Part shown: positions 1-64,000 of the stretch, in pieces | How the letters are laid out: each line of letters starts with the position of its first letter | How positions within the stretch are numbered: the stretch's first letter is position 1 | From: Opitutaceae bacterium TAV5 | GTDB taxonomy: Bacteria > Verrucomicrobiota > Verrucomicrobiia > Opitutales > Opitutaceae | Direction: 5' to 3' | Length of the DNA: 64,000 bases | NCBI GenBank assembly: GCA_000242935.3 | Contig: CP007053.1 | Coordinates: forward strand, 7,177,001 to 7,241,000 | Notes under the pieces: generated by a model | What the model was told of the DNA's origin: nothing | The model's database searches: none | The model's input: only the letters and a program-made list of their open reading frames with translations | Made by a program: the position numbers and the translations under genes

Positions 1-234
1 CGGGGCGTTCTCCTTGTCATAGGCTTCCACAAGATCGGTGAGCAGCTGGGCGTAGTCATCCTGATCGGCATTGAGCTCGCCGGCGCAATAGGGGAGCACA
101 AGCATGTCCAGCACTTCCACGGTGTTGTCATAGGCAACCTTGTCGCGGATGGGGCGGGGCATGTGGAGCTTCACCAGCCCTTCGTAGGTGGTGGGGAGTT
201 TCTCGAAGCTGAGTTTGTTTCTGGTTTTTTTCAT
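1..234 (-). CDS. higA: HigA-type antitoxin, N-terminal part (cut by window edge)
   Basis: The first 78 codons of a small protein run off the left edge. The start ATG (234-232) overlaps the stop of the toxin gene in an ATGA arrangement, so the two are translationally coupled, as usual for higBA with the toxin first. The visible residues include an acidic helical stretch (VEVLDMLVLPYCAG, then LNADQDDYAQLLTDLVEAYD) like the N-terminal toxin-binding half of E. coli HigA-type antitoxins. The helix-turn-helix half would lie beyond the edge and cannot be seen. Expected role: neutralise HigB and repress the operon. The assignment rests on this N-terminal pattern and on the neighbour. Confidence 0.72.
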   Translation of the reverse strand, partial: MKKTRNKLSFEKLPTTYEGLVKLHMPRPIRDKVAYDNTVEVLDMLVLPYCAGELNADQDDYAQLLTDLVEAYDKENAP

Positions 235-536
235 AATTCGTTTTTCCAGGAATTTTTGTCGTATTCAGCGTGAGTCAACAGACGCAGGATGAATGCCTGG
301 GCACGATTGTAGTGGATGGCGGTGACAAGGCGGTAGTGGTTGCCGAGGTTGAAGACGGTGACGGTTTTCCTGCTTTTGACGGCAACCTGATCGGCATGGG
401 GGAACAGCTTCCGCAGGCTGACCAAATCGGTAAATGTGTTCCGGGTTATGTTCCGTTTCCATTGCTTGACAGCGGGGATGCAAGTCGGATGCCGGGCAGC
501 GAGTTCCTGCAATCGGTTGTTTTTGATGATGCGCAC
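231..536 (-). CDS. higB: HigB-type mRNA interferase toxin
   Basis: A 101-residue RelE-fold toxin expected to cleave ribosome-bound mRNA. The family pattern is clear: an N-terminal ARHP segment, a central FPHADQVAV stretch, then TVFNLGNHYRLVTAIHYNRAQ and the C-terminal LTHAEYDKNSWK block typical of HigB. I chose the GTG start at 536 (VRIIKNNRLQEL) because HigB proteins are 90-105 residues and the upstream extension to 692 has no family likeness. The gene ends in an ATGA overlap with higA. A perfect 9-bp-arm palindrome lies 17 bases upstream of the start and is a likely autoregulatory site. Confidence 0.88.
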   Translation of the reverse strand: MRIIKNNRLQELAARHPTCIPAVKQWKRNITRNTFTDLVSLRKLFPHADQVAVKSRKTVTVFNLGNHYRLVTAIHYNRAQAFILRLLTHAEYDKNSWKNEL

Positions 537-552
537 GGTTGAGGCGGGAAGA

Positions 553-573
553 ATGTTGCCATTTTGGCAACAT
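553..573. promoter_or_regulatory. Palindrome upstream of higB, probable HigA/HigBA operator
   Basis: Arms atgttgcca (553-561) and tggcaacat (565-573) are perfect inverted repeats around a TTT spacer. The site ends 17 bases upstream of the higB GTG, where an autorepressor would cover the promoter. HigA proteins bind short palindromes at this position in known systems. Binding here is inferred. Confidence 0.6.
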
Positions 574-706
574 CGGCAAGCGGAATTTCGAAAAAAAAGA
601 AAAACAGATCGCGAATCCATGCCGGATTTCGGCCGGAGAAAAACACCCCCGGCACCACGGCATGTTCCCGATCGAGGAGATACTACAGACAACAGGGTAT
701 ATCAGA

Positions 707-1720
707 TCAGGCCATGACGAGCGCCTGTTCGCGACAAATGACGTGACCGAGCGGTGCGCCGCTCAGGTAACGCTGAAACTCCTCGACCATGGCGCGGCCC
801 ATGCGGCGGCATTCCGGCCCCATGCTGCCGGCGATGTGCGGCGTGAGCATGACATTGGGCAAATCATGGAGCGGCGAACCGGGCTCGGGAGGAATCGGCC
901 AGGTGACATCGAGCAGGGCCCACAAATCGGGACGCTCCCGCAGGACGGCGATCAGGCCGCTTTCGTCGATGATCGCGCCGCGGGCGGTGTTGATGAAGGT
1001 CGCGCCCGGCTTCATGGAGGCGAAGTGTTTTTGTTGAATCAGCCCCTCGGTCTCCGGCAGCCAGGGCGTATGACAACTCACCACATCGGCCTGCCGGAAA
1101 ACGTCCTCCAGTGAACACAATTCCACATCGAGACGGGCGGCTTCGAGCGGGTCGATCAGCGGATCACAAGCGACTACGCGGACATGAAAATCCTGGAGCC
1201 GCCGCGCGACCATGCGGCCGATCGTGCCCAGTGAGATCAGGCCGATCGTGGAATCATACATGCCGGGCGATTCGCGGTCGGCAGACGGCGGGAAGGCGCG
1301 ACGCGCACGCGTCACGGCTGCGAGGTGCCAGACGCGTTTGGCGGAAAGGACAATCTGTGAAACGGCAAATTCGGCGACCGGCACGGCATTGGCCGCGCCG
1401 GCGCTGGAGACAATGATCCCGCGTTGCCAGAGCGCGTCGGTAACGAATCCCTTGACCGAACCGGCTCCGTAAAAAACGGCTTTCAGGGCGGGAAACGCCG
1501 CGAGGAATTCCTCATCCGCGCAGGGCATGCCCCATCCCGAGAAAATGACTTCGGCGCTTCGGCAGACATCAGGATGCTCGCGCCACGTTTGGGCGGTGAG
1601 CAACGGAGGCGGTACAGCCGCCAGCCGGCTGATGTCGGCGCGTTCTTCCTCGCCGTAAATGCGATCCATCGAAGCCGGATTCAGCAGGAAAACGGCGACG
1701 GGTCTTGATGGAGTGTTCAT
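707..1720 (-). CDS. D-isomer-specific 2-hydroxyacid dehydrogenase
   Basis: A 337-residue NAD(P)-dependent dehydrogenase of the D-2-hydroxyacid family (D-lactate, phosphoglycerate and glyoxylate reductase relatives). The Rossmann glycine motif GLISLGTIG is at about 160-168. The catalytic triad is visible as Arg247 in NTARGAI, Glu279 in PPEPGSPL and His295 in TPHIAGS. The substrate cannot be read from sequence. It lies 247 bases downstream of the GH115-like gene on the same strand, at the end of the polysaccharide cluster, so it may reduce or oxidise a sugar-acid product. The family call is firm; the pathway role is inferred. Confidence 0.88.
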   Translation of the reverse strand: MNTPSRPVAVFLLNPASMDRIYGEEERADISRLAAVPPPLLTAQTWREHPDVCRSAEVIFSGWGMPCADEEFLAAFPALKAVFYGAGSVKGFVTDALWQRGIIVSSAGAANAVPVAEFAVSQIVLSAKRVWHLAAVTRARRAFPPSADRESPGMYDSTIGLISLGTIGRMVARRLQDFHVRVVACDPLIDPLEAARLDVELCSLEDVFRQADVVSCHTPWLPETEGLIQQKHFASMKPGATFINTARGAIIDESGLIAVLRERPDLWALLDVTWPIPPEPGSPLHDLPNVMLTPHIAGSMGPECRRMGRAMVEEFQRYLSGAPLGHVICREQALVMA

Positions 1721-1967
1721 GGGTTTGCAGGTTACCGGGATGTCTTTGACAGCACGACAGTATCCGGGATGGTTTCTGTATTCAGTATTTCATGGGAGCC
1801 GGCGCTGCTGCGCTTTTCATGCTGCTCTCGTTCTCTCCGGGCAGACGCGGCTTCCGGATCGGCGCGAGAATCTCGCCCGTTTGCATGGGGATTTTCATAA
1901 TGTACCGGGCACACATTCCGAGTGTCGGACGGCCGGAGGCAGCCTCTACTTGTACAGGTGTTTTTTT

Positions 1968-4118
1968 TCATCTTTGCTTATTCTGTCTGACACGGGTTCG
2001 AATTGCACCCGTTGCATCGAGCAATTGGAGGAGGTTGTTGATGTTGAATTTTTCGTCGCTGTCGTGCCAGTGCGCGAACACACCGGTGTCGGTGGAGCAC
2101 AGCAATTCGCGGGCATCGGCGAGCGCGACGCGAGCGGCGGCGAGATGCGTGAGAACTTCCTCGTGCGCAGCGGCGGGCCGGGCGCAAGCCTCGGCGATTT
2201 CGTGGAGCATGAGGTTGAGCCGTTCCATCACTTGTGCGGGGATGCGCAGATTCTGGTCGAAAAACCAGCGGTTGCGCGCCGGAATTTCCGCGCGCAACCG
2301 CTCCGCCTCCCGGCCGACCGCGGCAAACGCGGCTCCGGACTGCGCCGTGCCACGCAGGATGGCGCCGATCTGGCCGTGGTCGCCAGGCTCGGACTCGACG
2401 CGGAAATAACCGACGCTGCCGGTATCGGGGTTATCGAGCGGATGGCCATCGAGCGGATTCGCCGTGCGGGTGTCCCCCTGCAGCGCCTTGAGCAGCATCC
2501 CGGCGGCGCGGGCATAGCGCAGATCCTGAAAAATATACTGTCGATCGAAGCCCGGCAAGTCGGCCTTTTTCTGGAGCCAGAATGCGTAGTAATAATCGTG
2601 ATACAGGCGAGCGATCTCCGGAGCACGGACAGCGTCGAAGTAGCGTGCGCTGAAATCCGTGAGAAAAGCGGAAGGATCGAAGAAATCAAAACGCCACATC
2701 ATCGCGGCGTTGGCCGAGAGTTCGGTGACGTGCTCGCGGATGTTGCCGGCGTTGACAACCGTGAAGGCGAGCGGACGAGCGTTGAGCGAATCGAGCACGC
2801 GGTAGTTGGCCGCCATCTTCCATGGCCCTTCCGCCGCGACGAGGTGCGAGCCGGTGGACGTGAACTGGAAGTTGAAATAATACCCGACCAACAGATCTGG
2901 CGGCGCCTTGAAGCCGCGCACATCGGCGGCAGGAAAATGGTCGCGGCGGGCGGCGACGAAATTCCAGATCAAGGTCGGCTCGGCGGGTGGCCGCAACAAC
3001 CCGGCTGCGAAAAGATCGGCGCTTTCATTGTAGAACGTCGTCCGCATCAACGGGGCGGGATTGCCAGTGACTTCCTTCACGATGGCGACCTGCCTTGCCA
3101 GCATCTGTTCGATCATGCGGGCGCGGGCGGGCATGTCGGGCGGTGCATCCGGAAATGTCTGCCAGAACGGGATGTCCCCGCCGCCTCGAAACGTAATCGT
3201 CCAGACGCATTCGAAGCCTGTGCGCACTGCGGTCTCGACGTGGTAACGCCAGTATTCACAGAGCGGCTCGGGATGCCGCACACTGAGTTTCGGGATGTCG
3301 CCGCCGCGGCCCATCCTGGTCCAAAACCGGTTCCAGTATTCCAGGCGGCGGCCAAGCCGCGCTCCGAGCGGCGAGTGGTGATGCGTGGTGATCACCAGCC
3401 CGTGTTTGTGCGCGGCGAGCGCCTCGCTGTCTGGCTCGTAAGGGGGCGAGGATTTGCCAAGATTGGCCACCGTCTCAACTTCGTAGGTGTTGTATTTGAG
3501 CCGGAGAATCGTCTCGAACATGGCCTCGGCGTTTGCCCCTCCATTGGCTTGTTTCCACGGTGAAAGGAAATCCTGGTCGTTGTTGAACCATGCGCGCCAG
3601 CGCACGCAGGGGGCCGGGTGCAGGTGCTCGAATCCGTCGGGCAGCGAAAGGCCCGCTTTCGGCTGCGGCTGCCAGTTGCTCCAATGCCAGAGAGGCGGCA
3701 CGCCGAGGCATTCCTCGGTAAACGCATAAATCGCGTAAAGAAGCCCGCGCACACCACCACCTTCAAGCACGAGCCGGGGACCGTCGCCGGTCTGGACCAG
3801 ACGCATGCCGTGAGCTTCGGGCGCGGAGAGCCGCGGATCGCGCCTCAAGTCGCCGGACGGCTCGGGTGCGGCGAGAATCACAAGGGCGGGTTTGCCCGCG
3901 ATTTCTTTCGCGTCGGTAACCAGGGGGGACGCGCGTCCAAGCACTTTTTTCAGATCACGGATGAGGTGTTCGAGCGCGGTTTGCTCCGCGACGCCGGGTG
4001 CTCCGACAATGAGCACGGGCACGCCGGGCGCGAACTCGACATCGGCGCGGGTGACCGCGCCGCCAAGCGTAACGGCGCCGAATGCCAGAACCGGAACGCA
4101 GCGAAATAAAAAGCTCAT
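1968..4118 (-). CDS. Secreted GH115-like protein (alpha-glucuronidase-type)
   Basis: A 716-residue protein with an N-terminal signal peptide (cleavage near TRADV, residues 25-26). The N-terminal domain has the GH67/GH115-type segment GLLYAIYAFTEECLGVPPLW, followed by a barrel domain with RWRAWFNNDQDFLSPW, ILRLKYNTYEVE, and HGLVITTHHHSPLG. GH115 enzymes remove (4-O-methyl)glucuronic acid from xylan. Its start overlaps the stop of the upstream fragment (4115-4342) in ATGA form, so it belongs to the operon with the beta-helix gene at 4363. A second, shorter-range relative without a signal peptide is at 18169. Family membership is likely; substrate is inferred and active-site residues were not assigned. 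Confidence 0.68.
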   Translation of the reverse strand: MSFLFRCVPVLAFGAVTLGGAVTRADVEFAPGVPVLIVGAPGVAEQTALEHLIRDLKKVLGRASPLVTDAKEIAGKPALVILAAPEPSGDLRRDPRLSAPEAHGMRLVQTGDGPRLVLEGGGVRGLLYAIYAFTEECLGVPPLWHWSNWQPQPKAGLSLPDGFEHLHPAPCVRWRAWFNNDQDFLSPWKQANGGANAEAMFETILRLKYNTYEVETVANLGKSSPPYEPDSEALAAHKHGLVITTHHHSPLGARLGRRLEYWNRFWTRMGRGGDIPKLSVRHPEPLCEYWRYHVETAVRTGFECVWTITFRGGGDIPFWQTFPDAPPDMPARARMIEQMLARQVAIVKEVTGNPAPLMRTTFYNESADLFAAGLLRPPAEPTLIWNFVAARRDHFPAADVRGFKAPPDLLVGYYFNFQFTSTGSHLVAAEGPWKMAANYRVLDSLNARPLAFTVVNAGNIREHVTELSANAAMMWRFDFFDPSAFLTDFSARYFDAVRAPEIARLYHDYYYAFWLQKKADLPGFDRQYIFQDLRYARAAGMLLKALQGDTRTANPLDGHPLDNPDTGSVGYFRVESEPGDHGQIGAILRGTAQSGAAFAAVGREAERLRAEIPARNRWFFDQNLRIPAQVMERLNLMLHEIAEACARPAAAHEEVLTHLAAARVALADARELLCSTDTGVFAHWHDSDEKFNINNLLQLLDATGAIRTRVRQNKQR

Positions 4119-4342
4119 CGGGATGCGGCAGTATCAAGGTTGAGGAGTGTGAGCATCGCCCTAGCATAAGCCACCCCGAGCAGGCGCACGAGCGCGGACT
4201 CGCTGCCGTAGTGCGCGAGGGCGTTGAGCTTGTCGCGAAGTTTTCCGCCAGATTCCGGGGCGAGCATGTCAACACCCGCAGTGTGCGGCATGCGCGCGGG
4301 TCGCACAAGGGCGACCATTGAGAGCAGCCGACTGTGTATCAT
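4115..4342 (-). pseudogene. Truncated ORF between beta-helix gene and GH115-like gene
   Basis: A 75-codon frame starting 20 bases after the upstream beta-helix gene and ending in ATGA overlap with the GH115-like gene. Its first dozen residues (MIHSRLLSMVALV) resemble the first residues of the ORF at 8150, which sits at the same spacing after the second beta-helix copy (MILHRLLSLAALV). After that the two diverge completely. The C-terminal half (KLRDKLNALAHYGSES) looks like a genuine protein end but I do not recognise it. The simplest reading is a gene whose middle was deleted, leaving a signal-peptide start joined to a C-terminus; it may still serve for translational coupling. Confidence 0.5.
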
Positions 4343-4362
4343 GAAAACAGAGTCTCAGACAT

Positions 4363-5970
4363 TCAGTCTGCGCCGAGCCGCTCGGCCAGTTGTGCCCGGT
4401 ACAGGCTCGCCGGCTGCACGTGGGCATCGGGCGATTCGACAACGCCGCGGGGCCGGTCCGGGTAGCGGCCGTCAGAATACTTGCCGATGCTGCCGATGGC
4501 GTAATTCTGCGCCGTGGGCGGTTGTTGTACGACGATGTTCCCGGCGACCTCGCAGTTCCAGAACACCTGCTGCGCGCCGGCCCAGCCATGCCCCGTGCCG
4601 TAATCCCCGCGATCCTGCACGATCAGGTCCTTCGATTCCCGGATGTTGTCGTAAAGCGTGCCGATGGCGAACCGCTCGTGCGGGCCGGAATCCGTGTGAG
4701 AAAGCTCGGCGGCACAATCGAGAAACACGTTGGGGCCGCGCGTCCGGTAGCTCGTGGCGAAGGCATGACGGGCGTTGCGCGTACGACAGTTTTCCACGAG
4801 CCCGTACTGGCCACGGTGGTTAAAGCCATAGCGATAGCCTCCCTTGATCGGACCGACAGGATCGAGCAACGCGCTGTCCCTGATCGTCGTAAAAATAGCG
4901 GTGCGGTCGGCGGCAAAACCCATATTAAAATGCAGGGCGACGACGTCGCGCACCCAGGCGTTTTCCGCCGCCGTCAGGCTGATGCCCAGCGTAGCGTGCT
5001 CGGTATCCTTTTTTTCCTGACCTTTTTCGTATTCGGAAACCAGGCGCAGGGATTCGACGCCGCATTCGGCGGCGCGGCGTGACTCGGCACGGTAAAGAAA
5101 GCCGCCTCCGTATTGTTCGTCGATCGCGATCATGACCGGAGCGTCGAGCGTCACGCGGCGTGTAGCGGCATCGATGGCGGTGACAAAACGCTCGATCGCG
5201 AACGTGTATTCCTCGGGTTTCCACTGGTGGAGTTTGCGGCCCGGGCCCGGATTGGTGAGCACGATGCGATCCATACCCATGGCGGCGATCCATTCGGGAG
5301 TGCCGGGACGGAGTACCACCACACGATCGCCGATGGAGAGTTTTTCGGTGTGTTCGAGGGTGAGGGCTTTCGCGCTCCACGGCACGTAAGCGTCGGTCAC
5401 GCGGCGACGCGTGCCCTCGATCTCCGCCGAGCCGATATGCGCGGGCGTCGTGCCGATGGCGCCAGCGGGTTTGCCGAGGCTGAGGTCGCCCACGGTAACA
5501 AGTATGCGGCGTTTTGTCCCCGTGGCGATGATGACGGTGGCGTCGGTTTCGCCGGAACCTTCGCCGCGCAGGACAACCCCGCCCGGGACGTGCAGCGAAT
5601 CCGCCACGCGATAGACACCGCGCCCGAGCAGGAGCGCGCCGCGATGCCCGTCGGCGTTGGCAGGCAGCGCGGCGACGGCATCGAGCGCGGCCTGGATGCG
5701 CTCACCGTCGTCGGGCGGCGTGCTGCCGCTTTCGGCGACAACCGGTTCGAGGGTTTGGACGACAGCCACGTCCGGCAGCGCCACGCCTCCGCCATGATAA
5801 CCGGCCCGGGAAAAATCGGGGATCGTATTGCCCTGCTCGTCCGCCCGATAGACGAGCCGATGCGTCGATGAACCGACCGTGACCGAGGGGGATTCGGCGG
5901 CGAAGGCGCCGGCCAGCACGGCCAGCAAGCCAAGCAACAACGGAAGGAGTGAGAAGGCAGGATGTTTCAT
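4363..5970 (-). CDS. Secreted right-handed beta-helix protein, copy 1
   Basis: A 535-residue protein with a signal peptide (hydrophobic LLPLLLGLLAVLAGAF, then AES). The opening DEQGNTIPDFSRAGYHGG and the PPDDGERIQAALDAVAALP segment are typical of pectate-lyase-superfamily (Pectate_lyase_3-like) N-termini. Later asparagine- and aromatic-rich repeats (VENCRTRNARHAFATS, VFLDCAAELSHTDSG) fit a parallel beta-helix. It probably cleaves or binds an acidic or plant polysaccharide outside the cytoplasm; the catalytic residues are not identified. It is almost identical in length and sequence to the protein at 8171-9778, so the two arose by recent duplication. It heads a same-strand group with the fragment and the GH115-like gene. 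Confidence 0.78.
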   Translation of the reverse strand: MKHPAFSLLPLLLGLLAVLAGAFAAESPSVTVGSSTHRLVYRADEQGNTIPDFSRAGYHGGGVALPDVAVVQTLEPVVAESGSTPPDDGERIQAALDAVAALPANADGHRGALLLGRGVYRVADSLHVPGGVVLRGEGSGETDATVIIATGTKRRILVTVGDLSLGKPAGAIGTTPAHIGSAEIEGTRRRVTDAYVPWSAKALTLEHTEKLSIGDRVVVLRPGTPEWIAAMGMDRIVLTNPGPGRKLHQWKPEEYTFAIERFVTAIDAATRRVTLDAPVMIAIDEQYGGGFLYRAESRRAAECGVESLRLVSEYEKGQEKKDTEHATLGISLTAAENAWVRDVVALHFNMGFAADRTAIFTTIRDSALLDPVGPIKGGYRYGFNHRGQYGLVENCRTRNARHAFATSYRTRGPNVFLDCAAELSHTDSGPHERFAIGTLYDNIRESKDLIVQDRGDYGTGHGWAGAQQVFWNCEVAGNIVVQQPPTAQNYAIGSIGKYSDGRYPDRPRGVVESPDAHVQPASLYRAQLAERLGAD

Positions 5971-6079
5971 GGGAAAATGGTAGTGGCGTTGCCGGGAAGG
6001 TCAGGGCCGGGAGCGGCGACGCTCCCTGCGTCACCCTCGGGCCCGCGTCCCGGATACAGGCGAGTGAACGCAGCCGGTG

Positions 6080-6916
6080 TCAGCGTTGCCGACGGCGCCC
6101 ACAGGCGACGGCCAGCAAAAAACTTCCCAGTCCGCCGAGCAGGGCGACCGTCGCAGGCTCGGGGATGGCGGTGACCTCCAACGTCAGCCGATTGATCGTC
6201 AGGGTAGTTGAGTCAGCACTGGATACCTTGCTAAAATTCACGCCAATCGTGTCGAAGGAGGTGTAGTTGTAAACGGAATCCGTCCACACGACAGATTCGC
6301 CTCCGAATGAATAAGTGATTCTGACTTCGGTGGCGCTGATGCGCGCAATTTCCAAGAAGCCGCTGTAGGAAGCGTTCAGAGTGACTTTGGTCGAAGCACT
6401 GGAATCCAGCACCACACCGGGGACACTGCTGGCGCCTCCACCCAGGAGATAGGATGTGGAACTGCCGTCTGTTCTTGCGCGAAGGGCTGTGCCGGTCTCA
6501 CCGGTGGCTCCCGGATTGGTCGTGATGAAATACCCCGTGTAGTCGTCGGCTCCTGCTGCACTGGAGAAATTTCCGCTTACACGCGTTGCCTCGCCGGAGT
6601 TGAACAGGCCCATGCGCAACGAAGAGGCCCGGTTGTTGACGGCACCTGTAATCGTGTAATCAAACGAAAGCGTGAGTTTTTCACCGATATCGAGCGTGAC
6701 CGGCGAGCTTTGGTTGGCGAAGTAGGCGAGCGCCTCGGTGTTTTCGGTATTGGGGCGATAAACAATCTGTGTGCTGGTCTTGCTCCATGTGGTGATATTT
6801 GTGCTGCTCCGATACCAGGAACGGCCCAGCAGGTCGATTTCGACCGGTGTTGCCCAAACGGACGTGGCGCAGGTCAGGAGCCCTGTGAGCAGAAGAAGGA
6901 TACTATGTGTTTGCAT
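6080..6916 (-). CDS. PEP-CTERM sorted exported protein
   Basis: A 278-residue protein with a signal peptide (MQTHSILLLLTGLLTC, cleavage near VWATP) and a classical C-terminal sorting tag: IPEPATVALLGGL, a hydrophobic helix, then RRRQR. The middle is a Ser/Thr/Gly-rich beta-sandwich-like region (LTLSFDYTITGAV, GFLEIARI). An exosortase would recognise the PEP motif and remove the tag; no exosortase gene is in this window. The ligand is unknown. It sits between two beta-helix genes and a pseudopilin gene, all on the same strand, so it is probably a cell-surface component of the same polysaccharide system. Confidence 0.85.
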   Translation of the reverse strand: MQTHSILLLLTGLLTCATSVWATPVEIDLLGRSWYRSSTNITTWSKTSTQIVYRPNTENTEALAYFANQSSPVTLDIGEKLTLSFDYTITGAVNNRASSLRMGLFNSGEATRVSGNFSSAAGADDYTGYFITTNPGATGETGTALRARTDGSSTSYLLGGGASSVPGVVLDSSASTKVTLNASYSGFLEIARISATEVRITYSFGGESVVWTDSVYNYTSFDTIGVNFSKVSSADSTTLTINRLTLEVTAIPEPATVALLGGLGSFLLAVACGRRRQR

Positions 6917-7019
6917 GGCAGGTTGTTTTTGTTCTGTGCGGGTTGTGGTTGTGCGGATTTGCGATGTTTGTGCGGGAAATACGGGTCGGGAAGAGCCCGG
7001 GGGCGGAGGGGAGGCGTTG

Positions 7020-7775
7020 TCAGGGTGCCTTGTCGGAATCGGCCTTGCTGACGCGGCCGACGTGCCAGTCGAAATAGAGCTGGTTGCGGTGATCGCCGTG
7101 GACGGGTTCCTTCGGGAGCTTGCCGGAATAGGAGGAGGTGTTCATCGCATCCACATCCCGCAAGGCCCACGTCCGGGAGGCAGGGTTTTCCGAAACAACC
7201 TCCGCCCAAGTGAGCGGTGTGCTGTTCTCGTCGTTGGCGTTCCCCCACGGGTTCTTGCTGCTGTAGCGGGCTGATTTTACCCCCGAGGTGAGCAAGTAGA
7301 CGGGCGGCCCATCCTTGGTTTTCCAGTCAACGACGGGGACGTTGCGACGCCAGCCAAGGCAGACGTACTCGTCCGGCAAATACCGGTCATTATAAGTCGT
7401 TTTGAGCGAGAGGTAGGGGGCAATGAAGCTGAACAGGTGTTTGTTTTGAGGCTCACCATTGTTGGTGCGTGTCTGGGGCAAAACGTGCCCGTACAGCGGC
7501 CCCGGCAGCTTTCCGTCACGCCTGTCGTTCACGTACATCTGGATGCCCAGGCCATACTGTCTCAGCGCCGACACGCATTGCACATTGGCCGCCGACTGGC
7601 GAACCTTCGACACCACGGGCACCAGAATCGCGGCGAGGATGCCGATGATCACGATCACAGTAAGGAGCTCGATCAGGGTGAAACCTTGCCGAGTCTCGCT
7701 GGCGAGGAGGATTCCTCGCGGCAAGCGCGAACGCATGACGGTCGTTTTTTTTGGGTAGGGAAATACGGGGTTCAT
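7020..7775 (-). CDS. Type II secretion pseudopilin-like protein (prepilin leader)
   Basis: About 251 residues. A basic leader ends in ETRQG followed by the prepilin methylation/cleavage motif FTLIELLTVIVIIGILAAIL, which forms the hydrophobic N-terminal helix. The globular part is much larger than a GspG pilin and ends with the HGDHRNQLYFDWHVGRV pattern of the big-domain pseudopilins abundant in Verrucomicrobiota and Planctomycetota. Start is uncertain: ATGs at 7814, 7775 and 7736 are in frame with no good ribosome site; I use 7775. Position between a PEP-CTERM gene and a beta-helix gene suggests a role in surface display or secretion of the degradation machinery, but this is inference. Confidence 0.8.
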   Translation of the reverse strand: MNPVFPYPKKTTVMRSRLPRGILLASETRQGFTLIELLTVIVIIGILAAILVPVVSKVRQSAANVQCVSALRQYGLGIQMYVNDRRDGKLPGPLYGHVLPQTRTNNGEPQNKHLFSFIAPYLSLKTTYNDRYLPDEYVCLGWRRNVPVVDWKTKDGPPVYLLTSGVKSARYSSKNPWGNANDENSTPLTWAEVVSENPASRTWALRDVDAMNTSSYSGKLPKEPVHGDHRNQLYFDWHVGRVSKADSDKAP

Positions 7776-7822
7776 CGTGAGAAGGAAGAAAGTTCGGCGG
7801 AGGCAAGGTATCAAGCGACTCG

Positions 7823-7842
7823 TTGCGCAATTGGTTGCGCAA
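7823..7842. repeat. Short palindromic repeat GCGCAATTGGTTGCGC
   Basis: The sequence ttgcgcaa/ttgg/ttgcgcaa-like palindrome in the gap before the pseudopilin gene recurs at 30164-30180 in another repeat-rich gap. The copies share gcgcaattggttgcgca exactly. It is likely one module of the interspersed palindromic repeats in this genome. Confidence 0.55.
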
Positions 7843-7867
7843 GCTCCGGGAGGGGGGAGGGAGGACC

Positions 7868-7961
7868 GGAGCGGCGGCGTCTCGCCGCCGGACGTGCATC
7901 AGCGCGCCTTCCTGTCCTGCGGGGCTGCCGCCCCGTCCGGCGGCGGGGACGCCGCCGCTCC
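7868..7961. repeat. Inverted repeat of the GGAGCGGCGGC family
   Basis: Left arm ggagcggcggcgtctcgccg... (7868-7892) pairs with tccggcggcg...gccgccgctcc (7936-7961), about 25 bp per arm with one or two differences. Each arm is itself internally palindromic. It lies over the 3' end of the truncated ORF at 7899-8150 and probably supplied that ORF's Ala/Pro-rich tail and stop. Related arms occur at 16794, 36578 and 54841. Confidence 0.65.
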
Positions 7962-8150
7962 GCCAGGCCGGAACATGATCGTGCTCTCATAAATGCCGTT
8001 GCGGGTGCGGGCGGTCATCCAGAGGGAACCGCCGCGACGCTCGACAAACTCCAGCGCGGGCACAGCCAAGTCTTCGATGGCTGCGGATGTGGCGGTTGTG
8101 ATCGTTGCCAGCACCAGTGCGGCCAATGAGAGCAGCCGGTGGAGAATCAT
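7899..8150 (-). pseudogene. Truncated secreted-protein ORF after beta-helix copy 2
   Basis: An 83-codon frame beginning 20 bases after the stop of the second beta-helix gene. It has a plausible signal peptide (MILHRLLSLAALVLATITT, then ATSAA) and about 40 residues of mature protein (LEFVERRGGSLWMTARTR) that look real but are not recognised. From about residue 68 on, the frame runs into a palindromic repeat and becomes Ala/Pro/Gly-rich. I read it as the 5' remnant of a gene that lost its body, perhaps in the same event that duplicated the beta-helix gene. It could alternatively be a small intact exported protein. Confidence 0.45.
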
Positions 8151-8170
8151 GAAAGCAGAGTCGCAGACAT

Positions 8171-9778
8171 TCAGTCTGCGCCGAGCCGCTCGGCCAGTTG
8201 TGCCCGATACAGGCTCGCGGGCTGCACGTGGGCATCGGGCGATTCGATCACGCCGCGAGGCCTGTCCGGGTATCGGCCGTCGGAATACTTGCCGATGCTG
8301 CCGATGGCCCAGTTCTGCGCGGTGGGCGGTTTTTGCACGATGATGCTCCCGGCTACCTCGCAGTTCCAGAACACCTGCTGTGCGCCGGACCAGCCATGCC
8401 CCGTCCCGTGATCCCCGCGATCCTGCACGATCATGTCCAGCGACTCGCGGATGTTATCGTAAAGCGAACCAATGGCGAACCGCTCATGCGGACCGGAATC
8501 GTTGTGCGAAAGCTCGGCAACGCCGTCGAGAAACACATTGGGACCGCGCGCCCGGTAATTCGTGACGAAGGAATGACGGACGTTGCGCGTGCGGCAGTTT
8601 TCCACGAGCCCGTATTGGCCGCGTTGATGGAAGCCGTAGCGATAGCCGCCCTTGATCGGGCTGACGGGATCGAGCAGCGCGCTGTCCCGGATCGTCGTAA
8701 AAATGGAGGTGCGGTCGACGACAAAACCCAGGTTGAAATGCAGCGCGACGACGTCGCGCACCCAGGCGTTTTCCACCGCCAGCAAAGTGACTCCCACCGT
8801 GGCGTGTTCGGTATCCTTTTTTTCCTGACCTTTCCTGTATTCGGACACCAGTCGCAGGGATTCCACACCGCATTCGGCGGTGCGGCGCGACTCCGCGCGG
8901 TAGAGCCAGCCGCCGCCATACTGGACGTCGAGTGCGATCATGAGCGGAGCGTCGAGCGTCACCCGGTTTGTGGCAGCGTCGATGGCGACGATGAAGCGTT
9001 CGATCGGAAAATCATATTCGGCGGGTTTCCACTGGTAGAGCTCGCGGCCCGAGTCCGGATTGGTGAGCACGATGCGATCCATGCCGAGCTCGGCAATCCA
9101 TTCGGGGGTACCGGGACGAAGCACCACCACACGATCGCCAACCGAGAGTTTTTCGGTGTGTTCGAGGGTGAGGGTTTTCGCGCTCCACGGAACATACGTA
9201 TCGGTCACGCGGTGACGCGTGCCTTCGATCTCCGCCGAGCCGATGTGCGCGGGCGTCGTGCCGATGGCGCCGGCAGGTTTTCCAAGGCTGAGGTCGCCCA
9301 CCGTGACAAGCCCGCGGCGTTTTTTGCCCGTGGCAATGATGACGGTGCTCTCGTTCTCGCCGGAGCCTTCGCCCCGCAGGACAACACCGCCCGGCACGTG
9401 CAGCGAATCCGCCACGCGATAAACACCGCGCCTGAGCAGGAGCGCACCGCGATGCCCCTCGGCATTGGCAGGCAGCGCGGCGACAGCGTCGAGCGCGGCC
9501 TGGATGCGCTTACCGTCGTCGGGCGGCGTGCTGCCGCTTTCGACTACAACCGGTTCGAGTGTCCGGACGACGGCCACGACCGGCAGCGCCACGCCTCCGC
9601 CGTGATAACCGGCGCGGGAAAAGTCGGGGATCGTATTGCCCTGCTCGTCCGCCCGATAAACGAGCCGATGCGTCGATGCATCGAGCGTTACCGAAGGTGA
9701 ATCGGCAGCGAAGGCGAGGCAGGCAGGCACGGCCAGCGAGAGGAAAAATGACAGAAGGCGGGAGACGGGAGGTTTCAT
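8171..9778 (-). CDS. Secreted right-handed beta-helix protein, copy 2
   Basis: A near-identical paralogue of the protein at 4363-5970. Starting at the ATG at 9778 gives exactly the same length, 535 residues, which decides the start over the ATG at 9808. The signal peptides differ (here SRLLSFFLSLAVPACLAF), while the mature parts align nearly throughout, for example DEQGNTIPDFSRAGYHGG and TGHGWSGAQQVFWNCEVAG. The fold is pectate-lyase-like; substrate unknown. Homology between the copies continues about 50 bases past the stop into the start of the following ORF. Same-strand genes downstream are the truncated ORF, a pseudopilin and a PEP-CTERM protein. Confidence 0.78.
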   Translation of the reverse strand: MKPPVSRLLSFFLSLAVPACLAFAADSPSVTLDASTHRLVYRADEQGNTIPDFSRAGYHGGGVALPVVAVVRTLEPVVVESGSTPPDDGKRIQAALDAVAALPANAEGHRGALLLRRGVYRVADSLHVPGGVVLRGEGSGENESTVIIATGKKRRGLVTVGDLSLGKPAGAIGTTPAHIGSAEIEGTRHRVTDTYVPWSAKTLTLEHTEKLSVGDRVVVLRPGTPEWIAELGMDRIVLTNPDSGRELYQWKPAEYDFPIERFIVAIDAATNRVTLDAPLMIALDVQYGGGWLYRAESRRTAECGVESLRLVSEYRKGQEKKDTEHATVGVTLLAVENAWVRDVVALHFNLGFVVDRTSIFTTIRDSALLDPVSPIKGGYRYGFHQRGQYGLVENCRTRNVRHSFVTNYRARGPNVFLDGVAELSHNDSGPHERFAIGSLYDNIRESLDMIVQDRGDHGTGHGWSGAQQVFWNCEVAGSIIVQKPPTAQNWAIGSIGKYSDGRYPDRPRGVIESPDAHVQPASLYRAQLAERLGAD

Positions 9779-9866
9779 GGACGAGAAAGAAAGGGAGGAT
9801 GTTCGCACGGAACAGCGTGTGCGGCAGCTTATGGCAGATTTCAGTTCTTCCGCCTGCCGGTCTCAT

Positions 9867-11534
9867 TTATTTTTCGAAATCGGATTTCGTCCAGATTTCC
9901 AGATCCCGGAACGTCATGTCGGTACGCATCATGGCACGGAGTGCGACGTGTCCGTGGCGGAGAACGGGGCCATTGTTGTCGAAACCGGTGTCGGTGGCAT
10001 CGAATACCGTTACCCCGTCGATGGCTCCGCGAAGGCGGGCGCCCTGTTGCAAGTATTCGAGACGATACCAGCGGCCGGTCTCCCACTGGCGGTTCTCGAT
10101 CTGGAAGGCCACGGGGCGCAGCCAGGGATTTTTTATGACGGCGTGCGAAACCAGATCGTTGCGGGTGTCGGTCATCTCGCGGTAAAATTCCCAGTGGTAG
10201 TTTCGCACGTCCTCCATGTGGACCACGCTCATGGAACCGGTGGAGCGGAGGGGGTAATCGGCGAGGAAATCCTCGCCCTGCATACCGGAGGCCTGAGTCA
10301 TCAGGAGAGCCAGTCCTCCGTGCGAGTGGATTTGAAAATGGACGCTCAGGTAAAGGTCGCCCTCGAACACGCGGCGCGTCCAGAGGTACATGCGCGTCAT
10401 GTCGAGGACGTCGCCGGTCGCGGTTTTGGCTTCGCGTCGGACGAACTCGTCGAGGCCGGGTGTAGTCACGCGCAGGCCGTCGGGGCCGAAGCGCACAGTC
10501 GGGCCCCCTCCCTGGTGGAAGAAGTGGGCGTAATCGGCGTAGTCGCGCAGCGGAAGCGCGAGTTGGCGCGCCCAGCCGACGGGGGTGGCGTTTTCCCCGC
10601 CCGGCCGCCAGTCGAGCCTGGGGAGATCGCGCCCTTCGTAGATCTTTTCCATTTCGGTGCGGGTTGCGAGGGAAGCCGGTGCGCTGGCGGGAGCTTGCTT
10701 GAGACCGGAGTCGAACAAGGCGCGAAGTTGCGCGGGGGAAAGCACCTGGTCATAGAAGGCGATTTCGCCGGTGACGATGGCCGGACTGCCGAAGTAGAGC
10801 GCGGGGGCCGGGGCGTCGTGCGGCGGATGGGAGACCGTGACGTCGGAATGCCCGATCATCACTCCGTCGGAAAAAAGTTGATACACGCCAGCCTCGTGGT
10901 CCCAGGTGACGGCCAGCTGTTGCCAGACGAGCGCAGGCATGGCTAGAAAGCCGGCGAGGGCGCTGGCGGTGTGGTCTGCCGGAAATTTGCTCTGGTTGAT
11001 GGTTCCTTGGCCGAATTTGGCAAGGAAGGCGGGGTACCAGCGGGTCTCGTAAAGAAGGGTGAAGTTGGCGGCCTCCACTTCCTGGACGGCTTCGCGGTCG
11101 GAGAGGAAGACGAAGCGGTTGAAAAAGGGATTGGAGCGGCTGTGCGCGGGGAGTTGCGTGGCGGGAAAGAGCTCCTGGAGCGGGAGAACCCAGAGTGTGG
11201 CGGTGCCGCGCGGCTTGTCGGCTGTGTGGCGCGGGAGCATGGCGCGTCCGCGAATGCTCCGGAAGGTCAGGCCGCTGCGGCCTTCGCGAGTGACGACTCG
11301 CGAGGGAGCGGCGCCGTCGAACACCATGACACCTCCCGCCTCGCGCGCGGCGGGGTCATAGGTGAAGGCGGGGGCTGGCGTGGCGGATTGGGTGGCAGTC
11401 ATAGCGGGGGGGAGAGGGTGCCCTTCCGGCGTCGTGGAAAGAGCAGGTGCGGCCATGCCCGGCAAGGTGCACATGCCAAACGCGGGGATGGCCAGCAAGG
11501 CCGGCAAACGCAGACGACGGAAGGAGCGCTTCAT
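9867..11534 (-). CDS. Secreted LamG-like plus DUF1961-like lectin-fold protein
   Basis: 555 residues from the ATG at 11534, chosen because it directly precedes a signal peptide (MKRSFRRLRLPALLAIPAF, cleavage near GMAAP). The N-terminal half resembles a LamG/concanavalin-A-like jelly roll (LVWQQLAVTWDHEAGVYQLF, ALYFGSPAIVTGEIAFYDQV). The C-terminal half resembles the DUF1961/YesU group, ending in GHVALRAMMRTDMTFRDLEI. Such two-lectin-fold proteins occur in rhamnogalacturonan and other plant-polysaccharide loci. It may bind or cleave a pectin or hemicellulose fragment. It is on the same strand as the beta-helix genes, 88 bases upstream of copy 2, and 95 bases after the next pseudopilin gene. 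Confidence 0.7.
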   Translation of the reverse strand: MKRSFRRLRLPALLAIPAFGMCTLPGMAAPALSTTPEGHPLPPAMTATQSATPAPAFTYDPAAREAGGVMVFDGAAPSRVVTREGRSGLTFRSIRGRAMLPRHTADKPRGTATLWVLPLQELFPATQLPAHSRSNPFFNRFVFLSDREAVQEVEAANFTLLYETRWYPAFLAKFGQGTINQSKFPADHTASALAGFLAMPALVWQQLAVTWDHEAGVYQLFSDGVMIGHSDVTVSHPPHDAPAPALYFGSPAIVTGEIAFYDQVLSPAQLRALFDSGLKQAPASAPASLATRTEMEKIYEGRDLPRLDWRPGGENATPVGWARQLALPLRDYADYAHFFHQGGGPTVRFGPDGLRVTTPGLDEFVRREAKTATGDVLDMTRMYLWTRRVFEGDLYLSVHFQIHSHGGLALLMTQASGMQGEDFLADYPLRSTGSMSVVHMEDVRNYHWEFYREMTDTRNDLVSHAVIKNPWLRPVAFQIENRQWETGRWYRLEYLQQGARLRGAIDGVTVFDATDTGFDNNGPVLRHGHVALRAMMRTDMTFRDLEIWTKSDFEK

Positions 11535-11629
11535 GAGAGAAGTCCTGAAAAACGGTTTGTTTTGTGAAGGCATTTTTGGATGAGAGGGAACGACATTCAT
11601 GATTTAGGAAAAGCGGGAAGCGGGCAGCC

Positions 11630-12406
11630 TCATGGAGAAGTGGGCTGTTTCAGTCCGGCAAGCACTCGTATGGTGTCATATGAACCGAGCCCGGTGAAGC
11701 GGGACAGCGGGAACACCGTTACGCTTCCATCCAGCCGCACCACGGCGGCTTTTGTATCCGTAAAGCCCGTATCCTGTATCTTGCTCGCGCTGGTGGGGTC
11801 GGCAAGCAGGGGCGTGGTCCGCACGTAATTCGCATCATTGCGGTCATTGAACAGATCAGGCTCTATGGCGGTTCCGCTGGCGGGGAGGGAATAAAAACAA
11901 TAGCTGATACGGAAGCCGACGTTTGACGTGGCCTTGAGCTGGCCGGGCGTGCGTCCTTCTTCCAGCGGAGGCGTGAAGGGACCATAAAACACATCCGCAT
12001 TGGGAACCTGGCCGGCGCCCGAACCGCCGGGAAATCCTTCTCCAAGTATTCGGAGCAAGTCCTGTCGGTTGCTGAACAGGTTCACGCCTTCGGTCTGCTG
12101 CGCATCGCCCGAAGAATTGATCACGACCACAGGCATCTTGCCCTTGTTATCGTTGGCGTAGAGGTGGCAAGCCATGCCGAGCGTACGCAGTTTGGCCACG
12201 TTTTGCGCCCGGCGGGCGGTCTGGCGTACGCTGCCGAGAGCGGCCAGTGTAATCGCGGAAAGGATACCGATGATGGCCACGACCGTGAGCAGTTCGATCA
12301 GGGTAAAAGCGCGATGTCGCGAACGGGTAGATGACATGAAGCCGACAGGAGAGGGAAAACCCTGCATGCGGCCGCTTCCATTCCGGAAGGATGTGTTGTT
12401 TTTCAT
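11630..12406 (-). CDS. Pseudopilin-like protein with prepilin leader
   Basis: 258 residues. The leader ends in SRHRA just before FTLIELLTVVAIIGILSAIT, the prepilin methylation motif and transmembrane helix. The residue before the cut is Ala rather than the usual Gly, a variant often seen in these large-domain pseudopilins. The globular part contains LGMACHLYANDNKGKMPV and a C-terminal DGSVTVFPLSRFTGL that replaces the usual DWHV ending. Alternative ATGs are at residues 14 and 24; the latter (12337) gives a more standard leader length. It lies between a PEP-CTERM gene and the LamG-like gene. Confidence 0.78.
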   Translation of the reverse strand: MKNNTSFRNGSGRMQGFPSPVGFMSSTRSRHRAFTLIELLTVVAIIGILSAITLAALGSVRQTARRAQNVAKLRTLGMACHLYANDNKGKMPVVVINSSGDAQQTEGVNLFSNRQDLLRILGEGFPGGSGAGQVPNADVFYGPFTPPLEEGRTPGQLKATSNVGFRISYCFYSLPASGTAIEPDLFNDRNDANYVRTTPLLADPTSASKIQDTGFTDTKAAVVRLDGSVTVFPLSRFTGLGSYDTIRVLAGLKQPTSP

Positions 12407-12479
12407 AGGGGAAGAAAGTCGGGGATTTGAGGGCAGACATGCACGGTTGCCTGCCCTGTTTTGATGGGCCTGAGAGCAA

Positions 12480-13640
12480 TCAGCGTTTCAGTCGACGCAA
12501 GCCGATAACCAGCGCCAGCGTGCTGATCCCGGCAAGGAGCGCGACGGCGGAAGGCTCGGGAATCTGCGAGGTGCTGATGGAGAGATTGCCGGTGGATGCC
12601 GAGAAGGCGTAATTGAAACCGTTGTAGTCGGTTGTCCAGAGTCCGTTCCCGTCGCTCGCAAGCGACTGGCTGATGCCGGACAGGGTGACTGATGCAAAGT
12701 CGCCGGTCAGCCCTTCGGTAGTCTCGAATAATTTGAAGACGGCGCCGTCCGCGAGTGCGCCGGAAGCGAGATCAATCACAAGGTCGCCGCCAAACGTGAT
12801 GGTGGTGGCCGAGACGATCTTGGCCGCATCGGTCGTGGAGAACAGGTGCAACAGAGTGGTGCCGCCGGTCAGGGTGAGGGCTCCGCTGAGTTTGAGATTG
12901 GTGTCGGTGATGGTCGTCCCGGAAGTGCTCCCGGTATAGGCGGCGCCCACCTCGATTTTACCGGAGCTCATGGTGATGTTGCCCTTGCCGACGCCGCTGG
13001 CGGTATAGGTCACGCGAGTCGCGTTACCGGAGCCCGTTTTCCGCGCATTCTGGACGACAAGTTCCCCGCCGGCGATGGTCGTGTCGGCATTGAACAGCTG
13101 CACTGTCTCGATGGTGGCACCACTGGCATTGATGATCTTGCCCAGATGCAACGCTCCACCTGTGTTGAGAGTGATGCCGCCCGCCGCAGAAAGGGAACGT
13201 ACGGAGGCGCCGGCTACTGCCGCATAGGCGCCGCCATCGACGGTGTCGGCGGAAGCAATGGCGGCGAGCGCCGTGTCAAGGCGAAGGATCACCTGCCCTC
13301 CTCCGGAGGCCCCAAGCACAATCGCGTTGGTAAAACCGACGTTGCGACGAAGTTCCACGATATTCTGGAAAGGGGACGTCTGTGAAAACTCGATACCGAG
13401 CAGCAACCCGCCGATCCCCCCGTTGTAGGCGATCACCGTCCGGTTGGCCGTGGCATTCCCGAAATTGGCGATTTGGTCGCTAGCGGTCGGGCGGGCTCCG
13501 CCTTCCCAATTGGCATCAACCGACAGGCCGCCGGTCGAGGGACTGGCCCAGTTGATAGTCGTTTGCGCGGACACGGAAGTGACCGCAAGAATGGCAAATG
13601 CTGCCACGGTGCTGAGGGTTTTGTTGGTATTCATAAGCAT
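12480..13640 (-). CDS. PEP-CTERM exported protein with beta-strand repeats
   Basis: A 386-residue protein with a signal peptide (TVAAFAILAVTSVSAQ) and a C-terminal sorting tag IPEPSAVALLAGI plus hydrophobic helix and RRLKR. The body is Gly/Thr/Ala-rich with repeated short strands (SAAGGITLNTGGALHLG, NITMSSGKIEVG, LKLSGALTLTGGTTLLH), resembling the passenger-type beta-helix repeats found in autotransporter-associated proteins. N-terminal INWASPSTGGLSVDANWEGG is typical of Verrucomicrobial surface proteins. No enzymatic motif is visible. Its promoter faces that of the LacI regulator at 13853, and a palindromic LacI-type operator (13779-13799) lies between them. Confidence 0.82.
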   Translation of the reverse strand: MLMNTNKTLSTVAAFAILAVTSVSAQTTINWASPSTGGLSVDANWEGGARPTASDQIANFGNATANRTVIAYNGGIGGLLLGIEFSQTSPFQNIVELRRNVGFTNAIVLGASGGGQVILRLDTALAAIASADTVDGGAYAAVAGASVRSLSAAGGITLNTGGALHLGKIINASGATIETVQLFNADTTIAGGELVVQNARKTGSGNATRVTYTASGVGKGNITMSSGKIEVGAAYTGSTSGTTITDTNLKLSGALTLTGGTTLLHLFSTTDAAKIVSATTITFGGDLVIDLASGALADGAVFKLFETTEGLTGDFASVTLSGISQSLASDGNGLWTTDYNGFNYAFSASTGNLSISTSQIPEPSAVALLAGISTLALVIGLRRLKR

Positions 13641-13778
13641 GAATTTGGGTGTTCGGATTGGCTTTACGCGGTTTGTCGGGAAAGGGCAGAAGCGGCGGCG
13701 GCGAGGTATCGGGGGTAAACGGGGGGCGTCATCATGATGCAGTGTTTGGGTCCGGAATGATCTAGGTTCAATCGCCGC

Positions 13779-13799
13779 ATTACGAAACCGTTTCGTAAT
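13779..13799. promoter_or_regulatory. LacI-family operator (perfect 10-bp arms)
   Basis: Arms attacgaaac and gtttcgtaat flank one central C, giving a perfect 21-bp palindrome with the CGAAAC-GTTTCG core typical of LacI/GalR operators. It sits between the divergent PEP-CTERM gene and the LacI regulator gene (ATG 54 bases downstream), pointing to autoregulation and control of the neighbour. Related sites are at 17949 and 18084. Confidence 0.75.
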
Positions 13800-13852
13800 G
13801 GCGGAATTTCCCCGGCGGGGTCATGCTGGCAGGCATGTTCCTCGAATCACGC

Positions 13853-14923
13853 ATGAACCCTCTTCCCGGCATTACCCTGCAATCCATCGCCAAGGCCGCG
13901 GGCGTGGCGCGTTCAACGGTTTCCAAGGCGTTGCGCAACGATCCGACGATTCCGGCCGAAACCTGCCGGCGTATTCAGGCGCAGGCGAAAAAACTCGGTT
14001 ACAAGCCCAGCCCCGCCGTTTCGGCCCTGATGAGCCAGCTCCGGCGCAACCGGCACCGGAAACATTTCGAGCCGGTCGCGTTTGTCACCGCATTCCCGAC
14101 CCCGGACAAATGGAGATCAATGATCCAGTACAAAGCCTATTTCGACGGAGCCACCCAACGCTGCGAGGAACTGGGCTTTCGCCTCGAAGAGTTCTGGCTG
14201 GGTAGCGTCAACTGGCAGGGCGCACGCTTGTCGAATATCCTGCAAACACGCGCCATCCGGGGGGTGCTTCTTGCGCCCGCACCCGCCACCACCGTCACCC
14301 GTATCGACATGGACTGGACACAGTTCTCCATTGTCGCATTCGGCTACGGTCTCAAGAATCTGCCCTGCCATCGCGTGACCAATGACCAGTACCGCACCTT
14401 GCTGCGCCTGCTCTCGCGGCTCGATCATCTCGGTTACCGCCGCATCGGACTGATGTATCCGAAATCTTCCGACCAGAGTATCCTCAATTATCTGTTCGCC
14501 GCAACGTCCGTCTACCAGAGCTATCTTCCGCAGGCGCTCCACGTGCCCCCGCTCATGGTGGAGCATCAGAATTCCCGCGACCTGATCGAGTGGATCCGTC
14601 AGCACCGGCCCGATGCCGTGGTGGTCAGCCATTCGGATGCGCTGAAGTGGCTGAAGGAAGCGGGCATTCGCGTGCCCGAAGACCTGGGGGTGGCGTTTTT
14701 TTCCGGACGCGACATCCGCGCCGAAAAACTCGCCGGCATGGACCAGAATCCGCGCCACATCGGCATGACGGCCATCGAGCTGATGGCAGAGCAACTTTAC
14801 GAAAACCGCACCGGTATCCCCGCCTTCCAGAAAATCGTCCTCGTCGAAGGCGAATGGAACGACGGCTGGACGGTGCGAGACCAGGGAATCGGTCCTTCAC
14901 TCGACTGGAGCCGGCTGCTCTGA
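13853..14923 (+). CDS. LacI-family transcriptional regulator
   Basis: 356 residues. The N-terminal helix-turn-helix is clear: TLQSIAKAAGVARSTVSKAL followed by the hinge-type segment RIQAQAKKLGYKPS. The rest is a periplasmic-binding-protein-like effector domain ending in the Opitutaceae-type segment AIELMAEQLYENRTGIPAFQ. I start at the ATG at 13853, next to the HTH; ATGs at 13823 and 13835 would add residues without family support. A perfect LacI-type palindrome at 13779-13799 lies just upstream, and near-copies lie in the 17885-18168 promoter gap, so it probably represses itself, the PEP-CTERM gene, the MGH1-type hydrolase and the second GH115-like gene. Effector unknown. Confidence 0.88.
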   Translation: MNPLPGITLQSIAKAAGVARSTVSKALRNDPTIPAETCRRIQAQAKKLGYKPSPAVSALMSQLRRNRHRKHFEPVAFVTAFPTPDKWRSMIQYKAYFDGATQRCEELGFRLEEFWLGSVNWQGARLSNILQTRAIRGVLLAPAPATTVTRIDMDWTQFSIVAFGYGLKNLPCHRVTNDQYRTLLRLLSRLDHLGYRRIGLMYPKSSDQSILNYLFAATSVYQSYLPQALHVPPLMVEHQNSRDLIEWIRQHRPDAVVVSHSDALKWLKEAGIRVPEDLGVAFFSGRDIRAEKLAGMDQNPRHIGMTAIELMAEQLYENRTGIPAFQKIVLVEGEWNDGWTVRDQGIGPSLDWSRLL

Positions 14924-17884
14924 AGGCTGGACGGCGCGCACCTCCAGCCGTCCCGGCGTCGCGGCGCGCGCTTCCGCCGCCAGCGTCACCGCCAGCAAGC
15001 CGGGCACCGGCTCCGACACCGCCGGCGCAGCCAGTTCGCCCCCGTTCCATGTCACGCGATAGCGCGGCCCGGCCCTCATGCACACGAGCACCGAACGCGC
15101 CATCCTCCCGCCCCCTCCGGGGAACAAAATCTCGCTCTCGAACTGCGTGGCCCGCGCCGAAAACCGCGATGCCCTCACCCAGGCGTCGAAACCGACGCTC
15201 AATCGCCCCGGACAATAACAGGCTGCGTAAAAAATCATCACCGGCGTCGAAAGTCCGGAAAACTGGTGCCAGCCGCAGCCGCGTCCGGTCTCGATCAGGA
15301 AGTGCTCGAAACAGTGATACGACTCGTCCACTTCCGCGCGCCACGTTTCGAGCGCGCGCTGCGCAATGGCCAGCGCCAGATCGGGGCGGGCGAGGTCGAG
15401 CATCGTTTTCCAGAAAAACCACTGCTGAGGAAACCACACCGTGCCCGACCAGTAACCGTCGCGCCGGTAATAAGGCGCGGAGCGGTCCACGGCCGTCAGT
15501 CCGATCTCCGTCCACACCCGCGCCGGATCGAACAACCGCTCCAGCAACCACCCGCGCCGCCCCGCATCGCCGACTGCTCCGGCCGCGCCCGCCACGAGCG
15601 GAAACAGTCCGTCGAGTCCCCGGTTGTAGTTTGTCCCGCTCGCCGGATGCCGGAGCGGCCCGGCGGGATTCCCGTCGGCATCATGGACGACATACGAGTA
15701 ATAACCTGCCTCTGCATCCCAGGCGTGCCGTTCCAGTGCCTCGCCGAACGCCGCGATGTCGACCTCGTAACCGGCGACGTCCGCCGCCAGCGCCGCATCG
15801 CCGCCGCCGGTTGCTTCGCCGAGTTCGCGTGCGGCCAAGGCCAGCGTCTTCGCGCAGCGGATCGCCAGCGCCGTGGTGACGACCGGCGTCACACGATCCG
15901 CCAGCCCCGCCTCGTGCATGTGTTTCTGCGGCGGATAATCGTCCCAGCCCGAGTTGTAAAAATAGTCCCAGCTCCGCAGCAGGTCCGAACGCAGAGTGCG
16001 CAATGTCGATCCCTCCGCGTGCCCCGCCAGGAAGCGGTAGTACTGCCGCAGCGAGGCGTAGTGTTTTTTCAGCGACGCCTTGCCCGCGGCTCCGCCCGCG
16101 CCGAGCCGGTTCCACACTTCGTGCGCGAGGTGGATCTGCATCGGCACCATGCTCCCGTGATGGATGAAGGCCGCGTGCGGATTGCCGGGCGCGGTCAGGT
16201 ATTGCGAAAGGTTGTCTTCCGCCTGGACGACGTCGATTTCGAGCAACCCGAGTCCGATGAAACCCGAGTCCCAGGTGTAGAGGCTGTTCCACCAGCGGCC
16301 CGGCGGACGATGCCGCACCTGCTGGCGCTGCGTGTAAACCGGAAACACGGCGTTGCTCAACGTGGTGGCTGCCATCCGGTTCTGACTGAAGGCGAACGCC
16401 CGCCCTGCCGGATTGGCCGCAAACGTAAACGCCCGCCTCCGTGCCTTGCGATGCGCCAGTTCGTGCCGCGCCGCGCGCACAGCAGCGTCGCCCTCGAAAA
16501 ATAGTGCGAACTTTTCCGCCAGGGCCTCCGGCGTCCCTTGGCACACAAGCCCCCAAATTACCGTGCGGGATTTCGGCGCAAGCGTGACGGGACGGATAAA
16601 CACATTGGTGAAATGCCCCTCGCCATTGCCGCGCAGGGTTTCGTTGACGTGATCGTGCGCCTTGTAGCGGACAAAACTGTCGAGCTCGCTGTTGAGGATT
16701 TGCCGCACCTCGAAATCGGCCGTGTCCCACGCGATGCCGTAATGCGCGGGCGCGTCGGGGTATTTCAGGATCAACCGGGCGCCAGGATCGTCCGGAGCGG
16801 CGGCATTCCTGCCGCTGCCGTGAACGCCACGGGGTTGTTTCGTAGTACGCAAGGCGTCCGGAAATCCGGATACGTTGTCCGGAAAAGCAGCGGCAGGAAT
16901 GCCGCCGCTCCGCAAAATCTCCGGCCGCGGTGACCATTCCTTTTCGACCACGGTAACCGGTCCCGATGCGGCCGGCACCAAGGCCAGAAACGCGATCTCC
17001 GCCGCCCCGCCGGCTTCCATCGCTTCGAGTCGCAGCGAATGCTGCCCGGGCGCGAGTTTTCCGATCGCCATTTCGATGTTCCGGAAGTCGCCGCCGGCAA
17101 ATGCCAGCGTTCCCGTTTTCTCCTGCGCATCCGGCCCGGCGAACCCGGTGACGCGAAAACTCCCCTGCCCTCGCCCGCGAACGACGAGCCGCGCGTCGTC
17201 CATCGGCTTTGGCAACGTAAACGTATAGCCGACCGCGTCGCCGACATCGCGGCCGAAGCGACCGCCAAGTCCGCTGCCGTCGAGAAAACCATGGCCGCGC
17301 ACTTCGCCGCGCAGCAACCCGTCCGCCACCAGATGGTTGTCGGGCGCGGGCACCGCAAAGTCGAGCGTGTCATAATCCAGCGGATGTTTCACGAGGGGTC
17401 CGCCGCCGTTGCTGCCGCCGCCACCACTACCGCCATCACTGGCCGCCGTCACCTCAATCCGGCGCAGGGCTTCGGCGGAATAATTGGACGCCGTCGGAAA
17501 ATTCATCGACGCCATCGCGTGCAAGGCGACCGGCACGTCGCGCGCCGTCGCGTTGACGAGCTCGCACCGCACCCGCAACCCCTCGCCGACGTCAGCCCCG
17601 TCGGTCAAGGGAAACCAGGCGATGTCGGCGTACACCTTGTCCTTCCAGACCAGTTCGTGGCGCGTGCTGAAGTATTCGAACGCCGGTCCGCATTCCCACG
17701 GATGCCAGCCCGATTCCCAGGTCACGTTGGGCACGTCGATCCGCCGCCGGTAAAGGGCGGGAAACACGCTCAGGTCGAATCGCAACCCGAGTCGCCGGTC
17801 GGCGATATGCGATGCGCCGGCATAACATTTTGAATACGGTCCCCAGTCGGGAAGCGAGAGATCGTGGTTTTTCGGAATAAACAT
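14897..17884 (-). CDS. Large MGH1/GH63-type (alpha/alpha)6 glycoside hydrolase
   Basis: 995 residues from ATG 17884, chosen because MFIPKNHDLSLPDWGPYSK begins the family-like part and the longer frame runs through the operator region. The C-terminal half has trehalase/GH63-like barrel motifs: NSLYTWDSGFIGLGLLE, SGTNYNRGLDGLFPL, YYRRDGYWSGTVWFPQQW and CGWHQFSGLSTPVM. No signal peptide is visible, so it may act in the cytoplasm on imported oligosaccharides. Its 3' end overlaps the LacI gene on the opposite strand by 27 bases. Around codons 325-365 an inverted-repeat element is inserted in frame (see 16794). Substrate is not predictable. Confidence 0.75.
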   Translation of the reverse strand: MFIPKNHDLSLPDWGPYSKCYAGASHIADRRLGLRFDLSVFPALYRRRIDVPNVTWESGWHPWECGPAFEYFSTRHELVWKDKVYADIAWFPLTDGADVGEGLRVRCELVNATARDVPVALHAMASMNFPTASNYSAEALRRIEVTAASDGGSGGGGSNGGGPLVKHPLDYDTLDFAVPAPDNHLVADGLLRGEVRGHGFLDGSGLGGRFGRDVGDAVGYTFTLPKPMDDARLVVRGRGQGSFRVTGFAGPDAQEKTGTLAFAGGDFRNIEMAIGKLAPGQHSLRLEAMEAGGAAEIAFLALVPAASGPVTVVEKEWSPRPEILRSGGIPAAAFPDNVSGFPDALRTTKQPRGVHGSGRNAAAPDDPGARLILKYPDAPAHYGIAWDTADFEVRQILNSELDSFVRYKAHDHVNETLRGNGEGHFTNVFIRPVTLAPKSRTVIWGLVCQGTPEALAEKFALFFEGDAAVRAARHELAHRKARRRAFTFAANPAGRAFAFSQNRMAATTLSNAVFPVYTQRQQVRHRPPGRWWNSLYTWDSGFIGLGLLEIDVVQAEDNLSQYLTAPGNPHAAFIHHGSMVPMQIHLAHEVWNRLGAGGAAGKASLKKHYASLRQYYRFLAGHAEGSTLRTLRSDLLRSWDYFYNSGWDDYPPQKHMHEAGLADRVTPVVTTALAIRCAKTLALAARELGEATGGGDAALAADVAGYEVDIAAFGEALERHAWDAEAGYYSYVVHDADGNPAGPLRHPASGTNYNRGLDGLFPLVAGAAGAVGDAGRRGWLLERLFDPARVWTEIGLTAVDRSAPYYRRDGYWSGTVWFPQQWFFWKTMLDLARPDLALAIAQRALETWRAEVDESYHCFEHFLIETGRGCGWHQFSGLSTPVMIFYAACYCPGRLSVGFDAWVRASRFSARATQFESEILFPGGGGRMARSVLVCMRAGPRYRVTWNGGELAAPAVSEPVPGLLAVTLAAEARAATPGRLEVRAVQPSEQPAPVE
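16794..16911. repeat. 25-bp perfect inverted repeat inside the MGH1-type gene
   Basis: Left arm 16794-16818 (ggagcggcggcattcctgcc...) and right arm 16887-16911 are exact reverse complements over 25 bases with a 68-base loop. The left arm recurs exactly at 54841-54865 in an intergenic gap. Here the element is read through as coding sequence, adding residues such as LRSGGIPAAAFPDN and GSGRNAAAPDDPG that do not look like the surrounding enzyme. Confidence 0.85.
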
Positions 17885-17948
17885 GGCGAGAGGGCTGAGT
17901 CGGGTTGCCGGAACCTCCGGGTCTTTGTCAACCCCGACAAGGGCGGGC

Positions 17949-17968
17949 TTACGAAAACCGTTTCGTAA
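17949..17968. promoter_or_regulatory. LacI-type operator in divergent promoter, variant spacing
   Basis: Arms ttacgaaa and tttcgtaa are perfect inverted repeats around accg, one base longer in the centre than the site at 13779. It lies 65 bases upstream of the MGH1-type hydrolase start and upstream of the divergent GH115-like gene. Confidence 0.65.
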
Positions 17969-18083
17969 AACCGAACGGCGTTTCTCACTCCACCCAACCC
18001 GCATCCACCCGCAGGGCCCTGGAGACCGTGGAGACGGCCCCCCCCTCGTGCAGTGTCACGCATGGTGACGTTCTTTTGATTTT

Positions 18084-18102
18084 TCACGAAACGGTTTCGT
18101 GA
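18084..18102. promoter_or_regulatory. LacI-type operator upstream of GH115-like gene
   Basis: Arms tcacgaaac and gtttcgtga form a perfect 19-bp palindrome around one central G. It shares the CGAAAC-GTTTCG core with the site at 13779 and ends 66 bases upstream of the GH115-like start at 18169. Two sites in one divergent gap could allow looping or independent control of each gene. Confidence 0.72.
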
Positions 18103-18168
18103 CTGCCCCGTTGTCTGGCGAGAGATTTGAGCAAACGGTGAACGCCTTGTTTCAAACCACTGTCTTCC

Positions 18169-20331
18169 ATGCCCTCTCCCACCCTTCTTCTTGACCCCGA
18201 CACACCGTGGATTCTTTCGCCCGACGAACCGGAGCCCGTACGCCGCGCCCTCGAGGATGTCCGGAACGACTGGTATGATGTAATGGGCCATCTGCCCTTG
18301 CTGCTCGATTCGCCGCCCGAATCGGTCAGCGGGCCCGTCATCTACCTGGGGTCACACCACTCCAGGCTGAAGGAACTCGTGCCCGAGTCCTTTGCGGCGC
18401 CGGAGTGTTTTCTGCTCCGGACCCAAAAGGACGCTGACGGACGTGATGCAGTCGTCGCAACGGGCTCGGGCATCCGGGGCGCGATTTATGCCATCTATTG
18501 TTTTTCGGAAAAAATTCTCGGCGTCGATCCGTGGCATTACTGGGTGGACAAACGGCCCGTCTTTTCGGGGCGGGCGGAGGTTCCCGCCGGTCTGGATCTT
18601 TCCTTCGGCCCGCCGACTTTCAAGTGGCGCGGCTGGTTCCTGAACGACGAGGATTTGCTCAACGGCTTCGCGCCCGACCCGTTGCGGGAAAATGTCTTCT
18701 CGCTGGATCTTTACGACAAGATCTACGAAACCCTCCTCCGGCTGAGAGGCAACATGGTGGTTCCGGCCACCTTCCCGTTTCCCGACGAGCGATGCCAGGA
18801 ATTGGCGAGCCGCCGCGGGCTGGCCCTGCACATGCACCACGTTCTTGGCCTGGGACTCAACACGTACCGGTGGCCCGAGGATATTCCGTATTCCCATTCG
18901 AAGCATCCGGACATTCTGGAGGCGCACTGGAAAACATGCGTCGATGCGTTCCGGGACAAGGAGGTCATCTGGACGATCGGCTACCGCGGCAGGCACGACC
19001 AGCCGTTCTGGGTGCATGACGACGATGCCTCCCAGGCTACCGACAAGCAACGGGGCGAAGTCATTTCCCGTGCCATGGCCCGCCAGGTGGAAATGGTCCA
19101 GGCCGTCCAGCCGGGGGCTCCGATGGTGGCCAACCTTTTCATGGAGGGCAACCAGCTCTACCGCGACGGCCACTTGCACCTGCCGGAAGGGGTCACGCCG
19201 GTATGGGCGGACTTTGGCAACGGCATGATCTGCGACGGTGGCAAAGTCCGGCCGGGCGAAGGAGTCTATTATCACACGGCCATGATGAACAACCGGAGCA
19301 ACCAGCTCACCGAGATGGTGAGCCCCGAGCGAATCTTCAAGGAACTCGGCCGCTTCGTCCGGGCCGGAGCCACGGAGTATTTGCTTCTCAATGTCAGCGA
19401 CATCCGGCCGGTTCCGCTCTCTTCGGACTGCGTCATGACATTTGCCTGGAACGCCGCGCCGTGGCTGGACAAGAGTCCGGCGGACACAGCGGACGACTTC
19501 TTTCTGGACTGGTCGGGCCGGATGTATGGTGACGGGATCGCGGACAAGGTTCGCACGGTTTGCCGTCAGTATTTTTTAGCGCCTTTCATGCGCGACGAAG
19601 AACGCACGCTGGGCGAACACTATCTCTGTTCCTGGATTCTCCATTTCCATGCCCGCCAGTTCGAACCGGCGCTCGGGGAAAAGGACGACCTGTTCGGCAA
19701 GATGGACCGGTTGGCCGATGCCGTGATCGAATATTTCCATCCGGACGGGCTTCCTTCGTTTCCTGAATTCCTCGGCGGGACTTTGTCCGAGGGACTGGCT
19801 GTCGCCCGGGGGAATATCGCGCACTTTGAACCGCTGGCCAGGGAAGTGGAGACTCTGTTGCCCGAAATCCCCGCCTCCCGCCGCGAGTTCTATCGCACCC
19901 ATATCGGCTTGCAGGTTCATCTTCACCTTCACCTCAGCTACGTCTTGCAGGCCTACATTCTTGCCGTCACGGCTCTGATGGAAAAACGCACGGCGGAGGC
20001 GACGGGTCAGATCCGGATCGCACTGACCCATATGGACAAGGTGTTTGCCTTGTTGCGCGCGGGAGAAACCGGCAGGTGGCGCGGGTGGTATCGCGGCGAC
20101 CAGTTTGTCGGAGTAGAGGCGGTGCGAGAGTTTCTCCGGCAAGTGGAGGCCATGCTGGCGGGGCGGATCATTCCCATGCAAAGGCAAAAAACGCGGTATG
20201 AGAAAACCTGCCAAATCGTCGGCGGCAAACGGCGCGACGCCTCTTTCAGCGAAAAAATGCGATACCAAAGAATCTGCGAATATCAGACTCCCTTTGCCGA
20301 CCACTTCCCCCTCCTGTATTCAAAAGAATGA
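18169..20331 (+). CDS. GH115-like alpha-glucuronidase-type protein, no signal peptide
   Basis: 720 residues. The N-terminal domain carries SGIRGAIYAIYCFSEKILGV (the GH67/GH115-like substrate-handling domain) followed by DPWHYWVDKRP. The barrel contains FKWRGWFLNDEDLLNGF, LLRLRGNMVVPATFPFPDE, LALHMHHVLGLG and WTIGYRGRHDQPFW, matching in order the corresponding blocks of the protein at 1968. GH115 enzymes release glucuronic acid side chains from xylan. Unlike that relative, it has no signal peptide, so it could process imported oligosaccharides. Two LacI-type operators lie upstream. The uxuA gene downstream on the opposite strand would act on the resulting uronate after isomerisation and reduction. 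Confidence 0.7.
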   Translation: MPSPTLLLDPDTPWILSPDEPEPVRRALEDVRNDWYDVMGHLPLLLDSPPESVSGPVIYLGSHHSRLKELVPESFAAPECFLLRTQKDADGRDAVVATGSGIRGAIYAIYCFSEKILGVDPWHYWVDKRPVFSGRAEVPAGLDLSFGPPTFKWRGWFLNDEDLLNGFAPDPLRENVFSLDLYDKIYETLLRLRGNMVVPATFPFPDERCQELASRRGLALHMHHVLGLGLNTYRWPEDIPYSHSKHPDILEAHWKTCVDAFRDKEVIWTIGYRGRHDQPFWVHDDDASQATDKQRGEVISRAMARQVEMVQAVQPGAPMVANLFMEGNQLYRDGHLHLPEGVTPVWADFGNGMICDGGKVRPGEGVYYHTAMMNNRSNQLTEMVSPERIFKELGRFVRAGATEYLLLNVSDIRPVPLSSDCVMTFAWNAAPWLDKSPADTADDFFLDWSGRMYGDGIADKVRTVCRQYFLAPFMRDEERTLGEHYLCSWILHFHARQFEPALGEKDDLFGKMDRLADAVIEYFHPDGLPSFPEFLGGTLSEGLAVARGNIAHFEPLAREVETLLPEIPASRREFYRTHIGLQVHLHLHLSYVLQAYILAVTALMEKRTAEATGQIRIALTHMDKVFALLRAGETGRWRGWYRGDQFVGVEAVREFLRQVEAMLAGRIIPMQRQKTRYEKTCQIVGGKRRDASFSEKMRYQRICEYQTPFADHFPLLYSKE

Positions 20332-20336
20332 ACCCT

Positions 20337-20356
20337 CCCCGCAGCAGGCTGCGGGG
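20337..20356 (+). terminator. GC-rich hairpin after the GH115-like gene
   Basis: ccccgcag and ctgcgggg form an 8-bp stem with a four-base loop, starting five bases after the stop codon. There is no T-run behind it, so it may be a weak or Rho-assisted terminator or an mRNA-stabilising hairpin. Confidence 0.4.
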
Positions 20357-20400
20357 TATGGGTGCCATCCTGAATAACTGATGTTACGCCTCCCGGGGAA

Positions 20401-20497
20401 GTGGCGCGGGCGTCCCGCCCGCAGACGGCGCGGAGCGCCGCCCTGAAACAAGGGTGAAAGGCACCTCCCGCAAAAGCGGACGAGACGCCCGCGCCAC
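20401..20497. repeat. Interspersed palindromic repeat, GTGGCGCGGGCGTCCCGCCCGC type
   Basis: Left end gtggcgcgggcgtcccgccc (20401-) and right end ...gagacgcccgcgccac (20476-20497) are inverted; the interior has the smaller palindrome cggcgcggagcgccg. Modules of the same kind occur at 30243-30340 and 49372-49462. The element abuts and probably truncates the pseudogene to its right. Confidence 0.65.
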
Positions 20498-20509
20498 CAC
20501 GCTCCGCGT

Positions 20510-20802
20510 AATATCAGCTGAACAAAGTCGTAGCCGGGAAAAGTAGCGTGACCGAAGAGATTGACGCCGTCGATCTTGCATCCGGGCAGGGGACTGTTCC
20601 CATAACGATGCACCATGATGGCGTTGAAGCGGTGACGGTGCCCGGCCTCGACCCACTGTATCCAGTCTTCCAGGTTCCAGCCGGAGCAACCGCCGGGAAA
20701 GTTGTGCCAGTTGAAAAGGATGCGTCGCCTGACGGTCGGACTGTCCCGCAGTCACCCGGCCAATCCGGGAGGCCGGGAAATGTCGATGTTCAGGGTCTTC
20801 AT
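20510..20802 (-). pseudogene. Remnant of a glycoside-hydrolase-like gene downstream of uxuA
   Basis: Reading on the minus strand from an ATG at 20802 that overlaps the uxuA stop (ATGA), the frame gives MKTLNIDISRPPGLAG, an in-frame TGA, then about 80 residues of convincing protein: RRILFNWHNFPGGCSGWN, LEDWIQWVEAGHRHRFNAIM and VHRYGNSPLPGCKIDGVN. This resembles the start of the barrel of GH67/GH115-like or related carbohydrate-active proteins (compare RWRAWFNND and RWRGWFLND blocks in the window). The frame then dissolves into palindromic repeats near 20500. The gene has therefore lost most of its length and carries a stop. Which GH family it came from is uncertain. Confidence 0.65.
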
Positions 20803-21869
20803 GTGTAACTTTCCAGGGCGCATTTCATATAACCCATGGCATAGGCCATCCCGGCATGCCACGGAGCCGCGCAGTTCATCTGCGGAGCGTGGTCCGGAAT
20901 CAGGATGCCGGAGTAATCGTGCTTTTTGAGGATCGAAAGAATGCGCTTCATGTCGATGTCCCCCTCATCCACAAAAACCTCCCGGTAGGAAGGCACGCGT
21001 CCCCGGACATTGCGAAAATGAATGTAGCTGATTTTCTGCTGGGCGGCGTACTGCTCCGTCGCCTCGTAAACATCGCCTTCGCTCATTTCCGCGATGGTGC
21101 CCAGGCAGTACTCCAGGGTATTCGACGGACCGGGAACCATGTCCAGGAGGCGCTGATACAGGTGCGGCTGGTAAACCAGGCGCGGCGTATCGCGCAATCG
21201 TTCGACCGGCGGATCGTCCGGATGCGCGGCCAGCCGGACGCCCGCCTGCTCCGCAACCGGCAGGCAGGCTCTCAGAAAGGTTTCCAGACGTTGCCAGAGC
21301 GTCGCGGAGTCCACCCGGGTGCGGATGGAGGTGCCCCTGGCCGTCTCGTCGAAGGTCATGTTCCAGACCATGCCGTCGGGCATCGGCTCCTGGTCGACGG
21401 AACCGGCCAGTCCCACGCCCGCGGCGCCTCCGCGCGCCCAATTCCCGTGCACGCGCCCGTAAACGCCGGCCAGACTGAAATTGTAGCCGATCACCGGAAT
21501 GCCGACCTCCCCCACCCTGCGAATCATCGTTTGCAGGCCGGCGAGTTGCGCCTCCTTTTTCGGGCCGTCCAGGAGCACATCGTGCCAATGGGCGGGGTCG
21601 AAATTCTCGATGGCGTACCAGACCATGCCTTCGGATTCGATGAGCTCCCGGATGGCCGCCAGTTCATCGACCGACCACAGGGTGTCCGGGTCGCCGGCGT
21701 GGCCCCAGCCGCCCCCGCGGCCGCCGTCGACGGGCTGGTCTTGGCGGTTCGATGTCCGGTTGAAGTAATCGACCAGATGAACGACGATATGGGTGGCGCC
21801 GCATTGTCTGGCAAAGCGCAGATGATCGCGGTCCAGCATGTGGCGATAGAGTCCGAATCCGAGGTGCAT
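20799..21869 (-). CDS. uxuA: Mannonate dehydratase
   Basis: 356 residues, dehydrating D-mannonate to 2-keto-3-deoxygluconate in the hexuronate pathway, in the cytoplasm. It has the UxuA TIM-barrel features: MVWYAIENFDPAHWHDVLL near residue 85, a central IPVIGYNFSLAGVYGR, MVWNMTFDET, the metal-site segments RLAAHPDDPP and LEYCLGTIAEM, and the C-terminal YIHFRNVRG plus ILIPDHAPQM. All are as in active enzymes. Its stop overlaps the ATG of a broken GH-like gene. SDR and RraA genes upstream on the same strand probably form the pathway with it. This is the best functional clue that the cluster consumes glucuronic acid. Confidence 0.92.
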   Translation of the reverse strand: MHLGFGLYRHMLDRDHLRFARQCGATHIVVHLVDYFNRTSNRQDQPVDGGRGGGWGHAGDPDTLWSVDELAAIRELIESEGMVWYAIENFDPAHWHDVLLDGPKKEAQLAGLQTMIRRVGEVGIPVIGYNFSLAGVYGRVHGNWARGGAAGVGLAGSVDQEPMPDGMVWNMTFDETARGTSIRTRVDSATLWQRLETFLRACLPVAEQAGVRLAAHPDDPPVERLRDTPRLVYQPHLYQRLLDMVPGPSNTLEYCLGTIAEMSEGDVYEATEQYAAQQKISYIHFRNVRGRVPSYREVFVDEGDIDMKRILSILKKHDYSGILIPDHAPQMNCAAPWHAGMAYAMGYMKCALESYT

Positions 21870-21892
21870 GGAGGAGAAATTAAAAATTAAGA

Positions 21893-22012
21893 ATGAAGAA
21901 TTAAGAATTGGCGGCTTCGCCGTCGGGTTGAGTTACGCAGGTCATGAGTGGTTCGTGTGCGTTGGTTCGTTTTCTTAATTCTTCATTTCCCGCGTCAGCG
22001 GGGAGAGGGGGA
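21893..22012. repeat. Composite inverted repeat between uxuA and SDR gene
   Basis: Perfect 15-bp arms atgaagaattaagaa (21893-21907) and its complement (21972-21986) bound a segment containing ttggcggcttcgccgtcggg; next to it is cccgcgtcagcgggga. The same modules recur, inverted, at 30185-30392 (cccgctgacgcggggaaatg and gcagcgaagccgccaattct). It fills the 156-base gap and would form a strong hairpin in the transcript. Confidence 0.6.
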
Positions 22013-22025
22013 CGATGAGTTGAAA

Positions 22026-22799
22026 TCAAAAGCCGATGGAAGCCCCGCCATCCACGGGCAGACAAACGCCGGTCACGAATTTTGCCGCCGGGCTGGCCAG
22101 GTAAACGGCGGCCCGGCCGATGTCCTCCGGTTCCCCGAGGCGTCTCATGGGCGTGCGCGCAAGAATCCTGTCGGTCCTGGCCTGGTCGCCGTCGAGGGCC
22201 TGCCGCAACATCGGACTCTCGATCCACCCGGGAGCGATGGCGTTCACCCGGATGCCCGCCCCGGACAGCTCCGCCGCCATGCTCCGGGTCATGCCGAGGC
22301 AGGCGCTTTTGGCCGCGCTGTAGGCCACCACCAGAGGGATGCCGAAGAGGGAGGTCATCGAGGCGATCATGAGGATGGAGCCCCTGCCCTGCTCGCGCAT
22401 GCCGGGCAGCACCGCGCGGTTGAGGGCATGCGCGGCGCAGAGATGCGTCGTCAGAACGGACTGGAATTCTTCCGGGCTGGTCTCGTCCACCGCCTTCTTG
22501 AGGTGGATGCCGGCGTTGTTGACCAGGATGCCGATCGCTCCGCCCGCCGATGCCCGGGCCCTTCCCACCAGTTCACCGGCGCGCTCCAGTGCGGTCACGT
22601 CATGCGCCACGAAGGAGGCGGAGGGACCGATCGCCGCGGCGGCTTCGGCCAGCTGGCCCTCCCGCCGCCCGACCAGCACCACGCGGGCGCCGGCGGCGGC
22701 CATGCACCGCGCGATGGCAAAACCCAGCCCGCTGCCGCCACCGGTGATCAGGGCGCATTCTCCCCGCAGGGAAAAAGCTGTCAGTTCGTCGTTTTCCAT
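22026..22799 (-). CDS. SDR-family oxidoreductase, probably sugar-acid linked
   Basis: 257 residues, classical short-chain dehydrogenase. The cofactor motif TGGGSGLG is at 19-26, NNAG at 94-97, and the catalytic Ser147, Tyr160 and Lys164 (YSAAK) are all present; the end [10 protein letters not shown] is typical. Several SDRs serve as D-mannonate oxidoreductase (fructuronate reductase), gluconate 5-dehydrogenase or ketodeoxygluconate dehydrogenase. Because it lies directly upstream of uxuA on the same strand, conversion of fructuronate to mannonate is the leading hypothesis, but sequence alone does not fix the substrate. No separate UxuB of the mannitol-dehydrogenase family is present. Confidence 0.85.
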
Positions 22800-22843
22800 A
22801 AGTTGTCGTTTTCAGGAAAGGTGAAAGTGTATTCGCTCTATGG

Positions 22844-23521
22844 TTACAGAATTCCGTAGGTCGCGAATGCCTCCGTGGCGCTCATGCCGCTCTCGATGGC
22901 CTGGCGCACGACCTTTTCTCCGCGTGCCTTCTCCAGAGCCCGGGTGATGACCTCGTTCTCGATCGCCCGGGGAATGATCACCACGCCGTCCAGATCGCCG
23001 AAGACCAGGTCGCCCGGCTCCACCCGGACACCGCCTGCTTCCAGAGCGCACCGGAAATCGGCCACCTGCGTGCGCACGGCCGAATCCTGGCAATAGCGTC
23101 CCCGGGAAAAAACCGGCCACCCCTGCTCCAGCACTTTGGGTGTGTCCCGGTGGTAGCCGTTGATCACGGCCCCGGCTGCCCCGCGGGTGCGCGCCGCGGC
23201 CGTCAACAGCTCGCCCCAGTACGCGCAACGCATGTCGCCTCCGGAGGCCAGGTACACCTCGTCGCGCCGGAGATCGTCAAGGGCCTCGGTCAGGAGGCCA
23301 AAGGGCTTTTTTTGGGGACCGTACACATCCACCATCACAACCGGCATGGCGCGCCCCACGACCACCATCGCCTCGCGCATGGGCTGCACCTGCGCCGGGA
23401 GCGTCTGATGGAAACGCCCGTACGTATCCAGAATATCACCGACAACCGGCGTGTAGAGTTCACGACGGACAAGATCGAAGAGTTGCCGGTCATCCGACCA
23501 TTCCACAGCGGGGTGCGACAT
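22844..23521 (-). CDS. RraA-like family protein (HMG/CHA aldolase fold)
   Basis: 225 residues from the ATG at 23521, which has a good ribosome site (aggagg, about four bases upstream). The fold signature is clear: [15 protein letters not shown] near the N-terminus, the G-x-x-x-D...R block around [21 protein letters not shown], and [20 protein letters not shown]. The family includes metal-dependent pyruvate aldolases, RraA RNase E inhibitors and sugar-acid-linked proteins. Given uxuA and the SDR gene downstream, an aldolase or decarboxylase for a keto-acid product is likely, but unproven. It is divergent from an AraC regulator that probably controls it. Confidence 0.82.
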
Positions 23522-23593
23522 GCCTCCTGAATGAGGGAAGGGAACGGGACATGGCGACTTGAATGATGCAGCAAATCCCTTTACTGACGAATA

Positions 23594-24445
23594 ATGCTTG
23601 ATCCAGATCCCCGGGGTTCCATCAACCCGCCGCGCGGAAGACGGCCTTGGCTCATACCCGGTGAAGCCGACAGCGGCGGTCTGTGTTACCTTGCCTGGGG
23701 CCGAAGGCGTTATGGCGACGATCCCATTCCCGTGGCCAGGCAGGCCGGCCATGTCTATTTTCTGATATTACGCGGGACGCCGGTGCTGCGATTCGAGGAG
23801 GGCGAGTTTTCCTGCGCTCCCGGATTGTTTTTTATCCTGCATCCGGCGCGCCCCATGGGCTGGATCGACCGGCCCGGAAGCGTGCAGGAGATACTGTGCT
23901 GGATCTGGAAACATCCTCCGGAGATCAGAAACCTCCGGCCTGCCAGAGGAGAGTGGCTGCACTGGCACCTGCCTGCGGAAACCACGGCGACCCTTCAACG
24001 CCTGCACCGCGCCACCCGCAACGAGCTTGCCCGGGCGGACCGGTATTCTCCACTCGCCCTCGGAAAGTTGCAGACGGAACTGGACATCGAACTGGCCCGG
24101 TCACGCGAAATCGCGCACGCAGATGCCAGGGCCCGCCTGCCCGAAAAGCTACGCCTCGCCCTGGACTGGATCGAACGCCACCCTGCGTCCACCCGGCCGG
24201 TGGCCGATCTGTGCGACCGGCTGGAAATGGAACCCTCGAACCTCGCCCGCCTCTTCCGGAGGCATCTGGGCCGCCCTCCCCAGGACATCGTCAACGAGCA
24301 CAAAATCCGTGCGGCCACCCGGCGTCTCCAGGCGGGAGACCCCGTCAAAAATGTGGCTCTGGACCTCGGTTATCGCCACATCCACGACTTCTCCCGCTTC
24401 TATCGTCTGAAAACAGGGAACACTCCGTCTTCTCTCAGGCGATAG
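23594..24445 (+). CDS. AraC-family transcriptional regulator
   Basis: 283 residues. An N-terminal cupin-like ligand domain ([32 protein letters not shown]) precedes a C-terminal double helix-turn-helix, with [20 protein letters not shown] and the second helix [19 protein letters not shown], then the usual NTPSSLRR end. Such regulators commonly activate adjacent sugar genes in response to a carbohydrate. It is divergent from the RraA-SDR-uxuA set with a 72-base gap, which makes that set its probable target. It converges on the sialate-esterase gene. Confidence 0.87.
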
Positions 24446-24548
24446 GCGGACTTCTTGTGTTTTGTATCCACAAACGGACTCGCATGCGCCGTAGCGTCGC
24501 TTGCGACGCCCTCGCCAGCAGGACGATGCCTTGTGCGGAAGAGACGAA

Positions 24549-26690
24549 TCACCGGTAAATCGCGTCCCGCGTCATGGCCGGGAAGTCGTCCGTGCGGAAA
24601 GGCGCGGCGGGCAGGCCCTCGCCGTTGACAAGGTTGCAGGTCGGATTGTCCGCCCAGGCGTAACGGACCGCGACGGGACGGGGAACCTTGTCCGACCAGA
24701 CAATGACGGAATCTCCGGCGTCCGCATCGATCCGGGCCTCGGCCCACACCCACCGGCGATCCTCGCCGCACACGGCAAAACCCTCCAGTTCGCTGCCGGG
24801 GCTGTTGCGCACGAGCGGGGCGGTCCGTCCGGCCAGCGTGTTCACCGGGTAAACGGCGGGGAGAGCGCCCGCCTTCAAACCGCCATTCGTATCGTCGAAG
24901 CGGATGCGAATCTTTCCGTCCTCGATCGTCATCGACCGCCAGACCGGTCCGGAAGACGGAAAGTTCCGGCCATACTCGCGCGCCAGCACGAGCTGCGCGA
25001 GACGCTCTCCGGGAGTCCGCTTGTCGCGCGGGTGAATGTCGGCGGCCTCCCCAGTATCCACGAGAACCGCCTGCCCGGTGCGAGGCAGCCTGAGCGCCTG
25101 CGACTGCGCTTCGCGCAGTTCGAGCCAGGAGCTGTCCTTGCCCGCCTCGGGCTGCTTGTCGCGGTAGGCCGGGAGCTGGCAGAAATAAAAGGGCAGCACA
25201 TCGCGGCCATCCTGCCCGTCGCGTCCCCATTGCCTGCGCCAGTCCTCGATCAGGAGAGGAAACGTGGTGCGGTATTGCCAGGCACGACCGGCATTGGCCT
25301 CGCCCTGATACCAGATCACACCGTGAATCGCAAAAGGCACGAGCGGGTGAATCATGGCGTTGAAAATCCCGACCGCCGCTCTGTTGGCACGGGGCAGCGC
25401 AGGAGGCGGACGGGGCGGCGCGGCGTCTACCGGCAGGGACGGAAGCGTGTATTCGACTTTGGCCATCCACTCCCGGCTCAGGTTCACCAGATTGGCGCGA
25501 GGCACACCACCGAAGCGTATCGGCGCCGCCGGAGACCAGATGCGGATCGCCAGGATGTGCCTCCCTTCGCGGACGTCCTCTTCCGCGATCCAGGCGCGAC
25601 GCAGGGAACCCTGGCCGGGATCGCTCCGGAATGTCGTCTGGCCGACGATGCGGCCATCCCAGCAGACGGTTTCGTAACCATCCAGGGAGGAGATATCGAT
25701 GCGTAGTTTCCTGCCCGCTACATACGCTGGAATGACAACCTCCTGGCGCAACCAGAGAGCGCCAAAAGAAACCGGCAATACAGGCGTAGCAGAGGTGACG
25801 CCGGACGTTCCGGACAAGGTAACCGGCGTCCATTCGCTTTGACCGGAAACAGGGATATTCGCGCTGGCAAAGGCGGCGATGTTGTCTGCCGTCGCCGCGG
25901 CGGCACGGTCCTCGCGTCCGGTCTTTTTCAGCCAGGCGGAGAACGCGTCCACAAAGCGCTTTTTCTGCGCCGGGTAAGCAGCCGCAGCCCTTGCCTGCCG
26001 GGCACGGGCAGACTTCAGTTCCGGAATGGTGTCGATGGCCTCGGCGCTCATCCAGCCTTCGGCCGGAGAACCGCCCCAGGAACTATTGATGATGCCGACC
26101 GGCGTTTGCAGGGTGGCTTCGAGTTTTTGAGCAAAATACCAGGCAAGCGCCGAAAACTTGCCGGTGGTTTCGGGCGCGGCGACGATCCACCGGCCCTTGC
26201 AATCCGCCAGAGGTTTCCGTGACGACGCGGATTCCACGGCAAACTGGCGGATGCCCGGCCTGGCGGAGCGGGCGATTTCCGCTTCCGCATCGAGAGTCCT
26301 TTCGAGGGAAAATTCCATGTTGGATTGCCCGGAAGCCAGCCACACCTCGCCCACCAGCACATCGTCGATCGTAATCCGGTTTTTCCCCCGGACAGTCATC
26401 GTGAATGGACCTTGCGCTGTCTCCTGAAGGTTGAGCGATGTCGTCCAGCGCCCATCGGCGCCGGCCGTGGTTTCGATCGTCTGTCCGGCGAGCGATAGCG
26501 TGATGCGTTCGCCAGGCTCGGCCGTTCCCCACACGGGCACATTCGCCGCCCGCTGGAGAACCATGTGATTCGAAAAAATCGCCGGCAGGGCAACTTCGGC
26601 GGCGAGCGATCCGGCGATGAACAAGGCCGCGAGAACGACGCTGAAAACAGAAATAGCGCGGATGATCCGGGAGAGAGACAGGGTGTGCAT
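24549..26690 (-). CDS. Secreted sialate O-acetylesterase-type esterase
   Basis: 713 residues with a signal peptide (AISVFSVVLAALFIAGSLA, then AEV). SGNH-like catalytic features are GEVWLASGQSNMEF with the nucleophile Ser123, and a C-terminal DIHPRDK block holding Asp-His. The domain order is N-terminal beta-sandwich (SNHMVLQRAANVPVWGTAEP), the split SGNH domain with NSSWGGSPAEGWM and VIWYQGEANAGR, and a jelly-roll insertion around SLDGYETVCWDGRIVG. These proteins remove acetyl groups from sugars, including hemicellulose acetyl esters. It is six bases downstream of the beta-helix hydrolase gene, so the two are co-transcribed. Confidence 0.88.
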   Translation of the reverse strand: MHTLSLSRIIRAISVFSVVLAALFIAGSLAAEVALPAIFSNHMVLQRAANVPVWGTAEPGERITLSLAGQTIETTAGADGRWTTSLNLQETAQGPFTMTVRGKNRITIDDVLVGEVWLASGQSNMEFSLERTLDAEAEIARSARPGIRQFAVESASSRKPLADCKGRWIVAAPETTGKFSALAWYFAQKLEATLQTPVGIINSSWGGSPAEGWMSAEAIDTIPELKSARARQARAAAAYPAQKKRFVDAFSAWLKKTGREDRAAAATADNIAAFASANIPVSGQSEWTPVTLSGTSGVTSATPVLPVSFGALWLRQEVVIPAYVAGRKLRIDISSLDGYETVCWDGRIVGQTTFRSDPGQGSLRRAWIAEEDVREGRHILAIRIWSPAAPIRFGGVPRANLVNLSREWMAKVEYTLPSLPVDAAPPRPPPALPRANRAAVGIFNAMIHPLVPFAIHGVIWYQGEANAGRAWQYRTTFPLLIEDWRRQWGRDGQDGRDVLPFYFCQLPAYRDKQPEAGKDSSWLELREAQSQALRLPRTGQAVLVDTGEAADIHPRDKRTPGERLAQLVLAREYGRNFPSSGPVWRSMTIEDGKIRIRFDDTNGGLKAGALPAVYPVNTLAGRTAPLVRNSPGSELEGFAVCGEDRRWVWAEARIDADAGDSVIVWSDKVPRPVAVRYAWADNPTCNLVNGEGLPAAPFRTDDFPAMTRDAIYR

Positions 26691-26696
26691 AGGGAT

Positions 26697-28628
26697 TTAC
26701 GGGATGGTTGCGGGAGCTGGTGTGGCGGACGCCGGGACGACTTCGGTGATATTGCCCTGCTCGGCCACGTTTGCCGAGTGCGTCACCACGACGCCGGGCG
26801 AGGCGTTGCTCCGGTCAGCGAAGGCGGGACGCGCAAAACGGTTGCCGCGGACGAGGATGTTTTCCGCCGCCGAAACAGAAATCTCCGGCGGACGCGAATT
26901 CACGAAGCGGTTGTTCTCCACGACGATGTTCCGGCACAGGCGCGCCGGCTCGATCCCGGCCGGCGCCTCGACGTGGATCGCCAGATCGCCCGGCGCGTCG
27001 CCGTGTTCCCTCCACTCCGCCGAATGGGTATTCTCAAAATGGTTGTCTCGGATAATGATATTCTCCGGGCCGAAACCTTCGCCGTAGCTCCCGTAACCGG
27101 CGGACACGTGCATGCCCGGATAAAAGTTCCGCACGAAGCGGTTTCCCTCGATGGTGCCGGAATGCGTGCGGATGAGCAGGCCACGCCCGCGGTTGTCGCG
27201 AAACACGTTGTTGCGAATCCGGTAGTGGCCGGAGTCGAAACGGCGGTTGAACAGGACGAATCCCCTGTCGCCCTGGACGAGTCCGGACGGGAGCGGGTCG
27301 GCAAGCGTCAGTGAAAATCCTCCGCCCCTCTTGTAGTAAACACCCACTACACGCGACGAAAATCCGGCGGGCGACAGGTCCGCATTGCGCAGCTCGACGA
27401 GGTCGGCCGGCTCGAAACGATAACGCCATTGCGGCGCGGTCTCGTGGACGAGGGTGTCGGGCCGGTCCGGGCTGCGCCTCACGCCGGACGGGAAATTGTC
27501 GTGCACGTTGACGCAGTCGTCGCCGTTTTGCGCGAGTTCGCAGTCTTCGATTTTCAGCCAGCCGGAGGAGCCGCCGATGTGGATGCCGTCGGCCGCGCTG
27601 CTGAAGCCGAAGGCGCGATCCGGAGACCGGATCATCCGGACGCGCCGGATCCGGTAATGATGGCTCCCCTCCGCCCCGACGATGCCGTGACCCCGCGTGC
27701 CGTGGATCGTGATGTCGGAGAGCGTGCCGTGGACGACATTGCGCAGCACGATGCCGTGCGATTCGTAGCGCAGGCGCATGAACAGGTAATGCTGGCCCGG
27801 CGCGTAGCCCTGCCGTCCCAGCCATCCGGCTCCGTGCCGGTTTGCATGGTGGTAAAAACGCAACACGCCGGGACGCACCTGCTCTGTTCGGGACAGGTCC
27901 ATGAAATACACCCCGGTGATGGGTTTGCCCGTGGTGTGACGCACGTCGAGCGTGACGGGATCGAGTTCGATGATCTCGTAAAACGTCATCTCCGGTCCGG
28001 CCGGCTGATCGTCCGGAAATTCGACCTCGATGAAGTTGCCCGCCGGATCGACCCGGCTGATAATCCCGTGGCTCTGCGGCGGCTCCAGGTCGCGGTTCCA
28101 GTCCATCGTGAAACCGGTGACGAGCACGCGCTCGCAGGTATCGATCACAAAAAAATCCCGCCTGCTCCCGAACACGAACTGCGCCCCCTGCGCATCGAAG
28201 GTGAAGTCCTTGAAATCGCGCAGCTCGATGATGCCTCCGCTCGCCTGCCGGCTGCCTTTTCCCGGCACGAAACGGCCGATGCGATAGCGGCCGCGGGGCA
28301 CGGTGAGGCGCGCGGCGCCGGTTTCCCGGCAATGATCGAGCGCACGACGGAAGGCGGCCTCGTTTTCCTCCCCGCTGTTGTTTTCGCTCACGCCGAACCG
28401 GGCTGCATCCACGGTTGCGGCACCGGCTGCCGGGGCCGGCGGATCGATGGTGAAATCCGGTTGCCCGCTCGTTGCCGCAAGGACAGACCGGGCCACGGAA
28501 GCCGGTCCGTCATTCGCAAACGCTGCTGTCTGGATACAGACTCCCCCCGACAACGCGATGCCCGCAAGACCCGCGATCAGAGGGCCGAGCATGAGACGAA
28601 GCGCAGGCAGTTTATTCCGGAGCGACAT
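26697..28628 (-). CDS. Secreted right-handed beta-helix hydrolase-like protein (GH110-like layout)
   Basis: 643 residues with an N-terminal hydrophobic signal or anchor (LIAGLAGIALSGGVCI). An N-terminal pectate-lyase-like strand (ENEAAFRRALDHCRETGAAR, VPRGRYRIG) leads into a parallel beta-helix with repeated NN/DN turns: GIHIGGSSGWLKIEDCEL followed by NGDDCVNVHDNF, then NVFRDNRGRGLLIRT. This order resembles GH110 alpha-1,3-galactosidases, but other beta-helix hydrolases share it. It overlaps the MFS gene by 17 bases and precedes the esterase by six, so all three form one transcription unit: import, depolymerisation and deacetylation of an acetylated galactoside or similar glycan. Confidence 0.7.
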   Translation of the reverse strand: MSLRNKLPALRLMLGPLIAGLAGIALSGGVCIQTAAFANDGPASVARSVLAATSGQPDFTIDPPAPAAGAATVDAARFGVSENNSGEENEAAFRRALDHCRETGAARLTVPRGRYRIGRFVPGKGSRQASGGIIELRDFKDFTFDAQGAQFVFGSRRDFFVIDTCERVLVTGFTMDWNRDLEPPQSHGIISRVDPAGNFIEVEFPDDQPAGPEMTFYEIIELDPVTLDVRHTTGKPITGVYFMDLSRTEQVRPGVLRFYHHANRHGAGWLGRQGYAPGQHYLFMRLRYESHGIVLRNVVHGTLSDITIHGTRGHGIVGAEGSHHYRIRRVRMIRSPDRAFGFSSAADGIHIGGSSGWLKIEDCELAQNGDDCVNVHDNFPSGVRRSPDRPDTLVHETAPQWRYRFEPADLVELRNADLSPAGFSSRVVGVYYKRGGGFSLTLADPLPSGLVQGDRGFVLFNRRFDSGHYRIRNNVFRDNRGRGLLIRTHSGTIEGNRFVRNFYPGMHVSAGYGSYGEGFGPENIIIRDNHFENTHSAEWREHGDAPGDLAIHVEAPAGIEPARLCRNIVVENNRFVNSRPPEISVSAAENILVRGNRFARPAFADRSNASPGVVVTHSANVAEQGNITEVVPASATPAPATIP

Positions 28629-30066
28629 AACCCTTGGGGCCGCCGAGCTTCATGAATTTCCTGTAAACGTAAAGTCCGGCGAAAAGGGCTACCACCGATA
28701 AGGTGCAACCCACCGTAAACGTGTAGCGAAACACGCCTCCGGTCTGGTCGATCGCGAGGCCCATCAGCGGAGCCATGGTCATGTTGGCGAAGGCCGTGCA
28801 GATGCCGGCGGCGGAGGCAAACTGGGCGTATTTCGTGTGCGGAAACAGCCGCTGGCCGAGCGAGGCCACGCTCGTGAAGTAGCAGCCGGAGAGCACGCCG
28901 TGCGCCACCCAGGCGATGAGAAACGTAGTGGGCGTCGTCGCGTAAATGCTGCCCCAGGCGGTGACGGCAATGTATCCGACCAGCATGACAATGGCCATAC
29001 GCAGGGGATGAAACACATCGGCCAGCCATCCGAGAAAAAACGAGAGGCTGAGTGAAATCAGATACGTCAGCGCGAGAAATTTCCCATAGACCTCCATGTT
29101 CACGCCGAGGCTGCGGGCGTAGGGAATGGCAAATGTATTGACCGGAGCGATACCGAGCGCGGCCACCTTGATAAAGATGAAAATCGAGAGATAATAGGGG
29201 TTGGTGAAGCACTCTTTGCAGTAGCGTCTGGTCTCGTGAAAATATCCGGAAAGATGCCCCCTGGTTTTCGCGTTCTGCGCCCCTCCCGGCGGCGATGCCG
29301 GGGCGGGCGGCGGAGGATAGTTGCCTTCCTTGACCTTGAAACACACCCACATGAAGGCCGTGCCATAAAACACGCCGATGATGCAGAGGATCAGCGTGAA
29401 GTGATCGGGCACCTTGCCCATGATCCAGTAGTTGAAGATCATCCCGTCAATCAGGCTGACGGCGCGGAACAGCCCGTGAAAGCGACCCAGCAACGGCTTC
29501 GGCACGACGTCGTTGATCAGCCCGCCAAAGACGGATTGGGCGGCGATGGTGGCAAACTCGAACGCCGTCCAGAACACGCCGAAGCACACGACAGCGACGA
29601 CCATCTCGCTCTGCTCCGGGAAAAACCCGTGCACCCAACGCGCGACAAGCGGCGTCACCGCGATGCCGATCATGCCGAGCGCCGCGATCGGCGTCGTCAC
29701 CAGCAGAAACGGGATGCGGCGCCCCCAGCGTCCGCGGTGGCGGTCGGACTTGACGCTGATGACCGGCCCGAGCGTCACGCCGATCAGCGCGGGAAACGAA
29801 CTGAGGAGCAGGCCGAAGAGAAGATTGGGCACCTTCAACTGGTTCAGATACCATTGCGCCATCGGCCCGACAGAACGCTCGCGCATCGACCACGAGAAAT
29901 CACCAAAGAGCAACCAGCAGAAGAGGACTACCAGACCACCGCTGGTGTAGGTGAGCGTGCCGACCGTCCAGGTTTTGGCAGGGGCGGCGGAAGCGACGGC
30001 GGACACAGGGGATTCCGGCACGGACGGGGGAGGCGGGGAGGCAGGAACGCAGGAGTGTGTTTTCAA
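28612..30066 (-). CDS. MFS sugar transporter (GPH/SLC45-like)
   Basis: About 484 residues with roughly 12 transmembrane segments; clear are LTYTSGGLVVLFCWLLFGDF, LLFGLLLSSFPALIGVTLGP and FLALTYLISLSLSFFLGWL. The cytoplasmic loop after helix 2 (SDRHRGRWGRRIPFLL) carries the GPH/SLC45-like D-R-x-G-R-R-P-F pattern seen in cation-sugar symporters. The start is uncertain: no ATG lies near the first helix, so I use the TTG at 30066 (LKTHSCVPASP); a GTG at 30021 is possible. The in-frame ATG at 30264 would read through repeats and is unlikely. It heads the operon with the beta-helix and esterase genes and probably imports their sugar product. Confidence 0.75.
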   Translation of the reverse strand: MKTHSCVPASPPPPSVPESPVSAVASAAPAKTWTVGTLTYTSGGLVVLFCWLLFGDFSWSMRERSVGPMAQWYLNQLKVPNLLFGLLLSSFPALIGVTLGPVISVKSDRHRGRWGRRIPFLLVTTPIAALGMIGIAVTPLVARWVHGFFPEQSEMVVAVVCFGVFWTAFEFATIAAQSVFGGLINDVVPKPLLGRFHGLFRAVSLIDGMIFNYWIMGKVPDHFTLILCIIGVFYGTAFMWVCFKVKEGNYPPPPAPASPPGGAQNAKTRGHLSGYFHETRRYCKECFTNPYYLSIFIFIKVAALGIAPVNTFAIPYARSLGVNMEVYGKFLALTYLISLSLSFFLGWLADVFHPLRMAIVMLVGYIAVTAWGSIYATTPTTFLIAWVAHGVLSGCYFTSVASLGQRLFPHTKYAQFASAAGICTAFANMTMAPLMGLAIDQTGGVFRYTFTVGCTLSVVALFAGLYVYRKFMKLGGPKGYVAPE

Positions 30067-30163
30067 CAGGATTACAGGGTGGAGTTGCCGCGGCGCAGAC
30101 AGGGACCTCGCCGGAGCGCCGCCACGATGGAGCCCGGGAAAACCGGCGGGCAAGAGCCCCGAC

Positions 30164-30392
30164 GCGCAATTGGTTGCGCAGCCCCCGTCCCCGCTGACGC
30201 GGGGAAATGAAGAATCAAGAACTGATGGTACGCAGGCCGACGGTGGCACGGGCGTCCAGCCCATGATTGCCGGGAAGAGAGGGGGAAGGAGGGACGCTTG
30301 CGGCGCGGAGCGCCGTCCACGGGCAAGATGCCCGTGCCACGTCGCACGCGCGTAACTTCAGTCAACCCGGCAGCGAAGCCGCCAATTCTCCC
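30164..30392. repeat. Mosaic of interspersed palindromic repeats
   Basis: This gap between the LacI gene and the MFS gene is almost entirely repeat modules: gcgcaattggttgcgca (30164-, shared with 7823), cccgctgacgcggggaaatg (shared inverted with 21990s), gtggcacgggcgtccagccc (30243-), the small palindrome gcggcgcggagcgccg, cacgggcaagatgcccgtgc (30318-) and gcagcgaagccgccaattct (shared with 21905). No coding function is seen. Confidence 0.65.
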
Positions 30393-30405
30393 CCCTGCCC
30401 CTGCC

Positions 30406-31467
30406 TCAGACGGCGGGCACGCCGCCGCCCGCCCGCCAGATGCCATTCACCAGCACTGTCTTGGGTGAATCCGGGATGCCGCGTTCATTGCGCTGGATTT
30501 GATCCACCACCAGATCGATCGCCGCCGCCGCCACCCGCTCGGTCTGCTGGTCGATGCCTCCGAGCGGACGGTCCCCCGGCCGCCAGTGCAGGAACGTGAA
30601 ATCGACCTCCTGCGGAATCTTCACACCTGCCGCCTCCAGCCAGTTTTTTGTCGTGGCGTTGCCCAGAATGGCGTCCGGCTTTTCCCTGCAATACCAGTCC
30701 AGGGCCGCCTGCCTCGAGGAGGGCGCGTTTTCCTGGATCAGGAGGGAGAGCCGCGGGCTGCGTGCGTGTTGTTTGCACAACAAAAACCCGGCGTGCCAGA
30801 GTTCGCCGACCCGTTTGTCGGTGGCGGCGGCGAGTGTGACGCCGATTCTCCGGTGCCCGAGTCGCTTCAGTTCTTCCAGCGCCAGCAGGATGCCCTGAAA
30901 GTGATGGGCTGCGGAGCGGTGCAGCACGGGGGATTTCAGGGAATAGCCGATGGCCGCGCACGAGAAATGGCTCCAGTCCAGCGCCAGCCGGTCGTCAAAT
31001 GTCGCCATCGGCGCAACGCAGACCCCGCAGATGCCGCGTGCATAGAGGATGTCGCTCAGGCGCTGCTCCGGCATCTCGATTTCCTCGATGCCGAACGGTT
31101 CCAGTTGATAGCCCAGTTCCTCTGCACGCGCCTTGGCCCCGGCCAGGCAAATCTCCTGGTAGTTGCTTTCGGCTGTCATGCCCGGGGATGCGGTTCTCCC
31201 GGCCATTTTCCGGCGCCGGACAAAATCGCGGCTGTTCGTCACGTAGGCGATGGTCGTGACGCCTGAAAAGGCCGCCTTGAGCCGATGTCGCACCGCCAGG
31301 GCCGTCAACAGCGGATCGGGGCGGTAGCCCATCGAGTCGGCAATCTTGCGAATGCGCTCGCGCGTCTCGCGCGGGATGCGCGAATGGGAGCGCAGGGCGC
31401 GGGAGACCGTGGACGTGGCCACACCCGCGGCCGCAGCCACATCATCCAGTGTAATACGGGGAGGCAT
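30406..31467 (-). CDS. LacI-family transcriptional regulator
   Basis: 353 residues from the ATG at 31467, which directly precedes the helix-turn-helix: MPPRITLDDVAAAAGVATS, then TVSRALRSHSRIPRETRERI and ADSMGYRPDPL. The effector domain is of the periplasmic-binding type, with LEELKRLGHRRIGVTLAAAT and CREKPDAILGNATTKNWL, and resembles that of the regulator at 13853 in overall layout. It lies upstream of and on the same strand as the MFS - beta-helix - esterase operon and is its probable regulator. No perfect operator was found in its own upstream gap; a looser LacI-like palindrome is at 32485. Confidence 0.88.
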   Translation of the reverse strand: MPPRITLDDVAAAAGVATSTVSRALRSHSRIPRETRERIRKIADSMGYRPDPLLTALAVRHRLKAAFSGVTTIAYVTNSRDFVRRRKMAGRTASPGMTAESNYQEICLAGAKARAEELGYQLEPFGIEEIEMPEQRLSDILYARGICGVCVAPMATFDDRLALDWSHFSCAAIGYSLKSPVLHRSAAHHFQGILLALEELKRLGHRRIGVTLAAATDKRVGELWHAGFLLCKQHARSPRLSLLIQENAPSSRQAALDWYCREKPDAILGNATTKNWLEAAGVKIPQEVDFTFLHWRPGDRPLGGIDQQTERVAAAAIDLVVDQIQRNERGIPDSPKTVLVNGIWRAGGGVPAV

Positions 31468-31543
31468 CGCAAAAGACGGCTGAGAGGCAAGGACCGTGAG
31501 GCGGCGCGCCCCGATGGTCAAACTATCCGTCTCCGTCTTTACT

Positions 31544-31574
31544 GATGTGACGCGACGACGCTCCGCGTCACATC
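31544..31574. repeat. Perfect 11-bp-arm inverted repeat between two genes
   Basis: gatgtgacgcg (31544-31554) and cgcgtcacatc (31564-31574) are exact inverse complements with a nine-base loop. It lies between the 3' end of the inositol-phosphatase gene and the LacI gene start. It could be a hairpin terminator without T-run or a regulator site for the LacI gene. Confidence 0.5.
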
Positions 31575-31632
31575 CGGTCTTTATGCAAGCTCCGGCTCGG
31601 GACGCGTTCGGGAATCACCCGCCCCCCTGCCG

Positions 31633-32454
31633 TCACTTCCCCAGCAACGCCTCCACCCGGTCGCACACCGCGGCGTTGCCCGCCACGTAGCGGATGCGGT
31701 CCATCCTCAGGTTGAAACTGCGTAACGGAAATGGCGATACGCTGCGGTAGCGCACTTCGCCGCCCGCCGCGAGGCACAGCGGCACCGCCGCCGCGATGTC
31801 CCACACGCGCACGTTGTGGTCCACCGTGCCGCCCAGAATGCCTGCTGCCACGTAAGCCAGGTGCAGGGTGCTGCTCCCCAGCCCGCGAATCTTGAAATGC
31901 TCCATGATGATCGCCGCCTCCTTCGCGTACTCCCGATCCATCGGGCTGTGAAAGCCGAGCAGCGTCCGGTCCTTCGTCGCCTCCGGCGCCGGCTGCACCC
32001 GCACCTCCCGCTCGCCGTCCCTCACGCCGAAACCCGGTCCGCCGTGCATCAGCACGCGACGCGCCAGATCGTAAATCACGCCATACACCGGCACGCCGTT
32101 TTCCAGCAACGCCAGCGAGATCGCGCAGTGCGCGATGCCCAGCGCGTAGTTGTTGGTGCCGTCGATCGGATCGAGCACCCACGCGAACCGCTTCACGAGC
32201 GGGATCGGGCGCTCTGTCTCCGTCAGCTCCTCGCTCAGCAGCTCGTCGTCCGGAAACTGCGCGGCCAGTTCCCTGAAAATATTCTCCGAAATCGCCACGT
32301 CCACCGGCGTCACCCGTGTGCCGTCGTATTTCCAGTTGCTCTGCGCGCGGCCGAACTCGCGGTGCATCAGCTCCGTCTGCGCCATGACGGCGCGCTTCGC
32401 GGCCTCGATGCGGGATGACAACGCGGCCGGCGCCGCTGCGGACGATGAAGACAT
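31633..32454 (-). CDS. Inositol monophosphatase family protein
   Basis: 273 residues of the Mg2+-dependent, Li+-sensitive phosphatase superfamily (inositol monophosphatase, CysQ, histidinol phosphatase HisN). The metal site is intact: the LLSEEL motif near 73-78, DPIDGTNN at 95-102, and the C-terminal HNVRVWDIAAAVPLCLAAGG block. The substrate is not fixed by sequence. It is divergent from the glycogen phosphorylase gene with a 201-base gap. A plausible LacI-like palindrome sits in that gap. Confidence 0.88.
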   Translation of the reverse strand: MSSSSAAAPAALSSRIEAAKRAVMAQTELMHREFGRAQSNWKYDGTRVTPVDVAISENIFRELAAQFPDDELLSEELTETERPIPLVKRFAWVLDPIDGTNNYALGIAHCAISLALLENGVPVYGVIYDLARRVLMHGGPGFGVRDGEREVRVQPAPEATKDRTLLGFHSPMDREYAKEAAIIMEHFKIRGLGSSTLHLAYVAAGILGGTVDHNVRVWDIAAAVPLCLAAGGEVRYRSVSPFPLRSFNLRMDRIRYVAGNAAVCDRVEALLGK

Positions 32455-32484
32455 AAGCTGTCATCCGAACACAATTCCTCCCCG

Positions 32485-32503
32485 GTGTGAAACCGTTTTG
32501 CAC
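32485..32503. promoter_or_regulatory. Weak LacI-like palindrome between IMPase and glgP
   Basis: gtgtgaaac and gttttgcac form an imperfect inverted repeat (seven of nine positions match) around a central C, with the GAAAC-GTTT core of LacI operators. It is in the divergent gap. The match is weaker than at 13779. Confidence 0.3.
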
Positions 32504-32655
32504 GATCCCCGGAAGTAGAAGCAGCGATGCCTCGCCGCTTTCCTGCCAGTCATACCCGTCGGCGCCGCCGGTCATCGGCAATAAAAAGATTGGTCCCCTC
32601 GCCTCGCCTGTGGCACGTTTCCTGTTAGCGTTTTTTTCCAATCCTTTCCAACACC

Positions 32656-35241
32656 ATGCCAGCCTCATCCAAATCGAAGTCGAAGAAAACAACCGCCTCC
32701 GCCGCCACCGGCGCCCGATCCTCCGGCAAAACCCTCCCTCCCTTTTACCCTTCCGCAGTCGATTCCTCCACGCCGACAGCTTCCGGCAACGGCTCCGATG
32801 TCGATGCCACCCGCATCAAGAACGCCATCCTCCGCCACCTGACCAACACCCTCGGCCGCGATTCGCACACCGCCACCAACCGTGACTGGTGGCTCGCCAC
32901 CGCCCACGCCATCCGCGAGTACATCCACTGCCGCCTCATCGCCACCCAGGGCGTCCACAACCGGCAAAATTCCCGCCGCCTCTACTACCTCTCGCTCGAG
33001 TACCTCATGGGCCGCCTGATGGAGAACAATCTCCACAACACCGGCCTCTACACGCAGACCCTCCAGGCCCTCAAGGAACTCGGCATCGAGTGGGAAGCCA
33101 TCCGCGAATCCGAAGTCGACATGGGTCTCGGCAACGGCGGCCTCGGCCGGCTCGCCGCCTGTTTCCTCGACTCGCTCGCCACGCTCGACCTTCCCGCCAT
33201 CGGCTACGGCATCCACTACGAATTCGGCCTCTTCAAACAGGAATTCGTCAACGGCGCCCAGGTCGAGCACCCCGACAACTGGATGATCTTCGGCACCCCT
33301 TGGGAGCTCGTCCGCGCCGAGAACACCCAGACCGTGCAAATCTACGGCCGCGTCGAACAGGTCTTCGATGACAAGGGCAACGCCCATCCCCGGTGGGTCG
33401 ATACCAAAACCTTCCTCGGCGTCCCCTACGACATCCCCATCGCCGGCTACGGCACCGAAACCGTCAACCTCCTCCGTCTCTGGGCCTCGCGCTCCACCGA
33501 GGAATTCGACCTGGCCGCCTTCAACAGCGGCGGCTATGTCGAGGCCGTCCGCGAAAAAGCCGTGGGCGAGACCGTCTCGAAGGTGCTTTACCCGAACGAC
33601 AAGACCGAGAACGGCAAGGAGCTCCGCCTCGTGCAGCAGTACTTTTTTGTCACCTGCTCCCTGCGCGATCTCATCCGCCGCCACTTCCGCGAGAAGGGCA
33701 ACACCTGGGAGAATTTTTCGGAAAAAGTCGCCATCCAGCTCAACGACACCCATCCCGCCATCGCCGTGGCCGAGCTCCAGCGCATTCTCGTGGACGAGGA
33801 AAATCTTCCCTGGGACACCGCCTGGCAGACCGTCACCGCCACCTTCGGCTACACCAACCACACGCTCCTGCCCGAGGCGCTCGAAAAGTGGAGCGTGCCT
33901 CTCTTCACGCGCGTCCTCCCGCGTCACGCCCAGATCATTTTCGAGATCAACCGCCGTCTCCTGGCGCACGTCGAGACGGTCTGGCCCGGCGACAACGACA
34001 AAAAACGCACGCTCTCCCTGGTCGAGGAAAACGGCGGCAAATCCTTCCGCATGGCCAATCTCGCCGTCGTCGGCTCGCATGCCGTCAACGGCGTCGCCGC
34101 CCTCCACACCGAACTCCTGAAAAAAGACCTCTTCCCCGACTTCAACGCGCTCTATCCGGGCAAATTCCAGAACAAGACCAACGGCATCACGCCCCGTCGC
34201 TGGCTCGAGGCCTCCAACCCGCGCCTCGCCGCGCTCCTGACCGAAACCCTCGGCAACAACAAGTGGGTGCGCGATCTCAATCTCCTGCGCGGCCTCGAAC
34301 CCCATGCCGACAAGCCCGACTTCCAGAAGAGGTTCATGGACATCAAGCGCGAGAACAAGGTCGAGCTCGCCGCCATCATCAAGGCGGACTGCGGCGTCGA
34401 AGTCTCGCCCGACGCGCTCTTCGACGTGCAGATCAAGCGTCTCCACGAATACAAGCGGCAGCACCTGAACCTGCTGCACATCCTCACGCTCTACCGCCGC
34501 CTCCTGCAAAACCCGTCGCTCGACATCGTGCCGCGCGTTTTCATCTTCGGCGCCAAGGCCGCCCCCGGCTACGACCTCGCCAAAAACATCATTCGCGCGA
34601 TCAACATCATCGGCGACCGCATCAACAACGACATCCGTACCCGCGGCCTGCTCAAGGTCGCCTTCCTGCCCAACTACCGCGTGTCGCTCGCCGAGCGCAT
34701 CATCCCCGCCGCCGACATTTCCGAGCAGATCTCGACCGCAGGCAAGGAAGCCTCCGGCACCGGCAACATGAAGCTCGCCCTCAACGGCGCGCTCACCGTC
34801 GGCACGCTCGACGGGGCCAATGTCGAAATAAAAGAAGAGGTCGGCGACGAAAACATCTTCATCTTCGGCATGACGGTGGATCAGGTCGAGGCGCTCAACG
34901 CCCGCGGGTATCATCCCTGGGACTACTATCACGCCGACGAGGAGCTCCGCGCCGTGGTCGACTGGCTCGGTTCCGACTACTTCACTCCCGGCGAGCACGG
35001 CGCCTTCTGGCCGCTGCATCACAGCCTGCTCGACGGCGGTGATCCGTTCAAGGTGCTCGCCGACTATCGCGCCTATGTGGAGTGTCACGAAAAAGTGGAT
35101 GCGGCCTACCGTGACAAGTCCGCCTGGGCGAAAAAGGCGATCCTCAACACCGCCCGCGTCGGCTTTTTCAGCAGCGACCGCACGATTGCCGAATACGCCC
35201 GCGACATCTGGCGCCTCCCGCCCGTCGCCGTCGTTTCCTGA
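32656..35241 (+). CDS. glgP: Glycogen/alpha-glucan phosphorylase
   Basis: 861 residues, close to the family's usual 800-850. It releases glucose-1-phosphate from glycogen with a pyridoxal-phosphate cofactor. The family landmarks are clear: [17 protein letters not shown], the [19 protein letters not shown] block, [40 protein letters not shown], and [10 protein letters not shown] with the PLP lysine at residue 706. The N-terminus has a Ser/Lys/Thr-rich extension of about 40 residues before the catalytic core. It is monocistronic and a core metabolic gene, with no link to the upstream cluster beyond the weak operator. Confidence 0.95.
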
Positions 35242-35282
35242 ACGCGGCCCGCGGCGGCTCAGCCGCAACCGAGGGGGGAAGA

Positions 35283-35395
35283 ATGGCCACGAAAAACACA
35301 AAAAGACACACTGCGCATGAAATCCTCCATCGCGCTTATAAGCGCGCGGGAGATTCTCGTCGGACAGAAAGAAATTTTGTGTTTTTTGTGGCCAT
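35283..35395. repeat. Nested palindromic element after glgP
   Basis: Outer arms 35283-35303 (atggccacgaaaaacacaa..) and 35375-35395 match as inverse complements at 20 of 21 positions. The centre holds a perfect 16-bp palindrome, cgcgcttataagcgcg (35331-35346). At 113 bp with a symmetric layout it looks like a small non-coding repeat element. The gap of 220 bases between glgP and the IscA-type gene holds nothing else. Confidence 0.6.
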
Positions 35396-35461
35396 CCCGG
35401 TTTGAATCCGGAACGCATCGACACCGGGGGAGAGCATCCGCTTTTGTGCGCGATTTCCCGG

Positions 35462-35779
35462 TCAGCTGAACGACTTGCCGCAGCCGCAGGTGCTCTGCGC
35501 GTTGGGGTTCCGGATCTCGAATCCCTTCCCTTGCAGCCCGTCGTCGAATTCGATCACCGATCCGTCGAGATAGGCGAGGCTCGTCGGGTCCACCAGCATC
35601 GGCACGCCTTCGCTCTCGAAACGGGCATCGTCCGGCTTCGGTTCGTCAAACGACATGCCGTACTGGAAACCCGAGCAGCCGCCGGACTCGACCAGCACGC
35701 GCAGCACTTTTTCCCCGGCATCGTTTTCACGTTGCATGAGACGGATCTGGTCGGCGGCGCGCGGGCTGAGTGTGATCAT
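35462..35779 (-). CDS. erpA: HesB/IscA/ErpA-type iron-sulfur carrier
   Basis: 105 residues, an A-type carrier that delivers Fe-S clusters to apoproteins. The three conserved cysteines are Cys35 in SGGCSGFQY and Cys98 and Cys100 in STCGCGKSF. The core RVLVESGGCSGFQYGMSF and the DGLQGKGFEIRNPNA block are as in ErpA. ErpA, IscA and SufA are not reliably separated by sequence alone; no isc or suf operon surrounds it, which favours a stand-alone ErpA role. The BamE-like gene lies 61 bases downstream... on the same strand's upstream side, separated by a short gap. Confidence 0.9.
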   Translation of the reverse strand: MITLSPRAADQIRLMQRENDAGEKVLRVLVESGGCSGFQYGMSFDEPKPDDARFESEGVPMLVDPTSLAYLDGSVIEFDDGLQGKGFEIRNPNAQSTCGCGKSFS

Positions 35780-35840
35780 GGCTCCTGCAAGTTGCTCGCC
35801 CCGCTCCCGCTGTCAACCGGGCGGGATGCCCTCATCGGCC

Positions 35841-36299
35841 TTACCGCGACGGTTTCACCTGCTCGATCACCGTCACCTTGCCGTCGACAAACGTGACCCG
35901 GAAACGCTCTTCCATGCGCTGCTCGTAGACCGGACGCTCGACCGGCGTGAAAAGCACCCGGTACCCGCCCCGCCCGTCCGGAATCACCTCGCGCCGGTAG
36001 CCGACAAAAACCGTACCCCGGTATTCCTGCCAGTAGGAGTTGTAGATCCACATCGTCTTGCGGCCGGTGTCCGCCGTCAGCGATTCCTGCTTCTCGCTCG
36101 GGTCGCCGAGCGCGATGTACACCATGTCCTCGGTATCGCCGACGTTGATGTGTTTCTCCTTCAGCCGTTCCTGCGTGGACGGATCGAGGTTTTCGAACAC
36201 CTGCGCCTTCTCGCGGCTGCGACTTTCGAAGGTGTTGCAGCCGGAGACGAAAAACAGGGCGGCAAGGAGCGCCAAAAAAGAAAAAGGGTAAAATTTCAT
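35841..36299 (-). CDS. Small BamE/SmpA-like outer-membrane lipoprotein
   Basis: 152 residues from the ATG at 36299. A lipoprotein signal is evident: MKFYPFSFLALLAALFFVSG followed by the lipidated Cys of the lipobox VSGC. The mature part contains the SmpA/BamE-style segment INVGDTEDMVYIALGDPSE followed by TMWIYNSYWQEYRG, and a C-terminal FVDGKVTVIEQ. It would sit in the outer membrane's inner leaflet and might assist beta-barrel assembly, but the resemblance is partial and no bam gene is adjacent. The longer frame from 36347 lacks a signal and is not used. Confidence 0.65.
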   Translation of the reverse strand: MKFYPFSFLALLAALFFVSGCNTFESRSREKAQVFENLDPSTQERLKEKHINVGDTEDMVYIALGDPSEKQESLTADTGRKTMWIYNSYWQEYRGTVFVGYRREVIPDGRGGYRVLFTPVERPVYEQRMEERFRVTFVDGKVTVIEQVKPSR

Positions 36300-36452
36300 C
36301 ACAAAAAAACCTGACCGCTTTTGGTGTTTCGACAAGCGGCAGATCATGGATTTGCGTTTTTTCCGGTTTTGTCCGGACGACCCGTCCCGAAAAAAATTTC
36401 AAAGAAAATGCTCCCGCGATTTGTGCGGCGCGAAAAACCAGGTATCAGGTTT

Positions 36453-36561
36453 CTCAACCCGCTTGATTGGCTGTGTCCGAACGTGAGGGACGCGAGGACA
36501 CATAAAAAAGTCGATCAGGCAAAGGGTTGAGGGAAAGGCCAGGAGAAATCCTGGCCTTTTT
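36453..36561 (+). ncRNA. Candidate structured small RNA with its own terminator
   Basis: Long-range pairing is clear on the plus strand. ctcaaccc (36453-36460) pairs with gggttgag (36524-36531); gcttgat (36461-36467) pairs with atcaggc (36514-36520) including one G-U; the two are joined by an AAA bulge. Inside, tgtgtcc (36472-36478) pairs with ggacaca (36496-36502). Immediately after is a perfect 11-bp terminator hairpin with a T-run. Weak promoter elements, ttgtgc (36421) and tatcag (36443), are at a fitting distance. There is no ORF of note and no plus-strand gene nearby. I do not recognise a known RNA family. Confidence 0.55.
36534..36561 (+). terminator. Intrinsic terminator (11-bp stem, GAAA loop, T-run)
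   Basis: aaaggccagga and tcctggccttt form a perfect stem around a gaaa tetraloop, ending in five Ts. The stronger T-run is on the plus strand. It follows the candidate RNA; on the minus strand it could also help end the AsmA-like gene transcript. Confidence 0.85.
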
Positions 36562-36577
36562 CGTGCCCGCACCGGAA

Positions 36578-36603
36578 GGAGCGGCGGCATGGCAAGCTGT
36601 CGG
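36578..36603. repeat. Palindromic-repeat arm, GGAGCGGCGGCAT type
   Basis: The 26 bases are an exact inverse complement of 54987-55012 in another gap, both sharing ggagcggcggcatggcaagc. It lies just before the end of the AsmA-like gene. Part of the same family as the element in the MGH1-type gene. Confidence 0.6.
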
Positions 36604-36608
36604 CGAGG

Positions 36609-39600
36609 TCAGAACCCGATCGCCTTGCCGATGATGGCCTTGGTCAGCGCGCTCGTGTCCACTTTTTCCAGGGAACCGCCGAGCACCACCGGCGTGAAAA
36701 ACGGCGCATAGCCATCCGCATCGGCCTCGCCGCCGAGCAGGTGGGCTGCTTCCAGCCAGGTGGCGAGTTTGCCCTTGCCGGCGAGGTTGACGTTGAGGTT
36801 CAGCGCCTGGCGCACCAGCGGCACGCCTTCCGCAAAGGTGAGCTGGCCTCCGCCGGTCAACCGCAGCTCCGGCGACACCAGCGTGAGATCCTTGAGCACC
36901 GCATTCAGGTTGTCATCCCGGCTCGCCACCAGGCTGAGCCGGTCGAATTTGATTTCCTCGAAGGAGGAGGCAATCTGCCGGAGCGCGGAGACCACTTCCT
37001 GCGCCGTTTCGGCCGCCTTGGCGGCCTTGCCTCCCTTGCTGCCGAGCACGCCGGAAAGGATGCTCACCGCGGTGGAGGCGAGGTTGCCCGTTTTGTTGAC
37101 CTGTTCGGCGAGATCGCCCGACAGCGCGCGGCAGATGCCGCCGCCCGCGCTGGCGATGCTGAAGTCGCCGCGCACGTCGTCCACCAGTCCGGCCGGCGTG
37201 GGCGCGGCGCCGGTCAGCTTGCTCGCGACGTTGAGCCGGGTTTCGAGCACCGCGGGCTGGCCGGGATTGAACGCGCGCAACCAGGGCGCGGTGGCGAAGT
37301 TGTTGACCGCAAGGTCGGCGGCGAGCGCGTAGGCGTCGCGCTTTTTCGCATCGAAGGTCAGGGCGCCGTTGAGCTTGAGGTCGCTGTCCGCGCCGAAGAT
37401 CGCCTTGATCGCCTCGAGCTTCAGGGCCTCGGGCGTGATGCGGATCGCGCCGCCGACATCGGCGATTTCCAGTTCACCGGAGTACACCACGCGCTTGAGC
37501 GCGAGCGTCACTTCGCCGGTGAGGCCGGCCCAGAGCGGACCGGCGGCGGGTGTTGTCGTTGCCGGCGGCGGAGGCGAGGCGGGAGACGTCGGCGAGGCGG
37601 ACGGAGCGGTGGCGGAATTGTCCGCCGGCACCAGGGCGGCGAACGCCTGCGCGTCCTCGATATAGAACAGGTTGCTCGTGATCTGCGCGCGGGCATCGAG
37701 CGCGTTGCCCGCGGGAGCGGGCGTGAGCGTGGCCTTGAGCGTGAGATCGGAGGCGCGGTTGCCGGCGGCGGCGTTGCGGAGCGTGACCGGAGCGGAAACC
37801 GTGAGCGTACCCGCCGCCGTGCGGCTGACGTCGGCGTCGAGCGTGAGCGCAGGCAACGTCGCGGGAGCGGCGCGCGTGCGCAGGCCGTCAAGTGCGAGTG
37901 TCGCCCTGGCCGCGAGATCGCCGACGGCAGACAGCGTGCCCCGCGCGCTGAACGTGGCCTTGCCCGCCGTCACGCCTTCGAGCGCGGCGAGCAGCGGCTG
38001 CGAGGCGAGCGCGGCGGGCTGCACGGTGCCGTTCGCCTCGAAAGTGACCGGGGCTCCGGCCGCGGTGGCGCCCGCGGCCCGCGCCGCCGCCGCCGGGTCG
38101 ATGGTCTGCCGCGCGCTGGCCGTGAGCTGCACGGCATCGGCTCCGGCCGCTCGCAGCGTGATCTTGCCGATCGAGGCGCTCCAGCCGCTGGCAGCGTATG
38201 TGGCAGCGAGATCGTCCACCGACAAGGCAAGGCGGGCCGCAATCGCGCGGCCATCCTGCGTCACCTCCGTGAGGTTGACGGTCAGCGGTTCGATGGTGGT
38301 GATGCGGGCCGTGTCGCCTTGCAGCCGCGCCACCCATGCGCCGCGCACCGGTTCCCCCTGCACGCGAATCCCGGAGCCGGTGAGGAAGGGCTCGGCCATC
38401 GCCAGCGGCACGCCGTCCAGGGCGACACGGACGAGATCCGCGGAGGTGTCGCCTGCGGTCACGACGCCCGTGGCGAGATCGACGGCGAAAGGCTGCTCCG
38501 CGCGCACCGTCACCAGCGGCTGCCCGGTGGAAACGGTGGCGGAAAATTTTTCGATGCGCGCGGTGTCCCCCGTCAGGGCGGCGTCGAACTCCGTCGCCAC
38601 CACGACTTCGGTGCGCGGCATCTCCGGCACGAAGTCGGCCAGGTTGCCCTGCACCTGGAGGCGGCCCGATCCGGTCGCATTGCCGGAGGCGAAGCCATAG
38701 CTGAAGGAGCCACTGCCGGCCGCCGCGAACTTCGGGAGCACGATGCCCGCCGCGTAAGGCGCGAGATCGGCGTCGCCGAGATCGAGTTGCCAGCTGCCTT
38801 CGACCGCCTGCGCCGCCGGGTCCCGCCGCGCCTCGACGAGCGCGCGGGTGGTGTCGCGGGTTTGCAGCGAAAGCGAATACGCTTCCGGCTTGCCGGCGGC
38901 GGCGGCCAGCGCCGCGACCTTGACCGTCGCCGATTCCTGGCCGGCGCGCGCGGCGAGGTGGAGCGACAGCGAATCGAAACTCCGCGACGTCGGCATGTGC
39001 GCCTCGAGCACGCCTTCGAGAGAAATCTTTTCCGCGCCGGCGCCACCCGGCACATCGACGCCCTCGGCCGTCACTCCCACGGTCAGCTTCCCCGTCTGCC
39101 CCGCCGAAAAATTGCCTCCCCCGAGCGAGATGTCGGCGACCAGCGGTTTTGTTGCCGCCCCCGGCGTGGTGATCACCGTCACGCGCCCCGAACTCTCGAT
39201 CGTTCCCACCGACAGGTCGACGGGCAGCCCAAGCAGGGCGAACAGGCCGTCGAACGGCTCCGGAGCCGCCGGCTCCTTGCCGGTGGCGCCTTTCTCCGCG
39301 CCGGCCGCGACCAGCGCCGCCGGCGTGAGGGTGGCGCTCCAGCCGTTGGCCACCAGCCGGCGCACGTCCACCCGCGAACGCGCCGCATCGATCAGCGGCA
39401 CGTCGAGCTCGACGGAAGGCACATCGAGCAAAATGCCCGGCTGCTCGATCCGCAACCCGGTGACACGCACGCCCGAGAGCCCCGCCGCCACGCGCTCGAC
39501 GGAGGCCGTCATGCCCGGTTGCGAGGCCAGCACCCGGCGGGCGACGGCGGTCTGCACCGCCGGGACGAACGCGAGGGCAATCACCAGCGCGACGAGCACC

Positions 39601-39644
39601 GGCGGCAGGAGGAGGAACAGGACAAGTTTACGGCGACGGGTCAT
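36609..39644 (-). CDS. Large AsmA-like (bridge-like) membrane protein
   Basis: 1011 residues from the ATG at 39644, which puts the single N-terminal transmembrane anchor LVLFLLLPPVLVALVIALAF immediately after MTRRRK. The long remainder is beta-strand-rich and Ala/Gly/Thr/Val-rich, and carries an AsmA_2-like C-terminal region (FAEGVPLVRQALNLNVNLAG, FFTPVVLGGSLEKVD). Such proteins span the periplasm and are thought to move lipids between membranes (AsmA/TamB/YhdP group). The detailed family is uncertain. The longer frames to 39680 and 39785 are less likely starts. It is divergent from the RGG-rich protein gene. Confidence 0.7.
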   Translation of the reverse strand: MTRRRKLVLFLLLPPVLVALVIALAFVPAVQTAVARRVLASQPGMTASVERVAAGLSGVRVTGLRIEQPGILLDVPSVELDVPLIDAARSRVDVRRLVANGWSATLTPAALVAAGAEKGATGKEPAAPEPFDGLFALLGLPVDLSVGTIESSGRVTVITTPGAATKPLVADISLGGGNFSAGQTGKLTVGVTAEGVDVPGGAGAEKISLEGVLEAHMPTSRSFDSLSLHLAARAGQESATVKVAALAAAAGKPEAYSLSLQTRDTTRALVEARRDPAAQAVEGSWQLDLGDADLAPYAAGIVLPKFAAAGSGSFSYGFASGNATGSGRLQVQGNLADFVPEMPRTEVVVATEFDAALTGDTARIEKFSATVSTGQPLVTVRAEQPFAVDLATGVVTAGDTSADLVRVALDGVPLAMAEPFLTGSGIRVQGEPVRGAWVARLQGDTARITTIEPLTVNLTEVTQDGRAIAARLALSVDDLAATYAASGWSASIGKITLRAAGADAVQLTASARQTIDPAAAARAAGATAAGAPVTFEANGTVQPAALASQPLLAALEGVTAGKATFSARGTLSAVGDLAARATLALDGLRTRAAPATLPALTLDADVSRTAAGTLTVSAPVTLRNAAAGNRASDLTLKATLTPAPAGNALDARAQITSNLFYIEDAQAFAALVPADNSATAPSASPTSPASPPPPATTTPAAGPLWAGLTGEVTLALKRVVYSGELEIADVGGAIRITPEALKLEAIKAIFGADSDLKLNGALTFDAKKRDAYALAADLAVNNFATAPWLRAFNPGQPAVLETRLNVASKLTGAAPTPAGLVDDVRGDFSIASAGGGICRALSGDLAEQVNKTGNLASTAVSILSGVLGSKGGKAAKAAETAQEVVSALRQIASSFEEIKFDRLSLVASRDDNLNAVLKDLTLVSPELRLTGGGQLTFAEGVPLVRQALNLNVNLAGKGKLATWLEAAHLLGGEADADGYAPFFTPVVLGGSLEKVDTSALTKAIIGKAIGF

Positions 39645-39860
39645 ATGACAAAATAAGGAATCATCATACGACGACATCATGTTCCGCCTGGTTCCACCAA
39701 ATAAAGTTCTCCCTCCGCGTCCGCATCGACGTTCCCTTGCAGGAAACAGCTTGCCAGCCCCGTGGCGGGCGCGAAGCTGGCACACGCTTCAATTCCTGCA
39801 GCTTTCATCAAGAAGAATCCAGCCACACAACCCGCGGGAACTGCCCCGCTCGCATACAGC

Positions 39861-42068
39861 ATGGACGAGAAACCAACCGAGAAACCCGCCGAGGGCCTCA
39901 ACAAGATCGATTTGTCGCAACTCCAGGGCTTCAGCTTTGGCACGCAATGGACGCAAGACGCGGGCAACCGCGGCGGCGCCGGCGGCGGCAGCGGACATCG
40001 TGATCATCAACGCCGTGACGACCGTCCGCGTCGCGATGGCGGCGGAGGCCCGGCAGATCCGCGTCGTGACCGGCGCGGTTTCCGCAAGCCCGGCGGCGAC
40101 GCCGCTCCCGGCGAATCCGCCCCCGGGGGCGATCGCCCGCCGCATCCGCGCCGCGAATTTCGCGAGCCTCGCCGCGACGGCCAGCCCGGTGGCGGACGCG
40201 GCCCCGGCCAGGGTCCGGCCCAAGGCCAGGGTTACGGCGGCCAGCGTCGCGATTTCCGGGGTGGCGGTCATCGCCGCGAAGGCGGCGGCAGCCCCTTCCC
40301 GATCCAGGACCGCGGCCCGTACATCAGCCCGTATTTCGACATCACGCTCTATACCGAAGACGGCGGATTCAGTGCGCTCGCCAAGGCCGTGCGCGCCTCC
40401 TGCCGCACCTATGAACTCTTCGACATCGCCCGCGTCGTCGTCGAAAAGAACGACCGCTTCATCGCCGTCGTCCAGCGCAAGGCTCCCTCCCCCGCCCCGG
40501 CCTCCGCCGAAGGGACCAGCGTGCCGCCCGTGAAGCCCGCGCCCTTTTACATCTCCGTGCCCGACGGGCTGCCCTTCGACAACGAGGAAGACGCCATCCA
40601 GCATGTGCTCACCCATCACCTCGACCGCTTCTTCGAAACGAGCGAAGTCGAGATCGATCCGCCCAAGGGCAGTTTCCAGGTCATCAACCGCTGCCCGCTG
40701 ACCGGCACGCTCCTCGCGCCTCCCAATTACCATCGGTACAACCAGATCGTACAAAAACACCACGCGGCCCATATCCGCATGCCGCTGGAAGCCTGGCGCG
40801 CGAAAATCGAAACGGTGCGCGATCCCGAGCTCATCAACCAGTGGCTCGACCTGATGAAAAAGGTCACACGCTACACCTGGAAGCTCACCGGCAAGCACGC
40901 CGCGCCCGGGGCGGCGCCTGCTGAACCCGCCGGCGAAGCGGCCTCCTCCGACCCGCAACCGGCCGCTGCCCCGACGGCAGACGACACGCCCGCCAATCCT
41001 CCGGCAACCGAAGCGCCCGCGGAAGTTGCCGCGGCGACGGACGACGTCGCTTCTCCCGCGCCTGCTCCGGAAGCCGAAGCCCCTGTCGAGGCCGCGGCCG
41101 CGCCGACGCCCGAGGCACCCTCCTTCGATTCGCTCGAAGAGGCCCGCCAGTACCTGCTCACCCACGCCCGCGAGAAGGTTCTCCGCACCACCGGCCAGCT
41201 CCGTTTCCCGGGTCGCCTGCTCGAAACACTGCCGCAGGGTGAAATCCGCCGCGCGCTCGAAGGGTATCTGGAAAAACAGCGCCGTTTCCCGCTCGATACC
41301 GCCAATGCCCTCCGCGGCCGCCTCCGTCGTGAAGGATTCACGATCTTCAAAAAAGGCTCCAAGGGCATCAGCTACGTGTGCGCCGTGAAGCGGAAATTCC
41401 GCGTCCCCGGCCAGACCTTTGCCGATTCGATCGACGGCCTCATCCGCTACATCGAGGAGCATCCGATGATCCGCCAGTCGGACCTTCCCAAAAAATTCCT
41501 CGGCATCCATCTGCCCGCCCCCGCTCCGGCCTCCGAAGCCGCGCCCGCCGCTGCTGCCGGCGCCGAAGGCGAGGCCACTCCGGCAACCGCTTCCGCTCCG
41601 GCGGAAGGCGCGCCGCCGGAACCCGCGGCCCCCGCGCTCCCGCCGGAGGATCAGGCAAGGATCAACCGCATGCAGATGGACCTGCGCTGGCTGGTCGGCG
41701 AAGGCTACGTCACGGAGTTCCGCGACGGACGCCTGTTCGCGCCCCCCCCGATGGTCGAGGCGCGCAAGAAGGAGATCGAAGGCGGCGAGCACGATCCGGA
41801 AAACTTCCCGGAAGCTCCGGCCCAGACCCCGCCGCCCGCACCCGCTTCCGCAACCCGGGAAGAATCACCGGCTGCTGCCACCGCTGCCGCGCCGGAAGCG
41901 GAATCCACACCGGAATCCGCGGAGCAGCCCGAAGCGTCTCCCCCGCCGGAAACGCCGGCCGAAACCGCGGAGCCGGCGGCGGCGGCCGACACGCCTGCGG
42001 CCGACACCGCCACTGCCGAAGCGGATCCGGAAGCCGGAGAAGCCGACAAACCTGCGTCCGGATCGTAA
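39861..42068 (+). CDS. Large RGG-rich, Ala/Pro-rich protein of unknown function
   Basis: 735 residues from the ATG at 39861. Residues about 30-145 are dominated by Arg/Gly/Asp/Pro repeats (RRDGGGGPADPRRDRRGF, RRDFRGGGHRREGGG), like RNA-binding RGG tails. A central globular part (residues 150-340) includes ISPYFDITLYTEDGGFSALA, NRCPLTGTLLAPPNYHRYNQ and HIRMPLEAWRAKIETVRDPE, which looks well conserved but is unknown to me. Ala/Glu/Pro linkers then join two further blocks (ARQYLLTHAREKVLRTTGQL; INRMQMDLRWLVGEGYVTEF), the last resembling a winged-helix. Its own terminator follows. A nucleic-acid role is inferred from composition only. Confidence 0.6.
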   Translation: MDEKPTEKPAEGLNKIDLSQLQGFSFGTQWTQDAGNRGGAGGGSGHRDHQRRDDRPRRDGGGGPADPRRDRRGFRKPGGDAAPGESAPGGDRPPHPRREFREPRRDGQPGGGRGPGQGPAQGQGYGGQRRDFRGGGHRREGGGSPFPIQDRGPYISPYFDITLYTEDGGFSALAKAVRASCRTYELFDIARVVVEKNDRFIAVVQRKAPSPAPASAEGTSVPPVKPAPFYISVPDGLPFDNEEDAIQHVLTHHLDRFFETSEVEIDPPKGSFQVINRCPLTGTLLAPPNYHRYNQIVQKHHAAHIRMPLEAWRAKIETVRDPELINQWLDLMKKVTRYTWKLTGKHAAPGAAPAEPAGEAASSDPQPAAAPTADDTPANPPATEAPAEVAAATDDVASPAPAPEAEAPVEAAAAPTPEAPSFDSLEEARQYLLTHAREKVLRTTGQLRFPGRLLETLPQGEIRRALEGYLEKQRRFPLDTANALRGRLRREGFTIFKKGSKGISYVCAVKRKFRVPGQTFADSIDGLIRYIEEHPMIRQSDLPKKFLGIHLPAPAPASEAAPAAAAGAEGEATPATASAPAEGAPPEPAAPALPPEDQARINRMQMDLRWLVGEGYVTEFRDGRLFAPPPMVEARKKEIEGGEHDPENFPEAPAQTPPPAPASATREESPAAATAAAPEAESTPESAEQPEASPPPETPAETAEPAAAADTPAADTATAEADPEAGEADKPASGS

Positions 42069-42109
42069 CCGGCCGCCGGTTTCACGCCGCAACCGTCGCT
42101 CCCTTCACA

Positions 42110-42138
42110 GACCCGCCCTTGCCGGCGGGTCTTTTTTT
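42110..42138 (+). terminator. Intrinsic terminator of the RGG-rich gene
   Basis: gacccgcc and ggcgggtc pair across a short loop and are followed by seven Ts. It starts 42 bases after the stop codon. Confidence 0.9.
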
Positions 42139-42240
42139 GTCCGGCCGGGGAGGGACACGTTCCGGGAAACCACGCCGAAAGGAGTCCCGGCCGGAGACGA
42201 GGCAGGCGCTCCTGCGTATGAACCTGGATTCAGAAGTTGA

Positions 42241-42392
42241 AACCGCTAAAGGACGCTAAAAGCCGCTAAAGGAGAGCCGGTTGATGAAGGAATCAGGAGG
42301 CCGGGACATTCCACCTGCCGGGTGAAGGCATCGCCGGGTTCTCCTGTCTGACCATGTCTTTCTTTAGCGTCCGTTAGCGTCCTTTAGCGGTT
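42241..42392. repeat. Inverted CGCTAAAGGA-type short tandem repeats
   Basis: At 42241-42275 three near-copies of a 9-11-base unit (ccgctaaagga, cgctaaaag, ccgctaaagga) are in tandem. At 42359-42392 the inverse appears (tttagcgtcc, gttagcgtcc, tttagcgg). The outer arms match at 19 of 20 positions. The 42139-42427 gap, between convergent genes, has nothing else of note. Confidence 0.6.
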
Positions 42393-42427
42393 CCCTCTGC
42401 TGCGGTTTTCAGGATGAAACAGGCGGG

Positions 42428-44089
42428 CTAGAAATGGCCGATGTTGGTGCCCGACAGCGCGGCCTCCCGCATGTCAGCATCCTTGACGAGAGCATCGAGC
42501 GTCTGGTCGTTGATCTGGCGGGCCTGATAAAGGTTGTTGAGCCTGGCCCTCTCCGCGCGCACGGCTGACAGACGCAACTGCTTCTCGATCCCGAAAGCGT
42601 GCCGGGCCGGTTCACTCGCGCCCTGGTCATCATCGAGGATGGAGAGCTTTTGCCGGAGAGACGCGATGACCCGCTCGCAGAGATCCGCCCGCAGGGAAGC
42701 GTCGGGTATCTGTTCGGGAGAGATTTTTTCTTTTTCGCGTTCGATTTCCCCGATCGCCGCCTCGATCGCCAGGCGGCGCGCCATGCGTTCCTCGATCGCC
42801 GCGGCGCTCATGGGCGGCATTTGCAGATTCTTGAGCAGAAAGGGGAGCCCGAAACTGGCCCCGAGCAGCGACATGAGGATCACGCCGGTCGCCAGAAAAA
42901 GCATGAGGTTGCGCGCGGGGAAAGGAAGGCCGTCCGGCATGAGCAGCGGAAGCGAAAGCACGCCGGCGAGCGTCACGGCCCCGCGCACACCGGCAAGCGA
43001 GGTCGCCGCGATCAGCCGCCAGCCCATGGAGGGCGGCAGCTTTCGCCGTTTCAGCGCGGCGCGGAGCAACGTCAGCTTGAGCGAACACCACACCCACAGG
43101 AATCGCAGGACGAGAAGCGCCGCGCCGATCGCCAGCACGTACCAGAGCAACACCCACGGCGAACGCACCCCGGCCTCGATCGCATCTTGCGGCGCCTTGT
43201 CGAGGATGCCGGGCAGTTGCAGCCCGAGAAGCAGAAAGATGATGCCGTTGAACGACATTTCCAGCATGCCCCAGATGGCGGCGCTCTGGATACGCGTTTC
43301 CAGCGAACTGTCGCGCGTGAAGGTCGTGTAGTTCATCGTGATGCCGGCGGCGACGGCGGCGAGGATGCCCGACCAGCCGAGATGCTCCGCGAGCACGTAG
43401 GCCGCAAACGGCAGGAGCAGGGTCAGGATGATGTGCGTGCCGGCCGATTCGCCACGCCAGCGGGCGATGCGGTGACGTCCCCAGCCCACCGCGAAGGCGA
43501 GAACAACGCCGACGAGCAGTCCGCCCGCGGCGATGAAGACGAAACTCGTGGCGGCCGCTTTCAGTGAAAACGTGCCGGTGAGCGCCGCCGCCAGCGCAAA
43601 CTTGAAGGCGACCAGGCCGGAAGCGTCGTTGAGCAGCGACTCGCCCTGGAGGATGTGCATGAGCCGCTGCGGCACGCGCACCCGGCCGGTGATGGCCGAC
43701 ACCGCCACCGCGTCCGTGGGCGAAAGCACCGCGGCCAGCGCGAAGGCCGCGGGCAACGAGATCACCGGGATCAGCCAGTTGATAAAATACCCGGCGCCGA
43801 CGACGGTGAAAAACACCAGACCGAACGCCAGCATGAGCACACCGTTGCGCTCGCGGAAAAGCTCGCGCTTGGGGATGCGCCATCCGTCGGAAAACAGCAG
43901 CGGCGGGATGAAGAGCAGCAGAAACAGCTCGGGGTCGAGCGAGACATGGATCCCGTAGTGCGGCAGGGCGGCCAGCCCCGCCCCCACACCGACTTGCACA
44001 AGCGGCAACGGCAGGGGGACGAAACGCACGAGCACGTTTGAAATCCCCACCATGAACAGAAACAGCAGAACCAGAAAAACGGTTTCCAT
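42428..44089 (-). CDS. Na+/H+ antiporter, CPA1 type
   Basis: 553 residues with about twelve hydrophobic helices (FLVLLFLFMVGISNVLVRFV, LFLLLFIPPLLFSDGW, ALAAVLSPTDAVAVSAITG). The CPA1 signature is complete: FIPPLLFSDGW, SPTDAVAVS and the QGESLLNDASGLVAFKFALA block, whose Asp binds the ion. A soluble C-terminal tail with a helical KEKISPEQ-type segment and LYQARQINDQTLDALVKDAD follows, as in NhaP/YjcE antiporters. It would exchange sodium for protons at the inner membrane. It is a single gene, divergent from the YjbQ gene. Confidence 0.9.
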   Translation of the reverse strand: METVFLVLLFLFMVGISNVLVRFVPLPLPLVQVGVGAGLAALPHYGIHVSLDPELFLLLFIPPLLFSDGWRIPKRELFRERNGVLMLAFGLVFFTVVGAGYFINWLIPVISLPAAFALAAVLSPTDAVAVSAITGRVRVPQRLMHILQGESLLNDASGLVAFKFALAAALTGTFSLKAAATSFVFIAAGGLLVGVVLAFAVGWGRHRIARWRGESAGTHIILTLLLPFAAYVLAEHLGWSGILAAVAAGITMNYTTFTRDSSLETRIQSAAIWGMLEMSFNGIIFLLLGLQLPGILDKAPQDAIEAGVRSPWVLLWYVLAIGAALLVLRFLWVWCSLKLTLLRAALKRRKLPPSMGWRLIAATSLAGVRGAVTLAGVLSLPLLMPDGLPFPARNLMLFLATGVILMSLLGASFGLPFLLKNLQMPPMSAAAIEERMARRLAIEAAIGEIEREKEKISPEQIPDASLRADLCERVIASLRQKLSILDDDQGASEPARHAFGIEKQLRLSAVRAERARLNNLYQARQINDQTLDALVKDADMREAALSGTNIGHF

Positions 44090-44350
44090 CGGAACCGGAT
44101 TCCGCGCTTCCGGCCGGATTTTTCCACATCAATTCACGAACCGGCAAAAAAATTCCGGCCTTCTCTGTCCGTCACCGTCACTCCGGCCCGCAGCCCGCGC
44201 AAATGAATGAAAGCAGCAGGAAGGGAGAGACATGGCGAGAGCCCGGGCGAATTGTTTTTTTGCGAATTCCTGCCAGCCGGTGCAGGCTATGGGCGTGGAC
44301 GATCCATCGTCCCGGTCCGTGAACTGCTCACATCAACCCGCCAGCCTCTC

Positions 44351-44770
44351 ATGAAAATCCACCATCAGCCCGTCACCGTGCCTACCCGCTGGCATGGTCT
44401 TCATCCGATCACCGAACTCGTCACGGCCGAGGTGCAGCGCAGCGATCTCCGGCAGGGGCTCGTATCGGTTTATTGCCAGCACACGAGTTGCAGCCTGATC
44501 ATCACCGAAAATGTCGATCCCGCCGCGCGCCTCGATCTCGAGGGGTGGTTCAACCGGCTCGTGCCGGAAGGCGATCCGCACTTTACGCACACGGTCGAAG
44601 GCCCGGACGACATGCCCAGCCACATCAAGACGGTGCTCACCCACACCAGCGTGACGATTCCGGTCAAGGACGGCAAACTGCTCCTCGGCGACTGGCAAAG
44701 CATCTATCTGTGGGAACACCGCCGCAAGCCCCACAACCGCTCGCTGGTCATCACGACACTCGGCGAGTGA
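44351..44770 (+). CDS. YjbQ/UPF0047 family protein
   Basis: 139 residues from the ATG at 44351. This is the full size of the YjbQ family (about 130-140); the longer ORF from 44207 is not supported. Landmarks are GLVSVYCQHTSCSLIITENV, the FTHTVEGPDDMPSHIKTVL block with its conserved His residues, and KLLLGDWQSIYLWEHRRKPH at the end. Some members have weak thiamine-phosphate synthase activity; the main function is unsettled. Confidence 0.92.
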   Translation: MKIHHQPVTVPTRWHGLHPITELVTAEVQRSDLRQGLVSVYCQHTSCSLIITENVDPAARLDLEGWFNRLVPEGDPHFTHTVEGPDDMPSHIKTVLTHTSVTIPVKDGKLLLGDWQSIYLWEHRRKPHNRSLVITTLGE

Positions 44771-44792
44771 GGTGCTCCGGAGCAATACGGGC

Positions 44793-47700
44793 TCACGTCA
44801 TCCCTCCCGGCGCTTCCACGATCAGGCGGATGGCATCGAGGCGCAGCCGCGCCTGATCGATGGCCGCGCGGGTGTTCGCGATCTGTTCGGTGGCGAGCGC
44901 GATCTCTTCAGGGCGCACGTTGTCGTTGAGTTTTTGCAGATCGAGGAGGCGCTGCCGGCCGGCGGCGAGCGTCGTCTCGGCCCGGGCGGCGGCGGCGGCC
45001 TTCAGGTCGAGGATACGCGCCTCGGCGCGCGCCGTGGCGGCGGAGACCAGGTTGCGGAGAAGCGTGGCGTTGAAGCCGGGGCGTTCGAGAAAACGCTGGA
45101 TCGTGCCGTCCGTGATTTCGCCGGCGATGGTCGCGGCATCGCGCTCGCCGGTCAGGTCGCGGCCGCGGACGTCGACGAGCACGCGAACCGGCGTCGGCGC
45201 GAGGAACCGGTCCACCTGCCAGCGCGAATCGGCCACGGCCTCCAGGACAAAAACCGCCTCCAGCAGCAAATTGGGCGTATCCGACCGGATGATACCGAAG
45301 CTCGCGCTGCCGGCCGGGGAGCGGGTGAGCAGATCGATGGCATCCTGCACCAGCGGATGATCGGCCGAGAGGAAGCGGATATCCTCGCGGGCGATGGCGC
45401 GTTCGCGGCTGAAGGTGGCGAGCATGCCATCGCGCGGGATCGACGGGAAGGCCTCGACGTACGCATGCGCCGGATCGAGAAACACGTCGCCGCTCTCGTC
45501 CTCCTTCACGCGCACGCCGAAGTGATCGAGCAGCGCGAGCAGGAAACGGCGCAGGAACGGATCGGTATCTTCCTCCCGGATACGTTCGATGACGCGGGCG
45601 GCGACACCGGCGTCGAAGGAGTTGATCTCGAGCAGGCGGTCGCGGCCTTGTTTCAGTTTTTGCGAGAGTGTCTTGCGGAAGCCGGCGGTTTCGGCGACGA
45701 GGGTTTCGAGCGCGGCGCGGCCGGTCGTGTGTCCCGCGCGACCGTGGGCCTGCACGAGCGCGAGCAGGCGGTCGCGGAAACGCTGCCGGTATTCGTCCCC
45801 GCCATGGAGCGAGGTCTCGAAGGCGTCGAGGCCGCGGTGATACCACTCGACCACGCACTCTTCGGCGCTGCCGGCGACGTACGGCACGTGGATGCGGATG
45901 GTCTGCGTCTGGCCGATGCGGTCGAGACGGCCGATGCGCTGCTCGAGCAGGCCGGGATTGAGCGGGAGGTCGAAAAGAACGAGATGGTGGGCGAACTGGA
46001 AATTGCGCCCTTCGCTGCCGATCTCGGAACAGATGAGCAGTTGCGCGCCGTCGGGCTCGGCAAACCAGGCGGCGTTGCGGTCGCGCTGGACGAGCGGCAG
46101 TTCCTCGTGAAAGAGGCCGGTCTTGATGGCGGCCTTTTCCTGGAGGGCGGCATCGATGGCGACGGCCTTGCGCCGGGATTTGCAGATGAGGAGCACTTTT
46201 GCCGGACGGTGCTTTTTGAGGAACGCCGCCAGCCAGTCGATACGCGGGTCGCCGCGAAACGAATAACGGATGCCGGCATCGGCGCCGGTTTCCTCGGCGA
46301 GGATTTCGCGGGCAATCCGGGCGAGTGGAGAGGGATGGGAGATATGGGAGGAATGAGACTTATGAGAGAGACGGGAAGTCCCGGACGCGCCGGGCGCAGA
46401 GCCGCCGGGAGACTCGGGGCATGAGAGCGCGTCTCCCCCCATCCCCTCCGTCTCATAAGTCCCATCCCTCCCATCTCTCCCATATCTCCCATCCTCCTCC
46501 TCATCCCCCGCACCGGGAGCCACCGCTGTCGCCTCCAGCGGCGCGGGGCAAAACCTGCGTTTCGGGAAACCGCTCATCGCGGCGCGGGTGTTGCGGAACA
46601 TCACGCGGCCGGTGCCGTGCTGGTCGAGGAGGTTTTTGAGGAGCGCCTCGCGCGCGCCGGGCTTGCCCGCGGCCAGCGCGTCGAGGTGCGCGCCGAGTTT
46701 TTGCAGATCGCGGGTGAAGATTTTTTTGAGCGCGGCGTGGTCTTTTGCCGTCAGCGGTTTCCCGTCGATGATTTTGCCGGCGATGCCGGCGACCGCGCCG
46801 AAGGTTTCCGATTCCTGCAAAAACCGTTCGTAATCGGCATAGCGGTGCGGATCGAGCAGGCGCAGCCGCGCAAAATGACCGGCGACGCCGAGCTGCGTGG
46901 GCGTGGCCGTGAGGAGGAGCAGGCCGGGCGCGCGCTGCGCCAGTTGCTCGACGAGGGCGTAGCCCGGGCTGGCCGGGATCGCGGCGGCGGGCGACCATTC
47001 GAGGTGATGCGCCTCGTCCACGACCACGATATCCCAGCCGGCGGCCACGGCCTGGTCACGGCGGCGTTCGTTGGCGGCGTCGGCGAGAAAATCGAGACTG
47101 CACAAGGCAAGCTGGCTGGCGTTGAAAGGATTTTGCTCCGGGTCGCTCTGCTCGCAGGCAAGACAGCGCGCTTCGTCGTAGATGCTGAACCAGAGATTGA
47201 AACGGCGCAGCAGCTCGACGAACCACTGGTGCGTGAGCGATTCGGGCACGAGGATGAGCACGCGGCCCGCGCGTCCGGTGGCGAGCAGACGTTGCAGGAT
47301 GAGGCACGCCTCGATGGTCTTGCCCAGCCCCACCTCGTCGGCCAGCAGCACGCGGGGAATCTGCCGCGAGGCGACTTCGTGGAGGATGTACATCTGGTGC
47401 GGGATGAGTTCGAGCCGCCCGCCAAGAAAGCCGCGCACCTCCGACTGCCGGAAGCGATGCTGCGCCTGCAACGCGCGGAAACGCAGGTCGAACACCTCGC
47501 CGGCGTCGGTCTGGCCGGCCAGCAGGCGCTCGGAGGGCGACGTCACACCGATGATATCGGAAAGCGCATCCTCGCGCACGCGGCGTCCGTCCTTGCCCAC
47601 ATAAACCAGCACGCCCGCCCCCGTCGCGTCGCCGACGGCGCTGGCGGTGACGGCGGAGCTCCCCTGCCCTGTCGCCGCGCCGCCGTCTTCCCCGGCCTCG

Positions 47701-47948
47701 ACCGAAGCGACCACCATCTGCGCGCCGTCGCGCGTGGTGATCGTGTCGCCGGCCCGGAACTGCACACGCCGGAGCACGGGTGTGCCGAGCGCGTAAAGGC
47801 GGCGTTCACCGGTGGCGGGAAACCCGATCCCGATGCGCGACTGCGCGCGATCCACGCTCACGACAATCCCGAGCCCGAGCTCGGGTTCGCGTTCGCTCAT
47901 GCAACGCTGGCCGATGCGGCCAACCTGTTCGACGATGTTTTCCGACAT
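44793..47948 (-). CDS. rapA: RapA-type SNF2 RNA-polymerase recycling ATPase
   Basis: 1051 residues from the ATG at 47948. RapA-like throughout, a Swi2/Snf2 motor that reactivates stalled RNA polymerase. It has N-terminal Tudor-like domains (GIVVSVDRAQSRIGIGFPA), Walker A DEVGLGKTIEA, motif II VVDEAHHLEW, motif III LLLTATPTQ, then LLICSEIGSEGRNFQFAHHL and the LLEQRIGRLDRIGQTQ motif, and ends with the RapA C-terminal domain (ADHPLVQDAIDLLTR). An inverted-repeat element is inserted in frame at 46322-46497, in the linker after GFPKRRF, adding about 60 low-complexity residues. The length exceeds E. coli RapA (968), as expected from that insert. Confidence 0.9.
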   Translation of the reverse strand: MSENIVEQVGRIGQRCMSEREPELGLGIVVSVDRAQSRIGIGFPATGERRLYALGTPVLRRVQFRAGDTITTRDGAQMVVASVEAGEDGGAATGQGSSAVTASAVGDATGAGVLVYVGKDGRRVREDALSDIIGVTSPSERLLAGQTDAGEVFDLRFRALQAQHRFRQSEVRGFLGGRLELIPHQMYILHEVASRQIPRVLLADEVGLGKTIEACLILQRLLATGRAGRVLILVPESLTHQWFVELLRRFNLWFSIYDEARCLACEQSDPEQNPFNASQLALCSLDFLADAANERRRDQAVAAGWDIVVVDEAHHLEWSPAAAIPASPGYALVEQLAQRAPGLLLLTATPTQLGVAGHFARLRLLDPHRYADYERFLQESETFGAVAGIAGKIIDGKPLTAKDHAALKKIFTRDLQKLGAHLDALAAGKPGAREALLKNLLDQHGTGRVMFRNTRAAMSGFPKRRFCPAPLEATAVAPGAGDEEEDGRYGRDGRDGTYETEGMGGDALSCPESPGGSAPGASGTSRLSHKSHSSHISHPSPLARIAREILAEETGADAGIRYSFRGDPRIDWLAAFLKKHRPAKVLLICKSRRKAVAIDAALQEKAAIKTGLFHEELPLVQRDRNAAWFAEPDGAQLLICSEIGSEGRNFQFAHHLVLFDLPLNPGLLEQRIGRLDRIGQTQTIRIHVPYVAGSAEECVVEWYHRGLDAFETSLHGGDEYRQRFRDRLLALVQAHGRAGHTTGRAALETLVAETAGFRKTLSQKLKQGRDRLLEINSFDAGVAARVIERIREEDTDPFLRRFLLALLDHFGVRVKEDESGDVFLDPAHAYVEAFPSIPRDGMLATFSRERAIAREDIRFLSADHPLVQDAIDLLTRSPAGSASFGIIRSDTPNLLLEAVFVLEAVADSRWQVDRFLAPTPVRVLVDVRGRDLTGERDAATIAGEITDGTIQRFLERPGFNATLLRNLVSAATARAEARILDLKAAAAARAETTLAAGRQRLLDLQKLNDNVRPEEIALATEQIANTRAAIDQARLRLDAIRLIVEAPGGMT
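46322..46497. repeat. Inverted-repeat element inserted in frame in rapA
   Basis: The left half (ggatgggagatatgggagga...) and the right half (...tcccatatctcccatcc) are inverse complements with small offsets, sharing at least ggatgggagatatgggag and a central acttatgag module. The coding frame stays open and gives EEEDGRYGRDGRDGTYETEG then RLSHKSHSSHISHPSP. The base composition and the amino acids clash with the flanking ATPase. Confidence 0.8.
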
Positions 47949-48093
47949 CCTCCCATGAGGCCGGAAGAGCGCGGGAGCCGGCAAGTTTCAATATGAAGGA
48001 AAGCTCCCTCCCCCCCCGAACCGGACTCCCTTCCGCGCTCCGGCCCGTTTTTCAGCTTCCCGCTTTCGCTCCGCTCCCCTCTCCTGTCAGGCA

Positions 48094-49353
48094 ATGATTT
48101 ATTCTTCCGTGTTGTCCGTCGTCCTCCTCTTGATTGCCGTCCGGCTCGTCGCGCAGCTCGTGCTTTCCACGCTCAACCGCGCCGAAGTCCGCCGCCATGC
48201 CCGCGAGGCTCCGCCCGCCGTCGCCGCCGTCGTCGATCCCGAAACGTATAAAAAATCCGTCGCCTACACGCTGGCGAAAAATCGCCTCGGTGTCGTCGAG
48301 CTGGTTTTCGATGCCGTCATCCTCGCCGCCGTCCTCACCAGCGGCCTGCTCCCGTGGCTGTTTGCCCACATCTCCGCCTGGTCTCCCGACGGCGCCTGGG
48401 ACGACGCGCTTTTCATCCTCATCACCGGCCTGCTCCTCGGGCTGCCCGGCCTGCCGCTCGACTGGTGGGAACAGTTCCGCCTCGAAGCGCGTTTCGGCTT
48501 CAACAAGTCCACGCCCGCGCTCTGGATCACCGACAAGCTCAAGGGCCTCGTCCTCGCCCTCGTCATCGGCTTCCCGCTGCTCTGGGCGCTCCTCTCGCTC
48601 GTCCGTGTGGCGGGCGGCGCGTGGTGGGTGTGGGGCTTCGCCCTCTTTTTCGGATTCCAGTTGCTGATGATGGTGCTTTATCCGCGACTGATCCTTCCGC
48701 TCTTCAACAAACTCACGCCGCTGCCCGACGGCGAACTGCGCACCCGCCTCCTGTCGCTGGCCGAACGCACCGGCTTCCGCGCCTCGACCATCGAGGTCAT
48801 CGACGGCAGCAAACGCTCCGGGCACTCCAACGCGTACTTCACCGGCTTCGGACGCTTCCGGCGTATCGTTCTTTTCGATACATTGATCGAACAGCTCACG
48901 CCGGAGGAACTCGAAGCGGTGCTCGCGCACGAAGTCGGGCACTACCGCTGCGGGCACATCCCGAAAATGCTCGCCGTGTCCGCCGCGACCGTGTTCGGCG
49001 GTTTCGCGCTCATCGCGTGGCTCGCCGGCAGCGCGTGGTTCAACCCCGGCTTCGGACTCCCCGCCGGCGCGCTCGCGCCCGCCTTCCTGCTCTTCGGCCT
49101 GCTCAGCGGACTGGCGACGTTCTGGCTGACGCCGCTTGGCGGCTATTTCTCGCGCAAACACGAATACGAGGCCGATGCCTTCGCCCGCAAGGCGATGGGC
49201 GGCCCCGCCCCGCTCGTCGCCGCGCTGCGCAAACTCTCCGGCAAAAACCTCTCCAATCTCACGCCGCATCCGCTCTTCAGCGCGTTTTATTACTCGCACC
49301 CCACGCTTGCCGAACGGGAAGCCGCGCTGGAAGCCGGGAATCCGAAACCGTGA
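48094..49353 (+). CDS. M48 family (Ste24/CAAX type) membrane metalloprotease
   Basis: 419 residues, a zinc endopeptidase like Ste24 with several membrane helices (for example VFDAVILAAVLTSGLLPWLF). The zinc motif HEVGH is at 279-283 in LAHEVGHYRCGHIP, and the third ligand lies in HEYEADAFARKAMGG. N-terminal MIYSSVLSVVLLLIAVRLVA is a membrane segment. Bacterial relatives degrade misfolded membrane proteins or process prenyl-like substrates; the substrate here is unknown. Its stop overlaps the GTG of the next gene, suggesting coupling. Confidence 0.9.
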   Translation: MIYSSVLSVVLLLIAVRLVAQLVLSTLNRAEVRRHAREAPPAVAAVVDPETYKKSVAYTLAKNRLGVVELVFDAVILAAVLTSGLLPWLFAHISAWSPDGAWDDALFILITGLLLGLPGLPLDWWEQFRLEARFGFNKSTPALWITDKLKGLVLALVIGFPLLWALLSLVRVAGGAWWVWGFALFFGFQLLMMVLYPRLILPLFNKLTPLPDGELRTRLLSLAERTGFRASTIEVIDGSKRSGHSNAYFTGFGRFRRIVLFDTLIEQLTPEELEAVLAHEVGHYRCGHIPKMLAVSAATVFGGFALIAWLAGSAWFNPGFGLPAGALAPAFLLFGLLSGLATFWLTPLGGYFSRKHEYEADAFARKAMGGPAPLVAALRKLSGKNLSNLTPHPLFSAFYYSHPTLAEREAALEAGNPKP

Positions 49354-50486
49354 AAACAGGCAGCGGCCGAAGTGGCGCGGGCGTCCCGCCCACATCCGAC
49401 GTGGCACGGGCATCCTTGCCCGTGAGCGTTGCCTCTCCGCGTGCCGCGGGCGTCCCGCCCGCCGACGTCGCCCGCACACGGCCTCTCCCCGCTTTCCTCT
49501 GCCGCCACCTTCTCCTCCTTTTCCTCCTCACCCTCGCGTTCTCCCTTCCTCTCCGCGCCGCGCCCGCCGGCAGCCCGTACGAACTCACCGTCGCCACCTG
49601 GAATATCCGCAACTACAACGCCATCGACCGCCGCATCGACGGCGAATTTCGCCCCGACTACCCGAAACCCGAATCCGAAAAGACCGCCCTCCGCGCCGTC
49701 ATCCGCACGCTCGATGCCGACGTCCTCGCGCTCCAGGAAATCGGCGGCGCTCCCTGGCTCGAAGAGCTGCGCCGCGACCTCGCCGGCGAAGGTTCCGAGT
49801 ATCCTTACCGCCAGGTCCTCGCCGGCGCCGACAAGGTTCGCTGCGTCGCCGTGCTTTCCCGCCTCCCGCTGCGCGACATCCGCGAGCACACCGACATGAC
49901 GTTCGCCTACCGGGGCGGCCGTATGAACGTGGCCCGCGGTCTCCTCGAAGTCACGCTCGACGTTCCCGCGCCTCTCGCCTCCGCCCCCGCTCCATCCGCC
50001 GTGGCGTCACCTGTCCCGCTCACGATTTTTGTTCTCCACCTGAAAAGCCGCCTCACCACCTTCGACGACGATCCCTCCAGCGCCACGTGGCGCGCCCGCG
50101 AGGCCGACGTCATCAGAAACCGGATACTCCGCCGCTTCCCGACGCCCTCGGCTTCCGGCGCCCGCTTCCTCATCGCCGGCGACTTCAACGACCTGATCGA
50201 CAGCCGCCCCGTCCGCGCCCTGCTCCGGCGCGGCAACACCCCGATCTCCGCTCCGCTTCGCGCCGCCGACCGCCAGGGTCTGACCTGGACACATTTTTAC
50301 GCCCGCGGCGAAACCTGGTCGCGCGTGGACAACCTTCTCGCCTCCCCCGCCCTGTTGCCTCACGTCGTCCGCGCCTGGATTGTCGATTCGCCCGAAGTGC
50401 TCCGCGCCAGCGATCACCGGCCCGTCGCCGCCACCTTCCGTTTCCCGCCCGCCGCGCCGCAAAAGTCCGCCTCCCCGAAAACATGA
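49350..50486 (+). CDS. Secreted endonuclease/exonuclease/phosphatase family protein
   Basis: About 378 residues from GTG 49350 (overlapping the M48 stop). The mature domain has the EEP-fold pattern: LTVATWNIRNYNAI, VLALQEIGGAPWLEELR, RFLIAGDFNDLIDSRPV and the C-terminal LRASDHRPVAATFRF with the catalytic Asp-His. A signal peptide is present near FLCRHLLLLFLLTLAFSLPL. The first ~45 residues from the GTG run through palindromic repeats, so the true start may be internal (TTG near 49409 or GTG 49421). Function: hydrolysis of a phosphodiester outside the cytoplasm, substrate unknown. The stop overlaps the LysR ATG. Confidence 0.78.
   Translation: MKTGSGRSGAGVPPTSDVARASLPVSVASPRAAGVPPADVARTRPLPAFLCRHLLLLFLLTLAFSLPLRAAPAGSPYELTVATWNIRNYNAIDRRIDGEFRPDYPKPESEKTALRAVIRTLDADVLALQEIGGAPWLEELRRDLAGEGSEYPYRQVLAGADKVRCVAVLSRLPLRDIREHTDMTFAYRGGRMNVARGLLEVTLDVPAPLASAPAPSAVASPVPLTIFVLHLKSRLTTFDDDPSSATWRAREADVIRNRILRRFPTPSASGARFLIAGDFNDLIDSRPVRALLRRGNTPISAPLRAADRQGLTWTHFYARGETWSRVDNLLASPALLPHVVRAWIVDSPEVLRASDHRPVAATFRFPPAAPQKSASPKT
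49372..49462. repeat. Palindromic repeat modules at the 5' end of the EEP gene
   Basis: Three modules: gtggcgcgggcgtcccgccc (49372-49391), gtggcacgggcatccttgcc..gtg (49401-49424) and gtgccgcgggcgtcccgccc (49441-). They resemble the modules at 20401 and 30243. If the GTG at 49350 is the start, the repeats are translated. Confidence 0.65.
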
Positions 50487-51370
50487 ACGTCCATCACCTC
50501 GAACTCTTTTACCACGTCGCTCTCCACGGCGGCATCAGCCGCGCCGTCCGCCGCATGCCCTGGGGCATCCAGCAACCCGCCGTCAGCAGCCAGCTCCTGC
50601 AACTCGAACAGGATCTCGGCACGCGCCTTTTCGACCGCATCCCGTTCCGCCTCACGCCCGCCGGTGAAGAGTTATTCGCCTTTGCCCAGCCGTTTTTCGG
50701 CAACCTCGACGCCGTGGCCGCGCGCCTGCGCACCGACAACGTCCCGCAGCTCCGCATCGCCGCCGCCGAACTCGCCCTGCGCGATCACCTGCCGGCCGTC
50801 ATCGCGCCGCTCCGCAAACGCACGCCCGGACTCCGGCTCACTCTCCGCTCCGGCTTCCAGCCCGAAATGGAAGCGTGGTTGCAGGCGCGCGAGATCGATC
50901 TCGCCTTCGTCCCGCTCGAAAACAAACCACCTCCCCGCTTCCGCTGCGAAAAGCTCCTGCGCCTCCCGATCGTCCTGCTCGTGCCGCGCGACTTTTCACA
51001 AAACCAAAAAACCGCCGCGCCCGGCTGGTGGCCCGGCGAAGCGATTGCCGAGCCGCTCATCAGCCTGCCCGCCGCCGAGATCGTCAGCCGCATTTTTGCC
51101 AAAAACCTCAAGCGGCTCGGCGTCGACTGGCCGGTTTCCATCGAAGCCGGTTCGCTCGATCTGGTGACGCGCTACGTGGTCGCCGGCCACGGCATCGGCG
51201 TGAGCGTGGGCACGCCCGAAAACCTGAAAAACCGCGCCATCCGCGCCATCCCCGTCCCGAAAATCGAGCCGCTGGAAATCGCCGCCCTCTGGCGCGGTGA
51301 GCCCGAACCCATCGTCAACGACCTGCTCGCCGAAGTCCGCCGCTACGTCAGGGAAGACTGGCCGGCATGA
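50483..51370 (+). CDS. LysR-family transcriptional regulator
   Basis: 295 residues. The N-terminal HTH (LELFYHVALHGGISRAVRRM, PWGIQQPAVSSQLLQLEQDL, GTRLFDRIPFRLTPAGEELF) is unmistakable, followed by the substrate-binding effector domain ending in EPLEIAALWRGEPEPIVND. The ATG overlaps the EEP stop (ATGA). An unusual W-G-I-Q insert is in the HTH turn. The regulator faces the TonB receptor on the opposite strand with a short gap, so it could control it. Effector unknown. Confidence 0.88.
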   Translation: MNVHHLELFYHVALHGGISRAVRRMPWGIQQPAVSSQLLQLEQDLGTRLFDRIPFRLTPAGEELFAFAQPFFGNLDAVAARLRTDNVPQLRIAAAELALRDHLPAVIAPLRKRTPGLRLTLRSGFQPEMEAWLQAREIDLAFVPLENKPPPRFRCEKLLRLPIVLLVPRDFSQNQKTAAPGWWPGEAIAEPLISLPAAEIVSRIFAKNLKRLGVDWPVSIEAGSLDLVTRYVVAGHGIGVSVGTPENLKNRAIRAIPVPKIEPLEIAALWRGEPEPIVNDLLAEVRRYVREDWPA

Positions 51371-51389
51371 CGCCAATGTCCCGTCCGGT

Positions 51390-53384
51390 TCACCACGCAT
51401 ACGTCACCGCCGTGGACCACGTCCGCGGGGTGCCGGGCACGAGCGGCACTTCCTGGTAATCGACATCCCACAGGTTGTCCACCTGCGCCGATACCGTCAG
51501 GCCGGACACGCGTGGCACGTGCCAGTACAGGCCGAGCGACGTGAAAAAGGGCGTCCGCGTCGTCTCGCGCAGGTCGTTCTCCTCCTGCACGCGAAATTCG
51601 TTGTCGCAGCGCACCTCGAAACCGCCGCCGAGGCGCACCGTGACCGCCGCCGTCAGACGGTGCTCGGCGTAGTTGAGCGCGTAGAAACTGGAGAGGCCGG
51701 CCGTCGTGTAGTTGTCCGTCTTGTGCAACCAGGAGTAGCCCGCCACAAAGTCCACCGCGCGCCACGAGCGCCGCGCCACCAGTTCCACGCCCCACGTGTC
51801 GAGATCGACGGCGCTCGCCATCCGGCTGCCCGGCGTCGTCGGAGCGAACACCCAGTCGACGAGGTCGTCGTCGCGCCGGAAAAACACCGCCGCCGTCGCC
51901 GTCCAGCCCGCCGCGGCCACGTCGGCGCCGAGTTCGAGGTTGAACGCCTTCGAGCGGCCCAGATCCGGATCACCGCCGAAGAGACCCGTCGGGCTGCTGT
52001 TGAGCGCCGTGTAGGTGGGCAACTGTGTGGACTGGTCGTAGCTCAGGTAAACCCGCTGCAACCCGGCCGCAGACGCCGGCGCGGTGGACGATGCCGGCGG
52101 CGTCCGCCTCCAGGCGATTTCCGCGACCGGCGAAAAGGCGGAGCCGGCGCGGTTGCTGTCGTCATAGTTGACGCCTGCCGTCAGCACGAGTTCCTGCGCG
52201 CCATCGGCGAGCCCGAAGGTCTGGTCACCGAAGACGCCCGCGTACACCTGGGTGCGGCTGTTGTAGTCGCCGTTGTTGAGCTCCGTCGACCAGAGGTCGT
52301 CCGCCACGACGCCCGCCCGGTAGCGGATCGCCGTCGTGCGGCCGCCGCTCCCCTCGCCCGCTCCGGCCACCGTCACGCGCCCGTCGAAACCGGCGCCGCG
52401 CACGATTGTCCGGTGATGCGCGTCGTAGCTGAAATCGGGGATCGAATAGTGATCGCGGTTGCGCCGGTACCAAGCGCCGGCCTGAAACCAGTCGCCGTCG
52501 GCGCCGAGCTCCACGCGGTGGTTGGCGACAAAAAGCTGAGTCTGCAATTCCTCCCGTTCCAGCCGCTGCACCGCGTCGACATTGCGGGCGGCGTAGAGAT
52601 TGGGCCACGCAAACTCCTTGGACTGGTAGCCGGCGAAAAGATCCGTCTGCGACCGCGCATCACGAATCTGGATACGGCCGTTGTAACGGACAAAATCGTG
52701 ATCGGAAAACGTCACCGGTCCGTCGCCCTGCGAGGCGGCCGCCGAAACGTCCGCCGCCACGGTGTAGCCGCCGACGGTGCGCGGGCTGACCACGCCCGCG
52801 TACAGCTCGCCGGTGAGCAGGCTGTCGTTGCCCGTGCCGGCCGAGACGAAGCCGCCGGTGCTGACCGGCTGCCAGGCGTAGCCGACGCTGCCGGCCGTCG
52901 CGCCCCACCCCGCCTGCGCGTTGGCCGCGCCCGTGCGCACCTGCGGCGCGCCGAGCATCGCGGGGGCGACGGGCAGCTCCGCCGAGTAATGCCCCGTCTG
53001 CGAGTCGTAGAGCGGCACCGCGCCGATGCTGAAACCGGTGTTTTCAAATGTGCCGCCGCGGATCGACACATCCGCCTGCGCCTCGCCCGTGCTGCGCGAC
53101 TGCACGTCGACCAGCGGCTCGTAACGCAACGCCGTCACCGGCATGGCGAAGGAAGCGGTCGATTCCTGGTTGGCCACGCGCGGCGAATAAATCGCCAGGG
53201 CCGGCAGCGTGTGCGACTCCTCGCTCGCGGCGGCAGTCGCCGCGGTTTCGGCGGCGGGGTCGGCGTGCAGGCTGGCCGCCGCGCCCATGAGCCCCGCGAG
53301 GCCCGCGAGCCCGATGCAACCCGGCCTTGCCGTGCGGCCACGCGCCGCGTGAACGATCTTCGATAACAAAAACATGGCCGCCAC
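51390..53384 (-). CDS. TonB-dependent outer-membrane receptor
   Basis: 664 residues with a signal-like N-terminus (LAGLAGLMGAAASLHA then DPAAET). A short plug with a TonB-box-like stretch is followed by STGEAQADVSIRGGTFENTG and a plug block (GFSIGAVPLYDSQTGHYSAE), then a beta-barrel of alternating aromatic/hydrophobic strands ending in YQEVPLVPGTPRTWSTAVTYAW, with a terminal aromatic. This smallish size fits BtuB/cobalamin-type or small metal-chelate receptors, but the ligand cannot be read. No riboswitch for cobalamin is upstream; only 97 bases separate it from the helicase gene. An inverted repeat lies there. Confidence 0.85.
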   Translation of the reverse strand: MAAMFLLSKIVHAARGRTARPGCIGLAGLAGLMGAAASLHADPAAETAATAAASEESHTLPALAIYSPRVANQESTASFAMPVTALRYEPLVDVQSRSTGEAQADVSIRGGTFENTGFSIGAVPLYDSQTGHYSAELPVAPAMLGAPQVRTGAANAQAGWGATAGSVGYAWQPVSTGGFVSAGTGNDSLLTGELYAGVVSPRTVGGYTVAADVSAAASQGDGPVTFSDHDFVRYNGRIQIRDARSQTDLFAGYQSKEFAWPNLYAARNVDAVQRLEREELQTQLFVANHRVELGADGDWFQAGAWYRRNRDHYSIPDFSYDAHHRTIVRGAGFDGRVTVAGAGEGSGGRTTAIRYRAGVVADDLWSTELNNGDYNSRTQVYAGVFGDQTFGLADGAQELVLTAGVNYDDSNRAGSAFSPVAEIAWRRTPPASSTAPASAAGLQRVYLSYDQSTQLPTYTALNSSPTGLFGGDPDLGRSKAFNLELGADVAAAGWTATAAVFFRRDDDLVDWVFAPTTPGSRMASAVDLDTWGVELVARRSWRAVDFVAGYSWLHKTDNYTTAGLSSFYALNYAEHRLTAAVTVRLGGGFEVRCDNEFRVQEENDLRETTRTPFFTSLGLYWHVPRVSGLTVSAQVDNLWDVDYQEVPLVPGTPRTWSTAVTYAW

Positions 53385-53415
53385 CGATGACGGCCTCCGG
53401 GCGGCAAATCAAGCC

Positions 53416-53451
53416 GCTAGTTATTGCAAATTGAAAATTCAACTAACTAGC
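53416..53451. promoter_or_regulatory. Palindrome upstream of the TonB receptor gene
   Basis: gctagtta (53416-53423) and taactagc (53444-53451) are perfect inverted arms around a second A/T-rich symmetric core (ttgaaaattcaa). It is the only A/T-rich stretch in this region, 32 bases upstream of the receptor start. It could be an operator or a promoter hairpin. Confidence 0.4.
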
Positions 53452-53481
53452 AGCATTTCCTCTGCCGGAAATAACGCGGGC

Positions 53482-54798
53482 TCATTTCCGCGGTTTCCAT
53501 TCGCCCCGCCGTTGCCGGCGAGGTCCGCCGCTGCCGCCGCCACCCGTCCCGCCGGACGGACGGTTGCCGCCGCCGCCACTGCCGCCGCGTTGGCCGCCCC
53601 CTCCTCCGCCGCCACCGCTGCGCCGCGGATTTTTCGACGGATGGCTCGTGTCGATATGCGGCGGGCGGCCGCCATCGACATAATTGAAACCCTCCAGTTT
53701 CTGCACCGGGATTTTCGTGCCGATGAAGCGTTCGATATCGCGCACGTCGCCGGCTTCTTCCGGCGTGGCCAGCATGAAGGCGTCGCCGACCGCCATCGCC
53801 CGGCCGGTGCGGCCGATCCGGTGGACGTAGTCTTCCGGGTTTTCCGGCACGTCGTAGTTGATCACGTGTGACACGCCCGCCACGTCGATGCCGCGCGCGG
53901 CGATGTCGGTGGCCACCATCACTTCGTAGCGCCCCTTCTTGAAGCCGTCCAGCGCCTCGACGCGCTGGTTCTGCGAGCGGTTGGCGTGGAGCACGGCCAC
54001 GGAGTGTTTGTTGGCCTTCAGCTTGCGCGCGATGCGGTCGGCGCCGTGTTTGGTGCGGGAAAAGATGATGACGCTCTCGTAGTCGGTGCGGTCGAGCAGC
54101 GCGCGCAGGAGGTCGAATTTCTGTTCGAACGCCACCGGGTAGATCGCGTGCTTCACCAGTTCGTTGACCGTGCGGGCGCGGCCGATCTCGATGCGCTCCG
54201 GGTTCTGCAAGGCGAACCGGGCCACCTCCTCGATCTCGGGCGGAATCGTGGCGGAGAAAAACAGCGTCTGCCGCTTTTTCGGGCACAGCGCCACGATGCG
54301 TTTCACATCATTGACAAAGCCCATGTCGAGCATCCGGTCCACCTCGTCGAGGATGAGCACTTCGAGGTGGTCGAGCGTGAGGGTTTTCTCGCGCAGGAAA
54401 TCCATGAGCCGGCCCACCGTGGCGATGACGATATCGGTGCCCGCTCGCAGATCGGAACGCTGTTTCCCGTAACCCACGCCGCCGTGGATGATCGTGCTGC
54501 GGATGTCGGTGAAGCGTCCGAAATCGCGGAACGCCGTCTCGACCTGCGCGCCCAGTTCGCGGGTGGGCTCGAGCACGAGGACGCGCGGCCCGGCGGCCTT
54601 GTGCGCGCCGAGTCCGGCAAGGACGGGCAGCGCGAAGGCGGCGGTCTTGCCGGTGCCCGTCTGGGCCGAGGCGATCAGGTCGCGCTTCGAAAGCACGACG
54701 GGAATCGCGCGAAGCTGCACCGGCGTGGGATCGGTGTAGCCCATGGCCTGGACACCACGGACGAGGTTTGCTGGAAGACCGAGACTGGAAAACGGCAT
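53482..54798 (-). CDS. DEAD-box ATP-dependent RNA helicase (RhlE-like)
   Basis: 438 residues of the superfamily 2 DEAD-box group. Motif I AQTGTGKT is at 45-52, PTRELGAQV near 79, motif II at 151-154 is DEVD, and SAT at 182-184; the helicase C domain has ARGIDVAGVSHVINYDVPEN and HRIGRTGRA. The C-terminus is a Gly/Arg-rich tail (SGGGGGGGGQRGGSGGGG) that probably contacts RNA. Role: remodelling of structured RNA, possibly ribosome assembly or cold response. Motif II DEVD rather than DEAD is a tolerated variant. Nothing else is coupled to it. Confidence 0.92.
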   Translation of the reverse strand: MPFSSLGLPANLVRGVQAMGYTDPTPVQLRAIPVVLSKRDLIASAQTGTGKTAAFALPVLAGLGAHKAAGPRVLVLEPTRELGAQVETAFRDFGRFTDIRSTIIHGGVGYGKQRSDLRAGTDIVIATVGRLMDFLREKTLTLDHLEVLILDEVDRMLDMGFVNDVKRIVALCPKKRQTLFFSATIPPEIEEVARFALQNPERIEIGRARTVNELVKHAIYPVAFEQKFDLLRALLDRTDYESVIIFSRTKHGADRIARKLKANKHSVAVLHANRSQNQRVEALDGFKKGRYEVMVATDIAARGIDVAGVSHVINYDVPENPEDYVHRIGRTGRAMAVGDAFMLATPEEAGDVRDIERFIGTKIPVQKLEGFNYVDGGRPPHIDTSHPSKNPRRSGGGGGGGGQRGGSGGGGNRPSGGTGGGGSGGPRRQRRGEWKPRK

Positions 54799-54840
54799 AG
54801 GCTAACAACTGCGGTCTGCGGCCGGAACGCGAGGGGAAAA

Positions 54841-55012
54841 GGAGCGGCGGCATTCCTGCCGCTGCGACGAGGCGCAATGCGCCTCGCCACGGGTATCTTG
54901 CGAAGTCGCCCGGCGACCGGCGTACCTGCGTGGGTGTTGCGTGTGCTTCGTCCGGCAATTGCAGCGGCAGGTACCGAGGCCGCAGGCCGACAGCTTGCCA
55001 TGCCGCCGCTCC
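54841..55012. repeat. Interspersed palindromic repeat between helicase and folE2
   Basis: The left arm (54841-54865) is identical to the left arm of the element inside the MGH1-type gene at 16794. A gcagcggcag module (54961) and a right arm 54987-55012 identical in inverse to 36578-36603 complete it. Between lie further hairpin modules (gcgcaatgcgc). The whole gap between the two minus-strand genes is repeat; no gene seen. Confidence 0.75.
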
Positions 55013-55013
55013 T

Positions 55014-56063
55014 TCAGCACACCAGTCCGCGAAAATCCGAAAAATCCGCGGTGTATCCGCCCGGCACGCCCTTGCAGATCACGCTCACGGCGTCGTGCGA
55101 GTGGAGCGATTCCAGATGCGAGCAGGCGATCTCGAAATCCGCGATCCGGCGGTCGGCATCGAGTGCGGCAAAAAGCAGCCGCGCCGCATCCTCGACAAAT
55201 TTCAGGTGCGCCCCGTTGAGCTCGGCAAACGCCTGCTCGTCCTCGCGCCGCACCATCACCTGCGTCTCCGTGGCCAGCGCGCGGATGCAATGCTGCTGCA
55301 AATCCTCGATGGTCACCCGCGCCTTCGGGGCGATTTCCACGCGGAGCCGCGCCTTCGAACGCTGGTTGTGCCCGACGGCGTACACGCCACGCGCCTCGCG
55401 GGCATGCTCGGCCAGCTCCGCGCTGCACGGGCAAGCCGACGAATAGACAAAATCGAATTCGACAAACCTCCGGAACCGCCCCCGCGCATCCAGCCGCCCC
55501 TCGAACACGACGTCGTAGTACTGCCAGCCTTCCAGATCGCTGCGCAGGGCGCGCTGGAGGACCGGATACGAAAACGCCAGCCGCAGCCGCGCATCGAGCG
55601 TCCCGACCTCGCGCCGGTACTTTTTCAGGATGCGCTCCAGCAACTCCGGCGAAAAAACGTCGTCCCGGTGTTCGTAGAACGACCGGATAATCCGGCTCAT
55701 GTTGATGCCCTTGTCCGCGGCCCCGACCGACACCGTGCCGGTGACGCGCGCTTCGAGAGTGACGGTGTCCGGGCTTCCGTGGCGCGCGATTCCCCCCTTT
55801 CCCTTGCCTTTTTTGCCACCGCCGCCCGGCGTGCGGAACCGGAGCGGCAGGCGGAAGCCCGACACGCCGACCTGCTGGATCGGCACGGCCGCCCCCTCGA
55901 TGGCATCGGTCGCCTGGACGATGTCCGGAAGCGTGGCGCGGTAGGCCGGAGTGACCCGGAATCCGGCATCGTAGCCCCGCCGGATACGGGGACCGGCGCC
56001 ACCTTTCGGACTGTGCAGGTACAGAGCAGATTCGGCGGCGGGACTGGAGGTGTTCCTGGACAT
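55014..56063 (-). CDS. folE2: GTP cyclohydrolase FolE2 (type IB)
   Basis: 349 residues from the ATG at 56063. It makes dihydroneopterin triphosphate from GTP, the first step to folate and queuosine, with a non-zinc-only metal requirement. Landmarks are [20 protein letters not shown], the catalytic Cys and neighbours in [16 protein letters not shown], and [19 protein letters not shown], as in FolE2. An unusual Gly/Lys-rich loop [12 protein letters not shown] follows FRTP around residue 85; most FolE2 lack it. Only one GTP cyclohydrolase is visible, so this may supply the pterin pathway. Confidence 0.93.
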
Positions 56064-56191
56064 CAAAAGATCAAGCAGGTAGCACAAAACCTCCGCGGGT
56101 CAACGCGGCGCATGCGACTCCCGCCGCCGCCGGCGCTCCGCAGGTGCGAAAAGATTGCACCCCGTGCCCGCCCGCGGTTTCAATCCGCCGC

Positions 56192-56464
56192 ATGGTTACC
56201 GCACTCATCCTGCTCAAGGTGGAACGCAAGCGCATCAAGGAAGTCGCCGACGGCCTCCTCTCGACTCCCGACATCACCGAAGTCTACTCCGTCAGCGGAC
56301 GCTACGATCTCGTCGCGATCATCCGCACCGGCGACAACGACAAACTCGAAGGCATCGTCACCGGGCATCTGCTCAAGATCGACGGTATCCTCGAGACGGA
56401 GACGATGTTCGCCTTCCGCACCTGGTCGAAACGCGACATCGAGGCGCTGTTCTCCGTCGACTGA
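56192..56464 (+). CDS. Stand-alone Lrp/AsnC ligand-binding (RAM) domain protein
   Basis: 90 residues from the ATG at 56192. It is a single alpha-beta RAM/SAM-type domain as in Lrp, without the N-terminal HTH: LILLKVERKRIKEVADGLLS, VYSVSGRYDLVAIIRTGDND, GIVTGHLLKIDGILETETMF and a C-terminal SKRDIEALF. Stand-alone RAM proteins oligomerise with Lrp-type regulators or sense amino acids. No Lrp partner is in the window. Other start codons upstream in the frame do not improve the match. Confidence 0.85.
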   Translation: MVTALILLKVERKRIKEVADGLLSTPDITEVYSVSGRYDLVAIIRTGDNDKLEGIVTGHLLKIDGILETETMFAFRTWSKRDIEALFSVD

Positions 56465-56559
56465 TTTTCCCGTTCGCAACCCGTCAAGACAGCCGGGCTG
56501 TTTTCCGGGAAATCGATGGTTTGACGCGCCAACGCCAACGGTTCACGTTTTGCGCCCGT

Positions 56560-57141
56560 ATGAAACCCTTGATTCGAAAATTCCTGATCGTTTCCTCACT
56601 CGCGCTGGCGGCCACGGTTGCCCGCGCCGACAGCGGCTTCCAGTTCGGCTTCTGGGCGCCCGACCTCCAGCTCGTCGATGCCAGCGAAGACATCCGCGGC
56701 GTGCGTATCGATCTCGTCTATGGCGAGAACAACAACTTCACCGGTTTTGACTTCGGCATCCTGGGCGTCGGCGTCACCCGGGGCGATTTCGAGGGCTTTG
56801 CCTGGAGCTGGGGCGGCGTCACCAACGGCAATGCCACCGGCGTTCTCTGGCAGGGTTTTTACAGCAGCGTCGACGGCCAGTTCTCCGGCTGGCAGGGCGC
56901 TCTCGTCGGTCGCCTCAACGGTGAATCCGCGGGTTTGCAGACCTCGTTCGTGGGTCTGGTCGACGGCAGCCTCCGCGGCGTGCAGTTCGGCTTCTTCAAC
57001 AAGGCCAACGAAGTCCGCGGCCTCCAGCTCGGCTTCGTCAACTGGGCCGAGAACCTCTACGGCGTCCAGATCGGCCTGATCAACTACGCGAAGAACTCCG
57101 ACCTGTTCCCGGTCTTCCCGATCGTCAACTGGAGCTTCTGA
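56560..57141 (+). CDS. Small exported surface protein with GFV/GV-repeat (LA_2272-like)
   Basis: 193 residues from the ATG at 56560. A signal peptide (FLIVSSLALAATVARA) is followed by tandem repeats of about 22 residues with the pattern G-x-Q-x-G-(F/L)-x-N: GVQFGFFNKANEVRGLQLGF, VNWAENLYGVQIGLINYAKN. This matches the LA_2272/VC2662-type surface-repeat family. Function unknown; probably a beta-rich outer-membrane or periplasmic protein. It ends at a strong terminator. Confidence 0.75.
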   Translation: MKPLIRKFLIVSSLALAATVARADSGFQFGFWAPDLQLVDASEDIRGVRIDLVYGENNNFTGFDFGILGVGVTRGDFEGFAWSWGGVTNGNATGVLWQGFYSSVDGQFSGWQGALVGRLNGESAGLQTSFVGLVDGSLRGVQFGFFNKANEVRGLQLGFVNWAENLYGVQIGLINYAKNSDLFPVFPIVNWSF

Positions 57142-57201
57142 ACCACTCTGGCTTGGCCCGGCCCGGCGGCTCTTTCCTGGAGCCGCCACCGAACAGCCGA
57201 C

Positions 57202-57237
57202 AAAAAAGCACGGTCCTTTCGGGTCCGTGCTTTTTTT
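57202..57237 (+). terminator. Intrinsic terminator after the surface-repeat gene
   Basis: aaaaaagcacgg and ccgtgctttttt form a long stem around tcctttcgggt, with seven Ts. It is 60 bases past the stop codon and could act in both directions. Confidence 0.9.
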
Positions 57238-57282
57238 CGGATTCTTCCGTGGTTCGGCGGTACCTTGCCGACAGCCCGAAGC

Positions 57283-59079
57283 TTCCGGATTTTTACACAA
57301 AGATCACAGAGCGGCGCAGCCGCAACCGAAGTGGAGGGACGCCGCGCTTTGTGGCAGGGTCCGGGTGTGAAAACAAATAACCAGACATCCACCAGCGGGC
57401 ACGGCGTCCCGGAGGCCTTTGTTAACAAATTTGGCGGGCAGATCACAGGGATACTTTGCGGATTTGACCGTGTGAGGTTCCGGGCGACGCTGAGGCTGCT
57501 GTTTCAGCCGTCGGCGATGGAAGCGTACCTGCAGGCGTGCGGGGTGCTGATCAAGCACTTCAAGCCCTTTGCCGAGAAGATCACGCAGCGCATCCGGCAG
57601 GCGGCGTGGGCGGCGGCGGAGGCGGCCGGGCGGCCGGTGCGCTACCTGGGTTGCGCGCAGCAATCGAAGGAGGAGCTTGCCCGGCAGATTGCGCGGGAGG
57701 AGGGGATTGCCAGCGGGCTGATCGCGGTGTTCAGCGCGGTCGAGCCGTGCCTGTCCTACGCGGTGCGCGGCGAGCGCGAGAGCAGGGAGATCCACCTGGT
57801 GCTGGAGAACCGCAAATGCACGCACCTGTATCACTATTACCAGCACCCCGGCTTCGGGCTGATCCATGTGCGGGTGCAGACCTGGTTTCCGTTCAACGTG
57901 GAGGTGTGCCTGAACGGGCGCGAGTGGCTGGCCCGGCAGATGGACCGCGCGGGACTGGACTACGAGCAGCGCGACAACTGTTTTGCCCGGGTGAGCGATC
58001 CGGTGCGCGCGCAGGCGCTGCTCGACGAACAGTTGAAGACCGACTGGCCCCGGGTGCTCGACGGGTTGCTCGAGCAGGCCCATCCCCTGCACGCCGAACT
58101 GGGCCGCCCGCTCGGGCAGCGCTATTACTGGAGCGCCAGCCAGACCGAGTTTGCCACCGATGTGATGTTCCGCGACGCGGCCAGCCTGGCCGGGTGGTAT
58201 CCGCAGTTCCTGCACCACGGCATCCGCAGCTTTGGCAGTGCCGACGTGCTGCGCTTCCTCGGGGCGGCCTGCCCCGACAAGTTCCGCGGAGAAGTCACCT
58301 CCACGCTCAGGCGCCGGCCCGAAGGGGTGCGGCTCAAGCATGTGGTCAACGGCAACTCGCTGAAGGTTTACGACAAGCAGGGCAGCGTGCTGCGGGTGGA
58401 GACGACCATCGTCAATCCGCACCCTTTCCGGGTCTACCGGCCCAGCGAAACAGATCCGCAGCAGCAACCGGCATGGAGGTACCTGCGGCGGGGCGTGGCC
58501 GACCTGTGGCGGCGGGCCGAGGTCAGCCGCGCGGCCAACGGCCGCTATCTGGGCGCCCTGGCCAGCGTCACCGGCAAAACCCCGCTCGCCCAGGAAGCCC
58601 GGCCGGTGTGCCGGGCACGCACCGTGGACCGGCAGCGTTACCGGGCTCTCAACCCGTGGGCTCCCGCCGATGGCGCCTTGCTGGAAGCCATCAGCCGCGG
58701 CGAGTTTGCCCTCAACGGCCTGCGCAACCGCGATCTGCGCTCCTTGCTGTATCCGCCCGCCTCCACGGCCGCCGACACAAAACGCCAGGCCGCCGCGGTC
58801 ACCCGCCAACTCGCCCTCCTCCGCGCCCATGGCCTGCTCAAAAAAGTCACCGGCACCCACCGCTGGCTGCTCACCGACCACGGCCGCAGGATCGTCACTG
58901 CACTCCTCGCCGCCCATCAGGCCGATGTCGATCAACTCACTAAACTCGCCGCATAAAAGGCACATATAAAATCCTCTCAAAAATGTGCGAATCCCCAGGA
59001 TAGCAGTGCAAAGAACGCAAAGGATTGCCGGTAACCCTCTTCGCGCTCTTTGCGATCTTTGTGTAAGATCAACATCCGG
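57283..59079 (+). mobile_element. Putative mobile element with 30-bp inverted terminal repeats
   Basis: Left end near 57283-57317 contains tccggatttttacacaaaga then tcacagagcg. The right end near 59042-59079 contains the inverse: cgcgctctttgcgatctttg then tgtaagatcaacatccgg. Shared inverse core is ttacacaaagatc, plus ccggat and gagcg on the outer and inner sides. Between them is one long gene of a family that I know as multi-copy in several phyla. No target-site duplication could be fixed by eye. The flanking repeats are similar to Verrucomicrobial intergenic cacaaag-type repeats, so the ends might also be a host repeat. Confidence 0.55.
57367..58956 (+). CDS. Multi-copy family protein of unknown function inside the inverted repeats
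   Basis: 529 residues from the GTG at 57367 (VKTNNQTSTSGHG); a longer frame to 57265 crosses the left repeat. Recognisable family pattern: KFGGQITGILCGFDRVRFRA near the start, LGCAQQSKEELARQIAREEG, HLYHYYQHPGFGLIHVRVQT followed by WFPFNVEVCLNGREWLARQM, and a C-terminal helical domain GLRNRDLRSLLYPPAST then LALLRAHGLLKKVTGTHRWL. No DDE or Tyr-recombinase motif is visible to me. Similar proteins occur in many copies in some genomes, which suggests a transposase-like or selfish role, but no function is established. Confidence 0.65.
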   Translation: MKTNNQTSTSGHGVPEAFVNKFGGQITGILCGFDRVRFRATLRLLFQPSAMEAYLQACGVLIKHFKPFAEKITQRIRQAAWAAAEAAGRPVRYLGCAQQSKEELARQIAREEGIASGLIAVFSAVEPCLSYAVRGERESREIHLVLENRKCTHLYHYYQHPGFGLIHVRVQTWFPFNVEVCLNGREWLARQMDRAGLDYEQRDNCFARVSDPVRAQALLDEQLKTDWPRVLDGLLEQAHPLHAELGRPLGQRYYWSASQTEFATDVMFRDAASLAGWYPQFLHHGIRSFGSADVLRFLGAACPDKFRGEVTSTLRRRPEGVRLKHVVNGNSLKVYDKQGSVLRVETTIVNPHPFRVYRPSETDPQQQPAWRYLRRGVADLWRRAEVSRAANGRYLGALASVTGKTPLAQEARPVCRARTVDRQRYRALNPWAPADGALLEAISRGEFALNGLRNRDLRSLLYPPASTAADTKRQAAAVTRQLALLRAHGLLKKVTGTHRWLLTDHGRRIVTALLAAHQADVDQLTKLAA

Positions 59080-59088
59080 GACACCCGA

Positions 59089-60339
59089 TCAGAGCGCCTT
59101 GAACACGGCGGCGGCATTCTGGCCGCCGAAGCCGAGATTGTTGCTGAGCACCACGCGCACTTTCTGTTCGCGCGCCTGGTTGGGCACGTAGTCGAGATCG
59201 AGTTCGGGATCGGGCTCGTTGAGATTGATTGTCGGGGCGATAACGCCCTTCTCGATCGTCTTCGCGCTGATGATCGCCTCGATGCCGCCGGCCGCGCCGA
59301 GGAGGTGGGCGGTCATCGACTTGGTGGAGCTGACGGCGAGCTTCCTCGCGTGGTCGCCGAAGACGCGCTTGATGGCGAGTGTCTCGAACTTGTCGTTGTA
59401 GGGCGTGCTCGTGCCGTGGGCGTTGATGTAATCGACTTCCTCCGGCGTCACGCCGGCGCTCTTCAGCGCGCGCGTCATCGCCATGCCGAGGCCCTTGCCT
59501 TCGGGGTCGGGCATCGTGATGTGGTGCGCGTCGGCCGTGGCCGCGTAGCCGGCGAGTTCGCAGTAAATGCGGGCGCCGCGCTTGCGGGCGTGCTCCAGCG
59601 ACTCGATGACGAGCACGCCGGCGCCCTCGCCCATGATAAAGCCGTCGCGGCCCAGCGAGAACGGACGGCAGGCCGTGGCCGGATCGTCGTTGCGGGTGCT
59701 CATGGCCTTCATCGCGCAGAACGAGGCAAAGGCAAACGGCGTCACCGCCGCCTCCGCGCCGCCCGCGATCATCACGTCGGCGTCGCCGCGGCGGATCATG
59801 TGCATCGCCTCGCCGAGGGCATGGGTGCCGGTGGCGCAGGCGGAAACGAGGCCGAAATTGGGGCCGCGGGCGCCGGTATCGATCGCCACCATGCCGGAGC
59901 ACATGTTGCCGATCAGCGCCGGGATGGCGAACGGGGATACCTTGCGGGGACCGCCCTCGGCCAGCTTCCCGAGTTGCGTCTCGTAGGTGAACATGCCGCC
60001 GATGCCCGAACCGATGACCACGCCGACGCGGTCGGGGTCTTCCTGCGCCATGTCGAGGCCGGCATCCTTCACCGCCTGCCGGGCGGCGCAAAAACCGAAA
60101 TGCGTGTAGCGATCCTGCCTCCGCGCATCTTTCGGATCCATGTGCTCCTCCACGTTCCAGCCCTTCACCTCCGACGCGATCTGCGTCGCAAAGGGAGCAG
60201 GATCGAACCGGCTGACCCGGTCGATGCCGTTACGGCCGGCCGTAACGCTCTGCCAGAAGGATTCGACGTCGGTACCGAGGCCATGGATCGCGCCAAGGCC
60301 GGTGATCACGACGCGCTGGTTGTCGGAGAGGTTTTCCAT
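59089..60339 (-). CDS. fabF: Beta-ketoacyl-ACP synthase II
   Basis: 416 residues from the ATG at 60339. A KASII condensing enzyme of fatty-acid elongation. The catalytic Cys168 is in VSACATGTHA, the two His are in NAHGTSTPYND and TKSMTAHLLGAAGG, and the C-terminal LSNNLGFGGQNAAAVFKAL is standard. The length matches FabF (about 410-420). It is not linked to fabD, fabG or acpP in this window. A second ATG (60351) adds four residues and cannot be excluded. Confidence 0.95.
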   Translation of the reverse strand: MENLSDNQRVVITGLGAIHGLGTDVESFWQSVTAGRNGIDRVSRFDPAPFATQIASEVKGWNVEEHMDPKDARRQDRYTHFGFCAARQAVKDAGLDMAQEDPDRVGVVIGSGIGGMFTYETQLGKLAEGGPRKVSPFAIPALIGNMCSGMVAIDTGARGPNFGLVSACATGTHALGEAMHMIRRGDADVMIAGGAEAAVTPFAFASFCAMKAMSTRNDDPATACRPFSLGRDGFIMGEGAGVLVIESLEHARKRGARIYCELAGYAATADAHHITMPDPEGKGLGMAMTRALKSAGVTPEEVDYINAHGTSTPYNDKFETLAIKRVFGDHARKLAVSSTKSMTAHLLGAAGGIEAIISAKTIEKGVIAPTINLNEPDPELDLDYVPNQAREQKVRVVLSNNLGFGGQNAAAVFKAL

Positions 60340-60547
60340 AAAAATTGACAAGGCTGCTGCACGCGCGCCGGAAGGGAAGCCGTTTTTTTCAACCTGTTCC
60401 GGATGACGTGTTCCGGATGACGCCCCTCCGACCCCCGCCGGCTCTGCCTCGCTCTCGACAACCTCCGCCTCGTCCCCCCACTATCCGCAAAACACGAACC
60501 GCACGAGCCGCCGCCGCCCGCCCGCTCCTGCCGGCCGCATCCGCACG

Positions 60548-60928
60548 ATGAATCTCCCGTTTCCGTTCCCGATCTTCCTCGCACCTTTCCTCATCCTTTT
60601 CGAGGCGCTGCAACTCGTCGCCGCCGAACGCTACCTCGGCGCCCGGCAGGCCGAAACCGGCATCGATCCGCGCGACATGCCGCTGTCCGAAATCCGCGCC
60701 TTCCTCTGGAGCGCCGGCATCATCTGCACCTGGCTGTGGATGCTCTCCTCGCTCCTGTTCGAACCCGGCCGCACCCAGGTCGTCGCCATGCTGCTGGCCT
60801 CGATGGTCGGCTACTCGCTGCGCCGCAACTGCTCGCGCCGCTGGGTGCTCCCCATCATGACCGGCGAGGCGGCCGTCCGCATCGGCATGCTCATGTCGCT
60901 CCTCACCATCGCCTGGCGCAGCATCTGA
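60548..60928 (+). CDS. Small hypothetical membrane protein
   Basis: 126 residues with about three hydrophobic segments: FPIFLAPFLILFEALQLVAA, AFLWSAGIICTWLWMLSSLL and VVAMLLASMVGYSL. A fourth weaker one is near the C-terminus (IGMLMSLLTIAW). No known family recognised. It is in the plus-strand run with the amidase and the coiled-coil protein, so a role in envelope or peptidoglycan maintenance is possible but not shown. Confidence 0.55.
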   Translation: MNLPFPFPIFLAPFLILFEALQLVAAERYLGARQAETGIDPRDMPLSEIRAFLWSAGIICTWLWMLSSLLFEPGRTQVVAMLLASMVGYSLRRNCSRRWVLPIMTGEAAVRIGMLMSLLTIAWRSI

Positions 60929-60986
60929 CGGAGGCCCCCCTCCCCCCCTCCGGCCTCCCCCGGGGAGGGGAAGCCCTGTTTCCCGC

Positions 60987-61472
60987 GTGAATTTTCCCGA
61001 GACATCCTGCCCGTCGCCCAACCACGCCGCGCCGCCCGCCTGCCCGGCGCACGAACAGCTCGGCGTCTGCTTCCACCACAGCGTGATGCCGTTTGCCGAA
61101 ACCGTCGCGCACATGCTCCGCCCCGAATCGCAGGTCAGCTACCACGTCCTCATCGCGCCCGACGGCGCCCGCGCCCGGCTCGTGGCCGACGAACATATCG
61201 CCTGGCACGCCGGCGCCTCGACGTTTCTCGGTCGCTCCCGTTGCAACGACTTCCTCCTCGGCGTCGCCTTCGCCGGGGACACCCGCGCCGCTCCGCTCGC
61301 CGATGCCCAGATCGCCAGCGCCCTCGACTGGCTCGCCCCGCGCTGGGCCGTCCGCCACTGGACGCCCGCCGTCATGATCGACCACCGCCAGATCGCTCCC
61401 GGCCGCAAGGATGACCTCGCTCCGGCCGAATGGCTCCGTCTGCTCGCCGCCATCCGCGCCCGTTTCGGATAA
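60987..61472 (+). CDS. AmpD-like N-acetylmuramoyl-L-alanine amidase
   Basis: 161 residues of the Amidase_2 fold. Zinc ligands are His30 or His31 (CFHHS), His133 in MIDHRQIAPGRKDD and the final Asp143, with the WHAGAS segment at 73-78; all are intact. It cleaves the bond between MurNAc and the stem peptide of peptidoglycan fragments. There is no signal peptide, so it probably recycles anhydro-muropeptides in the cytoplasm, like AmpD. The substrate size cannot be seen. Confidence 0.85.
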   Translation: MNFPETSCPSPNHAAPPACPAHEQLGVCFHHSVMPFAETVAHMLRPESQVSYHVLIAPDGARARLVADEHIAWHAGASTFLGRSRCNDFLLGVAFAGDTRAAPLADAQIASALDWLAPRWAVRHWTPAVMIDHRQIAPGRKDDLAPAEWLRLLAAIRARFG

Positions 61473-61527
61473 TTCCTTGAGTTGCAGCGGACGCCCGCAC
61501 CTGTTTGATGCCCCGACCAGAGCCGTC

Positions 61528-63138
61528 ATGAACACCACACCCGAAGCCGCCCCCGGATTGCCCAAGCTGCCGTTCTTCATCGCGGATGCCATCCTCCTTG
61601 CCGCCGCCTTTTTTGTCGCGCAACGCGGGGGCACTCCCATCGAGACGCCTCCGCTGCTGGTCGTCGCCTTTTGCGTGGGCCTCGGCGCCGTCCTCACCGT
61701 GGTCCCGTTCTGGACCGACTACGTGCGCCGCCGGGAAGACGCCCTCCGCGAGCGCGAGGACGCCCTGCAAACGCTCGCCCGCTCCACCACCTCCACCGCC
61801 GAGCAGGTGGGCATCGCCGCCGCCTCGCTCCATACCATTTCGGAAAACCTCCACCGCGCCGCCCACGCCGCCGAGCAGCTCCCCCGGCAGCTCCAGGAAA
61901 AAATCGACCGCTTCAAGGAACACCTCGCCGCCAGCGAAAGCGACTCGCTCGACGCCCTCCAGCAGGAGATCGCCAGCCTTCGCTCCAGCGAAAGCGAAAA
62001 GCTCGATACGCTCCTCGAACGGATCACCACCACCGCCGTCGGGCTCGCCAGCACCGCGGCCACGCTCGCCGATGCCGACGCCGCCATCCGCAACCAGATC
62101 GAAAGTTACGCCGCCCGGTTCCCCCGTCTCGACGAACTCACCGACCTGCTCGCCCGCATCGAGGAAGCCGACGCCCGCCTGCGCGCCACCGCCGGTTCCC
62201 TCGCCGAGCAGACCGCTGCCGCCACCACCGCCGCCAGCGTCACTCCCGCGGGACGCACCCGGCTCGGCCGCGGCCTGCGCAGCCTGATCTCCGGCGCCAC
62301 TCCCGGCGCTCCCGCCGGCCCGGCCACCACCGAAGACGACGTCTCCGAAGCCGCCCCGGAAAGTGACGACGGTGACAGCCCCGAGGCCGATGCGCCTTCC
62401 GAGACCCCTTCCGCGCCTCCTCCCTCTCCGCCGCCGTCTGCTCCCTCGGGCAAAACGCCCTCTCCGAAATCCTCCGCTCGCAAATCAGCGAAGCACAAAC
62501 CGGCTCCCCCGCCCGAACCGCAACCCGGGCCCGAACCGCAGCCGGAGTCCCGGCAGGAATCCGCTCCCGCCGACGAAGACGAACCTGCCGCGCCGGAGGA
62601 CGAACCCGCGGACGAATCACCCGACGCTGCCGATGCTGCCTCTGATGCTGACGACACCGCTACCGACGCTGGCGCAGCGGCAGAGGGCGCCGACGATGAT
62701 GAAGCGTCTTCCGAATCCGGTCCCGAATCCGAACCTGAACCGGAACCCGTGCCGGAACCGAAATCCAGGCCTGCTCCGCGTCGCGCCGCGGCAGTCAGGG
62801 AAGACCCGGCTCCCGGTCTCTTCGACGATCCCGCGTTTCACGAATTGCCCGCCGCTCCCAGCCGCTCGCTGTCGAGCGATGGCGCCACCCGGCTCATCGC
62901 CACCGCCTACATCGGCATCGGCAACAAACTCTATATCCGCGGCGAGGGCCCCGGCCTGCGTCCCGACAAGGGGGTGCCGCTCCAGTTCATCTCGATCGGC
63001 AAGTGGCGCTGGGAGACCGGCGAGGCCACCGGGCCGGTGCGCGTCCGCCTCTACAAAAACGACCAGATCGAATGCGCCGCGCTCGGCGAATTCGAACTCA
63101 CGCCCGGCCACCTGCACGAGGTCAGCGCGACGTTCTGA
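61528..63138 (+). CDS. Membrane-anchored coiled-coil protein with acidic low-complexity linker
   Basis: 536 residues from the ATG at 61528. Two N-terminal membrane segments (IADAILLAAAFFVAQRGGTP; LLVVAFCVGLGAVLTVVPFW) precede a coiled coil (residues about 66-240, with RREDALREREDALQTLA). An acidic Pro/Glu/Asp-rich linker of about 160 residues (EPEPEPVPEPK, EAAPESDDGDSPEADAPSE) then leads to a C-terminal globular domain (TRLIATAYIGIGNKLYIRGE; FISIGKWRWETGEATGPVRV) of unknown family. It looks like a scaffold that carries a sensor-like end domain. No function assigned. Confidence 0.6.
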   Translation: MNTTPEAAPGLPKLPFFIADAILLAAAFFVAQRGGTPIETPPLLVVAFCVGLGAVLTVVPFWTDYVRRREDALREREDALQTLARSTTSTAEQVGIAAASLHTISENLHRAAHAAEQLPRQLQEKIDRFKEHLAASESDSLDALQQEIASLRSSESEKLDTLLERITTTAVGLASTAATLADADAAIRNQIESYAARFPRLDELTDLLARIEEADARLRATAGSLAEQTAAATTAASVTPAGRTRLGRGLRSLISGATPGAPAGPATTEDDVSEAAPESDDGDSPEADAPSETPSAPPPSPPPSAPSGKTPSPKSSARKSAKHKPAPPPEPQPGPEPQPESRQESAPADEDEPAAPEDEPADESPDAADAASDADDTATDAGAAAEGADDDEASSESGPESEPEPEPVPEPKSRPAPRRAAAVREDPAPGLFDDPAFHELPAAPSRSLSSDGATRLIATAYIGIGNKLYIRGEGPGLRPDKGVPLQFISIGKWRWETGEATGPVRVRLYKNDQIECAALGEFELTPGHLHEVSATF

Positions 63139-63186
63139 TACCGGTATCCCGAATGCCCTGAACCGTGGGGGTGCAATCCTTCCCGC

Positions 63187-64000
63187 TCACACCCGTGCCA
63201 GTTCCGCCAGCGTCCGCGCCACCGCGCCCTGGTTCGCCCGGTGCCACCCCTCGCCCGCCGCGCCCATCCGCGCTCTCGCGGCCGGGTCCGCCAGCAACGC
63301 CCGCACCGCCTCGCCCAGCGCCGCCGCGTTTTCCACGCGCCGCGCCGCGCCGCATTCCAGCAACTCGCGCGTGATCTGCCGGAAATTCGCCATGCCCGGC
63401 CCGAGCAGCAACGGCTTGCCCAGCGCCGCCGCCTCGACCGGCGTCTGTCCCTCCGTGTGCGGCGGCAGGCTTTTGCCGACAAACACCACCGTGGCCACCT
63501 GCACCAGCCGGCGCAGTTCGCCCGTCGTGTCGGCCAGCGTCACCTCGCACGGCCCCGCCGCCTTCCCGCGCGAGCGCACGCTGTACGCCACTCCGCTGCC
63601 GGCCAGCAGCGGCTCGATCTCGCCACGCCGTTCCGCATGACGGGGTACCAGCAGCAACCGGCACGCCACTCCCGCCGCCCGCAACTCCGCAAACGCCGCC
63701 AGCAACGCCGCCTCCTCGCCCGGCCACGTCGAGGCGCCCGCGATCACCGGCTCGCCCGGATCGGCCGGATCGACAGCAAAACCCAGTTCCGCCCGCAACG
63801 CCGTCACCTCCGCCTCTGCCAGTCGCGGCACCGCGAGATCGAGCTTGATGTTGCCCGTCACCGCGACCCGCTCCGCCGGGACGCCCAGCGCCCGGAATCG
63901 CTCCGCGTCGCCCTCCGATGCCGCCAGCACCCGCGTCAACCCGCGCAACATCAATCCCGCCAAGGGACGCACCCGCTGCATCCGCCGGAAACTGCGGTCG
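63187..64000 (-). CDS. waaA: Kdo transferase, 3' part (cut by window edge)
   Basis: The last 271 or so residues of a KdtA/WaaA-type glycosyltransferase that adds Kdo to lipid A. Visible features are VAVTGNIKLDLAVPRL, PVIAGASTWPGEEAALLAAF, VPRHAERRGEIEPLLAGSG and VVFVGKSLPPHTEGQTPVEA, in the order typical for the C-terminal Rossmann-like domain. The N-terminal acceptor domain and start lie beyond the right edge. This supports a Gram-negative envelope with lipopolysaccharide. Confidence 0.9.
   Translation of the reverse strand, partial: DRSFRRMQRVRPLAGLMLRGLTRVLAASEGDAERFRALGVPAERVAVTGNIKLDLAVPRLAEAEVTALRAELGFAVDPADPGEPVIAGASTWPGEEAALLAAFAELRAAGVACRLLLVPRHAERRGEIEPLLAGSGVAYSVRSRGKAAGPCEVTLADTTGELRRLVQVATVVFVGKSLPPHTEGQTPVEAAALGKPLLLGPGMANFRQITRELLECGAARRVENAAALGEAVRALLADPAARARMGAAGEGWHRANQGAVARTLAELARV

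Follow-up and report, generated by a model that had tools for sequence, protein, structure and literature searches.

Among described bacterial RNAs, the intergenic, self-terminated sRNAs that act in trans share a promoter-like block, a length of about 110 nt, a terminator, a hairpin head and the lack of a reading frame with the element reported here; they differ from it in that no Hfq was detected in its two hosts, Opitutaceae bacterium TAV5 and Geminisphaera colitermitum TAV2, and in that the element is known from these two species only. CsrB and RsmX/Y/Z resemble it in displaying GGA in a hairpin loop in a genome that encodes CsrA, and RsmY/Z are also of similar length. Unlike these RNAs, the element exposes a single GGA, shows no GGA enrichment and occurs in a genome in which a FliW-like gene adjoins csrA. 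A long rod with a terminal closing stem is likewise typical of 6S RNA, from which the element departs by its length of 110 nt and its own terminator hairpin. No sRNA described in Opitutaceae was found in a limited literature search. Genus-restricted sRNAs as such are common, and on sequence grounds the element would form a new family of the usual type; being compact, with a conspicuous head hairpin, and present in cultured strains, such an sRNA would provide a practical way into RNA regulation in Opitutaceae.

The strain TAV5 has a chromosome of 7,317,842 bp and its host termite is Reticulitermes flavipes (PMC4358385). The analysed window, 64,000 nucleotides at 7177001-7241000 of this chromosome, contains, in the gap between a divergent lipoprotein gene and a convergent AsmA-like gene, a sequence at positions 36453-36562 of the plus strand that is very probably an sRNA gene of a new family. 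The small lipoprotein gene (35841-36299, minus strand) matches no Pfam family, is 63% identical to its TAV2 counterpart at the protein level and is the sole neighbour common to both genomes, lying about 154 nt from the element in TAV5 and 142 nt in TAV2. Lipoprotein homologues occur in 49 of 61 sampled Opitutaceae genomes, many of the 49 carrying several paralogues. On the other side, the minus-strand gene that ends at 36609 is convergent with the element and is probably AsmA-like, a name given by reading its sequence, without a Pfam match. In TAV2 this place is taken by a gene for a membrane protein, which is read in the same direction as the element and starts about 90 nt past the terminator. 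Since the gene beyond the terminator differs between the two genomes, the element would be neither leader nor terminator of that neighbour, and the terminator would serve the RNA itself. A peptide-coding function was rejected, because in every one of the six frames the codon changes between TAV5 and TAV2 are unlike those of a coding sequence (9-11 non-synonymous versus 1-2 synonymous).

The plus strand of 36453-36562 folds into a single rod, built of stems 1, 2 and 3 and a head, and is followed by an intrinsic terminator. The predicted energy of the segment 36451-36563 is -63.0 kcal/mol, as against -30.4 +/- 3.0 for shuffled sequences (z = -10.75; 0 of 200 as low), and the TAV2 homologue reaches z = -7.73. 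Stem 1 pairs 36453-36460 with 36524-36531 over 8 bp and is invariant between TAV5 and TAV2. It is continued by stem 2, in which 36461-36471 pair with 36510-36520 over 11 bp and which carries compensatory changes in TAV2; on the 3' side, the two stems are separated by an AAA bulge (36521-36523) that is AA in TAV2. Stem 3 and the head occupy 36472-36502, with 7 bp between 36472-36478 and 36496-36502, and are nearly invariant. The purine-rich head GAACGUGAGGGACGCGA lies inside stem 3 and presents AGGGA in its apical loop (36486-36490), while the A-rich internal loop at 36503-36509 varies between the two genomes. A sequence-only reading of this DNA had placed a strongly folded RNA at 36421-36561, with long-range stems of 8 and 7 bp, an AAA bulge and an internal 7-bp stem. 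The elements lie where it had put them, but the RNA proper spans about 36453-36562, with 36421-36452 constituting the putative promoter region, and the second long-range stem has 11 bp instead of 7.

The arms of stem 2 read GCUUGAUUGGC/GUCGAUCAGGC in one genome and GCGAUACCGAU/GUCGGUUUCGC in the other, so that 11 of 22 bases are substituted and 10 of 11 pairs are nevertheless kept, by three two-sided and three one-sided changes, with one pair broken in TAV2. Random placement of the same number of substitutions keeps at least 10 pairs with a probability between 0.0005 (even substitution) and 0.005 (transition-rich). The covariation tool's own shuffle control attains the observed level in 58 of 500 cases and is not decisive, since two rows give it little power. 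The covariation is modest because only two sequences exist, and the remaining stems hardly vary and thus neither support nor refute the fold; in the covariation check that the earlier reading had named, stem 2 holds.

The minus strand of 36421-36566 also folds well (z = -7.18), and folding alone therefore does not settle the strand. In the two sequences, stem 2 forms 11 and 10 pairs on the plus strand versus 8 and 9 on the minus strand, where G-U pairs turn into A-C. The tail of five T is found on the plus strand only. Together with an upstream block that keeps its sequence and its distance in TAV2, the G-U pairs and the T-run point to the plus strand as the one probably transcribed. The claimed plus-strand intrinsic terminator is indeed present at 36534-36561, as an 11-bp hairpin with a GAAA loop and five T that is identical in TAV2, and no convincing plus-strand gene that would need it was seen at the TAV5 locus, in line with the earlier proposal. 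A generic terminator scan did not list this terminator, probably because it counts three of its T in the stem.

The putative -35 hexamer TTGTGC (36421-36426) is a weak match to the consensus and lies inside the 9-base block GATTTGTGC (36418-36426), which is kept in TAV2. The putative -10 hexamer TATCAG (36443-36448; TATCTC in TAV2), likewise predicted from sequence, follows at 16 nt, a spacing that puts the predicted transcription start where stem 1 begins, at about 36453-36457. Both GATTTGTGC and TATC keep their distance from the RNA in the two genomes, within an upstream flank that has otherwise diverged to 42% identity; among shuffles, 0.04% contain a 9-base run at an equal offset (P = 0.0004). 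For the promoter-like hexamers proposed earlier, the spacing and the conserved block speak in favour, but TTGTGC and TATCAG are poor by consensus and a sigma-70 scan found no promoter at the sRNA.

A DNA similarity search of 95 related genomes returned TAV2 as the sole real relative, with an alignment of 119 nt at 86% identity. No base has changed in the head, stem 1 or the terminator, and a single one in stem 3. The element occurs once per genome. Allowing up to 3 mismatches, the 25-base head has no further match in 200 Opitutaceae genomes. A covariance model built from the TAV5 and TAV2 sequences scored 128.5 and 127.3 bits on its two sources. Across 252 family genomes and a sample of 372 from the order, no other score exceeded 32.2 bits; with the stricter filters used and a seed of just two sequences, this search could miss a very diverged relative. 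The weak matches of the model in four other genomes were rejected, as they lack the head and resemble common terminators that follow reading frames. Exact 17-base matches to AAAAAGTCGATCAGGCA in several genomes were also dismissed as distant relatives; those read appear to lie within a conserved coding region, which by its sequence appears to be uvrB. The lipoprotein served as an anchor for synteny in other genera, and no sRNA element was found there. An origin from a mobile element was rejected, plasmids, phages and viral contigs giving no match. The conservation in relatives that had been called for as a check is therefore provided by the sister species, and in the data searched the candidate sRNA is restricted to one genus.

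The sequence-only reading could place the pattern in no RNA family, and none in Rfam 15 matches at the gathering threshold. The best match below the threshold is STnc250 (RF01409; 23 bits, cut-off 42 bits), whose terminator region aligns with the sRNA, the match consisting mostly of the terminator. Identity with 6S RNA (RF00013) was rejected, as there is no 6S match at the locus and a normal 6S RNA, the only one in the TAV5 genome, is located elsewhere (C1:1520296-1520477, 67.6 bits).

The AGGGA of the head loop fits the ANGGA motif, which raises the prospect of a decoy that sequesters CsrA in the manner of CsrB or RsmY/Z. Both TAV5 and TAV2 carry csrA, and the motif, which is conserved in TAV2, occupies an apical loop where its GG is free of pairing. 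However, the 110 nt contain four GGA, which is no enrichment (P = 0.32), and only one of them is exposed. In both genomes csrA adjoins a FliW-like gene, so named by sequence reading, and in Campylobacter with such an arrangement CsrA is held by FliW and not by sRNAs (PMC7829508). In addition, the last 60 nt before the start of the flagellin-like gene contain no GGA. For these reasons a CsrA decoy is kept as a rival but judged improbable. The flagellar block of the two strains (L079:506-3030 and L078:111-2830) comprises flgL-like, fliW-like, csrA and flagellin-like genes, csrA being assigned by Pfam and the others by sequence reading.

The folding of the minus strand (z = -7.18), and the lipoprotein gene as the one conserved neighbour at about 154 or 142 nt, would suit a 5' leader of the lipoprotein mRNA, but the poorer pairing of stem 2 on that strand (8 and 9 of 11), the plus direction of both T-run and promoter-like block, and the lack of such an element upstream of lipoprotein homologues in other genera make this very unlikely. 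A riboswitch or attenuator leader of a downstream plus-strand gene is suggested by TAV2, with its same-strand membrane-protein gene about 90 nt past the terminator. In TAV5, however, the next gene is convergent and none follows on the plus strand, so that no same-strand downstream gene is conserved, and the single copy per genome also argues against a leader, which is thus most improbable. Least credible of all is that the hairpin merely terminates the convergent AsmA-like gene and adjoins other structure by chance. It lies about 50 nt beyond the end of this gene at 36609, but is followed on the minus strand by just TTT and then CCC; in TAV2 no gene is seen to run into it from the AsmA side, yet the hairpin is identical, and the other stems are conserved there as well.

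A stand-alone plus-strand sRNA whose head acts in trans without Hfq is rather likely the better account of the whole locus. The RNA would be transcribed from the conserved promoter-like block, starting at about 36453 and ending at the terminator at about 36561, to give a structured product of about 110 nt. Head and stem 1 are conserved in sequence, while stem 2 is conserved in pairing only, which suggests a scaffold with a working head: stems 1 and 2 would present the almost invariant head hairpin GUGUCC-GAACGUGAGGGACGCGA-GGACAC, and the head would act in trans by base-pairing of its loop with a target or by binding a protein. Conserved complements to AACGUGAGGGACG from the head were no more frequent than for a reversed control, and none was orthologous; as no conserved complementary target was found, the step in trans is one that we infer. 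Action would be independent of Hfq, for which (PF17209) neither TAV5 nor TAV2 gave a match in a search whose control matched 5 of 14 genomes. The divergent lipoprotein gene, with which the RNA shares its upstream region, may be linked to the regulation of the RNA. It is possible, though doubtful, that the head hairpin is bound by a protein without a known sRNA partner, in which case the RNA would be the first of an Hfq-independent class of the Geminisphaera lineage.

A CCGGAG-NNA/T-TCCGG-like core in common with the terminator of the sRNA is found in terminators at four other loci (L075, L076, L077 and L094), three from Opitutaceae and one from another family of the order. Beside the sRNA, at 36575-36604, lies a copy of a REP-like extragenic repeat, the imperfect palindrome GGAGCGGCGGCATGGCAAGCTGTCGGCCTTCGGCCTCGGTACCTGCCGCTG, which is broken off where the AsmA-like gene ends; the window holds another copy at 54986-55015 (minus strand), and up to about 38 further matches, some of them weak, occur in the TAV5 genome at E <= 1.

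Follow-up and report, generated by a model that had tools for sequence, protein, structure and literature searches.

The Rickettsia palindromic elements (RPE; Ogata 2000, 2002, reviewed in PMC10969869) are dispersed palindromic sequences of about 100–180 bp that have entered a range of unrelated housekeeping genes in frame, where they are tolerated. The TAACTGA heptamer direct repeats, or STRR, of the Beggiatoaceae (MacGregor 2015, PMC4679880) stand in tandem just upstream of start codons that lack a Shine–Dalgarno (SD) sequence, and some copies fall within open reading frames (ORFs). REP/BIME sequences, which occur with RAYT transposases (PMC3733652), are small dispersed palindromes that are mostly intergenic. 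Here we describe a degenerate 9-bp repeat that resembles each of these in part and that interrupts rapA of Opitutaceae bacterium TAV5.

We analysed a window of 64,000 nucleotides, positions 7,177,001–7,241,000 of the 7.32-Mb TAV5 chromosome (the genome comprises two contigs, 7.42 Mb). Within this window, rapA, which encodes the RNA polymerase-associated SNF2-family ATPase, occupies 44793–47984 on the minus strand as a 1,063-amino-acid ORF that is open from end to end; its first start codon is TTG, and an ATG at 47948 is the likelier start. The ORF matched the NCBIfam RapA model NF003426 over its full length and across both motor lobes (1000 bits). Structures of Escherichia coli RapA in the PDB aligned to residues 24–479 and 574–1056, so that both halves of the motor were recovered on either side of the insert, in line with the intact motor motifs of the first-pass annotation, and the linker between the lobes, which contains the insert, was left unaligned. 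In an alignment of 19 homologous loci (one row, L054, was uninformative because it represents an antisense frame), CPAPL and ARIARE lie about 70 residues apart in TAV5, compared with 8–9 in most relatives. This lineage-specific stretch (46326–46535, minus strand; 70 codons, about residues 484–553) amounts to a net in-frame gain of 62 amino acids. The first-pass annotation had placed the segment at 46322–46497, which gave the right location for an inserted stretch that proved slightly longer. The insert was absent from every readable ortholog; the contig of the single same-genus genome stops after the 5' third of rapA, and the absence therefore rests on the remaining orthologs. Among the aligned relatives, only G004 has a longer inter-lobe linker, and its sequence is unrelated.

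An AlphaFold2 model built from 16 sequences assigned pLDDT values below 50 exactly to residues 487–550, with well-formed lobes on either side. The insert is thus predicted to form a disordered loop that links one motor lobe to the other. RapA carrying this loop probably still works, in keeping with the earlier expectation that the protein tolerates it. A second low-confidence stretch, residues 101–120 (47625–47684, the GGAATGQGSSAVTASAVGDA region), coincides with a break in the alignments of most relatives and contains no 9-mer.

A degenerate 9-bp unit, ATGGGAGNN / NNCTCCCAT, makes up the inserted DNA; two arrays of it, inverted relative to each other, span 46,322–46,500 in frame in rapA. The inverted arms (46330–46376 and 46442–46488) are 47 nt each, 83% complementary and separated by 65 nt. 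Arm 1 (46330–46376, plus strand, the purine strand) reads ATGGGAGAT-ATGGGAGGA-ATGAGACTT-ATGAGAGAG-ACGGGA, and in the rapA sense it is the pyrimidine 3' arm, coding for LSHKSHSSHISH. The centre (46377–46441, 65 nt) forms small nested hairpins. Arm 2 (46442–46500, minus strand) is the purine 5' arm in the rapA sense; it reads ATGGGAGAT-ATGGGAGAG-ATGGGAGGG-ATGGGACTT-ATGAGACGG-AGGGGA and codes for EEDGRYGRDGRDGTYE, with the array of ATGGGAGNN units extending beyond the paired arm to about 46500. A two-unit pattern, ATGGGANNNATGGGA, with at most one mismatch, matched six times in the window against 0.26 matches expected, and all six fell in the rapA segment. The inverted two-module structure read from the sequence at first pass is thus borne out, as are the low-complexity EEDGRYGRDGRDG and LSHKSHSSHISH peptides that it was said to encode. 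The rapA-strand RNA of the segment folded at -110 kcal/mol (z = -6.0; none of 200 shuffles was as low). In general, the unit consists of a core of 6–7 bases, ATGGGAG/CTCCCAT, and a free two-base spacer, and it occurs in arrays of 3–6 units, single or as hairpins; with these cores, the 9-base period leaves two reading frames on either strand without a stop codon.

The module recurs across the TAV5 genome. The ATGGGANNNATGGGA pattern had 35 matches genome-wide against 0 for a reversed control pattern, and a relaxed three-unit pattern (up to two mismatches) had 86 against 1; together these define roughly 30 loci. Neither observation that would have overturned the first-pass reading, the same sequence in all relatives or a lone copy in the genome, was made. 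We relied on exact and relaxed patterns because a nine-position profile, when scanned over 1.66 Mb, came to favour purine-rich coding sequence and discriminated poorly against reversed sequence (9 versus 3 hits at score 30). When the gene context of 34 arrays was assigned with a simple, purpose-made gene caller based on codon usage, most were found in short intergenic gaps. Five loci are inverted pairs (rapA, 3285k, 4019k, 5948k and 7302k), with the purine arm first in every one; the pair at 3285k lies between convergent genes, and three of the four intergenic pairs had fold z scores of -4.6 to -7.2, compared with only -1.3 at 4019k. Many arrays are one-armed. No shared flanking homology was seen between loci, and unit orders are permuted, so that a dispersed master copy with a fixed order of units was not seen. 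The word "element" used in the first-pass annotation is too strict, as the ends of the arrays are not fixed, the spacers are free and often there is a single arm. Nor was a target-site duplication visible, although for rapA and menD the divergence of the relatives makes this uncertain.

Several copies lie within genes. The cleanest is in menD, where GGGEGRDGSQGSYGREGSYGK-type sequence occupies a 25-amino-acid in-frame insert that is absent in six of six relatives, including the same-genus genome; this copy is a single array with no hairpin. The linker of mfd contains LHKSHPSPVSPP, and that of mutL contains PLSPLSPTPPLSPLSPP and HGSYGTEETPGT. These array-like linkers are likely to be insertions, although the linkers vary among relatives too. 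The C-terminal end of a hydrogenase-4-like subunit is GHISPIGHITPIAPLSP, and a match in another ORF at 6142k may be due to chance. The peptides encoded by coding copies change with strand and frame.

The window holds other inverted repeats. One lies at 16786–16919, in frame in a GH63/MGH1-like glycoside hydrolase gene (14897–17767). Its arms, GGAGCGGCGGCATTCCTGCCGCTGC, are near-perfect and 25–26 bp long, with 125 arm matches at roughly 50 loci genome-wide and a full copy, 96% identical, at 6,606,349. The first-pass annotation had taken this repeat and the rapA segment together to suggest a recurrent mechanism. This genome does tolerate hairpins in frame, from two or more unrelated families, but the hydrolase repeat belongs to a family unrelated to the nonamers and the two are therefore not one mechanism seen twice. 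In a convergent gap at 42231–42402, a 10-base unit, CGCTAAAGGA, forms inverted arrays around a 90-nt centre (fold z -5.4), adjoining an upstream terminator-like hairpin with a T-run; this repeat shares the architecture of the rapA segment with a different word. Two related intergenic inverted repeats, at 20401–20497 and 30243–30340, have GTGGCRCGGGCGTC / GACGCCCGYGCCAC-like arms. Rfam had no matches within the 64-kb window.

Outside TAV5, the strict two-unit pattern matched at most five times in other Opitutales. The same-genus genome, G001, had seven relaxed matches, each of them with the full two mismatches allowed, which indicates that the TAV5 expansion is lineage-specific. Other genera of the family carry their own flavour of the repeat, ATRGGACNN. 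Across the phylum, 43 of 289 genomes had three-unit matches and reversed controls were almost all zero; the spread is patchy, with 30–84 three-unit matches in some genomes and none in others of the same genus. A search of 84,980 species genomes for four exact units of TCYYAT-NNS, a pattern with a chance expectation of essentially zero, found it in many phyla: the matches listed include Planctomycetes, Verrucomicrobia, Lentisphaeria, Acidobacteria and Hydrogenedentota, and further Sumerlaeota, Cloacimonadota, deltaproteobacterial and Bacteroidales records. Many of the matches listed are inverted pairs; a few others evidently belong to coding sequence or to pure tandem repeats. A MAG contig of the Opitutaceae (L280) carries inverted 9-mer arrays whose flanks of about 30 bp are mutually inverted, a possible trace of how pairs originate. 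We found no paper containing these repeat strings or describing a nonanucleotide repeat of this kind.

The arrays appear to turn over quickly. At six gaps with orthologous flanking genes, compared in up to six relatives, the arrays were missing, and several of these gaps held different short-period inverted repeats instead, of the CACAGAGG, CGCGAATCA, CACGGAA and GAGGAGYGAG types. As read from sequence, such gaps therefore look like sites at which short repeats arrive and are lost, the nonamer family being one among several. In related genomes, the gaps that precede the sufT and ureC orthologs (L324, L328, L329, L332 and L345) each have a distinct short-period repeat, mostly inverted.

Together, these data show that the nonamer family is real, dispersed, lineage-specific and mostly intergenic, and that it also occurs in frame in coding loops. 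We consider it probable, with some reservation, that the rapA segment represents, in frame and as an inverted pair, one copy of a degenerate nonamer repeat that is dispersed and turns over fast, similar to REP, RPE and STRR sequences and tolerated in loops. Such a repeat, non-functional or weakly used, would spread by some copying process, and copies would be retained in places where they are largely harmless, in intergenic gaps and variable protein loops. Persistence in loops would be helped by the 9-base period, because it is stop-free in two frames of either strand, and the rapA copy would be translated as a disordered inter-lobe loop. Copies in gaps would keep the G-poor pyrimidine strand as the sense strand, because TAV5 leaders are C-rich, G-poor and lack an SD sequence. 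In 588 leaders sampled from 1.66 Mb, C made up 0.36–0.39 and G about 0.19 of the bases, C accounted for 56% of the two bases preceding ATG, and no SD signal was present (SD-like tetramers in 6.5% versus 5.8% after shuffling). In leaders of this kind a purine orientation would be conspicuous. Six Y1/RAYT-like transposase genes (Y1_Tnp) are present in the genome, and nothing links them to the arrays; no mobilizing enzyme linked to the arrays was found.

The most serious alternative is that the arrays are functional RNA sites. Intergenic, G-poor UCCCAUNNC could act as a leader or standby site for SD-independent initiation, or be bound by a protein of the S1, Csp or Rho type; paired arms would then be processing or terminator hairpins, and the rapA copy a stray. 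The orientation of the arrays fits this proposal: in 16 of the 18 unpaired arrays between co-directional genes, the pyrimidine strand is the sense strand (two-sided binomial 0.0013), as it is in 7 of 7 non-hairpin arrays from other genera of the family, a count that leaves out the hairpins L190–192. Unpaired arrays precede thiG-, pheS-, sufT- and dus-like genes, and also lie within a urease operon (the thiG and dus labels are sequence readings, and NCBIfam had no match for the thiG-like gene). Several arrays reach the following start codon, as TCCCATG, and some contain the stop codon of the preceding gene within CATAA(C/G). A similar role has been proposed for TAACTGA repeats upstream of starts (MacGregor 2015, PMC4679880). 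In the related genome G005, three hairpins built from the 9-mer (L190, L191 and L192) are followed by T-runs and resemble intrinsic terminators. The proposal is also consistent with hairpins that keep their core while the spacers vary, and with the avoidance of identical neighbours in three genomes, both detailed below. Against it, the arrays are not kept at orthologous gaps, no common function was seen among the downstream genes, copies lie in frame inside coding sequence, and general leader composition predicts the same strand bias and may alone explain it. We regard RNA-site function as possible, though of fairly low probability. Two other readings of the sequence were set aside. A replication-strand polarity of the KOPS kind does not fit, since array orientation tracks genes and not chromosome position. 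A G-quadruplex is not favoured: GGG runs at 6-nt spacing would suit one in principle, but they are conserved no better than the other core positions, and the ATAGGAC of relatives breaks the runs.

Alternatively, each array could have been born locally, a chance seed having grown through replication slippage and fold-back template switching, with a shared mutational bias and no common origin. Differing array lengths, random ends, the lack of visible flanking homology between loci and the other short-period inverted repeats in relatives' gaps are all compatible with local birth. However, slippage would make neighbouring units identical, and neighbours with identical spacers were rarer than expected in three genomes (1/70 versus 6.7 expected, 2/51 versus 10.0 and 8/84 versus 14.8; these statistics are approximate, as some loci within one genome may be related). 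Simple slippage is thus disfavoured, although loss of unstable perfect repeats could be another source of the avoidance. Fold-back copying would likewise produce matching spacers, whereas in the five TAV5 hairpins Watson–Crick pairing reached 82% at core positions and, near random, 54% and 36% at the two spacer positions. The arms share the core motif and not the spacers, and therefore are not recent fold-back copies. One core also recurs in many phyla, and on balance we find local birth doubtful. A coding low-complexity expansion specific to rapA and selected at the protein level would fit the variable inter-lobe linker, which is longer in G004 as well. It is nevertheless scarcely credible, as the G004 linker has an unrelated sequence, the same DNA module has intergenic copies, and opposite strands within one insert encode unrelated peptides.

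Our preferred reading, a tolerated copy of a dispersed repeat, faces a difficulty of its own: a fixed core, free spacers and neighbour avoidance would also be expected from selection on a binding site. The puzzle is that these three features occur together with a strand bias and with arrays that are rapidly replaced at orthologous gaps; it points either to an unrecognized repeat-writing process or to an unrecognized RNA-binding code. The broadest version of the claim, that degenerate nonamer arrays with a fixed TCYYAT core and free, neighbour-avoiding spacers form a class spanning phyla, are written by an undescribed machine or maintained by an undescribed factor that binds RNA or DNA, and can insert in frame into housekeeping genes, seems to us unlikely on present evidence. 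To our knowledge, Rickettsia is the main known case of selfish or filler DNA in frame in housekeeping proteins; TAV5 has an ordinary-sized genome with such DNA in rapA, menD and probably mfd and mutL.

Compared with described repeats, the TAV5 arrays share with RPE, taken by description, in-frame coding insertions that are absent from orthologs (62 amino acids in rapA, 25 in menD) and, in rapA, a palindromic hairpin; the single array in menD means that this second likeness does not extend to all copies. They differ from RPE in that the arms are arrays of degenerate 9-mers with free spacers, many are one-armed, most are intergenic and the encoded peptides seem to keep no common sequence. With the TAACTGA repeats they share a position before starts, an orientation bias towards the downstream gene, a patchy spread across phyla and coding copies. 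That unit is a fixed 7-mer, however, whereas the TAV5 unit is a degenerate 9-mer with free spacer positions, is pyrimidine-rich and stop-free in two frames of either strand, and commonly forms inverted pairs. Like REP/BIME sequences, the arrays are small, dispersed, mostly intergenic and palindromic, but the rapA segment lacks GTAG, has CGTC only within an arm and not as an end tag, and contains no fixed palindrome of 20–40 bp; the six Y1_Tnp genes are present in the genome, with no link to the arrays seen. Compared with a MITE, the rapA segment has inverted arms and no visible target-site duplication, the latter judged against relatives whose divergence makes it uncertain. A minisatellite grown by slippage should have similar neighbours, and here identical neighbours were too few in all three genomes. 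Inverted pairs in gaps, including the three in G005 with T-runs, resemble intrinsic terminators, but the rapA copy lies mid-gene without a T-run and unpaired arrays have no hairpin. Because a defining feature differs in each case, we place these arrays outside both RPE and the TAACTGA repeats, as a further variety of short dispersed repeat.
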